A stretch of 64,000 nucleotides of DNA from Thermoplasmata archaeon (GTDB lineage Archaea > Thermoplasmatota > Thermoplasmata > Thermoplasmatales > Thermoplasmataceae): positions 1 to 64,000 of the forward strand of contig JAJZXU010000035.1 in the NCBI GenBank assembly GCA_021806235.1, written 5' to 3'. Shown here piece by piece: positions 1-64,000 of the stretch; position 1 is the first letter of the stretch, and every line of letters begins with the position of its first letter. The position numbers and the translations under genes are program-made. The notes under the pieces were generated by a model that saw nothing but the letters and a program-made list of their open reading frames with translations, had not been told where the DNA came from and did no database searches.

Positions 1-78
1 CTTCTCCTCCTTGATTTTCCTGTTTATCTCAGATTCACTGGCCTTCCTCTCAACGATTAATGATGTATTCCTTCCCAT
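1..78 (-). CDS. N-terminal fragment of an unknown protein running off the left edge (MGRNTSLIVERKASESEINRKIKEEK...)
   Basis: Open frame on the minus strand from ATG at 76-78 to the window edge; charged sequence; no family recognised. Confidence 0.35.
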   Translation of the reverse strand, partial: MGRNTSLIVERKASESEINRKIKEEK

Positions 79-538
79 AAAAATGGTATGGTGTTAAAGG
101 ATAAATAATTATGTCAAAGACTATAAACTGTATTAATATTTGTTATTCATATCTTTAATATAGTTTATTATATGGTTTATATTACAGCATTGGTGAATTG
201 CTCTTCCTCTAGCAAGTTTTATGATCACCGGGTTAAAAATAAATGTGGCATAAATTCGGTTGCTGATCTGGCCTTTGAATAATGAGAAATAATTTTACTG
301 TTATGTAAAAACATTTTAATTTTGTATCTGTATAGCTTCATCGGACATTTACTCAGAACTCATGAAACAACCATTTACAGAATATTGTTACTGCACCCGA
401 TGTACAGTTAAATAACATTCTGATAAGTAAAGAAATTCAATACATCTTCTCTAACCATACCTAATACTGGTTTTCATGAATATCGCAACAAGGCTATACA
501 GGTACTAATTTTTTATTCCAAAAATTAAATAACAACAA

Positions 539-1465
539 TCAAAGATATTTAAGAATATCATCTCCCAGTTGCCTTACAATATCAAGCGATATGGTATTTT
601 TACCGGCGAGTTCATAGGAGTTCGAAAACAACATTCTTGTATAATCAAGGGCACGAAATGATGATAAAAATGCTGTCATTATTATATAATTCCCCTCCAC
701 GGTTCCAAATATGTTATCCCTGTAAATGCCTGTATTATTGGCTTTTTCTCTGAGTTTTTCGAGCATGATAGTTCTAAGTTTGACTGCATACATGTTATCA
801 GCTATTTCCTGTAGCCCATCAATTTTATCGCTGGAAAAAACTATAGTATTAAAATAATCCAGGTCTTTGTATGAATCTATTATCTCAACTATTGCATTGT
901 GCTTTTTTATAATATCTGTAATATTCTTATCCTCATATGCCTCAACAGGGATTTTATATTTTATTACTGATATGGGCGTTCTTTGATTTTTTTTCATTAA
1001 CAGGGTTAGAATATCTTCTGCTGGCCTGTATTCTATTTTATCAATAAATAACGGTTTCATTATTTTTAATGATAATACATCACTTACAGCCTTGTTGTAA
1101 TTATGGTGGAACCTGAACCGTATAATCAATTTGCCTCTTTCAATAGATGGCTCACCCAGAATAAGGCTTGGTATTTCACATAATTTGTCAAGAAGTTCCT
1201 TAACATTGTTATCAAATGCTTTTTCCGTTAGTATATAATGATTATTTCTTTCCTCTGATTCCATAGAATGCAAGACATTTTTAAGAACAGGGTCTATATT
1301 GCCTTTTTCAATAAACACTTTTAAGTATAATCCATCGTTTGTTTGCTTTAAAAATACGGGCATTACCATATTGTGAACTGACGAAACTCTGAAAATATAT
1401 GACCCGCCATTTATATATAGCCTGCATTTCATATCAAGTTTATTGCCTATCTGGTTTACCAACAT
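539..1465 (-). CDS. Hypothetical protein, 308 aa
   Basis: Long ORF with no better overlapping frame; no recognisable motif. Confidence 0.7.
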   Translation of the reverse strand: MLVNQIGNKLDMKCRLYINGGSYIFRVSSVHNMVMPVFLKQTNDGLYLKVFIEKGNIDPVLKNVLHSMESEERNNHYILTEKAFDNNVKELLDKLCEIPSLILGEPSIERGKLIIRFRFHHNYNKAVSDVLSLKIMKPLFIDKIEYRPAEDILTLLMKKNQRTPISVIKYKIPVEAYEDKNITDIIKKHNAIVEIIDSYKDLDYFNTIVFSSDKIDGLQEIADNMYAVKLRTIMLEKLREKANNTGIYRDNIFGTVEGNYIIMTAFLSSFRALDYTRMLFSNSYELAGKNTISLDIVRQLGDDILKYL

Positions 1466-1712
1466 TAAATCTTCATATCATTAATATATAAAAATATATG
1501 TATATAAACTACCTCTCAATATTTCTATTGCCAGGTCTATAATGAAAGCTATTGTTGTTATTTACAATGCCATATTTTCCAAAAAATTAATAGATATTTT
1601 ATCACAGTTATTTATAGAAAATGATACTATTATTAATAAAATTCAGAAATGATATTTTTATAGAATGTTAATTTCAGGTCAAAATAATAAACTATTCTGT
1701 AATATGTATTAC

Positions 1713-3152
1713 CTATATTTTATGTTCCGCTATCCATTTAAGGTTATCAGGAACACCATGGTTATCTATTATCTCCTTATAAATTAAGGCGCTTGGCCTC
1801 ATAAACCTCTCCTTTGTTTTCATATTTACCTTAAACAAACCAAATTTTTTTGAAAAACCTGATGCCCATTCATAATTATCCGTTAATGACCAGTGATAGT
1901 ATCCCTCAACTTCGGCACCCTCATTTATTGCTTTTTCTATATTATAAAAATGTGATATGATATAACCAGATCTGTATCTATCCATATCATCTGCCATGCC
2001 ATTTTCTGTAATTGTTATGGGTATTTTATATCTATTATAATAATCCATTATTATATTATATATGCCATCAGGGTATATTTCCCAGCCAGTGTCGCTAACG
2101 GATCTGCTGTCCAGGGATTTTTTCATATCACCACAGTAATGGCCGTAGCCCTTCAGTATTTCCCAGCCTGAATTGTTTCTTTTTATAACGTCTCTACTAT
2201 AATAATTTAAGCCAAGCCAGTCAACCCTATTTTTCATATCATCCCTTATTTTTATTGATTTCCCATCATTTATTAATTCGTAGTACCATGATAAATCGCC
2301 ATTTATTATGGGGTCAAAAAATGAATACCTGTTGAAAAATTTTGCTTTGTTTAATATATCGGTATCATTATCTATGGATTGAATATCACCGTTCGCAAAT
2401 ATTACACCTACAGGTTTTTTAGAGTACAGTTTTATTGCATCATATGCCCTTGCATGTGCCTCTGCAAATTTCTTTTTTCTCATGGCTATGCCGTTATATG
2501 AGCTGTCAGCACTGCAACCCTGATAAACCATATTTGGTTCATTCATTGTTGACCAGCGGTCGGCTATATAATCAAATTTACTGGATATGTATGCACAGTA
2601 TTTCGCAAATTCTATAATTATATGGTTATTGAAACAGCCACCTATTGCCCTCTGCTTATCATTATCGGTAAAACCCGATGGATCATTTAGCCATTTTGGT
2701 ATTACCCAGTGATAAAGGTTCACTATCAAAAATTTATTTCTTGATTTAAAATCGTTGAATATATCCATATAATGTTTTATTGCATTCTTATCCGAAATTT
2801 CATCCATTTTTTTTATTGCTTCATCATCAATTCCTATGTATAATATATCATCGTTATCATATCTTACATTAACCTTTATATTTTCTGTTGATGCCGGGAA
2901 TATTCTGGACCATTCTATCCCCAATCTTGCAGAATTTATATTTAATTTATCTGCATTGTCATGATCCTGTTTATATAAATCCCAGTATGCCACACCATTT
3001 TGCGGCAGATCACCTGAAACATAATGTTTTTCAATATTCCTTTTATCATTTGACCATATAAACCAGTCAGAGTTACAATCTGTACCTGATAAACCCATTT
3101 CTGATTGAAAACCGCATTCAGAAAAACCAAATTTAAAATTGTCTGAAATCAT
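1713..3152 (-). CDS. Glycoside hydrolase family 1 (beta-glucosidase/beta-galactosidase type)
   Basis: GH1 acid/base motif TMNEPN and nucleophile motif ITENG; C-terminal WSLTDNYEWASGFSKKFGLF. Confidence 0.95.
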   Translation of the reverse strand: MISDNFKFGFSECGFQSEMGLSGTDCNSDWFIWSNDKRNIEKHYVSGDLPQNGVAYWDLYKQDHDNADKLNINSARLGIEWSRIFPASTENIKVNVRYDNDDILYIGIDDEAIKKMDEISDKNAIKHYMDIFNDFKSRNKFLIVNLYHWVIPKWLNDPSGFTDNDKQRAIGGCFNNHIIIEFAKYCAYISSKFDYIADRWSTMNEPNMVYQGCSADSSYNGIAMRKKKFAEAHARAYDAIKLYSKKPVGVIFANGDIQSIDNDTDILNKAKFFNRYSFFDPIINGDLSWYYELINDGKSIKIRDDMKNRVDWLGLNYYSRDVIKRNNSGWEILKGYGHYCGDMKKSLDSRSVSDTGWEIYPDGIYNIIMDYYNRYKIPITITENGMADDMDRYRSGYIISHFYNIEKAINEGAEVEGYYHWSLTDNYEWASGFSKKFGLFKVNMKTKERFMRPSALIYKEIIDNHGVPDNLKWIAEHKI

Positions 3153-3208
3153 AATATTTTATTAATTTTTGTTATTAAAGCATTTGCAAATTACTTTTAT
3201 TAATAGTA

Positions 3209-4225
3209 TTAATTTAATAATCTCGATACTGTAATATCTACGAGCTTTATATCCTCCCTGAGGGCGGATTTGCCACCAACAGAGTATGTGTTTTTACCAT
3301 CTGTTACAAAAAATGTTTGCCTTACACCGTTTATTCTATCCGTTTTAATTAGTTCACATTTTATTGAAATGCTTTTATTATTCATTATACCATTTAACTC
3401 TCCCCTAAGCCTTATGTTTTTAGCCAGATAATAATCTATGATATCACATATTAACCATATATTATTTAATTTATAGTGAATGACATTTTCTGGATAGATT
3501 ACATACTCTGATGGAAGCCATATGTCATAAAAAAAGTAATAACTTAAAACATGCAATAACTGGTCTTCCTCAAGATATATCGAATAATCCATATTCTCTA
3601 TTCCACTTTTTAAATTTGATAGAACGGAGCTACGATCTACAAGAACCATTTCTAATGGTTTCTCACAGCGTTTTTTTAATATTACTCCAGAAGGTACGGT
3701 TTTCAGTTCATTATCATTTGTATCTTTAAAGAGAACAAGCGCAACTGTAATACCCTTTTTTAATGCCTGATTTATAAATTTTTTTACGTTAATGTATGAT
3801 TCATGTGATAATGCCATTATAATCTCATTCCTTGCAGAGTAAATCATTGATATTATCCTATCATTTACATTTTTATTTCCCTTAACAAACCATATATACG
3901 GTTCCTTTAAATCTTCGGTTTCCCTGTATTTTTCAACATAACTTTCAAGTTCATTTACATAATTGTCAAGCCATAGAACCTCATGCCGCAATACCTGTGA
4001 GACGGGAACGGCACGGTATAAATGTTTTTTGCCTGTTACTGTGTCAACAAAGCCCCTTTTCTCCAGAGATGAGAACAGGTCATATATTCTTGGCTGGGGT
4101 ATACCCGCTATTTTAACAGTTCCTGTGGGTGTATTTGGACCCTTCAGTAATAATGTTTTATAAATTTTTATTTCATAGTTTGATAAACCGAATTTTGTTA
4201 ATTCAGAAAATAAATCGTCATCCAT
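3209..4225 (-). CDS. TrmB-family sugar-responsive transcriptional regulator
   Basis: N-terminal winged helix (LTKFGLSNYEIKIYKTLLLKGPNTPTGTVKIAGIPQPRIYDLFSSLEKRGFV) plus TrmB-type C-terminal domain; paralogous to 55518..56540. Confidence 0.9.
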   Translation of the reverse strand: MDDDLFSELTKFGLSNYEIKIYKTLLLKGPNTPTGTVKIAGIPQPRIYDLFSSLEKRGFVDTVTGKKHLYRAVPVSQVLRHEVLWLDNYVNELESYVEKYRETEDLKEPYIWFVKGNKNVNDRIISMIYSARNEIIMALSHESYINVKKFINQALKKGITVALVLFKDTNDNELKTVPSGVILKKRCEKPLEMVLVDRSSVLSNLKSGIENMDYSIYLEEDQLLHVLSYYFFYDIWLPSEYVIYPENVIHYKLNNIWLICDIIDYYLAKNIRLRGELNGIMNNKSISIKCELIKTDRINGVRQTFFVTDGKNTYSVGGKSALREDIKLVDITVSRLLN

Positions 4226-4258
4226 TCATATCCTATATCACTTTTTATATATAATATT

Positions 4259-5242
4259 TTATACTACATTTTTTCTCCATTCGGGATATCTGGAACAGCG
4301 ATATGAATGGTTTTCACCTTTCATTGCTTTAAGGTCCGGATGATTAACTGAGCATTGTTTTTCAGAGTATATGCACCTATCATAAAAATAGCAACCATTA
4401 TCCGTGCTTGAAAAATTCATGGGGGATCCTTTTATTAACAGATTATTATCTATTTTTATTCCAATTCTGGGTATACTCTTTTCCAGCAAATATGTATAGG
4501 GATTTGCAGGACTGTTTAACAAATTATCATATGAACCGGACTCAACTATTTCACCACCATACATCATTATCATTTCATCGGATATCTCAAATAATATAGA
4601 TAGGTCATGGGAGATAAATATCATTGTTGTTCCCAGACTCCTTTGAATTTTTTTAATATCAACAAGGATGTTGTGCTCAACCAGAACGTCAAGGCCTGTT
4701 GTTGGCTCATCAAGTATCACAAGTTCGGGGGATAGGATTAATGCCATTGCTATTACGACTCTCTGGCGCATACCACCTGATAATTCATGCGGGTAATTAT
4801 TAAGAATATTGTTATTAAGCCTTACGAGTTTTAATATTTCATCTATTTTTTTATCCTGTTCATTTTCATTGTTTATATTATGCGCCATCATAATATCATA
4901 AAATTGAAATCTTATTTTTTTAACAGGGTTTAATGCGTTCATTGCCGCCTGTGGTATAAATGAGTATTTTACTCCCCTGAGTTTTCTCAGATCGTTTGGC
5001 TTTGTACTTAATATGTCTATCCCATTAAGTATTATACTGCCTCCAGTAATCTTGCCAGGATATTTCAATGAATTGTATAATGATGACGCCAGTGTACTTT
5101 TGCCGGAACCTGATTCTCCGGCTATGCCAAGTATAATATTTCTCTTTACACTGAAATCTATATTTTTTAAAACCTTTGTAAAACCGGTTTCCACGTAATA
5201 ACCTGCATTTAAATTTTTAACTTCAAGAATGTAATTATACAT
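4259..5242 (-). CDS. Oligopeptide/oligosaccharide ABC transporter ATP-binding protein (OppD/DppD-like)
   Basis: Walker A GESGSGKS, signature LSGGMRQR, Walker B LVILDEPTTGLD, Opp-type C-terminal Cys-rich tail (CYFYDRCIYSEKQC). Confidence 0.93.
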   Translation of the reverse strand: MYNYILEVKNLNAGYYVETGFTKVLKNIDFSVKRNIILGIAGESGSGKSTLASSLYNSLKYPGKITGGSIILNGIDILSTKPNDLRKLRGVKYSFIPQAAMNALNPVKKIRFQFYDIMMAHNINNENEQDKKIDEILKLVRLNNNILNNYPHELSGGMRQRVVIAMALILSPELVILDEPTTGLDVLVEHNILVDIKKIQRSLGTTMIFISHDLSILFEISDEMIMMYGGEIVESGSYDNLLNSPANPYTYLLEKSIPRIGIKIDNNLLIKGSPMNFSSTDNGCYFYDRCIYSEKQCSVNHPDLKAMKGENHSYRCSRYPEWRKNVV

Positions 5243-5243
5243 T

Positions 5244-6032
5244 TTATATCCTCTTATATGGATTTGGCGCAGCCTCGATTAATTCCCGCGTGTATAAATT
5301 TGTAGGGTTTTTGATTATAGTGTTTGTATTACCCTCTTCAACTATTTTTCCATCGTGCATAACATATATTCTATCGGTAATCATGCTTACAGTATTCAGG
5401 TCATGCGTAATATATATTATACTTAAATCTAATATATCCCTTATGTTTTTTAATAAATTTAATATTCCAATTCTTACAGAAACGTCGAGCATTGAAACAG
5501 GTTCATCTGCAATCAGTATGCTGGGCTCAACGGCTAAAGCCCTTGCGAGATAAACCCTCTGTCTCTGGCCACCGGATAATTGGTGTGGAAATTTATTTCT
5601 ATAATATTCGGGAGGATTCAATGTTACCATATCCAGTAATTCATTTACCCTTTCGTTTATATCACCCTTATATTTTATTAGTATTAGTGGCCTTTTTACG
5701 TGCCATTCAACCGTGTGATTTGGGTCCAGAGATGCATATGGGTCCTGAAATACCATCTGTATATTTTTCCTGTATTTTTTGATTTTTCTTGATTTGTATT
5801 TTGTGATATTTTCATCCCCGAAATATATATTTCCCGTTGTTGGCTTATACAGAAAAACAAGGGTTTTTGCCAGGGTACTTTTGCCACTCCCACTTGCACC
5901 CACAACTCCTATTAATTCCTTTTCATTTAATTCTATATTAACATTATCAAGGGCAACAACGTTTTCACTCTTTATAATGCCCTTTCTTGAGATAAATACT
6001 TTTGATAAATTTTCAGTTCTCAGTATGCTCAT
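5244..6032 (-). CDS. Oligopeptide/oligosaccharide ABC transporter ATP-binding protein (OppF/DppF-like)
   Basis: Walker A GASGSGKS, FQDPYASLDPNHTV, LSGGQRQR, ILIADEPVSMLD. Confidence 0.93.
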   Translation of the reverse strand: MSILRTENLSKVFISRKGIIKSENVVALDNVNIELNEKELIGVVGASGSGKSTLAKTLVFLYKPTTGNIYFGDENITKYKSRKIKKYRKNIQMVFQDPYASLDPNHTVEWHVKRPLILIKYKGDINERVNELLDMVTLNPPEYYRNKFPHQLSGGQRQRVYLARALAVEPSILIADEPVSMLDVSVRIGILNLLKNIRDILDLSIIYITHDLNTVSMITDRIYVMHDGKIVEEGNTNTIIKNPTNLYTRELIEAAPNPYKRI

Positions 6033-6972
6033 TTAAATCACCTTTTTTATTTTTTTTACTGTTAAACCTTCTCAATGATGGATTTCCTATTTCATCCATA
6101 CCGAAATTCAACAGTATAAATGAAAACATCAGTATTGAAATCATGAAACTGGGAGGTAAAATCCACCACCATAATCCCGTTAAATATGCCTCATTGTTTA
6201 TTGCCCAGTATAGCATTGTCCCCCAGTTTACCTGTAAAAGATTCCCAACACCTAAATATTCTACAAATGTTAACCCCATTGTACCGTACATGGCTGTAAA
6301 AAAGAAATTTGATATTATAACAGGAAATATGGCTCTTATAATCTGCCTGAATATTATACTTAACCTGGATTCCCCGATTAGCATCGACGATAATATAAAA
6401 TCCCTCTTGGCAATTGATAGCGTTATTGACCTGAATGTTCTGGCACCGAAAGCCCAACCTGTTATTACGAGTATCAATATAGTTGGTAAATAGCCCAGGG
6501 ATTGATGAATCCCGAGAAAGTATGAACCGAATAACATTATTAATAATACACCCGGTATTATTAAAAATATATTTATTATTCCCGTAACAATATTATTTAC
6601 CCTTTCTGATGCAAAACCTGCACTTATGCCCACAAAAATCGATATAAACGTTCCAATAATACCAACGGAAAATCCAACAAGCAATGTTGGTGCTGCGCCA
6701 TAGAATAGCTGCGAAAAAACATCCTGCCCATACACAGTTGTTCCAAGTAGGTGACTGTATGAAGGTGGCATGGATCTTACAAATTCATATCTATTTGGAT
6801 TATATGGTGCAAGAAATTGACCTAAAACACCGAAAACCATCATACCAGTAAGTATTATAAAACCTACCTTTGCCTTATTGTTTGTCAGTAGTATTTTCAA
6901 TGGCTTTATTATTTTATTAAATTTAAATGAAATTCCATTTACAGTACTGTTTTTAAATAAACTACGGTTCAT
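6013..6972 (-). CDS. ABC transporter permease (DppC/OppC-like)
   Basis: Multi-TM, LGTTVYGQDVFSQLFYGA motif typical of DppC; operonic. Confidence 0.92.
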   Translation of the reverse strand: MNRSLFKNSTVNGISFKFNKIIKPLKILLTNNKAKVGFIILTGMMVFGVLGQFLAPYNPNRYEFVRSMPPSYSHLLGTTVYGQDVFSQLFYGAAPTLLVGFSVGIIGTFISIFVGISAGFASERVNNIVTGIINIFLIIPGVLLIMLFGSYFLGIHQSLGYLPTILILVITGWAFGARTFRSITLSIAKRDFILSSMLIGESRLSIIFRQIIRAIFPVIISNFFFTAMYGTMGLTFVEYLGVGNLLQVNWGTMLYWAINNEAYLTGLWWWILPPSFMISILMFSFILLNFGMDEIGNPSLRRFNSKKNKKGDLNEHTEN

Positions 6973-7973
6973 TATTCTCCCTCCTGTTTTATTCTTGGGT
7001 CAAAAAACCCATATAATATATCCACTATTAAATTACCTACCAGTACAGATATAATTACCATTAAAAATATACCCTGGAGTAATGGATAGTCAAGGGAGCC
7101 GATTGCAGTAATCATATATAGACCTACGCCGGGATATGAAAAAATTGACTCTTCTATTATGACCCCACTTACAGACAGACCTATGGACATAGAAAAACCA
7201 GTTAGATTTGGCAGTATTGCATTTCTATACGCTATCCTGTTTATCTGTTCTTTTCTGAGGCCAAGATTCTGGGAAAAGGTTATAAAATCACTGTTTACAT
7301 TTGGTATAATATTATTTCTCATACCTAAAACCCAGCCCCCTATAGATGTTAATATTATAGTTAATATCGGTAAAAATGAATAATATGCTGCGCTTATTAT
7401 AAAAGGTAAATTAAATCCTATGTTTACATTTGAACTGTATGCACCTCCTAAGGGGAATATACCAGAATTTACGGAAAATATATCAAGCATGATAAATGCA
7501 AGTACAAATGCCGGAAATGATGCCATGAACATTGAAAATAAATCCACGAATAAATCCTTAAACGTATTTCTGTTTATACCGGCATATCTTCCCAATCTAT
7601 TGCCTATAAAGAATGATATTGCTATTGAAGATATTACAAGGTATAATGTCCATGGTAACGCCCCTGCCAATATCGAACTAACGGGTTCAGGGAAAAATGC
7701 TATAGAAACCCCAAGGTTCCCGTGCAACAGGTCATTTAAATACTGGAAATACTGAAGATACATTGGTGCATTTGATATACCGTATTCTGATTCCAGCTGA
7801 TGTACGTATATTGGGTTTATAGATCCACCGCCTTCCTTTATTATTGCTAAATATACTATTTCTGCAGGATTCCCGGGGAGTAATCTTGGTAATAAAAAAT
7901 TTAAAGTTATTGCTCCGTATAGAACTACAAGAAACGCAATGCTTTTTTTAAAAATATATTTATATGGTATCAT
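6972..7973 (-). CDS. ABC transporter permease (DppB/OppB-like)
   Basis: RLLPGNPAE near the N-terminus, ESIFSYPGVG, FFDPRIK C-terminus; operonic. Confidence 0.93.
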   Translation of the reverse strand: MIPYKYIFKKSIAFLVVLYGAITLNFLLPRLLPGNPAEIVYLAIIKEGGGSINPIYVHQLESEYGISNAPMYLQYFQYLNDLLHGNLGVSIAFFPEPVSSILAGALPWTLYLVISSIAISFFIGNRLGRYAGINRNTFKDLFVDLFSMFMASFPAFVLAFIMLDIFSVNSGIFPLGGAYSSNVNIGFNLPFIISAAYYSFLPILTIILTSIGGWVLGMRNNIIPNVNSDFITFSQNLGLRKEQINRIAYRNAILPNLTGFSMSIGLSVSGVIIEESIFSYPGVGLYMITAIGSLDYPLLQGIFLMVIISVLVGNLIVDILYGFFDPRIKQEGE

Positions 7974-7983
7974 TTATTTCACT

Positions 7984-9786
7984 TTAATTATCTTTTGTTC
8001 TCCTCCTTTTAATGTACATTGACGATATACCTGCTATTGCGGCTACTGCTATTAATCCTCCTACAATGTAATAACCACTATAATTAACCGGTGGTGCTTT
8101 ATTGCTTTTAGCGTATAGGTGCAGTATTACAACCTCCATTGGTCCAGGATACCATGGCATTGGTATCCAGTAAGGATTGTTATGATTTGGGAATCCACCT
8201 ATTGAGCTATTTACATATTCATAAAAGTCAGCAGAGTACACTAGAGGTATCATTGGCATCTGATTTAGCATTATGCCTGCCATGTTATTTATCAAAGTTT
8301 TCTGTTTTGTGGCATTGCTTGTTTTTGTGAAATTATTATATGAGCTCATAAAATTGGTATTTGTATAGTTCCATCTTTCCTCATTTACACCTGTCGTTTT
8401 ACCTACAGGTGTTACAGACCCTATAAGACCGGTGTAATCGTACCATGGATTTGGCCCTATTCCAGTCACTGTATCCTGTGCCATCTGGAAGTTGCCTGTT
8501 GCTATGTCCGATGAAAGAGTGCTTTGCGTTGGTGTTTCTGTAGTAACTTTAATGCCTATATGTGCTAATTCTGATGCAATAATTGATATATCAGCATCCC
8601 AATCAGTATATCCAGCAACAGACATTAATGTTATTGCCGGTAACTTTGTTCCATTTGGTTCGTATAATCTCCCATTTGTCATTTTAAACCCATGACTCGT
8701 AAGTAATTTTAATGCCTTTGATGTGTTGTAATCTGCAAGTTCCTTTGCCAGATTTGCATTAGTAGAATTTAACCAGAATAATTGCTGTTGCAGTATATTT
8801 GCTGCGTTTGCAGGTTTTTCATATCCATATTCTCCTACATTGCATATTTTTGTTCTGTTTATTGATAAACTTATTGCCTGCCTGAAATAGCTCAGGTTAA
8901 ATGGGTATAGGGCATCGTTTGTTATTAACGTAACAGGTTGCCCTGTTGGGAACCAATAATGATTGTATTTTGGATTATTTTGTACAAATAACTGTGTTAC
9001 ATTTGGTGCAAATGCAGATGTCCATTGTATTTTACCTTCCGCGAGTGCCAGAGTCAATGCACTGCTGCTTGTGTAATCTATATAAACAACGTTTTTTATG
9101 TGTGGTTCATTTGGTTTCCAGTAATGCGGATTTGCAGTTAATACTATTTTCTGACCACTGAAACTACTTAATGTATATGGACCGGTACCTACAGGCGTTT
9201 TAATAACCTTGCTTGCCGGGCTTGATACGCCTTTCCATAACGGTTCTGGAAGCATAAAATTAGAACCTAAATAGAATAAACACTGTACATCAGGTTTGGA
9301 AAAGTTAAAATTAACTGTATACTTATTTACTGCTGATATGTGGTTTATATTGCTCCACTGACCACTCAGGTTTTTCTGCGTGTTAAATGTAAATACAACG
9401 TCTGATGAATTAAATGGCATACCATTGCTGAATTGCACATTATGTCTTAAATTTAACGTTAACAATGTATTATTGTGTGACCATGTGTAATTAGTTGCTA
9501 ACCATGGTATAGTTGTGCCATTGTATGTATTTATCTGGAAAAGTGGCTCATAAAATAATGACATTATACCGGCAGGTGGGCTCCATATATTGAACGGATT
9601 AAAATTATCTGTAAATGCAGGTGATGGCCCCGGTGATAAATATAGTGTTCCATTAGGAGCAGTGCCTGTGCTGTCGGGTTTAATCGAACTGTTACTGCTA
9701 CTAGAGTAAAAAACATTAAAATTCGTGGCTATCATTATAAAAATAGTTAATATTACTATTGCAATTAACAACTTTTTATTTTTCAT
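7984..9786 (-). CDS. Extracellular solute-binding protein family 5, membrane-anchored
   Basis: N-terminal hydrophobic signal/anchor, SBP_bac_5-like body, C-terminal TM segment YYIVGGLIAVAAIAGISSMYIKRRR. Confidence 0.9.
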   Translation of the reverse strand: MKNKKLLIAIVILTIFIMIATNFNVFYSSSSNSSIKPDSTGTAPNGTLYLSPGPSPAFTDNFNPFNIWSPPAGIMSLFYEPLFQINTYNGTTIPWLATNYTWSHNNTLLTLNLRHNVQFSNGMPFNSSDVVFTFNTQKNLSGQWSNINHISAVNKYTVNFNFSKPDVQCLFYLGSNFMLPEPLWKGVSSPASKVIKTPVGTGPYTLSSFSGQKIVLTANPHYWKPNEPHIKNVVYIDYTSSSALTLALAEGKIQWTSAFAPNVTQLFVQNNPKYNHYWFPTGQPVTLITNDALYPFNLSYFRQAISLSINRTKICNVGEYGYEKPANAANILQQQLFWLNSTNANLAKELADYNTSKALKLLTSHGFKMTNGRLYEPNGTKLPAITLMSVAGYTDWDADISIIASELAHIGIKVTTETPTQSTLSSDIATGNFQMAQDTVTGIGPNPWYDYTGLIGSVTPVGKTTGVNEERWNYTNTNFMSSYNNFTKTSNATKQKTLINNMAGIMLNQMPMIPLVYSADFYEYVNSSIGGFPNHNNPYWIPMPWYPGPMEVVILHLYAKSNKAPPVNYSGYYIVGGLIAVAAIAGISSMYIKRRRTKDN

Positions 9787-9845
9787 ATTATGTACCTCAT
9801 TATTTTAAATATAACTAACCATGTATTTATATGTTTATTTCTTAC

Positions 9846-9864
9846 TTATTTAGTTAGTAAATAA
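9846..9864. promoter_or_regulatory. Perfect inverted repeat TTATTTA-GTTAG-TAAATAA upstream of the ABC operon (candidate operator)
   Basis: 7-bp arms, 5-nt spacer, about 60 bp upstream of the SBP start codon. Confidence 0.4.
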
Positions 9865-10658
9865 TTTTTAAATCAATATAATTTAAATTTTTATCATTAA
9901 TATTGAGATTATATATACTATTTTAAATGTTTTTATGTTATTTACTTATAGTTTATAATTATAATTTTGTCTGTAAAAATTTTAACATTGCTTAACTGAT
10001 GTACCTTCATAGCACACTGTGAAGTTCCCCATTTTACATCTGATATCAGGGTAATTGAGTGGATTATTGCGGATAAATAATCTAAAATGTGGAACCTGTT
10101 CAGATTACTTTCCAAGCTGTATGGGAACATCAAAGCCGCGGGTTTGCCATTAGTTATATATCACACTGTTTATATAATAGAAAATATTTCAACATATCAG
10201 CACGCGTGGTACCGTGGTGGTAGTTGCATCAATGTTCTCATTCGTGGTTAGAAACAGATCTTTACTATTCCAGTTAATCTTTCCAATGTGTGAAAATAAT
10301 GAGTGCCTTTCTATTTAGTTTTAGCTATACTAAAACTCACATTATTGATAATTTTCTGATCTTTTCCATTTTTTCATCTATAATGTATTTATCTTTTTAC
10401 TGCTTAATTTTATTCTTGCTTTAATATTATCGCTATATTTAACTAGAACAATTATTAACAGTTAGAAATTTCATATTTTTCTATGACGCAGGTTCTTAAA
10501 TTAATCGCATTTCAGAATGAAATTTGTGCATTGTGGAGAAATAATGGCAGATAGTTGTTATATATATTTAAGCAATACTTAAATAGTGGTTTAACTCATA
10601 ATACCGTTAAAAAAGACATAGAAACAATAAATAATATAAATATAGTTGAAATGCTTTA

Positions 10659-11210
10659 ATGATTATAATGATTAATGGTTTAATAAAAAATAGGTACATT
10701 TATATCTATAACGTAAAAATGAAAAATTTATGTAGAGACAGAGAATTAAAATTTATTAAAACTCTTGATGCCAGTGTATATGATTTGAGAATAGCAGACA
10801 ACCATATAGAAATAGCAGCATATAATGAAATAAACAATAAAATCATGTTGTTATTTAAAGAAAAATATTATAAAATTAATGTAAATTCAAATAATATAAA
10901 ATCTTTGGACTATGCTATTTGTCTGATTTCAGAACAGAGATACTGGGAAGCACATGAGGTTCTGGAGAATATCTGGCATGAACAGTATGGCATAATGAAG
11001 AAAACTTACCAATTTATAATATTATTATGCGTTGCAAATATTCATAAACAGAGGGGACACATTAAAACGTATAAAAATGTTATTGCACGTGCTATGAAAA
11101 TGGATACTATTAATAAAATAGAAAATATAGACATTACCAAACTGAAAAATAAATTTATTGCTAATGAAAATTATAAAATGGATAACTATTTTAAACACCT
11201 TACGCCATGA
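10659..11210 (+). CDS. DUF309-family protein
   Basis: Characteristic RYWEAHEVLENIWHE motif and following helical region. Confidence 0.8.
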   Translation: MIIMINGLIKNRYIYIYNVKMKNLCRDRELKFIKTLDASVYDLRIADNHIEIAAYNEINNKIMLLFKEKYYKINVNSNNIKSLDYAICLISEQRYWEAHEVLENIWHEQYGIMKKTYQFIILLCVANIHKQRGHIKTYKNVIARAMKMDTINKIENIDITKLKNKFIANENYKMDNYFKHLTP

Positions 11211-11356
11211 TGATATAGTTAATGTGTGTGGTTAATAAAGCAATAAATTCAATATATGGTGCTTTATCGTGTTAATGTATATGAACTTGGCCTGTGATTT
11301 TCTACATGTCGGGTAGACAACATATCACTGGATTACGAACTATTTCAAAAATAAGT

Positions 11357-11998
11357 TTATCCTTCTATTCCTTCATGAATCCACGCTTTGGCTAAAATCA
11401 TGTGTGTAATAGGGTTTGGATGCACCCCATCATCTGATAACCGTTTAACGTGTGTCCTTTTCAAGAAGGGATCAATCCATGCCTGTGTATGTACTAATTT
11501 GGTTTTATATTGCCTGCTAATTGATTCCATTATATAAGCATAGTGCAGTGTTTCCTGACGCATCGCATTGTCTAAAGATGTGGTAATATAAAAAGGGGTC
11601 ATTAATATAATACCCTTAACGTGATGAATAGTTATCTTAACCAATGTATCTAAAGTTCTCCTATATTCAACCGGTGATACCAGTGAGGGGGCATCAAACG
11701 GTTGATCAAAGTGTCTCCATACATCGTTAATTCCAATCATAATTGATACCCAGTCCGGGTTCTGGTCCATAACATCCGAATCCCATCTGTATTTCAAATC
11801 ACGAATTGTGTTACCTGCTACCCCTACATTAATGATTTGCTGATCAATCTCTGGATATGAATAACCTAAAAGAGCATCTATATACGCAACATATCCATTG
11901 CCCAAATCGCCCGGATATTTACCAATAGGCCGTGCACGATTACAGTCTGTAATTGAATCACCTATCATTACTATTGTGTCTTTATTGTCCAGGATCAT
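11357..11998 (-). CDS. SGNH/GDSL-family hydrolase (esterase/lipase-like)
   Basis: GDSITD block I, GVAGNT, IMIGINDVW, DGVHPN blocks. Confidence 0.93.
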   Translation of the reverse strand: MILDNKDTIVMIGDSITDCNRARPIGKYPGDLGNGYVAYIDALLGYSYPEIDQQIINVGVAGNTIRDLKYRWDSDVMDQNPDWVSIMIGINDVWRHFDQPFDAPSLVSPVEYRRTLDTLVKITIHHVKGIILMTPFYITTSLDNAMRQETLHYAYIMESISRQYKTKLVHTQAWIDPFLKRTHVKRLSDDGVHPNPITHMILAKAWIHEGIEG

Positions 11999-12612
11999 AG
12001 GAAAACCTCATTTTTATATTAAACGTGTTTAAAAGCAAATATAAAATGGCCTGCTGTTTTACTATCAATTTTTCAGCGTGTGTTAAAAATTTAAATGGTA
12101 TGCATGATAACTCATATTTATAAATTTTATTTGGGTTATTATATAACTTTTTAATTTGATTTTTATATACGGTCTTTGCCCCTGCGTTCATTTATCCATT
12201 ATTATAATTACTCTATAATTAATTTTCTATTCTTTCTTTTGAATTATAAATCTAACATTTCCATGAGGTGTATAATAATATAGATTAAGCTATTGATAAA
12301 TGTTAGGAATATGGCTACTGACCCTGAAGGATCGGAGCATTATAACATACCAGACCCATAAATGCAATGAATAACATCGAGAACCATATAGTCCTGCATT
12401 GTTAAAACCCGTATCACAGGCGAAGAAAAATGTCCACATATAAATTCAGCAGTTATCGGGATAGAGACCACATAAAATCGCGACTTAATCTATTTCACTA
12501 TGGCATCATTATGTAACCACATATGATTTATGCTCATAATTATTTATTAAAAATAATTAATATTCAATCAATAAAAAATTATATATAGATAGATATTATC
12601 ATTCATATCAAC

Positions 12613-14682
12613 ATGGATAATATAGTAAATAATTTTATAAATATACCCCTGCAGAAGGAGCCTGATTTCTGGTCGTTTGATAAGATTAACCACATAAGAG
12701 AACTTACAGCTACAGGTAATCCATACAGGATATTTGTAAAAAATAATAATAGTTTAAGAATACTTGATAATATAAATTTCAAAACATATAATGATAACAT
12801 TACATTAAACACACACAGTAATACCGGATCAAATTTAGCAGATATGGAGATGTCAGTGCCATTATATTTGGGAGATATGTCATACGGTGCACTGAGTGGC
12901 AATCCGAATCTGGCTATAGCAAAATCAGCTGAAATAACAAAAACAATGTCGGGAACCGGAGAAGGAGGTCTTTATAAGGATATCACATCATATAAAAGAA
13001 TATTTATCCAGTGGGCTTCCGCAAGATTTGGGGTGACGGCCGAAAACCTAAATGCTGGATCTGGCATAGTAATAAAAATCGGCCAGGGTGCGAAACCTGG
13101 AATAGGTGGTCATTTACCTGCAAATAAGGTAACTAATAACATTTCTGGAACAAGAAAAATACCGGAAAATATAGATGCAATTTCACCGGCACCACATCAT
13201 GATATATATTCAATAGAGGATCTATCCCAGAGAATAGAAGCTTTAAAATTATTAACAAATAAACCTGTGTTCGTTAAGGTTGCTGCAACAAATTACGTAC
13301 CCTATATAGTAACCGGCATTGCAAGATCAGGTGCAGATGGTGTAATAATAGATGGCCATGGGGCTGGAACAGGTGCAACTCCAGTAGTTATAAGGGATAA
13401 TTTAGGTATACCAATAGAACTGGCTGTTGCATCATCACATAATATTTTAGTAAAGGAAAATTTAAGGAAAAACTTCAAAATTATTGCCGGTGGGAGAATA
13501 TCAAATTCAACCGATGCTGCAAAATTATATGCACTGGGTGCGGATTTTGTAAGTTTGGGCACATCCGTACTTATAGCAATGGGATGCGTAATGGTTAGAA
13601 AATGCAATCTTGGTTACTGCCCCGCGGCATTAACAAATAAAACAGACAATAAAAAATTATTTGAAATAGATTTCGGCGTTAATAATATAATAAATTTCAT
13701 AAAAGGGTTTAGAATTGAACTGGAAAATATTTTAGATAATTTAAATTTAAAAAATATAACTGAACTAATAGGCAATAAGGATTTATTAATAGCAAATAAT
13801 CTATCAAAAAATACTTTAAATGTACTGGGGGTGGGTTATGAAAATGTAAAAAATACAGGTTACAGCCTTGAAAATTTTATTCCCGATAAAAAATATTTAA
13901 ATGGCTTAATAAATAAGGGTGAACCACCAATAACAAGTATGGGCAGCAACGCACCACCTGATGTTATAGGGCCATCAAGGATAGTGGATTTTTTGAGACT
14001 GGATGGTGCACAGGTCACAAGGCCTTCAATAGACCCATACAGGGAGGATATAAGCTTAAACACTAACCTGTTAGGAGGTAAAATCAATTTATCACTGCCT
14101 GTTATTTTTGATGTATCTGATTCCAGTGATGAAATAAAAGAGGGAATATTATGGGCATCCTTATTCATGAATACGGTGGTTATAGATAACAAAATAAAAA
14201 ATAAATATAAAAATATTACATTAAGAAAAAATAATAATTATTATAAATATAAAAATTATATTTACACATATGATTGCAGCAACAAAAATGCTTCTGGTTA
14301 CATAATAGATGATAATAATTTGTTAAAAATTGCAGGATTAAATAGTAATTTAAAAAATAGAAGGGAAAACCACGATATTTTATTATATATACATGAATTC
14401 AGAAATACCGGCGATATAGCAAAATATATTGCACTGGGTGCGGACGCGGTTATTTTGCCATCAAAAATTTTTGAATACGGAATTAGCAATATGGCAGATG
14501 TAAATGAAAAGGCCCTGAATTTTATAATTGCAATAAAAAAGGAATTATCGCTATTATGTGGGGCTATGGGAATATCCAACATGCAGAATTCACTGACCGG
14601 CAACGTAGAATTATTAAGGTCAATAAACCTGGATAACAGTATATCAAAAATATTAAATTTGAGCGAGGCGGGTTCAGAATGA
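12613..14682 (+). CDS. Glutamate synthase FMN/3Fe-4S catalytic-domain protein with extra C-terminal barrel-like region
   Basis: SVPLYLGDMSYGALSG, GQGAKPGIGGHLP, DGHGAGTGATP, 3Fe-4S-type CVMVRKCNLGYC. Confidence 0.9.
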   Translation: MDNIVNNFINIPLQKEPDFWSFDKINHIRELTATGNPYRIFVKNNNSLRILDNINFKTYNDNITLNTHSNTGSNLADMEMSVPLYLGDMSYGALSGNPNLAIAKSAEITKTMSGTGEGGLYKDITSYKRIFIQWASARFGVTAENLNAGSGIVIKIGQGAKPGIGGHLPANKVTNNISGTRKIPENIDAISPAPHHDIYSIEDLSQRIEALKLLTNKPVFVKVAATNYVPYIVTGIARSGADGVIIDGHGAGTGATPVVIRDNLGIPIELAVASSHNILVKENLRKNFKIIAGGRISNSTDAAKLYALGADFVSLGTSVLIAMGCVMVRKCNLGYCPAALTNKTDNKKLFEIDFGVNNIINFIKGFRIELENILDNLNLKNITELIGNKDLLIANNLSKNTLNVLGVGYENVKNTGYSLENFIPDKKYLNGLINKGEPPITSMGSNAPPDVIGPSRIVDFLRLDGAQVTRPSIDPYREDISLNTNLLGGKINLSLPVIFDVSDSSDEIKEGILWASLFMNTVVIDNKIKNKYKNITLRKNNNYYKYKNYIYTYDCSNKNASGYIIDDNNLLKIAGLNSNLKNRRENHDILLYIHEFRNTGDIAKYIALGADAVILPSKIFEYGISNMADVNEKALNFIIAIKKELSLLCGAMGISNMQNSLTGNVELLRSINLDNSISKILNLSEAGSE

Positions 14683-16556
14683 ATTATTATCCATCATCGT
14701 GCGGCTTATTAGCTATTCTAAGGAAAAATAATTCAGAAAAAATACATGGAAAATTGGTTTCAAATTCATTAAATTCAATAAGGTACAGGGGCAGTGATAA
14801 GGGATCGGGTTATGCTACATTTAATTTAAACGATAATAATTCCTATAAAATTAAGGTATTTTATAATGGAAATGAGGAGAAATTAAATAAAATACTATCA
14901 AAAAGTTTTGATATACATAATTATTATGTTGAAAATAATAATAGTGTAAAGAGTTACTGCTATAATCTTGATACTATTGACTTAAATTCAATAAATACGG
15001 TTAATGATGTTTTATGGGAAAATAAATCCGGGAGAATTTACAGTTCCGGAACATCGTTAAATGTTTTTAAGGGTGTGGGTTATCCAGATGATGTTGCAGA
15101 GGAATACAATATAAATAATATGAAAGGTGATTTATGGCTGGCACATACAAGGCAGCCAACAAATTCTCCGGGGGATGAACCGTACTGGTCACACCCATTT
15201 TCTACATTTAATGTTGCAATAATACATAACGGTGATATAAGTTCGTTTGGTGCAAACAGAGAATATTTAAAAAATCATGGGATGAAAAGTTTTGTTGGCA
15301 CAGATAGCGAGGTAATATCATATATATTCAGGGAATTATTAAAAAAATATGACCTGATAACCACAATAAAAATTATGGGCAATAAAATTGATGACAAATA
15401 TACAAAATATATAAACAGAGGCTATGTGCTGGATGGGCCATATACTGTTGTTATAGGTTATGATGATGGCGATGATTTATATTTAATAGGCTTAACCGAT
15501 AAAACAAAACTAAGACCCATAATTCTAGGTGAGGATCAGGATAACTATTATATAGCCAGTGAAGAAAAGGAAATAAAGTTGATAAATAAAAATGCAAGGG
15601 TATGGACAATGGAACCGGATTCATACTTCATAGCATCATTGAAAAATGGGTTAATAAATTCCGGAAGAGAGAAAATAAAATATACAGAAAATTATGACAT
15701 AGATAATTATGATATAGATGCATCCAGTGTAGATTACAATAAACTTGATGATGAAATATTAAAATTAAATAAAAGGGATATAACGGTAAAAAATGTTCTG
15801 GGCCATAAGTATATAGGAATTAAAACGTTTAATAAAAACTATAATTTAAATTTGTATGGCAATGCAGGCAACTGCCTGATGAATTTAAATGAAAACAATA
15901 ATGTAACTCTCCATGGCAATGCCTCGGATGATTGCTGTGACTCCATGTCTGGAGGAAAAATAAAAATATTCGGCAATGCAGGTGATGTTTTAGGCCAGGC
16001 GTTGAATAATGGCAGAATATATATAAAAGGTGATGTTGGCAATAGATGCGGAATCCAGATGAGGTCGTATGACAATAAACCGTATATAATTATAAATGGT
16101 GAATTTGACAACTATCTGGGAGAATATATGTCGGGTGGAACAATAATTGCACTGTCCGGCAACAGATATTCTGGCAGATACATAGGGTCTGGAATGATAG
16201 GTGGTAAAATATACATCTATGGTAAAATAAATAGCAGGGGAATAGGAATACAGCCCGGATTTAAAAATAATATTTTGAAAGCGTTGTTGATGGAATCCCT
16301 GATAGATAAGGAATTATACAGAACATTAAAAAATAAGAATTTTATTGACATTATAGGCCTATTGCCAGAAGGAGCGGAAAAATACATTGAGAAATTTTAT
16401 AATAAACATGAGATCCCTTCATACAGTTACAGGCATTTGAATAAAATTGAACAGGATGAGTTATATCCAGTAATTAAGGATTTCGATGATGAAATGGAAA
16501 CGAATAATATAAAAAAATTAAATAATAAGTTTACTGTAATAGAGGAGAGAAAATAA
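14679..16556 (+). CDS. Glutamate synthase class-II glutamine amidotransferase fused to GXGXG domain
   Basis: N-terminal CGLLAI nucleophile Cys, LAHTRQPTNSPGDEPYWSHPF, IIHNGDISS; C-terminal repeated GNAGN/GDVGN beta-helix motifs; 4-nt overlap with the upstream gene. Confidence 0.9.
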   Translation: MNYYPSSCGLLAILRKNNSEKIHGKLVSNSLNSIRYRGSDKGSGYATFNLNDNNSYKIKVFYNGNEEKLNKILSKSFDIHNYYVENNNSVKSYCYNLDTIDLNSINTVNDVLWENKSGRIYSSGTSLNVFKGVGYPDDVAEEYNINNMKGDLWLAHTRQPTNSPGDEPYWSHPFSTFNVAIIHNGDISSFGANREYLKNHGMKSFVGTDSEVISYIFRELLKKYDLITTIKIMGNKIDDKYTKYINRGYVLDGPYTVVIGYDDGDDLYLIGLTDKTKLRPIILGEDQDNYYIASEEKEIKLINKNARVWTMEPDSYFIASLKNGLINSGREKIKYTENYDIDNYDIDASSVDYNKLDDEILKLNKRDITVKNVLGHKYIGIKTFNKNYNLNLYGNAGNCLMNLNENNNVTLHGNASDDCCDSMSGGKIKIFGNAGDVLGQALNNGRIYIKGDVGNRCGIQMRSYDNKPYIIINGEFDNYLGEYMSGGTIIALSGNRYSGRYIGSGMIGGKIYIYGKINSRGIGIQPGFKNNILKALLMESLIDKELYRTLKNKNFIDIIGLLPEGAEKYIEKFYNKHEIPSYSYRHLNKIEQDELYPVIKDFDDEMETNNIKKLNNKFTVIEERK

Positions 16557-16689
16557 AAGTTCAGTTTATTATCACATTATTCCCTGGAATTGATAAGAAA
16601 TTAATTATAGTGTAATAATTTTGTTCAATTAATGCTTTAAATTTAAAAAAAATGACAAAAAATTTACCAAAACATATATTAGTAAACGA

Positions 16690-18117
16690 ATGATAGGAAG
16701 TTCCATGTTACTTGATAACATGATACTATACTATATAATAAAGCCGGCTAGTAGTTCGTGGCTAAATACAGGCAATAATGCATGGATGTTGACAGCATCC
16801 ACACTTGTTGGATTAATGAGTATACCGGGACTTGCACTGTATTACGCAGGACTTACAAAAAGAAAATACATGGTTAATGCAATGATGATGGCACTTTATG
16901 CCTTCGCAGCAGTTTTAATTATATGGGTAATAGCAGGATATAATTTCGGATTTGGTACATCCAGTTCATTACATATTGGTGGGTACTATATATTTGGAAT
17001 ACCATACCCTGCAGGTGCCGGTTCCTTTATAAGTGGACAGGCCATTGTTGGGCCGCTTAAACAGGCACTTACCATACCGAACGCCACTATTATATTTTTC
17101 CAGTTTGTATTTGCAGCAATAACACCGGTGCTCCTAATGGGAGGTGTGCTGGAAAGAATGAATTTTAAGGCCTGGATGGTTTTTGTACCTGTATGGTCAT
17201 TAATTGTATATAGCCCGGTGGCATACTGGCTCTTTGCCGGTGGCTGGTTAAATCAATTAGGCGCTGTTGATTTTTCAGGTGGTTATGTAATACATCTCGA
17301 TGCGGGTATTGGTGCTGTGGCAGCTGCTCTGGCAATAGGGCCAAGATTAAAGGAAGAAATGAAGATGAAGGCGAATAACCTAGCCCTGGTGATGTTAGGT
17401 TTAGGCTTAATATGGTTAGGCTGGGATGGATTTAACGGTGGAGATCCATATGGCAGTACAATAGATGCAGGAATAGCAATAATAAATACAAATGTGGCAA
17501 CTGCAGTGAGCATGATAACATGGATGTTTATGGATATGAAATTTTTCAAAAAGCCCTCATTAATAGGTGCCTCTGTAGGTGCAATAGCGGGTCTGGTAGG
17601 TATAACACCCGCGGCTGGATATGTAAATATTTATGGCGCAATGGCAATAGGCATAGCAACCGGGATAATACCATGGATCTTTTTATATAAAATCGAGCCA
17701 AAATTTAGGATAGATGATACTTTAGGGGTATTCTCATCGCATGCTGTTGCCGGTGTTGTCGGTGGTTTATTAACCGGTATTTTAGCCGATCCTGTTGTAA
17801 CTCAATACATTGATCCTGGATTGAAGGGGGCCTTGTATGGTAATTTCTATCAATTAGGCATACAGGCATTTGCTGCTGTTATAGTAATACTTTATGTGTT
17901 TGCATTAACCTTCGGTTTACTAAAATTAATTGGCAAATTTATTCCGTTGAGAGAGGATGAAGGTAAATTAAGAATAGGTGATATGGCAATTCATGGGGAA
18001 GCGGGACTGGATATTACCGGTTATCCGCCATCACATATAGTTAGAACTGAGCCGGAACAAACTAAACCTACGGAACACATTGATAATGAAAAAACAAAGG
18101 AAGCGGGTGAAGAATAA
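16690..18117 (+). CDS. amt: Ammonium transporter (Amt family)
   Basis: 11-TM ORF; twin pore His motifs ([10 protein letters not shown] and [14 protein letters not shown]). Confidence 0.95.
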
Positions 18118-18123
18118 ATAAAT

Positions 18124-18384
18124 TTATAATTTTTTTAATATTTCAAGATAATCTATTAAATCATCATAATCTCTTAATAAATGCAATATATCTATTCCGA
18201 TTGATTCCATCAATGTTAATGCAAGGGATAAATTCTCCTCATTTTCATCACTTAATTTTTTGTTATTTAATTTATTATATATTTCATTGAAATTATTCTC
18301 GGTTTTCTGCCTGAAAGTGTCAAGTTCTTTTTCAATACCATCTCCGGTTTTTTCCATTTCTTCCTTACTATCCATTATCGCCAA
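18124..18384 (-). CDS. Small hypothetical helical protein
   Basis: 86-aa ORF, convergent with amt; charged helical composition. Confidence 0.6.
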   Translation of the reverse strand: MAIMDSKEEMEKTGDGIEKELDTFRQKTENNFNEIYNKLNNKKLSDENEENLSLALTLMESIGIDILHLLRDYDDLIDYLEILKKL

Positions 18385-18413
18385 TCATAGCAAAATATAA
18401 AGTATTTTTGGTA

Positions 18414-20072
18414 TTAGTCCAGAACTGCGCCCTTTGATGATGATGAAACTAACCTTGAATACTGGTGCAGTAAGCCTGTTTTATGTTTTGGTTCTGGTTT
18501 TTTCCAGTTTCTTAATCTGTTATTTAATTCATTTTCATCGATTAAAAGTTTTATTTTACCATTATTGCCGTCTATTTCTATAATATCATTGTTCCTTACA
18601 ACGGCTATTGCACCACCATCCATTGCTTCTGGTGCTACATGCCCTATCATAATGCCCCTGGTTGCACCTGAGAACCTTCCATCAGTTATTAAAGCAACAC
18701 TATCGCCGAGTCCAGCTCCTACAAGTGCTGAAGTAACCGATAACATTTCCCTCATTCCTGGCCCTCCCTTAGGCCCTTCATACCTTATTACGACAACATC
18801 ACCGGGAGCTATTTTTTTATCCTTTATTGCTTTAAATGTATCATCTTCCGAATCAAAAACCTTGGCGGGACCCTTATGGTATTTTACATTTGAAGCAGAG
18901 ATTTTAAAAACAGAACCCTCTGTTGCCAGGTTGCCCTTCAATATTCTTATGCCACCTGATGAATTTATCGGCTTTTCCACATCGAATATTACATTTTTTT
19001 TATTCATTATTTTTATATCTTTTAAATTTTCGCTTATTGTTTTGCCTGTTACCGTTAATTGCTCCCCATTCAATAAATTATGGTCTAACAGTATTTTCAT
19101 TAAAACAGGTACACCACCGATTTTATCAAGATCCGCCATGACATATTCACCAGATGGTTTCATATTAACTATTTCCGGTATCTTTTTTGATATCCTGTCA
19201 AAATCATCCATATTCAATTTTATATTAGCTTCATGTGCTATTGCCAGGAGATGCAAAACCGCATTTGTTGAACCGCCGGAGGCCATTAAAACTGTTACTG
19301 CATTATAAAAAGATTCTTCCGTTAATATATCCCTGGGTTTTAAATCGTTTTCCAGTAAATCCATTAAAGTTTTGCCTGTTTCATATGCGTATTTCACCTT
19401 TGCACCATCTACTGCTGGTGGAGAAGCACTTCCGGGCAATGCCAGACCAAGAGTCTCTGTCATCATTGCCATTGTATTTGCAGTGTATAATCCCCCACAT
19501 GATCCGACAGTAGGTATAGCATGGTCTTCCATTAATTTTAATTCTTCTATTGCCATATTTCCATTTAAATATGAACCCACAGCCTCGAATAAATCACCTA
19601 CTGCTATTTCCTTTCCGTGGAAATAACCGGGCAATGTTGTTCCACCGTACATAACTATTGATGGCAGGTTCATTCTTGCCATCGCCATCATCATCCCTGG
19701 AGATGTTTTATCGCATCCCGATATTGCAGCGAAACCATCATAATTATGTGCATTTACTGTTGATTCCACTGTATTGGCTATCAATTCCCTGCTTACCAGT
19801 GAATATTTCATTCCTTCAGTTCCCATTGCTATACCATCTATAACAACCGGTGTTGCAAATAACCTTGGAGTACCATTATTATGCCTTATGCCTTCCTTTG
19901 TATTATTTGCCAGGGATAAAGCATGTATATTACATGGCCCCGCCTCATTCCATGCCGCTGCAACTCCAACAACATATTTGCTTAAATCGTCGTCGGTTAA
20001 TCCCATAGCTTTCATATATGACCTGTTTGGTGACCTTTCCGGTCCACTGTAAGTTATATCTGATCTCTTCAT
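18414..20072 (-). CDS. ilvD: Dihydroxy-acid dehydratase
   Basis: [32 protein letters not shown], full-length match to IlvD organisation. Confidence 0.97.
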
Positions 20073-20267
20073 TTTTAAATAAAAGTGATGATGATATATA
20101 TCTTTTGCTATTTTATAATTTGTGTGTACTGTCCTGTTATTATTTCCTATCTGATGACCATGTAACCTGATAGTGTACCCACAGCACTGAAATGAAAAAA
20201 CCTGAAATACTCAATATTAATATTTTTCATTACTAATAAAAATGTTATTGAGCACTATTGATATATT

Positions 20268-20373
20268 TTTGTATCTGTATGGCTTCACTGGGTATTCACC
20301 AGGAATGTAATATATTTGACAGTATAATTATTATTAAATTTTATATTATTATTAAATTTTATAAAATGTATTG
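20268..20373 (+). pseudogene. Relic of an MNT-type nucleotidyltransferase 3' end
   Basis: Frame reads NIFDSII(II)KFY(III)KFYKM versus IFNSIIKFYKMD at the 3' end of 22118..22161; near-identical DNA tatatttgacagtataatt...aaattttataaaatg. Confidence 0.45.
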
Positions 20374-20430
20374 TTCCGCAAATATTTCCTATATATACTG
20401 AATAAAAAAAATAAATTGTAAAAATTATTT

Positions 20431-21165
20431 TTACGGGTCAGATATAACATTCAGATCTATGTTAAGACTGAAACTCGAGTCCTGGTAGTAGTTTACGTCA
20501 TGTCCATTGCTGTTTCCAAGCCCTATCATTATTATCATTGTTGCGCTTCCCTCCGGGCTAAGTGATATCCCAAATCCTGAAACTTCAGTTACGTTGTATA
20601 TCCATCCTGTTGAACTCTGTAAATCGTCCATGAAGTATGCAGATGGGACAGATGTTGCATTTATTTTGTTTGATGTTTGGCCTGATGGGTTTGATATTGG
20701 AGGATGCGGTGGCGGGGGTGGAGGTAAAGGTGGGTCTGATGTGTTAAAATTCATCTGTGCATATGGTGCGGTTACAATAAATCCTACAGTTCCGTTATTT
20801 GTTATAACATCAGTGAGCTGTATGAATTCACCGGGTGCAAAGTTTGTTACGTTTATCACATACTCTCTTCCACTGGTTGCTGTTGTGTAGTACTGTGCTC
20901 CAAAACCAAGGTTGTACATTCCACTGGCGTGGAAATGTTCCATTCCTGTTCCTATTTCGTATATATTCCCATTTGGACCCTGCATTGTTAAAGGCGTATT
21001 ATTAGCATTTGTTGCTGTTAGGGTCGCCTGGTTTTCCCAGGTCAGATGACCTGCTGTGTTATTAATAGTTACACTCGAACTACCTGAAAACGCTGAGAAA
21101 GCAAATGCCCCTCCCAGTGAAACAAGTAAGGGAACTACCAATAATACTGCTAGCTTCTTATTCAT
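20431..21165 (-). CDS. Secreted surface protein, possibly TasA/camelysin-like, with poly-proline linker
   Basis: Signal peptide MNKKLAVLLVVPLLVSLGGAFAFSAFSGSS, many N-X-S/T sequons, PPLPPPPPPHPP insert. Confidence 0.75.
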   Translation of the reverse strand: MNKKLAVLLVVPLLVSLGGAFAFSAFSGSSSVTINNTAGHLTWENQATLTATNANNTPLTMQGPNGNIYEIGTGMEHFHASGMYNLGFGAQYYTTATSGREYVINVTNFAPGEFIQLTDVITNNGTVGFIVTAPYAQMNFNTSDPPLPPPPPPHPPISNPSGQTSNKINATSVPSAYFMDDLQSSTGWIYNVTEVSGFGISLSPEGSATMIIMIGLGNSNGHDVNYYQDSSFSLNIDLNVISDP

Positions 21166-21431
21166 TTTTTATCACCAATTTTAAATCGGTAACTTATAAT
21201 TAAGGTGTTAAGAAATAAAAATATGTTTTAAAGATTTATAAAAATGTTTAGTATCAAATTTAAAAATAAAAGTTAAGTATTTTTGATATGTAGCAATGGT
21301 ACACGTTAATATTATTAATTGTTTATATTATTATAAAGATGATAATTTCCTTTTTTAAATAAATTTTTTAATTTTTAATCGTGCCATAACAATATAGAAA
21401 TAAATATAAGCACAGTACCTATTATTAATAA

Positions 21432-21821
21432 ATGTCATCAAGGTCAATGGATTGGTTAAAACAGGCTCAAAGAGATCTCGGAGAAGCCGGGGATGCATTA
21501 AAAAATGAAAAATATGAATGGTCATGTTTTGCATCACAACAGTGTGCAGAGAAAGCAGTAAAGGCTTTATACCATTCAATAAATAAGGAGATCTGGAGTC
21601 ATTCAATATCAAGGATGCTATTGCAACTGAAAGATTTTAAGATAGATAAAAAACTAATAGATAAGGCAATGGAACTTGACAGGGTATACATAGGATCAAG
21701 ATATCCAGATTATTATAGTGAAGGATCACCGTTTGAATATTATTCAATAGAGGATGCAGGGAGGTGTATAGATTATGCAAGGGAAATATTCGAATTCTGC
21801 AACAAGAATATTCGAAATTAA
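21432..21821 (+). CDS. HEPN-domain protein
   Basis: DWLKQAQRDLGEAGDALKNEKYEWSCFASQQCAEKAVKALY is a typical HEPN N-terminal half; RYPDYY motif; overlaps downstream MNT gene. Confidence 0.9.
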   Translation: MSSRSMDWLKQAQRDLGEAGDALKNEKYEWSCFASQQCAEKAVKALYHSINKEIWSHSISRMLLQLKDFKIDKKLIDKAMELDRVYIGSRYPDYYSEGSPFEYYSIEDAGRCIDYAREIFEFCNKNIRN

Positions 21822-22161
21822 TTATGATTTTATTTTAGGAAGATTAACAGAATATGGAAACAATTCCCTGGAAAATGGATCACTGTTAACGATTTTAATA
21901 GGCTCCCTTGCCAGAGGAAACTACACACCATTTTCGGATGCTGATATTATAATAATTACGGATTCAAGGAAGAGTGAAATTGTTTTTATGGATCCTCACA
22001 TGCCAGTAGACATAGAGCCAAGGGTTTACACATTAGATGAAATCTATAAAATGGCAAAGGATAAAAGGAAAATAATAGATGAAATAATAAAATATGGCAG
22101 GATTCTGGCCGGAAACGTGGATATATTTAACAGTATAATTAAATTTTATAAAATGGATTAA
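21775..22161 (+). CDS. MNT-type nucleotidyltransferase (minimal NTase)
   Basis: GSLARGNYTPFSDADIII catalytic motif; overlaps the HEPN ORF by about 47 nt. Confidence 0.88.
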   Translation: MQGKYSNSATRIFEINYDFILGRLTEYGNNSLENGSLLTILIGSLARGNYTPFSDADIIIITDSRKSEIVFMDPHMPVDIEPRVYTLDEIYKMAKDKRKIIDEIIKYGRILAGNVDIFNSIIKFYKMD

Positions 22162-24120
22162 AACATCGAATATAAATTTTAAAACAAAATATTTAAATAA
22201 AATTAAGTATTACATTTTATTAACTTCATTTAATGTATTTAATGAACATTAATAAACGTTGGATAAACATATAAAATATTAATGGAAAACCATTGAAATG
22301 CAAATACAAAAAATGAAAAAGGTGAAAAAAAATGGATAGCGTGAAAGGTTTTATCTAACATCTGTGGCGTGTTTTTTTATAAGAGAGTTATAAAGAGTTT
22401 AGGAGTTTTTGGTTATAAGGGTGTGTTTTTATGAAAGGTTCCGAATTACTGGTAGAATCACTGAAAAGAGAGGGAGTGAAAAATATTTTTGGCATACCTG
22501 GATTATACAATATGCCCATGTATGATTCATTCTACGAGGATCTGGCAAATGGAGAGCTGCGGCACATTTTAATGAGGCATGAGCAGGCTGCGGCACATGC
22601 TGCTGATGGGTTTGCAAGAGCTACTGGAATACCGGGTGTCTGCACAGCAACATCCGGCCCAGGGGTAACAAACCTGATTACGGGGTTAGTAACTGCATAT
22701 CAGGATTCCTCTCCCGTAGTTGCAATAACAGGCGGCGTTAACAGGTCATCAATGGGAAAATTATCATTTCAGGAGTCAGATACACTGGGTATTTCTTTTC
22801 CCGTATCAAAATATGCCGTTGAATTGAAGGACATAACTGAAATACCACAGTGGATAAAAAATGCATTTTATGTTGCATCAACTGGAAGACCGGGACCTGT
22901 AGTTGTCGATGTTCCTCGAGATATCCAGATGGAAGATATAGACAATGTAAAATATCCTGACAATGTAAATGTGCATTACAAACCATTTAGAACGGTTATA
23001 GACAGTGATACCCTGAGGAAGGCTGCATTAAACCTGTTGAATGCAAAAAAGCCCGTAATACTTGTGGGAACCGGTGTCATGTGGGCAAATGCAACGGAGG
23101 AAATAATAAAATTATCGGAGTTCCTGGGGTGCCCAGTGGTGTCAACATTACCGGGAAAATCATCAATGCCAGCTGATTATCCCCTGTATATAGGTCCTAT
23201 GGGTTACTATGGACGTGCTGAAGCAAGCACAACAGCTCTGGAATCCGATGTTTTGTTTGCAGTTGGGGCAAGGTTCAGTGACAGGACATTTACATCGTAT
23301 AATGAAATGAATGATACAAAAAAAATATTTATGTCGATAAATCTGGACCCAACTGATTTCAATAAGGGAATAAATCCGGATGTGACAATGCTTGGAAATG
23401 CAAAAGTTTTACTGAATGAACTGTTAAATGTACTAAATACACTGGGCAGGAAAGGCAATGTTTATGAATGGACAAAACGTGTGAATGAATTAAAGGATTA
23501 TTATTCACAGTTTTCACATCCAGAGGATGATGGACATTTAAGGCCGTGGAAAATATTAAAAACTATACGTGAGGCAGTTCCCAGGGATACCATATTGACA
23601 ACCGGTGTTGGCCAGCATCAAATGTGGGCAGAGACACAGTGGGAAAATTTAGAGCCAAGATCGTTTTTCTCATCAACGGGAATGGGAACAATGGGATTTG
23701 GACTGCCATCCGCAATTGGGGCCAAGGTAGGTAAACCGGATAAAGTTGTACTGGACTATGATGGCGATGGTTCATTTATGATGACTGGAAATAATCTGGC
23801 AACTGCGGTTGATGAGCATATACCGGTAATAGCAATAGTCAATGACAACAGGACACTGGGTCTGGTAAGGCAGGTTCAGGACATGTTCCAGAATAAAAGA
23901 ATAGTGGGCGTTGATTATGGAAATTCTCCAAACATCGTAAAATATGCCGAATCATTCGGGGCTGATGCATATGATGTCCATGATTATAAGGATTTATACG
24001 AATTTATACGGAAAGCAATAAAAGAAAATGTACCATCGGTGATAAGGGTACCTGTTAATAAGGAAGAATTAGCATTACCAACATTACCACCGGGTGGAAA
24101 ATTAAGTGAGGTGATAGTAA

Positions 24121-25441
<1,321 letters not shown>

Positions 25442-25452
25442 TTTTTTATATT

Positions 25453-25791
25453 TTATATTATAAATAACAATAAAAGTATAGCCATACCTATTATGAATGA
25501 ACTGAATATTATGATTTCTGTTTTTCTTGAATTGTATTTATCATTATCTAAATCCTTTTCGCTTGCTAAAAATTCAAATAAACCATATGCTATTGTTGCC
25601 ATTCCGAGAACAATCATTATTTCCCCGGCTATTAATGATTCATCCAGTGATGATGTACTTGCCCTTACAAGTATATGCAAAAATATTTCAAATTTTGCTA
25701 TAACAAATCCAAAGCCCATTAAGGCTATGCCGGTTCTTATCCACGCCAAAAACGTTCTTTTGTTTGCAAAGTGATCTGTATTGCTGGACAT
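25453..25791 (-). CDS. DUF202/YidH-family membrane protein
   Basis: FANKRTFLAWIRTGIALMGFGFVIAKF signature and three TM segments. Confidence 0.88.
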   Translation of the reverse strand: MSSNTDHFANKRTFLAWIRTGIALMGFGFVIAKFEIFLHILVRASTSSLDESLIAGEIMIVLGMATIAYGLFEFLASEKDLDNDKYNSRKTEIIIFSSFIIGMAILLLLFII

Positions 25792-25826
25792 TATAATTCA
25801 AATGCAATATGGCAATATAATATTTA

Positions 25827-26057
25827 TTATAAATTTTTTAATGAATCCTGTTCATCATTGCTATTCGGGAATAAATCCCTGTCCAGTTTATTTTCTCTCA
25901 GGTAATCGAATAAATTATAGTATAATTTCCTTTTTTTGCCATACATATGAAATGTTTTGAAATTAAAACATAATGAACAATTTGAAATTTCTGATTCTAT
26001 AAAATAACATTTGCCGCTTCTATTAAATATGCACTGTTCTTCCAATGAACCATCCAT
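25827..26057 (-). CDS. Small Cys-containing hypothetical protein
   Basis: 76-aa ORF with CIFNRSGKCYF...CSLCF cysteine pattern. Confidence 0.55.
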   Translation of the reverse strand: MDGSLEEQCIFNRSGKCYFIESEISNCSLCFNFKTFHMYGKKRKLYYNLFDYLRENKLDRDLFPNSNDEQDSLKNL

Positions 26058-26089
26058 ATTATGATATAATTATAATGTATTAAACCTTT

Positions 26090-26320
26090 TTTAGTGGCAT
26101 CCTCACACCTCTAAAGTGCGTAGCCCTCCTGAAGTACATTGCCCGTATTGCAATGCCTGTTTGTCGCAGATTATCAACTAATTGTTGATAGCCCTGACAC
26201 AGAGCACTTTGTGATGGATATTTCAACAGTATTTCCACAATCACAGTTATAGCTTCTTATATATTTTTCATTAATTTCTATTATTTTTTTGCCTGCAAAT
26301 TATGCCATAGGGGTTAGAAA
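26090..26320 (-). pseudogene. Degenerate 3' end of a TnpB/IS605-type transposase
   Basis: KKIIEINEKYIRSYNCDCGNTVE in one frame, then SQSALCQGYQQLVDNLRQTGIAI in another; RE-like hairpin CACAC-ctctaaa-GTGCG at 26104-26120. Confidence 0.5.
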
Positions 26321-26466
26321 CTATATGAAACATGAAACTGTACCTGCATTCCTATCTATTTGGTAGATTTCATTATATCTTTTTTTTGAATACTCATTAT
26401 ACATTATCGATATTATTGCGGTTAGCATTAATCCCATAAATTGTGTGGGATTCCACGATCACGCTG

Positions 26467-27207
26467 TTAAAAATATATCCTTTTGCCTGAGTACTGCAAC
26501 CTTGTTCTTCCAAATTCATCCATATTTTTTAACTGCTCTATTGAAAATACAGGACCGTCCGTACACACCTGATACCCATTTATTGAGCAGGAATCACACA
26601 GGCCAATGCCACACTTCATTGACCTTTCCAGTGAAAACTGGGCATTTATATCCATATTTTTAATGTAATCATATACAGTTTTTAACATTATTTCCGGCCC
26701 ACATGCATATAACATATCGAATTCATTCAAATCCAGCGTTTTTAATGCGGTGGTTACATAACCATTCATTCCGTATGAACCGTCATCGGTTACAATTTTT
26801 AATCTGTTATTAAAATATCTTTCAAATATTATGTCATCTGCTGTTTTCCCTGATATAATTCCATATGTATTATCATCAATCAATGGTATTAACGGGGCTA
26901 TGCCCGTACCCGCACCTATTAAAAGCTTTTTGCCCGGGACAATGGTAAATGGTTTTCCATATGGTCCGGAATAATATAAATAATCACCTCTTTTTAGATG
27001 TGCTATATATTCTGATGCTTCTCCATATATTTTTACCGTAATTTTTTTTATTTTGTTTATGTAAGAAAATGATAATGGTATTTCATTTATCCCCGGGGCC
27101 CATGCCATTATAAACTGCCCGGGTTTTATCTCATCATCGGTTGAGAATACTACTGTATTAACGTTTTTGCCTTCCGTAATATTATCAATTATATATGCGC
27201 GTTTCAT
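26467..27207 (-). CDS. pyrK: Dihydroorotate dehydrogenase electron-transfer subunit
   Basis: Ferredoxin-reductase fold plus 2Fe-2S motif CGIGLCDSCSINGYQVC; overlaps pyrD. Confidence 0.9.
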   Translation of the reverse strand: MKRAYIIDNITEGKNVNTVVFSTDDEIKPGQFIMAWAPGINEIPLSFSYINKIKKITVKIYGEASEYIAHLKRGDYLYYSGPYGKPFTIVPGKKLLIGAGTGIAPLIPLIDDNTYGIISGKTADDIIFERYFNNRLKIVTDDGSYGMNGYVTTALKTLDLNEFDMLYACGPEIMLKTVYDYIKNMDINAQFSLERSMKCGIGLCDSCSINGYQVCTDGPVFSIEQLKNMDEFGRTRLQYSGKRIYF

Positions 27208-28100
27208 TTGAGAGCAACCCCTATTATATCTTCAATATCATTTATATTATTCTTAATAAAAAATTCATTTAAATCATTATTTAGTTTATTAAATATGCCT
27301 ATACCATATTTATATACTGCAGACCCTATTTGAACTGCGGATGCACCTGCCATTATATATTCTATTGCATCGTTTATATTTTCTATGCCACCGACACCTA
27401 TTATTTTTTTATTTAACTCCTTCTTTATTTCATAAACGTACCTTATACCAACAGGTTTTATTGATGCACCGGATAAACCACCATACACATTGCTTAAAAC
27501 TGGTTTTCTTGCATATATATCTATTTTCATTGCCTTTATAGTATTTATTAAAACAAGTGCGTCGGATTTTTCTGCTGCTTTGGCTTCCTCCACTATATCC
27601 GATGTGTTCGGGCTTAACTTTGAAAACACCGGTATGCTTACTTTGGATTTAACCTCTGAAACTATTTCACTTACTAAATCAGGGTCCGAACCCACCTCCA
27701 TGCCATAGCCCTTAACATGCGGGCATGATAAATTCAATTCTATTGCAGAAACGCTGTATGATTCCATCTTTCTCGCGAGTAATGAAAATTCTTCAGCATC
27801 CCTGCCAAATATGCTTCCTATAACGGGTTTTCCTGATCGCAATGCAATTTTTATTTCCTCCTCAAAGTTATCTATTCCAGGATTTGATAACCCTACTGCA
27901 TTTATTATATAATTTTCATCATGGTATATTACAGGCGGGTCAAAGCCTCTTCGTTCTTCCATGCCTATAGATTTTGTCACAGTGGAGGAAGCCCCGTTAT
28001 TTAAAATCCTCTCCATTGTATAGCCATTTTCATCTAAAATGCCAGAGGCTAACATAAATGGATTTTTCAACTTTATTCCTATATCTGTATTTACTTTCAT
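27204..28100 (-). CDS. pyrD: Dihydroorotate dehydrogenase catalytic subunit (class 1B-like)
   Basis: NPFMLASG, ELNLSCPHVKGYG, VSIPVFSKLSPN, GVGGIENINDAIEYIMAGASAVQIG. Confidence 0.95.
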   Translation of the reverse strand: MKVNTDIGIKLKNPFMLASGILDENGYTMERILNNGASSTVTKSIGMEERRGFDPPVIYHDENYIINAVGLSNPGIDNFEEEIKIALRSGKPVIGSIFGRDAEEFSLLARKMESYSVSAIELNLSCPHVKGYGMEVGSDPDLVSEIVSEVKSKVSIPVFSKLSPNTSDIVEEAKAAEKSDALVLINTIKAMKIDIYARKPVLSNVYGGLSGASIKPVGIRYVYEIKKELNKKIIGVGGIENINDAIEYIMAGASAVQIGSAVYKYGIGIFNKLNNDLNEFFIKNNINDIEDIIGVALK

Positions 28101-28116
28101 TTATATCACAGTATTT

Positions 28117-28599
28117 TTATTGGCTTTTGATGTTCATAACATCATCTGGAAAATTTGTAAGTTTTATTGCATTTTTTATATCAAATCCCCCGTAATTATA
28201 TGCTATTTTATATGGAAGCATTATCTCCCTATCGGCTAAGAACATTAATCCACCATTCTCTGAAAAGTATATACATGTATCATTATAACTATAATTCATT
28301 GCTATATTTTCTGTAACTGCAAGAAAGGTTTTTATTGTTCTATAGGTTAAATTATTGTTTATAACTACATTGGATGCCCCATTTATTATTGTATCCGTTA
28401 AATCACTCTCTGTCTGGGGATAATTCATAACCGTTATTTCGAAAAACTTTGACAGTTTATCGTACAGGTCAAAATTTAAATGCCTTTTTGTTATTGCATC
28501 ATAATCTATTACAAATAATGAATCAACCTTCATTTTTAATAATTGATATATACTCTCGTAATCAACTATTTCCTTATCTCTAACTGTAATACATAACAC
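28117..28599 (-). CDS. Hypothetical protein, possibly HisA-related half-barrel
   Basis: SLFVIDYDAI...DLTDTIINGASNVVINNN resembles HisA-like strands; directly downstream of pyrD/upstream on the same strand. Confidence 0.5.
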   Translation of the reverse strand: MLCITVRDKEIVDYESIYQLLKMKVDSLFVIDYDAITKRHLNFDLYDKLSKFFEITVMNYPQTESDLTDTIINGASNVVINNNLTYRTIKTFLAVTENIAMNYSYNDTCIYFSENGGLMFLADREIMLPYKIAYNYGGFDIKNAIKLTNFPDDVMNIKSQ

Positions 28600-28739
28600 A
28601 GGTTTTAATTACATTTACACATATTAATGTTTTTACTGTATTTTATTTTAAACCAATTATTATATTTACCATGATAAGTTTTATCAGATTAATGCACATA
28701 AAATAGAAATAATTATATGCATCTATTCAATGAATATAC

Positions 28740-29555
28740 ATGTTTGAAGCATCAAGGTCCTATTTTATAAAAACGGACCGCGTTCTGGTTCCAATGTTTA
28801 GAGGTATAAATTCCATAAAGGCTTTAAAACTTGCATTTGATCTGGCTAAAACATATAATTCAGAACTGACCGCAATAACAATAAGGGAAAGAAATGATAG
28901 TATTGAATGGTCAAACAGTGTTACCCTGGTAACAAATGCATATAAGGATGGGAAACGGGCAGGCCTGAAGGTAATACCTAAAATATCAACGTATGAAAAT
29001 GTTAAAACTGGGTTAATAAAGGAAACCTCCTCGCATTATTACGATTTACTGCTTATGGCAACACATAAAAGGGCGCTGTTATCCGGGTCTATATTCGGCA
29101 GTATCGGAGATTATGTTCTGAAAAATTTATCCATACCATTAATATTGCTCAGTATAAGTGAGAGGGAATATCCATATAAAAAAATATTACTGCCCATTTC
29201 AGAGGTGGTAAATACCAGGTCTGCTGTATTTTTTGCGATAGAAATGGCAAAAATGAATAATGCAGAATTGATGATAATGGATTTAAGAAAATATGATAAA
29301 AATAGAACACATGGATTCAAAATGTTATTTGATAATATCGGAGAAATATCAAAAAGCGGTGTAGACATATCGTTATTAAAATCCGGTTATAATACAGGTA
29401 TTAAGGAGGAAATAAATTCAATAATAGAAAAAGAAGACCCGGACTGTGCAATTATCGGTACAAGAACAAGATTAAACAGGAAATATAGAACAAATTCTGA
29501 TATAAAATATATTGTAAAGGATCCAAGAATAGATACAGTATTAATTAAAAAATGA
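28740..29555 (+). CDS. Tandem universal stress protein (two UspA domains)
   Basis: Two Usp domains, nucleotide-loop-like motifs SGSIFGSIGDYVLKNLSIPLIL; convergent 15-nt overlap with kdpC. Confidence 0.85.
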   Translation: MFEASRSYFIKTDRVLVPMFRGINSIKALKLAFDLAKTYNSELTAITIRERNDSIEWSNSVTLVTNAYKDGKRAGLKVIPKISTYENVKTGLIKETSSHYYDLLLMATHKRALLSGSIFGSIGDYVLKNLSIPLILLSISEREYPYKKILLPISEVVNTRSAVFFAIEMAKMNNAELMIMDLRKYDKNRTHGFKMLFDNIGEISKSGVDISLLKSGYNTGIKEEINSIIEKEDPDCAIIGTRTRLNRKYRTNSDIKYIVKDPRIDTVLIKK

Positions 29556-30170
29556 TTTTTTTACTATCTTATTATCCTCCATATAAGTTATTATTGCAAT
29601 GTTTAATTCAACAACGTTATCATACTGTGACCCAAATACAGGGAAATTACTCTGTTTATCCTTGCTTATGGTACTGTTAAGGAAATTTTCTATTGATGCT
29701 ACGCTTACGCTATTGTTTGATAATTTATTTATACTTTCTGCTATTCTATTTACCTGTATAGAAGCACCATTTAATGGTACTGCATAATCAACTCCAGAAC
29801 CGGAAGCTGAAATCATAGCATATGGTATCTTTGATTCGGAAACATTATTCCTTTTTTCAAATTTATTTAAATTTTCCCTCAGGTTATTTAACGTACTTTT
29901 GTTACTCAGAGATGTTGAATATGAACCACTATCGTTGAAACTGTAGTTTGTTGCCGATGGCCTCGGCTGGAAAAAATACGATTCATTAAATGCTTCAGCC
30001 AGCAGGTATGAATCAATTACCCTGCCATTTACCTTAACAGGATGGCCATTTGAATAATACGGCAGGGTATGCTCCGTGATTAACGATGTAACTACCGGAA
30101 AAACAAAACCTGCTATGAACATTATTATTACCGCCAGGGCGAATGCCTTTAATATATTCTTCTTTACCAT
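29541..30170 (-). CDS. kdpC: K+-transporting ATPase subunit C
   Basis: N-terminal TM, FQPRPSATNY...DSGS..LSNKS, operonic with kdpB/kdpA. Confidence 0.95.
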   Translation of the reverse strand: MVKKNILKAFALAVIIMFIAGFVFPVVTSLITEHTLPYYSNGHPVKVNGRVIDSYLLAEAFNESYFFQPRPSATNYSFNDSGSYSTSLSNKSTLNNLRENLNKFEKRNNVSESKIPYAMISASGSGVDYAVPLNGASIQVNRIAESINKLSNNSVSVASIENFLNSTISKDKQSNFPVFGSQYDNVVELNIAIITYMEDNKIVKKSFFN

Positions 30171-32152
30171 GCTATACCACCTAAACCCAGTAATATATAT
30201 ATTATATATATCATTATAAATGGAAACACCAGTCCACCAAAACCATATACCATGATATTCCTTTGCAGTAAATCCGATGCACCTGATGGAGTGTATTTTA
30301 CACCTCTCAGTGCAAGGGGCACCAGCATAATTATTATTACTGTATTGAATATTAATGCAGCTGTTATTGCCCTCAACGGGTCAGTTAAATTTAAGAGGTT
30401 TAAAAATCCCAGTTCTGGAAACAGATAAAACATTGCGGGTATTATTACAAAGTACTTTGATATGTCATTTGCTATGCTGAATGTGGTTAATGAACCCCTT
30501 GTTATTAAAATCTGCTTTCCAAGAAATATTACATCTATTAATTTTGTGGGTGTTGAATCAAGGTCTACCATATTTGCTGCATCTTTCGCTGCCTGGGTGC
30601 CGGTATTCATTGCCATGGCAACATCAGCCTTTGCCAGGGCAGGTGCGTCGTTTGTGCCATCACCGATCATTGCAACCATTCTTTCCTTATTTTTCTCTTC
30701 GATTACCTTATTATATTTATCATCCGGCTTGCTGTTTGCTATATATTGATCTATGCCTGCCTCCCTGGCAAAATATGCCGCTGTAACCTCATCATCACCG
30801 GTTAACATAACCGTACGGATATTCATTTTATGTAAATCTTCTATTCTATCCCTTATTCCGGGTTTTAATATATCATTTAATTCTATTACACCTATAAATT
30901 TGCCAGCAGATGCAACTGGTATTGCGGTTCCACCTTTCAATGATATCTCCTTGCATACGCCATTTATATACGCATCGTTTAAATTCAATTTTTCTGATAG
31001 GGATCTAAGAGAGCCCTTTAATATATATTTATCACCATTTTTTATTCCACTGTAACTGGTTTCTGATGAAAATGGCATGAATTTATAATCTTTTAACTCC
31101 TCCTCGCTGTAATTTATATTTTCCTTTTTTGCAAGCCTTACTATTGACAGACCCTCTATTGTCTCATCGTTAAAGGAGCATAATAAGGCATTTTTTACAA
31201 ATTCTTTATAATCATAATTCTGGTTTGAATAAAATTTCACGGCCTCGCGTTCTCCCATTGTTATTGTTCCCGTTTTATCCAGGATTATCGTATCTATATC
31301 ACCTGCGTTTTCCACAGCCTTGCCGGATTTTGATATTATGTTATACTGTGATACCTTATTTACAGCCGCTATGCCTATCGCAGGCAGTAATCCACCTATT
31401 GTTGTGGGTATTAAAGCTACCAGTAAGACAAGCAGTATATCTATATTTGGCTTTATTCCAGTATATGTTGATAATGAAAAAATTGATGCAACAACAATTA
31501 AAAATATTAATGTAACGCCAGATAGAAATATTGATAGTGCAATTTCATTTGGTGTTTTTTCCCTTACTGCATTCTGTACAACCTTTATCATACTGTCTAT
31601 AAATGATTCACCTGGATTCACTGAAACCCTTGCAGTTATTTCGTCTGTTACAAGTTTTGTAGACCCTGTTACACTATCACCTACTAACTTAAGAACTGGC
31701 CTTGATTCTCCGGTAACGTTTGATTCGTTTACATATCCGGATCCTTTAATTACCTCACCATCAGATGGTATGGTTTCGTCCTTCCTTACCAGTACTGTAT
31801 CTCCCTTTTTTAACTCACCTGAGTTTACAATTATTATTTTACCGTCTTTTAATAAATTAGCCTTTGTGGAAATTTTCATTTTTTCCAGTGATGATGTTAT
31901 CGCCTTGCTCTGGCTTTCAGATAATGAGGTACTTAAATTTGAGAAGAATACTGTCAGGAATAATAATACTGTAACGGATATGTAAAAATATATGTAAACA
32001 CTGGTATATGGAACATTGAAATCTGATGGAAATATTATAATAAATATGGATATAAAAAATGCTATTTCTGTGATAAACATAACAGGATTTTTTATTATTT
32101 TCCTCAAATCGAAACCCTTCAGTGCATTTATTAATACTTCCCTTATATCCAT
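30164..32152 (-). CDS. kdpB: K+-transporting ATPase subunit B
   Basis: P-type ATPase DKTGTIT, TGES, MIGDGTNDAPAL motifs; Kdp-specific GSTKLVTDEI-like context. Confidence 0.97.
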   Translation of the reverse strand: MDIREVLINALKGFDLRKIIKNPVMFITEIAFFISIFIIIFPSDFNVPYTSVYIYFYISVTVLLFLTVFFSNLSTSLSESQSKAITSSLEKMKISTKANLLKDGKIIIVNSGELKKGDTVLVRKDETIPSDGEVIKGSGYVNESNVTGESRPVLKLVGDSVTGSTKLVTDEITARVSVNPGESFIDSMIKVVQNAVREKTPNEIALSIFLSGVTLIFLIVVASIFSLSTYTGIKPNIDILLVLLVALIPTTIGGLLPAIGIAAVNKVSQYNIISKSGKAVENAGDIDTIILDKTGTITMGEREAVKFYSNQNYDYKEFVKNALLCSFNDETIEGLSIVRLAKKENINYSEEELKDYKFMPFSSETSYSGIKNGDKYILKGSLRSLSEKLNLNDAYINGVCKEISLKGGTAIPVASAGKFIGVIELNDILKPGIRDRIEDLHKMNIRTVMLTGDDEVTAAYFAREAGIDQYIANSKPDDKYNKVIEEKNKERMVAMIGDGTNDAPALAKADVAMAMNTGTQAAKDAANMVDLDSTPTKLIDVIFLGKQILITRGSLTTFSIANDISKYFVIIPAMFYLFPELGFLNLLNLTDPLRAITAALIFNTVIIIMLVPLALRGVKYTPSGASDLLQRNIMVYGFGGLVFPFIMIYIIYILLGLGGIAW

Positions 32153-33885
32153 CCCATCACCACGAAATTAAAATCCTTTGCCCATGCATATAATGGCCCC
32201 AGGGCAAATATAGGCAGATATGATAGCAACCCTATCATTAATATTACGGCTAAAAGCATAAAGCCAAATGAAACCGAACCCGTATCTATTGTTGATTTAT
32301 CATAAACTGTTTTTGGCTTTTTGAATGCAAACTGCTGTGCAAGTAGCAACTGTATGCCCAGAATTAAGTATCTGCCAAGCAACATTATTATCCCATCAAG
32401 ATAATTGAAATATGATTGATTTGTTAAAAATCCACCGGCCTCAGAACCATTGTTTGATGCTGCTGATGCAAATTCGTATAATAGATTTGATATGTTTGAT
32501 GGAAAGCCATTATAAAATGTTCCCATTATAAGTGGCAGCAGTAATGTAAATCCCAGTGGAATTATAATTATTAGGGGATGTGTAATTAGGGATAATGTTG
32601 AATATTTTATTTCCTTGGATCCTATTTTTATATTCATCAATTCAGGCAATTTGCCAATCATCAATGAAGTTATAAACAGTGTAAAGATGATGTATGTAAA
32701 TATATTCACAATACCCGTTCCAACACCTCCAAGTGGATCATTAAGAACAAGCTGCGACAGCAATCCCAGAAGGCCTATTGGGGTGTAGTCAACAATACCG
32801 CCGGTAGAAGCCCCTGTTGAGGTAAAAACGGCACCAACCTGAAATGTGGATGATGATGCTAAACCAAGATAGGATTCCTTCCCCGTTATATTACCTGAAA
32901 ATATTCCGAGTGAAGATATCACAGGTATGCCAATATATTCAGAGATAAATGTTAATACTGATGTGGCCACAAATATTACAACAAGCACCCCAACTATCAT
33001 ATTGCCGAATCTTTTATCGAATACTTTTCCCAGTGATATTACGGATCCTACCGGTATTAACATGAATGAAATATATTCAACTATATTGGTAAACCAGTTT
33101 GGGTTCCCGAGTGGAAAAGCTGCGTTTGCACCGTAGAAACCGCCGCCATTTGTACCTATATTTTTTATTGACACAAGGGTTGCCACAGGGCCTAATGGCA
33201 GTTTAACGGCCTGTGACCCTATGGGATATACGTTTATATAACTGCTCAGGGTTTCCGGAATCCCCATGGCTATTACTATTATTGTTACAAGTATTGTTAG
33301 TGGGAATATTAAATAAAATATTGATACTAAAAAATCATGGTAAAAATTTCCAATCCTGCCATTATCATTTAATATCCCCCTTATAAATGCCATTGATGCT
33401 GCGAATCCCGTACCTGCAGACAAAAACATTAGCCCTGTAATTACAAAGGTCCAGCTTAATATACTCAGGTCAAATGTGTTTGAATAATGCTGTATATCTG
33501 TATTTGTCAGAAAACTTATAACCGTATTGAATGTAAGTGATAGTGTCATATGATTGTTGGCATATGAATATGGAAAATCATGCTGGAAAAAAACAAAAAT
33601 AAAGGCAATTACGCCTGCAAAAAGATTAAACATTATCAGTGTAAAAAAATATTCTTTGAATTTCATCTGCTTATTTTTATCCTCATTAAGAAATTTTTCA
33701 AAGAATTTTACTATTCTTCCAGAAATAGGGTATAACCACGTTTTTTCCTCCTCATCTGTATATAATTTCTTTATGAAGCCCGATATTAAGTAACCGAATA
33801 GAAGTGCAAGGGCTATATATATCAGTGTTATAATAAGGCCAGAAACAGCCCTATTACCATCAATTATATTGTATATGCTGGTCAT
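32143..33885 (-). CDS. kdpA: K+-transporting ATPase subunit A
   Basis: Multi-TM, pore motifs including GTNGGGFYGANAAFPLGNPNW and SNNGSEAGG. Confidence 0.97.
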   Translation of the reverse strand: MTSIYNIIDGNRAVSGLIITLIYIALALLFGYLISGFIKKLYTDEEEKTWLYPISGRIVKFFEKFLNEDKNKQMKFKEYFFTLIMFNLFAGVIAFIFVFFQHDFPYSYANNHMTLSLTFNTVISFLTNTDIQHYSNTFDLSILSWTFVITGLMFLSAGTGFAASMAFIRGILNDNGRIGNFYHDFLVSIFYLIFPLTILVTIIVIAMGIPETLSSYINVYPIGSQAVKLPLGPVATLVSIKNIGTNGGGFYGANAAFPLGNPNWFTNIVEYISFMLIPVGSVISLGKVFDKRFGNMIVGVLVVIFVATSVLTFISEYIGIPVISSLGIFSGNITGKESYLGLASSSTFQVGAVFTSTGASTGGIVDYTPIGLLGLLSQLVLNDPLGGVGTGIVNIFTYIIFTLFITSLMIGKLPELMNIKIGSKEIKYSTLSLITHPLIIIIPLGFTLLLPLIMGTFYNGFPSNISNLLYEFASAASNNGSEAGGFLTNQSYFNYLDGIIMLLGRYLILGIQLLLAQQFAFKKPKTVYDKSTIDTGSVSFGFMLLAVILMIGLLSYLPIFALGPLYAWAKDFNFVVMGWI

Positions 33886-34052
33886 GTTTTATCAGCCCCA
33901 AGAATGTTTATTATTAGGTATATAGATATAAATAGAGTTATTGTACCTAAGATTAAGTAGGATAGCAACATTATATAGTTCAATATAAAACGGATATTTA
34001 TATTTAATCATATGATAATAAAATTTTTTATATAAATTAAATATTTCATCTT

Positions 34053-34709
34053 ATGCTATATGAAAAAGAAAGAGAGATTGTTTTAAATGCGTGCAGAAGA
34101 ATGGTAAATGATAAATTAACAGTTGGATCATGGGGGAATATAAGTTTAAGGACGGATGATAATAATGTTGTAATTACCCCAAGCGGTACTAACTACACGA
34201 AAAGTACGGTTGACGATATGGTTATAACCGGTATTAATGGAAATATACTGGAGGGAAAATTAAAACCTTCAAGTGAAAGATTAATGCACTATGAAATATA
34301 TAAAAACAGGAAAGATGTTAATGCTATAGTCCATACCCATTCAATATATTCATCAGTATTATCTGTTGTTGATGAAAATATACCGGCAATAACGGAGGAT
34401 ATAGCAATGCTTCTTGGTAATAACATAAAGGTTTCAGAATATGCAATTACAGGTTCTATTGAACTTGCAAAAAACGTTGTTTCCGGGCTTGGAAATAATA
34501 ACGCAACGGTAATGAAAAACCATGGTGCTGTTTCAGTAGGCAGTGATATGGAGAGATCAATAACGGCATCCGAGGTGCTGGAAAAATCAGCAAAAATATA
34601 TATTTATTCAAGAATGATAGGAAAAGTAAATATTATTCCTGATAATGATATAAATAAATTAAGAGCGATTTCAGAAGATTATTTAAATCAGTGGAAAAAC
34701 TGGAAATAA
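34053..34709 (+). CDS. Class II aldolase/adducin-family protein (fuculose-1-phosphate aldolase-like)
   Basis: LTVGSWGNISLRTDD, AIVHTHSIYSSVLS, MKNHGAVSVG. Confidence 0.9.
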   Translation: MLYEKEREIVLNACRRMVNDKLTVGSWGNISLRTDDNNVVITPSGTNYTKSTVDDMVITGINGNILEGKLKPSSERLMHYEIYKNRKDVNAIVHTHSIYSSVLSVVDENIPAITEDIAMLLGNNIKVSEYAITGSIELAKNVVSGLGNNNATVMKNHGAVSVGSDMERSITASEVLEKSAKIYIYSRMIGKVNIIPDNDINKLRAISEDYLNQWKNWK

Positions 34710-36254
34710 TTACAGCTCCTTTGCCATGTATGGACCCAGGCGCTCATATCCATATTTTCTGAAATAATTTCTTACACCTATTCCACTTATTACCAAAATT
34801 CTTTTTTTATCATATTCTTCCTTAGAGATCTTTTCTGCCTCATTGAGGAGTTTTTTGCCCAGGCCATGATGCTGCCAGTTTTCCACAGATTCCTCCCCTA
34901 CCGGGACTATGTTGCCTAAAACCTTTATTTCCCTTATAATTGATGAATTTAAAACCTCCTTTCTATGTGCTTTTTCTGATGGCATCCTTAGCCTTAAATA
35001 TCCTATTATATCATTTTTTGAATTTTCAAATGATAGAAATATTTCATCACCGCCTGAGGCCTTATAATTACGCCTGATTAATTCATAGCTATTGCCATAA
35101 TTTTCCTTTGCTATGCCTATTTCCCTTGTTCTTATTTCCATAGTTTTTATGTGTAATTCCCTCATTCTTTCATCGACTAAATTATGCAGGTCACTTCTTT
35201 TAACACCGGCCTCTATGAAATTTACGGGTATATCCCTCTGCATCCTCATTACTCTTACCCATGGTGGCATATTCTTCATGAAATACGTTACAAGGTTAAC
35301 TACCTTATACGTATCATATGGTTTATATTTACCGTCTTTCCAGTATTTATGCAGTGATGTATTGTTTACAACTAGTGTGGGATATATTTTTAACATATCG
35401 GGCTTAAAATTTTCATCATCCATCATCTTATTGAAACTGTCTATATCCTCTTTATAATCTGATCCATACATTCCCGGCATGATATGGTATAATATTTTCA
35501 GGCCTGCATCCCTTGCCAGCTGGGTTGATCTAACAATTTCTGGTACACCATGGCCGCGTAAATTATCATGCAAAATTTTATCATTTAATACCTGTATGCC
35601 AAGTTCTATTTTTGTTGTACCGTATGATAATGCATTATCTATTTCTATTTCGTTGAACCAGTCTGGTTTTGTTTCCACCGTTAATCCAATGCATCTCCTT
35701 TCGGAAATTTCATTTTCAAGTATTGATTCCTCCAGCGTTTTTGATATTGTTTTATTCATACCATCCAGGCAGCCCTTTACAAATGTTCTCTGATATTCCT
35801 CAGATCTCGCCGTAAATGTCCCGCCCATAACAATTAGATCCACCTTGCTTGTATCGTGCCCTATTGTTTCCAGTTGCTTTAACCTGCTAAATGTTATATT
35901 GTATGAATCATAATAATTATTTCTTCCCCTAAGTGCAGATGGCTCAAATCCTGTATACGACTGTGGTGAATTACTATCAACACCACCGGGACAGAATATG
36001 CATTTCCCATGGGGGCATGCCTCGGGTGATGTCATTGCCGCAACAACAGCAACCCCCGAAATTGTTCTTGTGGGTTTTTTTCTTAGTAAATTAACATATT
36101 TTTTATTATCTTTAAAATTTAATATTTCAACATCACTTGGAACAATATCGAGATTGAATTTCTTCGATAAAATTAACTTCTCCTTCTGTAATTCTTCCTT
36201 GTTTTTTATTTTACCGTTCTCAATATATTCCGTTATCTCATTATAAAAATCCAT
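34710..36254 (-). CDS. elp3: Elp3-family radical SAM/GNAT tRNA-modifying protein
   Basis: CPHGKCIFCPGG radical SAM Cys motif, C-terminal GNAT WQHHGLGKKLLNEAEKI. Confidence 0.96.
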   Translation of the reverse strand: MDFYNEITEYIENGKIKNKEELQKEKLILSKKFNLDIVPSDVEILNFKDNKKYVNLLRKKPTRTISGVAVVAAMTSPEACPHGKCIFCPGGVDSNSPQSYTGFEPSALRGRNNYYDSYNITFSRLKQLETIGHDTSKVDLIVMGGTFTARSEEYQRTFVKGCLDGMNKTISKTLEESILENEISERRCIGLTVETKPDWFNEIEIDNALSYGTTKIELGIQVLNDKILHDNLRGHGVPEIVRSTQLARDAGLKILYHIMPGMYGSDYKEDIDSFNKMMDDENFKPDMLKIYPTLVVNNTSLHKYWKDGKYKPYDTYKVVNLVTYFMKNMPPWVRVMRMQRDIPVNFIEAGVKRSDLHNLVDERMRELHIKTMEIRTREIGIAKENYGNSYELIRRNYKASGGDEIFLSFENSKNDIIGYLRLRMPSEKAHRKEVLNSSIIREIKVLGNIVPVGEESVENWQHHGLGKKLLNEAEKISKEEYDKKRILVISGIGVRNYFRKYGYERLGPYMAKEL

Positions 36255-36286
36255 TACAGAGCATTATTGTAAATAATTATAAATCC

Positions 36287-36952
36287 TTATTGATTATTAT
36301 TCTGATTGTTCATGTCGTTTTGATGTTCTTCCCTGTATTTCTTTCTTCCATAGATTCTAACAACGTATGAAAATACAACTGCCAGTATCAGTATTACAAA
36401 GTCATATGTACCCGGGATGCCAAGATAACTCGAAGCAAATATTAATATTATTGCAGCAAAGAAAACAACATTTGATAATATCAGATATTTTTTGGACATC
36501 ATATATCTACTTCCCCTGTTCGGCATTGTACTGTTTGATGGGTTAACATAACCATTTTTAATGTATGGTGATAGAAGTGACATATATATTACAGCTGGAA
36601 CCTCATCATTCAAATATTCAAAGGTGCCGGTTAATGAATCCTGATTGAAAACTATTGTTCCTACCTTTGATGTATCTGAATTCATATCAATTGTCCTTAC
36701 ATTATCGTTTATGTATGGCTTTGAAACAGAATATGCTCTACCGTTATAATTCATTGTTAAATTCCTGTTTAATGTGCCCAGATCCATATCTCCCTGGAAT
36801 ATTTTATAACCTCCGGGTGCTTTATTAATTAATATTGTCTGGGAATAACCTTTTATTTCTATTGATTTTGATCCTACTGTGGAGTCTATATTTACGGAGT
36901 ATAATTCATTATCTCCATCGTATATCTTCCCATCTTTATATGTGTATCTCAC
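36287..36952 (-). CDS. Hypothetical membrane-anchored protein
   Basis: 221-aa ORF; two C-terminal TM helices and N/Q-rich tail. Confidence 0.65.
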   Translation of the reverse strand: MRYTYKDGKIYDGDNELYSVNIDSTVGSKSIEIKGYSQTILINKAPGGYKIFQGDMDLGTLNRNLTMNYNGRAYSVSKPYINDNVRTIDMNSDTSKVGTIVFNQDSLTGTFEYLNDEVPAVIYMSLLSPYIKNGYVNPSNSTMPNRGSRYMMSKKYLILSNVVFFAAIILIFASSYLGIPGTYDFVILILAVVFSYVVRIYGRKKYREEHQNDMNNQNNNQ

Positions 36953-37128
36953 GCATAATTATATGCATATATTATATTACGTTTTCTATTTTACTCAATT
37001 GGATTGATATTTTTATCAAATTTTTTATACTGTTATATACATTGCCTGTTATGTTATTTTTAAAAGGTTATTTTAATACATAAACAAAACATAAAAAATA
37101 TTAATAAACAGGTTTGCAATAATGTATA

Positions 37129-38041
37129 ATGTCACTTTCAAATTCACTGTTTGAAGAAATAAAAAACGATGCATATAGATTTAATATAGGGAATACACCA
37201 TTATATAAGATTGATAATATTTATTCAAAACTTGAATATTATAATAAATTTGATTCCGTAAAAACCCGGGCTGCGTTTTTTATGATAGAATACGCAATAA
37301 AGACTGGAGACCTGACGAAAGATAAAATTATAATAGAGGCATCGTCAGGTAATACAGGCATTGCAATAGCAGGGATATCAAATCTGCTTGGATATAAAGC
37401 CGAAATAGTTATACCTGAAGGTGCAAGCGAGGAAACAAAAAAAATATTATTAAAATATAATGCAAATTTAATTTTAACTCCCGGAAATAGTACAGAAAAT
37501 TCAATAAAATACGTTGATGATAAAATTAAGGATAATCCTGGAAAATACTATAGATTAAACCAGCACAATAATGAAATAAATTCTAATGCACATTATTATA
37601 CAACAGGGCCTGAAATAGACCGCGAAATAAAAAATATTGGCTATGTTGTTGCTGGCATTGGTACAGGTGGAACCATAACTGGTCTGGCCAGATATTTTAA
37701 GGAGAAATATGATATAAAGGTTATTGGAATTATTCCAGATGAAGATTCGCACATATTTGGCCTGAGAAATCCATTTAAATCGGAAAACAAAGGGATAATA
37801 AATGATTATATAGATTATATTGATGAGATAGTAACAGTAAATGAAAATGAAGCATATAATGGAGTTAAGGAACTCAAGGAAAAATATAATTTATTTTGTC
37901 GGCCCTTCGTCGGGTGCTAATTACATCATATCAAAAAACATAAAAACAGATAAAAATATAGTTACAGTATTTCCAGATAACGGTGATAAATACAGATATA
38001 TTTATAAATTAAAGGATATACAGCTAATAAATAAAATTTAG
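37129..38041 (+). pseudogene. Cysteine synthase/cystathionine beta-synthase-family PLP enzyme interrupted by a single-base frameshift
   Basis: DSVKTRAA catalytic Lys, EASSGNTGIA, GIGTGGTITG in frame 1; VGPSSGANYIIS...TVFPDNGDKY continues in frame 2 after a TTTT tract at 37894-37897. Confidence 0.85.
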
Positions 38042-38049
38042 AATTGTGT

Positions 38050-39213
38050 TTACATTAATTCCAGGGTTAATGTATGTCCTCCCCCACCACCATGGCATAT
38101 TGTGGCTAAACCTGTTTTCATATGCCTTGACTGCAGTGCATTGATTAATGTTACTATTATTCTTGAACCACTATTGCCTAAAGGATGGCCTATTGCAATT
38201 GCACCACCGTTAACATTGAACCTGTCATTATCAACACCCAGCTGGTCCCTAACTATTATTGATGCAACCGAAAATGCCTCATTATGCTCTACCAAGTCAT
38301 AGTAATCAATTTTTTTATTCTGTTTTTCCAGTAATTTTCTTGTTGCAGGTATAGGTGCCTCCACGAAATCCCTGGAGTCCAGAGATGCTGAATCATAACC
38401 TGTTATTTTTGCTATAGGTTTTAAATTGTATTCCTTCAGGGCCTTTTCCGACGCCAGTAATATTGCGGATGCACCATCGGATAACTGTGATGAGCTCCCT
38501 GCTGTTAAGATTCCGTTTCTATCAAATGCCGGATTTAATTTTGCCAAATCATCCATTGATGTTCTCCTTAACCCTTCATCCTTTTCTAAATTGTCAAGTT
38601 TAACTATTTCCTTTGCAAATTCACCTGATTCTGTGGCCCTCGTTGCTTTTTCCTGGCTCTGTACTGAGAATTTGTCTGCATCTCCCCTTGTTAAATTATA
38701 TTTTTTAGCTGATCTTTCTGCGGATACACCCATGTGTTCATTGTACATTGCATCGATCAAACCATCATTTAACATAGAATCCTCGACTTTCAAATTTTTA
38801 TATAACAGTTGCTTCGGGCCCCATCTAAATTCAGGGGGTAAATATAATGGTGAATTACTCATATTTTCAAACCCACCGGAAACTATTAAATCGTGTTCCC
38901 CAAGTTTAATTTCCCTTGCTGCATTTTCCGTTGCCAGCATACCAGATGCACATACTGCATTAACTGTATTTTTTGTAACTTCTGGCTTTAAACCCGCATA
39001 AAAAGATGCCTGGCCTGCAGGATTTTGACCTACGTTAGCCTGTATAACATTTCCCATTATTACTTCCTCTATAAGGTCTTTATCTATCCCTGAATCCTTT
39101 ATTACTCCCTCTATTACCTTTCCACCAAGTTCAGGGGCCTTTATTTTTGTCAACGCCTTTCCAAATTTACCTATTGGCGTTCTTTTTGCTGATACAATAT
39201 AAACATCTGACAT
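38050..39213 (-). CDS. Acetyl-CoA acetyltransferase (thiolase)
   Basis: SDVYIVSAKRTPIGKFGKAL start, AVCASGMLATENAAREI, GGAIAIGHPLGNSGSRI, CHGGGGG; start trimmed from 39261 to the conserved Met. Confidence 0.94.
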   Translation of the reverse strand: MSDVYIVSAKRTPIGKFGKALTKIKAPELGGKVIEGVIKDSGIDKDLIEEVIMGNVIQANVGQNPAGQASFYAGLKPEVTKNTVNAVCASGMLATENAAREIKLGEHDLIVSGGFENMSNSPLYLPPEFRWGPKQLLYKNLKVEDSMLNDGLIDAMYNEHMGVSAERSAKKYNLTRGDADKFSVQSQEKATRATESGEFAKEIVKLDNLEKDEGLRRTSMDDLAKLNPAFDRNGILTAGSSSQLSDGASAILLASEKALKEYNLKPIAKITGYDSASLDSRDFVEAPIPATRKLLEKQNKKIDYYDLVEHNEAFSVASIIVRDQLGVDNDRFNVNGGAIAIGHPLGNSGSRIIVTLINALQSRHMKTGLATICHGGGGGHTLTLELM

Positions 39214-39476
39214 TAGATCGTTATACAACCTAAGTTTATTTAGTTTATTATCGACCATCAACGTTTTAAATCGTGATTTTTAATATTTTATATTTTAATC
39301 CAGAGAGCGAAAAGTTTCCCTTTATTTTTGTATAAAGATAATGAATACTCTATAGAACATAGCGTATGCCCTTATATGTGGTGCATATGTTTGAAGCGAA
39401 AAAACCTGTTCAATAGTAACACCATTAATCTGTTTAAAATGATAATATTTAATAATAAGTAAATTATAGCACATAA

Positions 39477-40049
39477 ATGGTTAATGATAATGAGGATAAT
39501 AATCAGGAATTAAATAAAGCTGATGAGGATAATGTTAACACTGAAAACACCGCCCAGAATAATAAAAATATTGATAACAGTACCAGTACTAATACTAATA
39601 TTAACAGTGATATAAATAATAATCAGGAAAATAAAAAAGCAAAAAAACCCGATATAGGGCTATATATTGAGATAGCCTTTATTATAGCTGGAATAATATT
39701 ACTTGCTGTAGGTTCCCTGCAGGTAAAAAGTATAGCCCATGCAAAATGGAATGGTTTTACAGATGTGTTTTTCCCGCTGGGTATAATATTTATAGTCTCC
39801 CCTGGATTACTGCATTTCAAAAAATTAAGAACAAAAAACTTCGCAATATCCATAATAATAGTACTGTTAATTGGCATACTGATAATGTACATACTTTTAT
39901 TTCCATATAAGATGTTTACAGTTCATTTTGGCCTGTTAGGAGACGTGATCGCAGAGTATGTAATAGGATTGTTCTTTATAGTATTCTTCGTATCACATTT
40001 AACAAAAAAGCATTTATTGAAAGAGAAAGAGTTAACTACACACAGCTAA
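39477..40049 (+). CDS. Membrane protein with Asn/Asp-rich cytoplasmic N-terminus
   Basis: Low-complexity N/D-rich first 55 aa, then four TM segments. Confidence 0.65.
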   Translation: MVNDNEDNNQELNKADEDNVNTENTAQNNKNIDNSTSTNTNINSDINNNQENKKAKKPDIGLYIEIAFIIAGIILLAVGSLQVKSIAHAKWNGFTDVFFPLGIIFIVSPGLLHFKKLRTKNFAISIIIVLLIGILIMYILLFPYKMFTVHFGLLGDVIAEYVIGLFFIVFFVSHLTKKHLLKEKELTTHS

Positions 40050-40064
40050 AACCGTGAGGATAGC

Positions 40065-40107
40065 ACAGCATGGACAGGTACCGAAAGGTTCTACCTGTGT
40101 TTTCTGT
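40065..40107 (+). terminator. Structured hairpin with GAAA tetraloop followed by a T7 run
   Basis: ACAG-catgg-ACAGGTA-CC-GAAA-GG-ttc-TACCTGT-gtttt-CTGT, then TTTTTTT at 40113-40119. Confidence 0.45.
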
Positions 40108-40170
40108 AGATGTTTTTTTGGTTTCTCTCTTCCATAAAGAAGTGTGAAGCCCTGGAAGCGATCAGATGAA

Positions 40171-40662
40171 TTATCTATTTTTCAGTATATAATCCCCTGC
40201 CTCTTTTAATGCTATTTCTACCGCTTCCTCTGGGGATTTTGCTTTAATAAATTTTCCATCCGTATCCTTTTCTTTTATGTCCAGTTCCCCTATTGAAACA
40301 ACAGTTTTACCCTCTGTTAATGCAAATGCAGCCTCGGATGTTGTTCCTGAGAACCCATCTATTGCGATCAGGACATCACTTGACCTTATTATAAAGAAAT
40401 TCCTTAAATAACCTATGCCTAATGGCATTTTCACTGTTAGATATTTATTTCCATCATTTTTATTATTTCCTGGTAGTATTCCTATTACCGTACCATTATT
40501 TTCTGATACTCCCCTTGAAACACATTCCATTACGCCACCCATGCCACCACAAAAAACTACACAGTTATTTTCTGCAAGTAATTTCCCAACATTATATGAA
40601 ATATTGCAGTATTCATCATTAACATCGCCACCTCCTATTACACCAACGTTATAATTAAACAT
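40171..40662 (-). CDS. TIGR00725/LOG-like Rossmann protein
   Basis: GVIGGGDVNDEY..., CGGMGGVMECVSRGV, SGTTSEAAFAL. Confidence 0.85.
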   Translation of the reverse strand: MFNYNVGVIGGGDVNDEYCNISYNVGKLLAENNCVVFCGGMGGVMECVSRGVSENNGTVIGILPGNNKNDGNKYLTVKMPLGIGYLRNFFIIRSSDVLIAIDGFSGTTSEAAFALTEGKTVVSIGELDIKEKDTDGKFIKAKSPEEAVEIALKEAGDYILKNR

Positions 40663-40713
40663 AACTGGTATATTACAAATGGATATAATTATTTTTTAAA
40701 AAATATTTATAAA

Positions 40714-41025
40714 CTATTCATTTTTTATTTTTGATATATAAATGGTTAAATCGCTTACACTTCTAATATATGCTATTTCACCCTTGATGAATTTATCATT
40801 TGGGTCAACAGGCTTTGCCCTCCATATCTGCGAATCAATGCTTATTTCATAGGCATTATCCTTCAGGATTAGCTTAATTTCACCGGTTTTGCCTATAAGT
40901 GAGTCTTTACCGGTCGCGGGTCCTCTTCTAAATGGGTGCCTTAAATAAAATCTTGAGAACCATGCACCTATAAAAAATGAAATAATCGTATCAAGTATAT
41001 ATCCTATAATTGTTGTTATACTCAT
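40714..41025 (-). CDS. NfeD-like OB-fold domain protein with N-terminal TM
   Basis: TM followed by GKDSLIGKTGEIKL...WRAKP motif. Confidence 0.75.
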   Translation of the reverse strand: MSITTIIGYILDTIISFFIGAWFSRFYLRHPFRRGPATGKDSLIGKTGEIKLILKDNAYEISIDSQIWRAKPVDPNDKFIKGEIAYIRSVSDLTIYISKIKNE

Positions 41026-41204
41026 ATTTAGTTAATTATAATATATTTATATTAATTTTTGTTTTTATAAGGTAATTTAACAAAACATATTTAAAATTCT
41101 ATTCAATATATAGTCGTGACAAACAAAAATGTATTAATTGCTGGTACAGGAGTTTTCATACCTGTTGATAGTTGCCACAGTCTGAAGTAGGTGTGTGCTT
41201 GAAT

Positions 41205-41864
41205 ATGGATAGATTAGATCGTGATATTTTAAAATGCAAAAAATGTGAGAGACTTGTTAATTACAGGAATAACAGGGAAGTACCGTTGAAATTTAAAAAC
41301 TGCAAATACTGGAATAAACCAGTTTTGGGTTATGGAGATATAAATGGTAATCTACTGGTTATAGGCATGGCCCCGGCATTCAATGGCGGGAATAGGACAG
41401 GGAGAATATTTACAGGTGATAAAAGCTCTGATTTCTTAATCTCATCATTATATGAGGCGGGATTCACAAACATTCCCACTTCGGAAAACAGAAATGATGG
41501 TTTAAAATATAATAATGTGTACATAACACTGGCTGTTAGATGTGCTCCACCGGATAATGTACCATTAAAATTCGAGATAGCTAATTGCTCCAGTTACTTA
41601 CATAATGAGATCAATTCCATGAAAAATTTAAAGGCGGTATTGTGTCTTGGCAAACTGGCATTTGACTCGGCATTATCGTACTTCAAAATAAAAAAAATAA
41701 ATACAAAAAAATTAAAATTTATAAATGGAAAATATTATGAAATAAATAATATACGGCTATATTCATCATATCACCCAAGTCCCAGAAATGTAAATACAAA
41801 ACTATTAAAAAAGGACGATTTTATAAATTTGTTAAGGAGTATAGACGATTATGTAAAGTCGTAA
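41205..41864 (+). CDS. Type-5 uracil-DNA glycosylase (UDGb family)
   Basis: IGMAPAFNGGNRTGRIFTGD motif, HPSPRN motif B, CxxC and additional Cys for the Fe-S cluster. Confidence 0.92.
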   Translation: MDRLDRDILKCKKCERLVNYRNNREVPLKFKNCKYWNKPVLGYGDINGNLLVIGMAPAFNGGNRTGRIFTGDKSSDFLISSLYEAGFTNIPTSENRNDGLKYNNVYITLAVRCAPPDNVPLKFEIANCSSYLHNEINSMKNLKAVLCLGKLAFDSALSYFKIKKINTKKLKFINGKYYEINNIRLYSSYHPSPRNVNTKLLKKDDFINLLRSIDDYVKS

Positions 41865-42056
41865 TATATATAATATTTTTAGTGCGTGTATTTCCGGCCC
41901 ACATAATTGAAAATCCAGTGTTGTAGTTTTAGGTTATGATTTCTGTTAACACTGTTAACATACACTTTGGAAGTTATCATCTTCCATGAAGGGCTTAAAC
42001 TCGCCAGTTATATAAAAAACAGAAACCATAAATCTTAATATTTTTATACGCTTAAT

Positions 42057-43268
42057 GTGGGAATGAAAATTTCCCGGGCACCAAAATCTTTACTTGCAAT
42101 GGCATTTGCAGATATGGTTAGAGGATTTACCAGATACCCCCTGTGGATCCTTATATCTATTTATCTACTGGATGTCAGGCATCTGGACTACCTGGAAATT
42201 GGCCTCATATTCCTGTTCCAGTCTGCACTTTCTATGCCTTTTTCCCTCTATGCGGGGAGGTTATCTGATATTAAAGGGCGAAGAATACTGGCATTCCTAT
42301 TGCCCACAATCCTCCTGATGCTTTATCTTGGATTCTTTGTTATCATATACAGAAATTTTTCTGTGCTATCTATTGCATTGATGATGGCATCCATTGGTAC
42401 CCTGAATAATGTACAGTGGAATGTAAACAACTCTATTGTCGCTGATGTTTCCAGCGAAGCTGAGAGACTTGATAGTTTTTCACTGGTCAGGGTGTTCAGC
42501 AATGCAGGAATAGGCACTGGCCTCATAGTATCAGGGATTGTTGCCCTGTTTAACCCGGCATTTTTCTTTATTGTGCCATCTATAGGATGTGCTATAGAGA
42601 TTCTGATCATCCTCAGATTTATACCTGAATCACTACCCCATCATGCCATATCATTATCCAGGCCAAAAGCAAGGAGGATCATCCATGAGAAACCACTGGT
42701 ACTGGTTTCTATAGTGCTTGCTCTGGGTGGCCTGCTAACTTCAATGTTTGAAAGCCCATTACTGCCCCTTTTCCTGAGCGGTATTTATGGTTATAACGAC
42801 CTGGAGATAACGTCACTGTACGCCATAAATGCAGTAATAGTCATATCTCTCCAGTTCAGGGTGAATGCACTTAGCAGGAGATTTGGAGAAGTATACATTT
42901 ATGCTTCCGGTCTGGTGATATATGGTTTCACATACCTTATATTTGGGTTTATTGGAGAATTTCCACTTCTGTGCGCAAATGCTGTTATCCTTACAGTTGG
43001 TGAGAATATGACATCCCAGTTTTCACAGGTGTTTATATCCAGAATTGCACCTCAGGAAAGAAGGGGAGAATATTTTGGTTTCAGTTCCTCAATTTTTGGA
43101 TTTGTGTACCCATTTTCCGCTATAATAGGGCCTTACATGCTGCAGGATCTGCATGGTGACCCCGTACTTCTGTGGGGTATTATATGTGCGGCGTGTCTTA
43201 TAATGGCCGGGGTATCTATAATAATGCAAAAAATCATTCCGAAACCTGCAAATGTTACAATCAACTAA
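42057..43268 (+). CDS. Major facilitator superfamily transporter
   Basis: 12-TM profile, GRLSDIKGRR loop 2-3 motif. Confidence 0.92.
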   Translation: MGMKISRAPKSLLAMAFADMVRGFTRYPLWILISIYLLDVRHLDYLEIGLIFLFQSALSMPFSLYAGRLSDIKGRRILAFLLPTILLMLYLGFFVIIYRNFSVLSIALMMASIGTLNNVQWNVNNSIVADVSSEAERLDSFSLVRVFSNAGIGTGLIVSGIVALFNPAFFFIVPSIGCAIEILIILRFIPESLPHHAISLSRPKARRIIHEKPLVLVSIVLALGGLLTSMFESPLLPLFLSGIYGYNDLEITSLYAINAVIVISLQFRVNALSRRFGEVYIYASGLVIYGFTYLIFGFIGEFPLLCANAVILTVGENMTSQFSQVFISRIAPQERRGEYFGFSSSIFGFVYPFSAIIGPYMLQDLHGDPVLLWGIICAACLIMAGVSIIMQKIIPKPANVTIN

Positions 43269-43363
43269 CGTATTTCAAATTTTTATCTCTGTCTGTTCCC
43301 ATTGTCTCCATAAGCGGTCAGTGAAACTTATTTTATCCTAATTATATTATAAAATGGAAGCAG

Positions 43364-43705
43364 CTATTCCTTTTTATGGTAAAGCCATTTATCTGTTTCC
43401 AGATGTAAATATCCACCATTTCTTAAGTAAACTCTTATAATTTTATTGTCACAATCATTCATCTCAGTAAAATTATGATAACATATCCTGCTTCTTCTCA
43501 CGACCTTCCTGACACAGTCCATTCTAGCACCACATTTATTCAATGCCTTTCTGAGATTTGTTATATTATCCTTTTCATTTTTTAATTTCTGCTTTTCCTT
43601 TGTTAAATATCCTGGTTCAAACCTCTCCCTTGATGAGTGTTTCCTTTTCCTGACAAATGTTGTTCTTTTTGGTATAAATGTGCCCTTTCTAGGTGTTACT
43701 GCCAT
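43364..43705 (-). CDS. Small, highly basic Cys-containing hypothetical protein
   Basis: 113-aa ORF, K/R-rich with five dispersed Cys (CGARMDC, RRSRICY, NDC). Confidence 0.6.
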   Translation of the reverse strand: MAVTPRKGTFIPKRTTFVRKRKHSSRERFEPGYLTKEKQKLKNEKDNITNLRKALNKCGARMDCVRKVVRRSRICYHNFTEMNDCDNKIIRVYLRNGGYLHLETDKWLYHKKE

Positions 43706-43740
43706 TATATTAAAAAGTAAAAAATGATATTAAAATATTT

Positions 43741-45456
43741 CTAATATTCTGAGATCTGATTTAAATAAAATGTTGTGTTATTGCTTGCAGTTATGGTCGC
43801 AGGGTATAGATATATATTCGTTTTAATTATAGTAGAATTATTTATAGTTCTATTAATTGTTATGTTTTTGAATCCGTTATATGCGTTTATTGTTATGTTT
43901 ATTGATTTGTTTAATGAATCGTTTAGATAGAATACGCCTGGAGGAATGAAGAAATGGTCTGATTTTTCGCTTGTCGAATTTATTGTAGTATTGTATGGTA
44001 TAAATGTGGAATTCATACCTGTTACATTTTTACTCATAAATGTCATTCCATACTCTTCATCTATTATCGAATAGTTATCTAAAAGATACGAATTGAACCA
44101 TGTCATTGAATTCAATGTAACCTTATTATTTAAGCTGGCATTATCATTAAACCATACTGAATAAGGGTCTGCCAGTGAATAATTGTAATATGTAATATTT
44201 GTACCGATAGCAAGGTGATAATAGTTATCTGATGCAGCCTGCGGCATGTTGTTCTGTATAAGTATTACAGAATTTTTGGGCACCTGCTTTATCATATTAC
44301 TGAGGGCACGATCAGAATGGCTTATTGCCATATCATTTTTTATTGCCGGAACATTGTTTTGAGAATGCATAGAGATCTCAACGGTTAATGGGGTTGCTAC
44401 GGAATAGCTTACAACACTTAAAACAAGAATTACCACGGCGATCTTCTTTATCTTCTTTAAATCAAATTTCTGTGGCCTTAAATTTGTTAACCTGTTTAAC
44501 CCAAGTATGGTAGCAAAAAATATTACTGGTATTATCAGTGCCGGGTATTGAAAACCAATGGGGTCAAAATACGGTAGGTAGTTATATAAAAATTCCATGC
44601 CAATATACGGTATAAGCATAATTGATGCCTCAGGATATATGAGAAATATGAATAATAATGGAAATCCTATTAACAGTATATATGATATCTTTAATGGGAG
44701 ATTGGAGAATAGTAGGCTCAAACCTGATGAATGCACAGATGAAGATGATGCTACATGTGTTATGTGTGCTGTGTATGCTAAGCCGTAATATATATTAACC
44801 CATGCCAGTACTCCGATAGCAATGAACAGAACACCCAGTGCATATTTAAATGATTTGTCAGAGAATTTCTTACCCCTTATTATTAAGAATACGAAATAGA
44901 ATAACAGTATGAATGGCACAAGATAATCTGATATTGCTGCAAGAAATACAAAAACCAGTGAATACTTATTTTTATTGTATAACCAGAAGTATATAGCCAT
45001 TAAAAATAATGTTGGAAATAATGCCATAAAATGAAAGTCAAACCAGGTTACACCTGATAATGGGTAATACAGTAAATATGATAATGCCAGTATGAGAGAT
45101 ATCTTATCATTTTTTAATATTTTCTGGCCTATTTTATATAATGGTATTGCACCTATTGCTATAAAAATTGACTGAAAAATTAAAAGTACCGATGGATGTG
45201 GATAAAGATCGTAAAATGGGGCAATAATAAAATATATCATTTTATTTGCATCAATAGGCCTTGCTGTAACTCCATATATTATGTGGCCTGAAAAAGCCCT
45301 GTATAATAATGATGATGTTAAACCAAGGTCAAAAACACTTGCCTGGAACGTGTAATATCTGAATAGTGATATGGCGGACCATACTATAGAATAGACTATT
45401 ACTGCAATAATAAGATATAACGATGCTTTATTTTTTATAAATTTATTAACAAACAT
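43741..45456 (-). CDS. DUF2079-like multi-TM membrane protein
   Basis: VFDLGLTSSLLYRAFSG..., WFDFHFMALFPTLFLMA, many TM helices. Confidence 0.8.
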   Translation of the reverse strand: MFVNKFIKNKASLYLIIAVIVYSIVWSAISLFRYYTFQASVFDLGLTSSLLYRAFSGHIIYGVTARPIDANKMIYFIIAPFYDLYPHPSVLLIFQSIFIAIGAIPLYKIGQKILKNDKISLILALSYLLYYPLSGVTWFDFHFMALFPTLFLMAIYFWLYNKNKYSLVFVFLAAISDYLVPFILLFYFVFLIIRGKKFSDKSFKYALGVLFIAIGVLAWVNIYYGLAYTAHITHVASSSSVHSSGLSLLFSNLPLKISYILLIGFPLLFIFLIYPEASIMLIPYIGMEFLYNYLPYFDPIGFQYPALIIPVIFFATILGLNRLTNLRPQKFDLKKIKKIAVVILVLSVVSYSVATPLTVEISMHSQNNVPAIKNDMAISHSDRALSNMIKQVPKNSVILIQNNMPQAASDNYYHLAIGTNITYYNYSLADPYSVWFNDNASLNNKVTLNSMTWFNSYLLDNYSIIDEEYGMTFMSKNVTGMNSTFIPYNTTINSTSEKSDHFFIPPGVFYLNDSLNKSINITINAYNGFKNITINRTINNSTIIKTNIYLYPATITASNNTTFYLNQISEY

Positions 45457-45493
45457 TTTATAATGATGATTATGCCAATTTAATATAAAAATT

Positions 45494-46417
45494 TTAATAT
45501 TTGTAATATTTAATTAGTTTATTTATGCCCTCGTCCAGAGATATTTTTGCCTTAAATTTTATTAATTCTTCGGCTTTTTTTGTGTCCGCAAGTGTTTCAT
45601 TAACATATGTTGCCTTCATGGGATTTTCTATATATTCTGGCTCTATTTTTTTATTTAAATGTTCATTTAATGTATCAACAAGTTCTTTTAATGAGTAATT
45701 TTTTCCTGTGCCAACATTATAAACATTGAAATTTTTATTATTTTCTGAGGCGAGGGTTAATGCATTAACCAGATCTTCTACGAATACGAAATCTCTTCTC
45801 TGTTCTCCATCACCATATAATACAGGGGATTTATTATCATGCATTGCCCATAAAAACTGTGATACCAGATTAGCATAAATTTTTTTAGACCTTTCATTGT
45901 ATCCATATACTGAGAAAAATCTCATTGCTGATATATCCAGATTATATAGCTTTGAATATAATTCCGCTATTCTTTCCATAGCTATTCTTGCTTCTGTATA
46001 ATAATCTGTTACTCTTGGTATTATATCTTCCCTCTGTGGTGGATTAATGCCATTATATATTGATGATGTTGATGCATATACTACTTTTGATTTGCTTTTT
46101 TTTGCGTATTCCAGTACAGTCGTTAAATCATTTATTGCATTACTCATCAGATGTGGATTATTTTTATACATTGGAGATGATGAATATATACCTATATGGA
46201 ATATGTAATCCGGATTTATTTCATAATTTTCAAGATTCTCAACCCTATCCCTTATAAATTCTATATTATTTATTGAATCATCCAGATTTCTCATGGAACC
46301 TGTCTGGAGGTCATCCATAACATAAACATGGTTATCTTTATACAATGCATTAACCAGATTTGACCCAATGAAACCGGCACCGCCTGTAATTAAAACTTCT
46401 TTGTTTTTCAATGACAT
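45494..46417 (-). CDS. NAD-dependent nucleotide-sugar epimerase/dehydratase
   Basis: GGAGFIGSNLV Rossmann, YTEARIAMER (YxxxR in place of the usual YxxxK), SDR-extended organisation. Confidence 0.9.
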   Translation of the reverse strand: MSLKNKEVLITGGAGFIGSNLVNALYKDNHVYVMDDLQTGSMRNLDDSINNIEFIRDRVENLENYEINPDYIFHIGIYSSSPMYKNNPHLMSNAINDLTTVLEYAKKSKSKVVYASTSSIYNGINPPQREDIIPRVTDYYTEARIAMERIAELYSKLYNLDISAMRFFSVYGYNERSKKIYANLVSQFLWAMHDNKSPVLYGDGEQRRDFVFVEDLVNALTLASENNKNFNVYNVGTGKNYSLKELVDTLNEHLNKKIEPEYIENPMKATYVNETLADTKKAEELIKFKAKISLDEGINKLIKYYKY

Positions 46418-46512
46418 AAGAGGGTATTAATTATGTATATAAAAAAATTTGTTAACTGTTGGCTATATCATAGTATAGCAAAAGTATTTTAATACATAAA
46501 AATTCTTAAATT

Positions 46513-47391
46513 ATGTTAAAGAATATTGAATATAATGCTGAGGGTAGATATACGTACGATGGTGCCGGTGTTAAATTAAAAAGAGTTCTGGCAAATAATA
46601 CAGTAAGGGTAACCGATCCGTTTTTATTACTTGATAATTTCGGATCCAGAGAGATAAATGATTATATAAAAGGGTTTCCTTGGCATCCCCACAGGGGTAT
46701 AGAAACGGTAACATACGTTTTAAATGGAAAGGTTGATCACAGGGATAGCGAGGATAATTCAGGCACAATATACAGAGGAGATGTTCAATGGATGACGGCA
46801 GGCAGTGGTATATTTCATGAGGAAATGCCAGAATACATTGAGGATGAAGATAAAAAGATTATAGATACCTATATGTCCGGATTCCAGCTATGGGTAAATT
46901 TGCCTGCAGATAGAAAAATGGTAACTCCTGTATACAGGGCAATTAAATCAAATGACATACCTGAAATAGATGATAATAATGTAAAAATAAAAATAATCTC
47001 AGGTACATATAATAATGTGGAAGGGCCATATGACGGTGGAACCCAGAAAGTTTCATATTATCATGTAAAAATGGAAAATGAGTCCTCGTTTGTATATAAA
47101 ACAGAACATGGTTTCAGGACAGTAATGTATTTAATTGACGGAAACTTAAAAATAAATAATAAATTTGACTATAAAACAAATACCGCATTAATATTTTCAA
47201 CTGAAGGCAATGAAATAAATTTCAATGCTATAGATTATTCTGAATTTATAATAATAGGTGGAAAACCACTGAATGAGCCAATTGCATGGTACGGTCCAAT
47301 AGTCATGAATACAGATGAACAGATAAGGGAGGCGATAAACGATTTGAATACAGACAACTTTGTAAAGGAAAAACACCCTTTGTTTGAATGA
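46513..47391 (+). CDS. Pirin-family protein
   Basis: DPFLLLDNFG, GFPWHPHRGIETVTYVLNG, DVQWMTAGSGIFHEEMP. Confidence 0.95.
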   Translation: MLKNIEYNAEGRYTYDGAGVKLKRVLANNTVRVTDPFLLLDNFGSREINDYIKGFPWHPHRGIETVTYVLNGKVDHRDSEDNSGTIYRGDVQWMTAGSGIFHEEMPEYIEDEDKKIIDTYMSGFQLWVNLPADRKMVTPVYRAIKSNDIPEIDDNNVKIKIISGTYNNVEGPYDGGTQKVSYYHVKMENESSFVYKTEHGFRTVMYLIDGNLKINNKFDYKTNTALIFSTEGNEINFNAIDYSEFIIIGGKPLNEPIAWYGPIVMNTDEQIREAINDLNTDNFVKEKHPLFE

Positions 47392-47481
47392 GTGTGTTTT
47401 ATAGTATTTATCTTTTTATTTTCATTTTATAAAAAAATTACAGCAACAATTAAATTTAAAATAAGTTAAGCATAAACCATT

Positions 47482-48258
47482 ATGGAAATTTCAATTATCA
47501 AAGACTCATCGGAAATAGAAAAATTCATGGAAATAATAAAATCAGCATGGGCATCAGATAATGCAATTTATCAGTTCTATGACACATTACATTCAATGCC
47601 ATACCATGGGGGATTTTTACTGGGTGCATATGATAATGATAAAATGGTTGGAATGAGTTTTTCTTACCCGGGATTTAGGAATAATAAGGTTTATTTATAC
47701 TCACACATGACCGGTGTAATAAATAATAAGAAATATTCAAATATTGGATATGAGTTAAAAATAAAACAAAAAGAACTGGCACTTGATTATGGTTATGATT
47801 TAATTGTATGGACATTTGATCCAATGATGAGTTTAAATGCATATTTTAATTTGAATAAACTGGGTGCACTATCAAGGAATTATATCGATAATTTTTATGG
47901 AAACATGAGGGATGGGATTAATAGAGGTGTTCCAACTGATAGACTTGTTGCAGAGTGGTATATAAAAAATAGTTATAATAAAAGCTATGAAAAACCTGAG
48001 TATATAAATACCATTGATGAAAATAATATATATTTCAGTGAAATAAAATCCGATTTAATAGCATTAAGAATTTTTAATAATTATGGTGAGCTGAAAAATA
48101 CAGATTTAAACAAGGCAGTAAAAATAAAACTGGAATACAGACATATATTTCATGAATTATTGAATAAGAATTATACAGTAATCAACTTTGATAAAAACAG
48201 TTATTCGTATATATTCAAAAAGGATTATAAAATAAATGAAAAAAATATATTTTTATAA
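47482..48258 (+). CDS. GNAT-like acetyltransferase (COG3375-type)
   Basis: VGMSFSYPGF...LYSHMTGV...YDLIVWTFDPMMSLNAYFNLNKLGA. Confidence 0.8.
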   Translation: MEISIIKDSSEIEKFMEIIKSAWASDNAIYQFYDTLHSMPYHGGFLLGAYDNDKMVGMSFSYPGFRNNKVYLYSHMTGVINNKKYSNIGYELKIKQKELALDYGYDLIVWTFDPMMSLNAYFNLNKLGALSRNYIDNFYGNMRDGINRGVPTDRLVAEWYIKNSYNKSYEKPEYINTIDENNIYFSEIKSDLIALRIFNNYGELKNTDLNKAVKIKLEYRHIFHELLNKNYTVINFDKNSYSYIFKKDYKINEKNIFL

Positions 48259-50622
48259 TGGCAGATCCCAGTCCTTATCAGATTCAACCTTTCCAAGGGC
48301 CGCTTCCAGCTGTATTCTCTTTTCAACGGATGCAACCAGTTTTCTAACGTGAACAACTGCATCCGGGTTAACAGATATATCATCTATTCCAGATCTTACA
48401 AGGAAATCAACAATTTCATCATACTGTGATGGTGCCTGGCCACATATTGATACTATTTTTCCATCCCTGTGTGCTATTTTTATCAAATACCTTATAGACC
48501 TTTTCACGGCTAAATCCCTTTCATCAAACATGGAACTCATTTTACCATTGTTTCTATCCGATCCCAGCAAAAGCATTGTTAAATCATTCGACCCTATTGA
48601 ATAACCATCAACATATTCATTGAATTTATCGGCTAAAATTATATTACTTGGTATTTCTGACATTAAAAACAATTTAAAATCCTTATTTCTTTCCAGTCCA
48701 TTGTCCTCCATTATTTTTACAACTCTTTTTAATTCCTCAACTGTTCTGGTAAATGGAATCATAACCCAGAGATTCCGCAACAAATATTCATCTATTGCTT
48801 TTTTAACAGCCTTTAATTCAAGTTTAAATGCATCTCTGTACCTTTCATCATAATACCTTGAAGACCCCCTCCATCCAAGCAGAGGATTGTCCTCATCGGG
48901 TTCAAATTCTTTTCCACCCTTAAGGTTTTTATATTCATCTGATTTAAAATCTGAAAATCTTAATACAACAGGCCGGGGTGCAAATGCCCTGCAAACATCG
49001 CCAAGCGATTCAGCCAGTTTCTCAACAAAATAGTTTCCCCTGTTATTTTTTATTAATGATAATGGATGCTCCCCTATCTGTGCCCATATAAATTCTTCTC
49101 TCATTAATCCTATACCATCGGATGGCAACTTTGAAACTCTTTCCGCTAATTCCGGTTCTCCCATGTTTACCATTATTTTTGTTCCGGTAATTATATCGCC
49201 CTCGTATGAATATATGTTTTCTGGCCTGCTCTGTTTATCTTCTTCTCCTTCTATCCCGCCCCTGTAGACTATTCCGGTTTTTGCATCAACGGTTATCAAC
49301 TCATTATCATTTATTGTTTCAGTTGCCTTTTTACCATATGATGATGTGCCAACTATACATGGAACCCCAAGTTCCCTGGACACTATTGCGGCATGGCATG
49401 TTAATCCCCCCTCATCGGTTATAATAGCCTTGGCCTTACCCATTATGGGTACCCAGTCGGGTGATGTCATTTTTGTAACCAGTATATCTCCCTCATTAAA
49501 TTTGTTAATTTCTTCCGTTCCCATCAGAATTTTTGCCCTGCCCACAATTTTACCTGGAGATGCCGGCAAACCTTTCAGTATAATACCATTTTCCACATTT
49601 TTCTCAACACTTTTTTCCATATTAACACCATTATCTTTCTTTTTATTACTCCAGACAGTTTCTAATCTTGCCTGCACAATATATATTTTATGATCGAATG
49701 AATCCTGTGCCCACTCAATATCCATGTAGCTATTATAATGCTCTTCCAGTTCAATGCCATATTTCGCAAGCTGTATTATTTCACTATCTGTTAATGACTG
49801 TACATCTGATTTTTCTGTATCAACAATCAGATCCTCCGTTCCTCCGGTTTCGAGAGCCTTTAACATTTTTGTTTTTTTTGTTATTGTCTTGTCTATAATT
49901 TTCAATGTTTTTTTATCAACATAGAACGTATCGGGTGTAACAACACCGCCAACTATGTATTCTCCAAGGCCGTAACTTGATTCAATAACAATTTTTGAAT
50001 CATCGCCGTTAGAAACATCAAGTGTAAACATTACGCCGGAAGTTTCAGAAAAAATCTGTTTCTGTATTACAGTTGCTAGGCTAATTTTAAAATGATCAAA
50101 ATGCTTTTTTTCCCTGTAATATATGGCTCTCGGTGAAAATAAACTTGCATAGCATAGTTTTACTTTTTCCAGTACATCTTCAACACCGTGAACATTTAAA
50201 AATGTTTCCTGCTCACCCGCAAAGCTTGCATCGGGCAAATCCTCTGAGGTTGCAGATGACCTTACGGCTACATATATATTCTTTTCTTTTTCTATTAATT
50301 TAGTATAATTACTATAAATCTGATCTTCAAAATTCTTTTCAAATTTCGATTCAAGAAATAATTTTTTTATACTGCTGCTTGCATTATTCAATTCAATAGA
50401 ATCTTCAACGTTTGTACTATTTATTATATCAATTATTTTATCATCCAGATTATTTTTATTCAGAAATTCATTATATGCATATGCTGTAGTAGAAAATCCA
50501 TTTGGGATCGGTATATCTTTCATTCTTGCCATCTCGCCAAGATTTGCGGATTTTCCACCAACTATACTGACATTATCCTTTGTTATATCACTAAACCATA
50601 GAATTAAATCCTTACCGGACAT
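48253..50622 (-). CDS. ppsA: Phosphoenolpyruvate synthase
   Basis: SIVGGKSANLGEM, GGLTCHAAIVSRELGVPCIVGT, C-terminal PEP-utiliser barrel with ICGQAPS. Confidence 0.97.
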   Translation of the reverse strand: MSGKDLILWFSDITKDNVSIVGGKSANLGEMARMKDIPIPNGFSTTAYAYNEFLNKNNLDDKIIDIINSTNVEDSIELNNASSSIKKLFLESKFEKNFEDQIYSNYTKLIEKEKNIYVAVRSSATSEDLPDASFAGEQETFLNVHGVEDVLEKVKLCYASLFSPRAIYYREKKHFDHFKISLATVIQKQIFSETSGVMFTLDVSNGDDSKIVIESSYGLGEYIVGGVVTPDTFYVDKKTLKIIDKTITKKTKMLKALETGGTEDLIVDTEKSDVQSLTDSEIIQLAKYGIELEEHYNSYMDIEWAQDSFDHKIYIVQARLETVWSNKKKDNGVNMEKSVEKNVENGIILKGLPASPGKIVGRAKILMGTEEINKFNEGDILVTKMTSPDWVPIMGKAKAIITDEGGLTCHAAIVSRELGVPCIVGTSSYGKKATETINDNELITVDAKTGIVYRGGIEGEEDKQSRPENIYSYEGDIITGTKIMVNMGEPELAERVSKLPSDGIGLMREEFIWAQIGEHPLSLIKNNRGNYFVEKLAESLGDVCRAFAPRPVVLRFSDFKSDEYKNLKGGKEFEPDEDNPLLGWRGSSRYYDERYRDAFKLELKAVKKAIDEYLLRNLWVMIPFTRTVEELKRVVKIMEDNGLERNKDFKLFLMSEIPSNIILADKFNEYVDGYSIGSNDLTMLLLGSDRNNGKMSSMFDERDLAVKRSIRYLIKIAHRDGKIVSICGQAPSQYDEIVDFLVRSGIDDISVNPDAVVHVRKLVASVEKRIQLEAALGKVESDKDWDLPL

Positions 50623-51242
50623 AATAGAATTATTTTTTATTGGTATTTAAACTATATGATTTTTTTCCATAAATTTTCGTCAATAAACGTATATAGCTTT
50701 TATTAAGTTTGTAAAAATAAGAGCAATTAAAGATTATTATACGTGCATAATATTGATATGAACCTTTAATTTAAAGGAAATATAAACAATTATTTCTAAA
50801 AATTAATAAAAAATTATTATTAGATATATTTAAATATTATGATATTATAGCCCGGAAATTTATTTTCTTAATGCATGTTATATAAATATGTTCCTTGAAA
50901 CGTTTGTTATAAAACCTTTTGTTTAAGTGGCGTGTAATTTATTTATAAAAAAAAATCTACAAAAGCCGTAAAATTAATAATATAACTTTTTTGTTAACGA
51001 AACAAAATTGATATTTGCATATAAAATTCTCTAAAGTTTGATTTCCCCGGTAATAAAAAATATGAATTGGCTTTTATAAAATTAAGTGCCTGGTCAGTGA
51101 TGTGTGTGTGGTAAAATTTAACCCTACAGTATCGTGCTTTACAGAATTTTTGTGTCATTCTCTACCCTGGACTGTATCTGGATATTGTAATGTTTCTATC
51201 TGTAAAAACTCTGGAAAAATATGAATATATAATAACCTAATC

Positions 51243-51260
51243 TAATGTGCCTGCACATTA
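51243..51260. promoter_or_regulatory. Perfect palindrome TAATGTGC-CT-GCACATTA
   Basis: 8-bp arms, 2-nt spacer, 59 bp upstream of the ORF at 51320. Confidence 0.35.
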
Positions 51261-51319
51261 CAGTGACTGGTTACAGAATTTAGAAAAACATTTTAAGGCG
51301 AATTATATTAACATTATAA

Positions 51320-53131
51320 ATGGATAATGATAATTATTCTATTGATCATATAAAATCAAAATCATTAATTATAGCAACATCGTTTCTGAGTCTGGCATTG
51401 ATATATAATCTGTGGTATTTCACAGCATATATTGATTGGAAAATAAGTGCTATAATAGTTCCAGCCATGGAATTAATTGCAACAGTCATCCTTATTCTAT
51501 CATTTAAATTTAAACATGAACTTAAAAGTGAGGGTTTTATACAAACAGGATTTGTTTTTCTTGGAATAACGGCATTTTTCCCCGTAATTTTTTATACTTT
51601 TAGCATAATCTCATATATAGTTCCTGTAATAATTTTAATCTTTATTATTTTATTATATAGAAGTAAACTGTATATAAAAAATGATTATTATTTTCTTGCA
51701 GTTGTATTTTTGATAATGATTGAGAATATAATATTTGTATTCTGGACAATCCCCCCATTTGGAACTGATGAGATAAGTTTTGATTATTATTCTGCATATG
51801 TATTTTTAAAGGGCATTGACCCATATAATATTATAATAAGCCCAGCAATGTTAAAATCACTGGGTATAAACCCGTTATTTTATACACCGCTATCAAATGG
51901 TGGCATTGCAGATAAGTTTTCATATCCCGCCCTATCATTTCTAATTTTTATACCAGCCGTTTTATTAAAAATCCCCCCGGGAATAACTGTATCGTTTTTT
52001 GCATTCCTAATGATATTTATTTTATTCAAATTTTTAAGGAAAAATAATATGTCCTATATATTTATTTTTGTGGCAGCTGTCATTATTTTTAATCCACTAT
52101 TTTATCAGTATGCCCTTGGAGGTATAACCGGATATATATGGTTATCATTTTTAATGGCATCATATTATTTCTTCACAGAAAATAAAAATACTATGTCCGG
52201 AATATTTTTTGGCCTATCACTATCATCAAAACAGTTTGGAGCATATATATTAATTCCATTTATTTATATGGTATACAGAGAATATGGAATTAAAAATGCA
52301 GTGAAATTTCTTGCCTCGATGGCTGCTATTTTTTTAATTTTTAATTTGCCCTTTATGTTATTATCCCCGGCAAATTATATACACAGTATAATTGCACCCT
52401 TAACTGACTCATTAACTGGAATAGGTTCTGGATTTTCACAGCTAGCATTTTCGAATGTATATTATATACCAAGATTATACTTCACAATAATTGAATTTAT
52501 TTTATTAATATTCTTATGGCTGTTGTTTGTTATAAAATATGATAAATATAAATTAATATTATTTGTAATACCGATGGTTGTATTGCAGTTTAATTTTAGA
52601 TCGTTATTCAATTACGTAATTTTATGGGAAATAATATTTACAATGTCTATTGTATTTGTACTTTCTGATAAAAAGTATATTGAAAACATAAATAATAAAA
52701 AGCTGAAATTATTTAAAAAATATGAAGAAAAAGCAAAAAAAAGCATTGTAATGGTAATAGTTTTTATAATAATAGTCACCGGTGCTGGTTCCGCAATAGT
52801 TATGCATGATAATAGCAAGCCCGATATAAAATTTAACATTGTTTCAGCAAATGTAAGCAATGATAATATAACATATATTATATTAAATGTAACAGGGAAT
52901 TTAAATAGCCTTAATAATTCGTTATACCGTGCTTTTTATTCTCCACCAATGTATTCAGCTAATGGCGTCATTTTCTCAGTGCATAATGAACATTATTACG
53001 GTTCCTATGCAATAGTAAATTTAACTCCTCAAAAACCATACTATCTACCATATAAATTGCCAGTAGAGATACTTGTAAGTTCTATAAATTCGCTGTGCAG
53101 CCAGTATATAGATAAAACTAACATTACCTGA
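51320..53131 (+). CDS. Multi-TM membrane protein, GT87/GT-C-like glycosyltransferase candidate
   Basis: SFDYYSAYVFLKGIDPYN and GLSLSSKQFGAYILIPF typical of GT87-like proteins. Confidence 0.65.
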   Translation: MDNDNYSIDHIKSKSLIIATSFLSLALIYNLWYFTAYIDWKISAIIVPAMELIATVILILSFKFKHELKSEGFIQTGFVFLGITAFFPVIFYTFSIISYIVPVIILIFIILLYRSKLYIKNDYYFLAVVFLIMIENIIFVFWTIPPFGTDEISFDYYSAYVFLKGIDPYNIIISPAMLKSLGINPLFYTPLSNGGIADKFSYPALSFLIFIPAVLLKIPPGITVSFFAFLMIFILFKFLRKNNMSYIFIFVAAVIIFNPLFYQYALGGITGYIWLSFLMASYYFFTENKNTMSGIFFGLSLSSKQFGAYILIPFIYMVYREYGIKNAVKFLASMAAIFLIFNLPFMLLSPANYIHSIIAPLTDSLTGIGSGFSQLAFSNVYYIPRLYFTIIEFILLIFLWLLFVIKYDKYKLILFVIPMVVLQFNFRSLFNYVILWEIIFTMSIVFVLSDKKYIENINNKKLKLFKKYEEKAKKSIVMVIVFIIIVTGAGSAIVMHDNSKPDIKFNIVSANVSNDNITYIILNVTGNLNSLNNSLYRAFYSPPMYSANGVIFSVHNEHYYGSYAIVNLTPQKPYYLPYKLPVEILVSSINSLCSQYIDKTNIT

Positions 53132-53178
53132 AAGCAAAAAAATACAAAATTTTAATTAATATATGATAATTATCAAAC

Positions 53179-53763
53179 ATGTTAGAAGATAAATTTGTTG
53201 ACCTAGATGGCTCTAAAATACATTATGTTGAATCCGGAAATGGAATGCCATTTCTGTTTGTTCATGGAGCAAGATTTAATGCAAGGACATATGAGGAAAC
53301 CGGCACAATAGATGCCGTTTCAGGTGCCGGTTTCCGTGCCATTTCAATTGACTTCCCTGGATATGGTAAATCTGAAAATATAGATATGGATTTGTCCAAT
53401 TTTATTGCAAAGTTTATTGATGTCATGAAATTGGAACCGGGTGTTGTTCTTGGGGCATCAATGGGAGGTGAAGCAGTTGTAGGATTTGCAGTAAAATATC
53501 CTGAGAAATTTAAGGCCCTTGTTCTCACCGGGGCTGTTGGCATATCATCATACGAAGACCAGCTGGGTAAAATAGCAGATAAACCAATGTTATTAATCTG
53601 GGGTAAGAATGATATGGTATCCCCGACAAACAACTATAAATTATTAATGAAATATAATAAAAATGCAGAATTTTATAATGTTGGCAGGCAACATGCATGT
53701 TATCTGGATGATAACAAATTATTCAATAATTATATAGAGGAATTTCTTAAAAAAATTAAATAG
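53179..53763 (+). CDS. Alpha/beta hydrolase
   Basis: FVHGARFNARTYEE, GASMGGEA nucleophile elbow, HACYLDD catalytic His. Confidence 0.88.
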   Translation: MLEDKFVDLDGSKIHYVESGNGMPFLFVHGARFNARTYEETGTIDAVSGAGFRAISIDFPGYGKSENIDMDLSNFIAKFIDVMKLEPGVVLGASMGGEAVVGFAVKYPEKFKALVLTGAVGISSYEDQLGKIADKPMLLIWGKNDMVSPTNNYKLLMKYNKNAEFYNVGRQHACYLDDNKLFNNYIEEFLKKIK

Positions 53764-53868
53764 ATTATGTTTTTATATAGTATAAAATAACCTGCAAAAA
53801 ATATATTGTACTGTCCTGTAAATATTTAAAATAATAAATATTATATATAACTTATCATATAACTACTT

Positions 53869-54636
53869 ATGAAACCGAAGGAACAAGTTGAAAATTTAAC
53901 GAAACAATTGGAAGAGACGCATTCTTTATTAAAATCAGAAAAGGCAGCAAATGAGGATTTGAATAATAAAATATCATTACTGGTAAAAAAAATTGACCAG
54001 GATGAGGATGATATAAAATCCCTAAATTTATCAATAGAAGAAAAAGATAACGAATTAAATGATTTAAAGGAAAAGCATGATGATATAAAGAATATCAATG
54101 ATAGCAATGATATAAAAATAAATGAATTAACAGAGGAAACCAGCAACTTAAAATCAGAACTTGAAAGTTTAAACGCAAAGCTGTCAGAGTATGATGAAGA
54201 TTATAATAAATCTAAGAGTAATTATGAGGAGAATGTGGATAAATTAAATAATGCCATAGCTGAAAAGGACCATAATATAGAGGAATTAAGTAAGAAATTA
54301 TATGATATAAACAAAAATTTAAATGATAAAATGGAAGAGTTAACATCGCTTAATGAGAACCATAATAATTTATCTAAAAAACATGATTTATTATTAAAGG
54401 ATAATAATGATAAAACCTTAAAAATAACGGGTCTCGAAAATAAGGTATATGAGCTTGAAAATAAAATAAAGATCCATAATATTAATGAGGAAAATTATAG
54501 GGAAACTATAGACAATTTAAATTCATTGCATGAAACTTTTAAATTGCTACTTGAAAAGTACAGATTTTTACTGTCAAATAACATGACTGTAAGAAAAAGC
54601 TCTATTAAAACAAAGAAAACTACTCCAGAGAAATAA
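53869..54636 (+). CDS. Long coiled-coil protein
   Basis: Heptad-rich sequence throughout, basic C-terminal tail. Confidence 0.75.
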   Translation: MKPKEQVENLTKQLEETHSLLKSEKAANEDLNNKISLLVKKIDQDEDDIKSLNLSIEEKDNELNDLKEKHDDIKNINDSNDIKINELTEETSNLKSELESLNAKLSEYDEDYNKSKSNYEENVDKLNNAIAEKDHNIEELSKKLYDINKNLNDKMEELTSLNENHNNLSKKHDLLLKDNNDKTLKITGLENKVYELENKIKIHNINEENYRETIDNLNSLHETFKLLLEKYRFLLSNNMTVRKSSIKTKKTTPEK

Positions 54637-54881
54637 TTAAATAAATACCAGTATTTATAAATAATTTTATTTATTATTACCCCCTGCATTTTCAGGTCTT
54701 AACTATGAATGCTTATATTATTTTTATTTGCCATTTCAGGGGTTTCATGCAGTAAGTGAATAATAGGTTATTTTATATAATCTACTTAATTATTTTTAAA
54801 TTTCGCATATAAATAAAACTATTGTATTGCATGAACAAAGATTAAATTAATATATAATTTATTAATGTTCAATAGATTAAC

Positions 54882-55466
54882 ATGAGAGTAGGAGAAGTAG
54901 TACCTGATTTTGAATCACAAACATATTTCCCTGAGAAAAAGGAAATTAGAACTGTTAAATTGTCTGATTATAGAGGAAAATGGGTTATTCTAACATTTTA
55001 TCCTGGAGATTTTACATTCGTATGTGCAACTGATATAGAGGCATTGATGGGGTCATACGATAAATTCCTTAAGGAGGGGGCACAGGTTTTTGGAATTAGT
55101 GAAGATTCAGTGTTTTCACACAAGGCATGGTGCGATACATCACCGAGAGTAAGCAAGAGCAAGATACCTCTAATTGATGATTACACAAAGGAAATAGCAA
55201 GAAACTATGGATTCCTTGATGCAAAGGAATACCAGGCACAGAGAGGACTTATAATAATAGATCCTGAGGGAAAATTACAGTACATCGCAATGTTCAATGA
55301 TGGCTTGGGAAAGGATGTAAAACACATATATGGATCATTTATGGGGCTTAAAACATTACATGATACCCCGGAAGGAGAAGGGCATATGTGTGCAATACCC
55401 GCAAACTGGGAGCCGGGCGATGAGCCACTGGATATTAATATAGTAAGAGATATAGGGAAATTGTAA
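54882..55466 (+). CDS. Peroxiredoxin, AhpC/Prx type
   Basis: FYPGDFTFVCATDIEAL peroxidatic Cys, RGLIIIDPEGKLQYI. Confidence 0.93.
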   Translation: MRVGEVVPDFESQTYFPEKKEIRTVKLSDYRGKWVILTFYPGDFTFVCATDIEALMGSYDKFLKEGAQVFGISEDSVFSHKAWCDTSPRVSKSKIPLIDDYTKEIARNYGFLDAKEYQAQRGLIIIDPEGKLQYIAMFNDGLGKDVKHIYGSFMGLKTLHDTPEGEGHMCAIPANWEPGDEPLDINIVRDIGKL

Positions 55467-55517
55467 TTTTTTTTTATTTAATATAAATATTTATTTATAT
55501 GCATGTAATTAACTTCT

Positions 55518-56540
55518 ATGAATGATGATGAAGTATTTGAAAAACTTTCCAAATTTGGATTGTCACCATATGAGATAAAAGTATATAAAACACTTTTGTT
55601 AAATGGACCACAAACCTCGACTGCGATTGTATCAACAGCAGGAGTACCACAACCCAGAGTGTACGATTTATTCAATAATTTAATTTCCAAGGGCCTTATA
55701 GAGGTAAGCCCTGGTAAAAAAAAGATATACAGAGCAGTTCCTGTTGAGGTGGCACTGAATAGAATAATATCTGAGATGAATTCATATAAGGATAATATCT
55801 CAAAATTTGTTGAGGATAATACCCACAATATAAAGAAATATAATCCATACCTCTGGTATATGGATAATGAAAATCTAATAAGGGAACAGGTAAAAAATAT
55901 GATAAACAATGCTAATACAGAGATTATAGTATCATTAAGATTGCCACTATTAAAATACCTGGACAAATATATAATTGAGGCTGCCGAGAGAGGTGTTTCT
56001 GTTTTTATTACCATATTTCCGGATTCTGATAGATATGATATAACTGAATTAATAGACAAAGCAGTAATAAAACGTAGACCGGGAATATCACCAGAAGTAT
56101 TAATAAAGGATCGTGGTGAGGCCATAGTTTATGCTGATAATATAGCTACGAGAATGGGATATGCTATAGATTTTCAGGAAGAAGAAATGATACATATAAT
56201 AAATTATTATTACAACAATATAATATGGAAACCTTCAATATACATATCAAAATTCCAGATAAAAGACAGCTGGATATTCAATACGTCATGGATGTCATGC
56301 GAGGCAATAAACATGTATTTAAACAATGGTTACAAACTTGAAGGGCGTGTTATAGGTGATACACAGAAGGGCAAGGTAGATTTAAAGGGAACAATAAAGG
56401 GAACTGACATAATTCCGGGATACAAGAATTCATTTTTAATACAGACAGATGACCAGGTATTCACGGTAGGTGGAAGATTAACAAGAATAGAGGATATAAG
56501 AATGGATAAACTTTATTTAACTGCAGAAAAGATAAAATAA
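55518..56540 (+). CDS. TrmB-family transcriptional regulator
   Basis: LSKFGLSPYEIKVYKTLLLNGPQTSTAIVSTAGVPQPRVYDLFNNLISKGLI; paralog of 3209..4225. Confidence 0.9.
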   Translation: MNDDEVFEKLSKFGLSPYEIKVYKTLLLNGPQTSTAIVSTAGVPQPRVYDLFNNLISKGLIEVSPGKKKIYRAVPVEVALNRIISEMNSYKDNISKFVEDNTHNIKKYNPYLWYMDNENLIREQVKNMINNANTEIIVSLRLPLLKYLDKYIIEAAERGVSVFITIFPDSDRYDITELIDKAVIKRRPGISPEVLIKDRGEAIVYADNIATRMGYAIDFQEEEMIHIINYYYNNIIWKPSIYISKFQIKDSWIFNTSWMSCEAINMYLNNGYKLEGRVIGDTQKGKVDLKGTIKGTDIIPGYKNSFLIQTDDQVFTVGGRLTRIEDIRMDKLYLTAEKIK

Positions 56541-56580
56541 TAAAGGTTAAATAATAATATTATGATTACCACGAATAAAT

Positions 56581-57336
56581 ATGAGTAATAATGTAAGTGT
56601 TGTTATACCCGCTCTTAATGAAAAAACCAATTTAAAACGGTTAATACCGAAATTGCATAAGGAGAATATATCATCAATATTTATTATAGACGATGGGTCC
56701 AGGGATGGAACAAAGGATTTAATGGCGGAATTTCCTGATGTACATTTTTTGTTCAGAAGGGGGAAATTAGGTTTAATAAGTGCGGAACTTGATGGCATGA
56801 GGTTATCCAGCTCGGATTATGTTATTATAATGGATGCAGATCTATCACACAGACCAGAAGACATAAAAGGAATGATAGAGCAGGCTAAAAGAACTAAATC
56901 CGACCTTGTAATAGGGTCAAGATATATAAATAGGGGCATAACAGATGATGAGTTGGTAAGGCAGATACTCAGTAAGGGTGCAAATAAATTATTCCACATA
57001 TCATTTAACGTTAATATAAAGGACTGTACGTCTGGATTCAGGGTTTACAGCAGGGAAGCATGCAAATTTCTGGTTACACAGGTGGACCTTGAAAATAGCT
57101 ATGTTGGGCAGGTTGATATATTAAGCAGATTGAGGGAAAACAATTTCAAAATGACCGAATATCCTGTGAAATTTGTTAAAAGAACGGAGGGCAAATCAAA
57201 GCTTGAAATGAAGGAGATCGTTAATTTCTTTCTATTTGTTCTGTATAATAAAAGAATGCTAAATTATATTTTTGGCTCTGCATTAATAACATTTATTATT
57301 TTAATTATTTCTTATGCAACCCTAACTTTTATCTAA
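56581..57336 (+). CDS. Family-2 glycosyltransferase, dolichol-phosphate mannosyltransferase-like
   Basis: VVIPALNEKTNLKRLI, IIDDGSRDGT, IMDADLSHRPE, GSRYINRG, CTSGFRVY. Confidence 0.92.
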   Translation: MSNNVSVVIPALNEKTNLKRLIPKLHKENISSIFIIDDGSRDGTKDLMAEFPDVHFLFRRGKLGLISAELDGMRLSSSDYVIIMDADLSHRPEDIKGMIEQAKRTKSDLVIGSRYINRGITDDELVRQILSKGANKLFHISFNVNIKDCTSGFRVYSREACKFLVTQVDLENSYVGQVDILSRLRENNFKMTEYPVKFVKRTEGKSKLEMKEIVNFFLFVLYNKRMLNYIFGSALITFIILIISYATLTFI

Positions 57337-58623
57337 ACCCAGGCTTGCACCTATTATTATCGGATCCCAAACAGGACCGTATTCTGGCTCATATCCAAGG
57401 TCATCATAGAATAAATCATATAAGGTTAATTTTCCCTGTATTGCAGTAGCTATAGAGTTTAATCTCCATGCTCCACTATCCTGATCTATGATCTGCGCAC
57501 CAATAATATTATCATTTTTTTTATTTATTAAAATTTTTAAATAAACATCATTTCCATTCAGATAATTAGATTTGCTTTTTGCCTTTACAAATACCTTATT
57601 GTAATCATAATTTAGTTCCCTGGCCTTTTTTTCGTTTATACCTGTATAACCTACCTGGTAACCAAAAACATTTATTATTGTTGTTCCCAGTGAACCGGGA
57701 AATTTTCTTTTATTGCCATATAGATTTATTCCTATTGTTCTGCCCATTTTATTGGCGATCTGGGCCAGTGGAAAATAATCATAATCACCCGTTATAATAT
57801 TCTTTGATGCCACATTGTCACCAGCAGCATATATATTCTCAATTGAAGTTTGTAAATAATCATTAACCTTAATTAAATTATTCTTTGTTTCTATGCCGAG
57901 TGCATCAGCTATTTTATTTTCAGGGTGAATGCCTGCAGAAAAAATAACCAGATCGGAGCTGTGTTTGCCCTCAGTTGTTTCAACTATATATTTATCATTG
58001 TTTTTATCAATATTTACCGGTAAAGAATTGTATTCTATATTGCTATTATGTTTTCTAACCAGGTCATTTAAAACATCGCCAATATCGTCGTCCATATGTG
58101 GCAATAATCTTTCGTGCTTTGATATTAATTTCACATTATATTTTCTGCTCAGTAATGAGAATAATTCAGTTCCAAGAACTCCAGCTCCAATTATTGTAAT
58201 ATTCTTTGATGTTTTTAATTTTTTGTTTACGCTAATTGCATCCTCAATATTTCTTATAGAATAAACATTATTAACAAAATTATCCGGTACCTTTGGCCCT
58301 GCACCTGTTGCAAGAACCAGTTTATCATAGTAATATTTCTTATTTTTATACAGTACATATTTCTCGTCATTGTTTATATATTCAATATTTGCATTTAAAA
58401 AAACATTTATTTTTCTTTTTTCGGTGAATTCACTTAAAGGATAATGCAGTAATTTATTATAATCATCAAAATAATTGGATAAATAATATGGAATGCCACA
58501 TTCTGCATATGATACATAATTTGTCTTTTCAAATACGGTTACATCAGAACTCTGATCCATTCTTTTGGCTTTGGAGGCAGCAGACATACCTGCAGCCCCG
58601 CCGCCGATTATTATAATTTTCAT
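57322..58623 (-). CDS. CoA-disulfide reductase/NADH oxidase-like FAD pyridine-nucleotide oxidoreductase
   Basis: IIIGGGAAGMSAASKAKR, YAECGIPYYLS active Cys, second GxGxxG, YAAGDNVA. Confidence 0.92.
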   Translation of the reverse strand: MKIIIIGGGAAGMSAASKAKRMDQSSDVTVFEKTNYVSYAECGIPYYLSNYFDDYNKLLHYPLSEFTEKRKINVFLNANIEYINNDEKYVLYKNKKYYYDKLVLATGAGPKVPDNFVNNVYSIRNIEDAISVNKKLKTSKNITIIGAGVLGTELFSLLSRKYNVKLISKHERLLPHMDDDIGDVLNDLVRKHNSNIEYNSLPVNIDKNNDKYIVETTEGKHSSDLVIFSAGIHPENKIADALGIETKNNLIKVNDYLQTSIENIYAAGDNVASKNIITGDYDYFPLAQIANKMGRTIGINLYGNKRKFPGSLGTTIINVFGYQVGYTGINEKKARELNYDYNKVFVKAKSKSNYLNGNDVYLKILINKKNDNIIGAQIIDQDSGAWRLNSIATAIQGKLTLYDLFYDDLGYEPEYGPVWDPIIIGASLGLDKS

Positions 58624-58659
58624 ATTTTATTGATATTTATTTACTATATAATTTTTGAC

Positions 58660-58737
58660 TTATTCGCCATCATCATCGTCATCGTCTTCGTCATCATCAT
58701 CATCGTCATCATAACCGAACTTTACAAAACCGACCAT
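58660..58737 (-). CDS. 25-aa poly-aspartate microprotein MVGFVKFGYDDDDDDDEDDDDDDGE
   Basis: ATG at 58735-58737, stop at 58660-58662; GGGGGTG about 6 nt upstream; TATAAATA (plus-strand 58771-58778) with purine-rich BRE-like element; mixed GAT/GAC/GAA codons. Confidence 0.6.
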   Translation of the reverse strand: MVGFVKFGYDDDDDDDEDDDDDDGE

Positions 58738-58951
58738 GTTAACACCCCCGAATTCTAAAATAATTTATAGTATTTATACTTTTCACATTTATCTTATGAA
58801 AGATATTAAGAGACTGGTGATAACAGGGTTAACAGGAATCGTAACCTAAATACCCTACACTATCTTCTATTCCTTACTGAAGTTGAATTTCTGCTTGCCG
58901 GGTTAAAAATTTATATAATTTTATTCATTAAAGAATTGAAAAACATAATAT

Positions 58952-59134
58952 ATGGAAAATAATTATAGGTGTATGGGAGAAGGTTTAGCAGATATAGAGA
59001 TATCCAAAGATGGGGAAATATATTATGTAAGAATGACATTACCAAATGGAGAGGTTGTTAATATGGAAAACGAGAGCTTTGAAGAAATACTGGAAGAAAT
59101 ATCAAATGACCTACAGGATAGGTATCCTGCATGA
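58952..59134 (+). CDS. Small conserved-looking hypothetical protein (60 aa)
   Basis: Well-formed ORF, start shortly after a TATA-like region; immediately precedes tRNA-Ser. Confidence 0.65.
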   Translation: MENNYRCMGEGLADIEISKDGEIYYVRMTLPNGEVVNMENESFEEILEEISNDLQDRYPA

Positions 59135-59135
59135 T

Positions 59136-59218
59136 GCGGGGATGGCCCAGTGGTACGGCGGCAGCCTGCTAAGCTGTTTCTCGAAATGAGAGCATGGGTT
59201 CAAATCCCATTCCCCGCG
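59136..59218 (+). tRNA. tRNA-Ser(GCU)
   Basis: Acceptor GCGGGGA/TCCCCGC, D arm, anticodon loop CTGCTAA (GCT), long variable arm, T-loop GGTTCAAATCC, discriminator G. Confidence 0.95.
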
Positions 59219-59271
59219 CTAAAATAATTATTTTTAATAATATTTAGAAAATTTCAGAAAATTATTGGTGC

Positions 59272-59850
59272 TCATAATAGATGGCCCATTTTATCTTTTT
59301 TCGTTTCAAGATAGAACTCATCGAATTGGGTGGGTTTTATTATTATGGGTATTCTTTTAGATATTTTTATTCCGTTGCTCTCAAGAAAACTCATCTTTTC
59401 GGGATTATTGGTCATTATCTGTATAGATTTTATTTTGAAGTACTTTATTACTTCTACTGCAAAATCATATTTCCTGTTATCTGCTGGCAGTCCCTGCTCT
59501 ATATTTGCCTCAACGGTATCAAGACCCAGATCCTCAAGGCCATAAGCCCTTATTTTATTTAGAAGCCCTATGCCCCTGCCTTCCTGTCTTAAATATATTA
59601 ACATACCGTTTTTCTGCTCACCTAAAAATCTCAGTGAAGTTAATAACTGGTCACGGCAATCACATCTTAAAGACCCAAAGACATCCCCGGTTAAACACTC
59701 GGAGTGGAGCCTTACAGGCACATCTTCCTGATTTTCTACATCTCCATGTATGAGGACAGCGTGATCCTGCTTTTCCTGATTCTGGAATGTGTATATTTCA
59801 AATATACCATATCTTGTTGGCAATTTAGCTTTTGAATAAAGCTGTATCAT
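59272..59850 (-). CDS. ribA: GTP cyclohydrolase II
   Basis: [21 protein letters not shown] Zn motif, [21 protein letters not shown]. Confidence 0.95.
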
Positions 59851-59985
59851 TTTTAATCAATATTAATTGCCTACTTCTATAAAAATATATTTCAAAATAC
59901 TTTTTATAACTATTATTAACACATGTTAATAAATATTAATAATTGCAAAATATTAGTGAAAAAACAGCGTGTTTTAGCCGGTATG

Positions 59986-61143
59986 TCACCTTATTAACTC
60001 TGTTAATATGTAGCTGTTAAAATTTTTAAATATGAATATATTTTTATCTCCTGATAGCATATTTTCAACACTGTTTTTCATTTTATAGTATTCTTCAGGG
60101 TCTATATTAAATCTTAAAAATATTTTTTTCGCATTCAATTTTTTTAATTCGCCTAAAATATTATTTTTATCCGTTATTGATAATATATTATATTTTTTAC
60201 CGAAAAAGTTTTTTATGTTTTTATTAGCGGTGAAAACATACCTTTTATTATCCGTATAAATTAAATGGAAATCATCGCCTATAATTTTGTATAATAATTT
60301 TGAATATATTAATGATATATCCGGTAAATATAGGTAATCATCATTTCCTATATTCTCTATATCATAATTAAAATCACACGGTTCACCTGAAATTTTAATG
60401 TTTTCAGGCAACATAACTGCCAAAACATTGTTTGCTGAAATGCTTTTAGAATATAATGTTAATCTATTGATATTGCCGTTTATTGATATATATTCCTTTT
60501 CTCCATTTAATTTAATATTATTCCATTTCATCTGTGGTGGCAGATCAAAAACATAACCCTTAATATTATCCAGTCTTTTTATAATAACTTCCGGGTCAGG
60601 AACAAGATCTGAAAATAATCTCTCCTCCGATGTTTTTGGACGTAATGGGTCTGAAAAAATAATTTTATTATAATAATCATAATTTAATTCAAAAAAGTCT
60701 GAATTTATAAATTTTGCACTTGAATTATATACCTTTTCATTTATATTTGACATTAAATACCTTGATTTGTCCTTTTCTATACCGGTTACATCGGAATTAA
60801 GGGAAAGCATAATAGATTGCATGCCTGATCCTGCACCTATATCTACAATGTCATTATCTTTTAATTTTTCAGACCTGTATTTTCCAATAATTTCTGGTGT
60901 GGAATACATAGATGAATAATAGTCCATAAATAGGAATTTATACCCCGAGAATTTATTTTTTATTTTTATCCTCGATTTAGCAAATTCGTATAAAAATTCA
61001 AAATTTTTACTGTATTTTTTTGATAAAGTATTTTTATCATAACCATTTCCCATTAAATCAACAATGTTATTTATCTCATTATTTATTTTTACAGCATAGT
61101 TTTTATCATTTAAAACTCTGGTTAAAAAACTGTTTACATTCAT
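59986..61143 (-). CDS. SAM-dependent methyltransferase with THUMP-like C-terminal region
   Basis: DIVDIGAGSGMQSIMLS motif I, IIFSDPLRP, later THUMP-like strands. Confidence 0.75.
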   Translation of the reverse strand: MNVNSFLTRVLNDKNYAVKINNEINNIVDLMGNGYDKNTLSKKYSKNFEFLYEFAKSRIKIKNKFSGYKFLFMDYYSSMYSTPEIIGKYRSEKLKDNDIVDIGAGSGMQSIMLSLNSDVTGIEKDKSRYLMSNINEKVYNSSAKFINSDFFELNYDYYNKIIFSDPLRPKTSEERLFSDLVPDPEVIIKRLDNIKGYVFDLPPQMKWNNIKLNGEKEYISINGNINRLTLYSKSISANNVLAVMLPENIKISGEPCDFNYDIENIGNDDYLYLPDISLIYSKLLYKIIGDDFHLIYTDNKRYVFTANKNIKNFFGKKYNILSITDKNNILGELKKLNAKKIFLRFNIDPEEYYKMKNSVENMLSGDKNIFIFKNFNSYILTELIR

Positions 61144-61496
61144 TTTTGTTCAAACTGTTTTATTGCATCTATTAAATTATTTAATTCCATCAGTGCCTGT
61201 GAACCATACATTAAAACGGTTACATAACCTACCTCCATTAATTCTTTCCTGGTTGCACCTGCAGCAAATGCAGCATTAACATGGTATGATATACACCATT
61301 CACATCTTGCAGCTATTCCCAGTGATAGTGCTATCAATTCCTTTGTTTTTGTATCAAGTGAACCACCAGACATTGTACTTTCCATAAATGCCATAAATGA
61401 TGATTGAAAATTTGTATCATCATTGCTAACCTCCTTCATTATACTGTTTATTTCATCTAATTTTTGTTTTGCGTCCATATTATTCCGTTTAATCAT
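61140..61496 (-). CDS. Carboxymuconolactone decarboxylase/AhpD-like protein
   Basis: CEWCISYHVNAAFAAGATRKELMEV. Confidence 0.93.
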   Translation of the reverse strand: MIKRNNMDAKQKLDEINSIMKEVSNDDTNFQSSFMAFMESTMSGGSLDTKTKELIALSLGIAARCEWCISYHVNAAFAAGATRKELMEVGYVTVLMYGSQALMELNNLIDAIKQFEQK

Positions 61497-61596
61497 TATT
61501 ATAATATATTTTAATATTTCTTATTAGAGTTATAAAAATTTGTCCATGTTTTATAGGTGTTTTCAGATAGTTTTAAATAAATAGGTATTATTAATC

Positions 61597-62691
61597 ATGA
61601 TGACAAATATCAATGGCATAACGACAGATGCACCGAAGGGCGGCATAACATATGGATCAATAAATATAAAGGATGATATTGATTATGAGATAAAACTAAA
61701 ACCATTATATACTGGACTGTGCGGAACAGATCGTGCTGAGGTCTCTGGAAGTTTATCATTTACCTACAATCCCGAAAATTACAATTACATGGTTCTTGGG
61801 CATGAAGCTGTATGTGAAGTTATAGATGCAAAAGAAAATGAATTTGAAATAAAAGCAGGGGATTATGTTGTCCCTATTGTAAGAAGACCGGGAAAATGCG
61901 TGAATTGCAGAATAGGCAGGCAGGACAACTGTTCCGACGGGGACCATGACATACATGAAACAGGTATAAGGGGTATTCATGGATTTAATAGGGAATATTT
62001 ATTTGATGATGCAAAAAATCTGGTAAAAATAAATGATAAAAATATGGCGATGGCGGCTGCAATGACAGAACCGACAAAAAATGTTATGAAAGCTTTCGAA
62101 GTTTTTAATAGGGTTTCAAAAAGGGCAATATTTGAAAATGAAGATTCTACATATCTTGAAAAGAATTGCGTAATAATAGGTACAGGCAGTGAGGCGTTTT
62201 TATATGCCTTTATGGCAAGGGAATACAGAATGAACGTTTACCTTGTAAACAGGCATGATATAACAGATTACAAAAAAGGTATACTGGACAAAATAAGTGC
62301 AAATTTTTATGATTATACTATTGAAGATAAAGTAAAAAAAATAGATCTATTAATAGATACATCAGGTGACCCGGCGACAATAATAAGATTTCTAAGAAAA
62401 TTAAATTACAATGGTGTGTTAATATTATTTGGGACAAACGGTAAGGCACCGGAGGCAGGTATGTCCGGAGAGGATATAGATTATATAATAGAGAGAAATA
62501 TAACACTGGCAGGATCCGTTGATGGCTCAAAAATACACTATTTAAAGGCAGTGGAATATCTCGAAAAATGGAATTATTCTGAGGGGTCTGTTATAAAAAA
62601 TTTAATAACAGGAGAATATAAACCTGATGATACATCAATATTCCTGAAAAAACCAGCGGAAGAGATAAAGTCTTTAATAAAGTGGTTTTGA
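61597..62691 (+). CDS. gdh: Glucose 1-dehydrogenase, zinc MDR type
   Basis: [33 protein letters not shown], similar to Thermoplasma/Picrophilus/Sulfolobus enzymes. Confidence 0.9.
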
Positions 62692-63530
62692 TGATACTGG
62701 ATGGAAGAATAGTTGCAAAAAATAAGATGGACATAATAAAAGAGAGTATTGATAATATAATTGATAAATATAAATTTACACCTGAATTAAAATTAATCCA
62801 GATAGGCAATGATGAGGCAAGCAGTATATATGCAAGGTCAAAAATAAACCGTGGGAAAAAACTGGGAATAAATGTTACACTGGAGAAATTTGATAATATT
62901 TCAAAAAAGATGTTGATAGATAAAATAAAAGATTATTCAATTAAAAAGGATATAAATGGAATAATGATAGAATCCCCTTTGCCCGAAAATTTGAATTTTT
63001 ATGAAATTATAAATTATGTACCGTTCTATAAAGATTCTGATGGCATGACGTCATATAATGAGGGGAATTTATCATTAAGGAATGAAATGATTGCTCCAGC
63101 TACTGCAAGGGCAGTTGTGGACATTCTTGAATATTATAATATAAAGGAGAGAAATGCAGCTGTAATTAACAGATCACCCGTTGTTGGCAGGCCACTGTCA
63201 ATGATGCTTTTAAATAGAGATTATACAGTAACCATATGCCACAGTAAAACTGAGAATATAAAAAATATAACAGGAAATAGCAACATTATAGTTGTTGCAG
63301 TGGGTAAAAAAAATTTTCTTGATGAAAGCTTTACAAACAAAAACTCAATAATCATAGATGTTGGCATAAACTATGAGAACAACAATGTATACGGTGATGC
63401 TGATTATAATAACCTGGTAGATAAGGTTAAAGCCATAACACCTGTTCCCGGAGGTGTAGGCATTGTAACCTCAACGGATATTTTTCAAAACTTTGTAAAT
63501 GGGCTGGATTATCAATTAAATAATCTTTAA
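62691..63530 (+). CDS. folD: Methylenetetrahydrofolate dehydrogenase/cyclohydrolase
   Basis: PELKLIQIGNDEASSIYARSK, SPLPENLN, INRSPVVGRPLSMMLLNRDYTVTICHSKT, TPVPGGVGIVTS; start set at the ATG overlapping the gdh stop. Confidence 0.94.
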   Translation: MILDGRIVAKNKMDIIKESIDNIIDKYKFTPELKLIQIGNDEASSIYARSKINRGKKLGINVTLEKFDNISKKMLIDKIKDYSIKKDINGIMIESPLPENLNFYEIINYVPFYKDSDGMTSYNEGNLSLRNEMIAPATARAVVDILEYYNIKERNAAVINRSPVVGRPLSMMLLNRDYTVTICHSKTENIKNITGNSNIIVVAVGKKNFLDESFTNKNSIIIDVGINYENNNVYGDADYNNLVDKVKAITPVPGGVGIVTSTDIFQNFVNGLDYQLNNL

Positions 63531-64000
63531 AAAAAATCATCTAAACTTTCGGTGGTGGTTATTTTACTTAACCTTACCCCAATTCTTCGTATATTCCTGG
63601 AATCATCATCCAAAATTTTCTTCAGAAGATTTTTTGATATGCTCAGGGCATCATCTTTTTTTATCCTTTTACCGGTAAATGACCTTGAGATAATATCTAA
63701 ATCCTCCATAATTGCGATAACACTTAGTTCCGTAGGTATTCCAGGAGCCTTTTCGTATGAAGATTCTATTGATTTTATCAGATATGGTATTATTTTTTCC
63801 TGGTCCCTTGTATTTTCTATTAATGTCATATACCTTCCAAAATTCTTTTTAATTCTTTCCTCCACGGGTTTATTATAACTGTTATTTGCTATATCATATA
63901 GATAACTATATTTTGCATTGCCCAGTATTGAAATTAATCCGTCCCTATCATATTTTTTTATGTCATTTATGTATGTAACACCTATATCTTCCAGTTTTTT
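63527..64000 (-). CDS. Y-family DNA polymerase (DinB/Dpo4-like), C-terminal part, 5' end beyond window
   Basis: Frame continues past the listed ORF to the edge: KKLEDIGVTYINDI...ILGNAKYSYLYDIANNSYNKPVEERIKKNFGRYMTL...RNIRRIGVRLSKI...ESLDDFF, a clear Dpo4 finger-domain pattern with PIP-like end. Confidence 0.9.
   Translation of the reverse strand, partial: KKLEDIGVTYINDIKKYDRDGLISILGNAKYSYLYDIANNSYNKPVEERIKKNFGRYMTLIENTRDQEKIIPYLIKSIESSYEKAPGIPTELSVIAIMEDLDIISRSFTGKRIKKDDALSISKNLLKKILDDDSRNIRRIGVRLSKITTTESLDDFF

Follow-up and report, generated by a model that had tools for sequence, protein, structure and literature searches.

The closest known parallels to the site described here are genes whose ribosomes change frame at one defined codon. 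Bacterial release factor 2 (RF2, prfB) shifts by +1 at CUU_U, rarely at UUU_U (PMC5009743), and yeast Ty3 and Ty1 shift by +1 at GCG_AGU_U and CUU_AGG_C, respectively. For archaea, a 2021 review listed one demonstrated programmed frameshift, the −1 event in fucA1 of Saccharolobus solfataricus, a gene whose other Sulfolobales copies are full length except in strain 98/2, and a +1 case was suspected only in a haloarchaeal virus (PMC8211752). A 2016 review held that frameshifting at hungry codons could give starvation-specific trans-frame proteins and added that “no examples are known” (PMC5009743). Neither cysteine genes nor Ferroplasma come up in the main text of the GeneTack survey (PMC3711429), and we found no report of the Ferroplasma shift site in the literature searched, whose journal coverage was partial.

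Here we compare these systems with a cysteine-synthase-family gene of Ferroplasma. Its likeness to RF2 would be a +1 shift at YUU_U before a slowly read A-site codon, the decoding of which relies on the gene's own product or pathway, an unshifted product expected to be inactive, and conservation across species; in both, a shortage of the A-site decoder would cause the missing activity to be made. It differs from RF2 in that the A site holds a Cys sense codon, UGU, and not a UGA stop, and in that the shift lies near the 3′ end, without a Shine-Dalgarno stimulator, in an archaeal gene for a metabolic enzyme and not a release factor. By this comparison the gene is not a member of the RF2-type class and would nonetheless work like RF2. 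A conserved downstream stretch is shared with Ty3 and Ty1, and the +1 codon is GUC, GUU or GUA where that of Ty3 is GUU (Val); unlike Ty3 and Ty1, the site lies in an archaeal cellular biosynthetic gene, at a Cys codon, with no retroelement. With fucA1 it has in common an archaeal gene split by one base and apparently expressed by recoding, but fucA1 shifts by −1 on a heptameric A-rich slip site, whereas the Ferroplasma shift is +1 and clade-wide.

Results

Two overlapping frames in a CysK/CysM-family gene

The window, a stretch of 64,000 nucleotides, belongs to Ferroplasma, and its relatives include F. acidarmanus Fer1. A first-pass annotation had described a gene split here by a one-base frameshift at a TTTT tract (37894-37897), and the overlapping frames are indeed present, with the tract at that position. 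A 263-codon ORF on the + strand (37129-37920) ends in ...KYNLFCRPFVGC (...YNLFCRPFVGC) and a stop, and the +1 frame, open from 37841 to a stop at 38041, reads VGPSSGANYIISKNIKTDKNIVTVFPDNGDKYRYIYK... (VGPSSGANY...). When TGTC is read as Val, the fused frames give a 303-aa protein without internal stop. The features are as follows.

37129..37896, + strand: zero-frame part, enzyme residues 1-256, with no Cys codon inside
37261-37263, + strand: codon of the catalytic Lys45, within the zero-frame part
37891..37899, + strand: shift site TTA_TTT_TGT (zero-frame codons), TTA_YTY_TGT in the consensus of relatives, with TTA and T invariant in 13/13 loci
37897..37899, + strand: A-site Cys codon UGU; the skipped base is its T (37897) and the Val codon GTC begins at 37898
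37898..38041, + strand: +1-frame tail of 47 codons (VGPSSGAN..., the PLP-binding Ser loop), then a TAG stop
37910..37921, + strand: TCGGGTGCTAAT, a near-invariant stretch 3′ of the shift and a possible stimulator
37915..37920, + strand: TGC, the second Cys codon of the zero frame, followed by the TAA stop of that frame; both are invariant

Translation in the zero frame ends seven codons past UGU, and its product lacks the PLP-binding SSGAN loop. In F. acidiphilum Y the predicted junction peptide is YNLLVGPSSGANYMASLAISENK, and the zero-frame short form would end LLCWPFVGC. The first-pass annotation overlooked the identity of the A-site codon, which at this shift, in a gene for cysteine synthase, is invariably a Cys codon.

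Skipping one T had been said to restore the expected end of the enzyme, and profile searches agree: the match to cysKM (TIGR01136) rises from 197.8 bits for the truncated protein to 225.8 bits for the joined one, the tail adding 28 bits, and Pfam PALP is matched at 193.6 bits (cut-off 35). The PALP fold, the catalytic Lys and the SSGNTG, GTGGT and SSGA loops are all found, the SSGAN loop only through the +1 frame. This loop holds the PLP ring in CysK/CysM, and because it is missing from the short product, that product should be inactive. Scores against cysK and cysM (208.5 and 209.1 bits) do not reach the NCBIfam equivalog cut-offs (351 and 394), so we assign the product, as judged from sequence, to the CysK/CysM family of PLP enzymes and to no exact reaction within it. 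Structure prediction used the naturally in-frame Fer1 protein, which is identical to the joined F. acidiphilum protein; the AlphaFold model (pLDDT 92) matches E. coli CysM (2bhs) with a TM of 0.86, and other cysteine synthases also match. The Ferroplasma enzyme thus has the sequence family, fold and active-site loops of E. coli CysM and the CysK/CysM cysteine synthases; it differs from them in falling below the curated cut-offs, and its substrate may be O-acetylserine, O-phosphoserine or another. Profile searches found no cysE (serine acetyltransferase) above cut-off in the genus, and the gene neighbourhood gave no hint on function.

Near the CysRS gene of F. acidiphilum lies an intact second CysK-like paralogue (L159:12624-13577, − strand; 317 aa, 312.8 bits to cysKM) with in-frame counterparts across the genus. 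The shifted gene is therefore not the sole candidate cysteine synthase of Ferroplasma.

The break is conserved and both parts are under selection

An orthologue is present in every same-genus genome searched, and eight of nine relatives stop at the same place. Comparison with sister strains, proposed in the first-pass annotation, was extended with loci drawn from GTDB assemblies and yielded 12 related loci in which the +1 break falls at the identical codon, down to ~56% protein identity. With the window these make up a shifted set of 13 loci, which form one clade (support 99/99); its nearest outgroups stay in frame without exception, reading ...YGIYVGHSSGAN... or similar. Aligned with in-frame relatives, the joined protein crosses the junction without an indel. 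The simplest history would be a single gain of the extra base, retained ever since throughout the clade. dN/dS is ~0.07-0.1 in the upstream part; in the tail it is ~0.09-0.5 for five of the six pairs, and the remaining pair has changed too little for a verdict. Thus, both parts are under purifying selection, the frame break is conserved clade-wide and the +1 tail is coding.

Only F. acidarmanus Fer1 is without the break, through one missing T. Over 3.78 kb, Fer1 (L045) and F. acidiphilum (L011) differ by four substitutions and one internal indel, the shift-site T, their coding sequences being otherwise identical. Because Fer1 retains TTA, TCG, GGT, GCT and AAT around the junction, its in-frame copy seems to be either a recent reversion to frame by loss of the base or a hand-corrected sequence.

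Nucleotides at the junction are constrained beyond the protein

The zero-frame alignment of the site reads TAY AAY TTA YTY TGT NGG YCC YTC RTC GGS TGC TAA. Its invariant elements are TTA, the T that forms TGT and the zero-frame ending GGS-TGC-TAA. Every one of the 13 loci has T as its extra base, which makes the A-site codon UGU throughout, preceded by UUU, CUU or CUC; among the shifted genes, the codons directly either side of UGU vary. The TTTT tract, on which the first-pass annotation had centred the break, is present in the window and in nine of the 13 loci in all, but is not conserved, two loci having CTCTGT and two CTTTGT; phase variation or slippage at this run is thereby refuted.

Among 53 alignment columns with an invariant amino acid of 4- or 6-fold degeneracy, only three were invariant in codon, TTA (−2), TCG (+4) and GCT (+6), all flanking the shift (hypergeometric chance ~0.0015). 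Among Ser codons, TCG is the least used in these genes (13/273 away from the junction), and mean codon entropy outside the junction is 1.49 bits. Beyond the protein, selection therefore acts on the junction nucleotides themselves. The +1 codon is GUC in 10/13 loci, though it is a minority Val codon, and matches tRNA-Val(GAC).

As for recognisable stimulators, (i) no Shine-Dalgarno-like element upstream of the slip codon is conserved in the alignment; (ii) the only 3′ RNA structure is a weak hairpin of 6 bp, which shows no compensatory changes and has one pair broken in L038; (iii) the site has no Rfam match; and (iv) its complementarity to 16S rRNA is not above shuffles. In-frame TTT-TGT is seen six times in F. 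acidiphilum genes (L120-L211) against 29 expected. We rejected this avoidance as a specific signal, since NNT followed by TGG is avoided even more strongly in the same genes (TTT-TGG, 6 seen against 102 expected).

A genome-wide comparison of F. acidiphilum with the first 960 kb of G006, in a scan that was insensitive and not exhaustive, gave no clear case of a second conserved shift, its candidates being mostly ordinary overlapping genes and antisense frames. On the complement of G004:C1, overlapping the end of an ORF at 300247-300906, we observed a precorrin-methylase-like frame (TIHIVGAGPGDPELL...) conserved in G006. It has no ATG, GTG or TTG in the open frame near its start, pointing to an unusual start codon or another frame change.

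Cysteine codons and cysteine supply

No Cys codon precedes UGU in 12 of the 13 shifted genes, window included; the exception is L040, provided that translation there begins at the first ATG. Some in-frame relatives are Cys-free as well, and the trait is not special to the shifted clade. F. acidiphilum has a single tRNA-Cys, and UGU accounts for ~2.2 of every 1000 codons; being rare, UGU is presumably slow to decode. We also noted a tRNA-Leu with A34 (anticodon AAG; L185:12571-12655), 100% identical in all 10 Ferroplasma genomes. An A34 tRNA-Leu is unusual for archaea, and its pairing with CUC, which occupies the P site in two loci, would not be Watson-Crick. CysRS is present in 10/10 genomes. 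F. acidiphilum feeds on peptides and amino acids and requires yeast extract (PMC5473848); its cysteine supply could therefore fluctuate.

Discussion

What joins the two frames? The locus combines two conserved overlapping coding frames with a shift-prone site, TTA_YTY_TGT, that carries a rare A-site codon, as expected of programmed +1 frameshifting. This was one of several options in the first-pass annotation, and the clade-wide break, the coding tail and the constrained junction now support it strongly. On these comparative grounds, we regard conserved, functional +1 recoding as very probable, and ribosomal slippage is strongly indicated as the means of joining the frames.

We favour, as the probable mechanism, programmed +1 frameshifting at a “hungry” Cys codon, in which low Cys-tRNA would lead to active enzyme in an RF2-like autoregulation. 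The ribosome would translate 256 codons and arrive with the P-site tRNA on UUU (or CUU/CUC) and UGU in the A site. If Cys-tRNA is plentiful, UGU would be read, followed by six more codons and the UAA stop, releasing a presumably inactive protein without SSGAN. If Cys-tRNA is scarce, the ribosome would pause and slip by one base (UUU to UUU, CUU to UUU) or, alternatively, take Val-tRNA on the out-of-frame GUC. After either event the active enzyme would be completed and cysteine restored. In the two species with CUC in the P site, Ty3-like reading of the out-of-frame GUU by Val-tRNA may be likelier than a slip, because CUC re-pairs poorly after slipping. That the Cys-tRNA level is what controls the shift we hypothesize, from the likeness to RF2, at slightly better than even confidence. 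The invariant T and second Cys codon could reflect slipperiness or RNA reasons and not Cys sensing, and that Fer1 lives with an in-frame copy counts against such a switch.

Programmed +1 frameshifting may, as a tentative alternative, run at a constant ratio, with the YUY_U site and its context fixing the amounts of full-length and short protein without any sensing of cysteine. The conservation evidence fits such a ratio equally well, UGU, being rare, is presumably slow in unstarved cells too, and the invariance of G-C-stop at the end of the zero frame could point to a use for the short product; the short form may have a role of its own, for instance as a subunit partner. A constant ratio leaves unexplained, however, why UGU occupies the A site in 13/13 cysteine-synthase genes, including those in which it follows the poorly re-pairing CUC.

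We think it very unlikely that the tail is a separate polypeptide, made from an internal start or by reinitiation and joining the truncated enzyme. The window does have a +1-frame ATG upstream (37841), but L014 and L040 carry a +1-frame stop 6-7 codons before the junction, and in this frame no ATG, GTG or TTG follows the stop. An internal start therefore cannot make the tail in every species, and we rejected internal initiation on this ground; reinitiation past the zero-frame stop would drop the conserved SSGAN. Similarly improbable is removal of one base from the RNA by polymerase slippage or editing: the TTTT run would suit it, but four bases are short for slippage and the CTCTGT and CTTTGT loci have no run of four. 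Sequencing error or a recent pseudogene, both raised by the first-pass annotation and favoured by the missing base in the otherwise identical Fer1 coding sequence, are refuted for the whole clade, to the point of a negligible chance, by 13 independent loci in one clade with selection on both frames, among them the closed genome of F. acidiphilum Y, which carries the break and was sequenced to 34x (454) and 639x (Illumina), with a descendant resequenced at 233x after ~550 generations (PMC5473848).

On the favoured reading, the shift is probably a built-in switch by which the enzyme is made under a shortage of cysteine. We judge it an even chance that this is both the first biosynthetic gene in nature to be turned on by frameshifting at a hungry codon and the first archaeal cellular gene with a programmed +1 frameshift. 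The clade-wide +1 shift makes both the question of starvation-induced trans-frame proteins and that of archaeal +1 shifts testable in cultured F. acidiphilum, with the near-identical Fer1 as a natural in-frame control. Automated annotation may label such genes broken. If the model is true, the level of Cys-tRNA in Ferroplasma would be sensed by a Cys codon within the cysteine-synthase gene itself.
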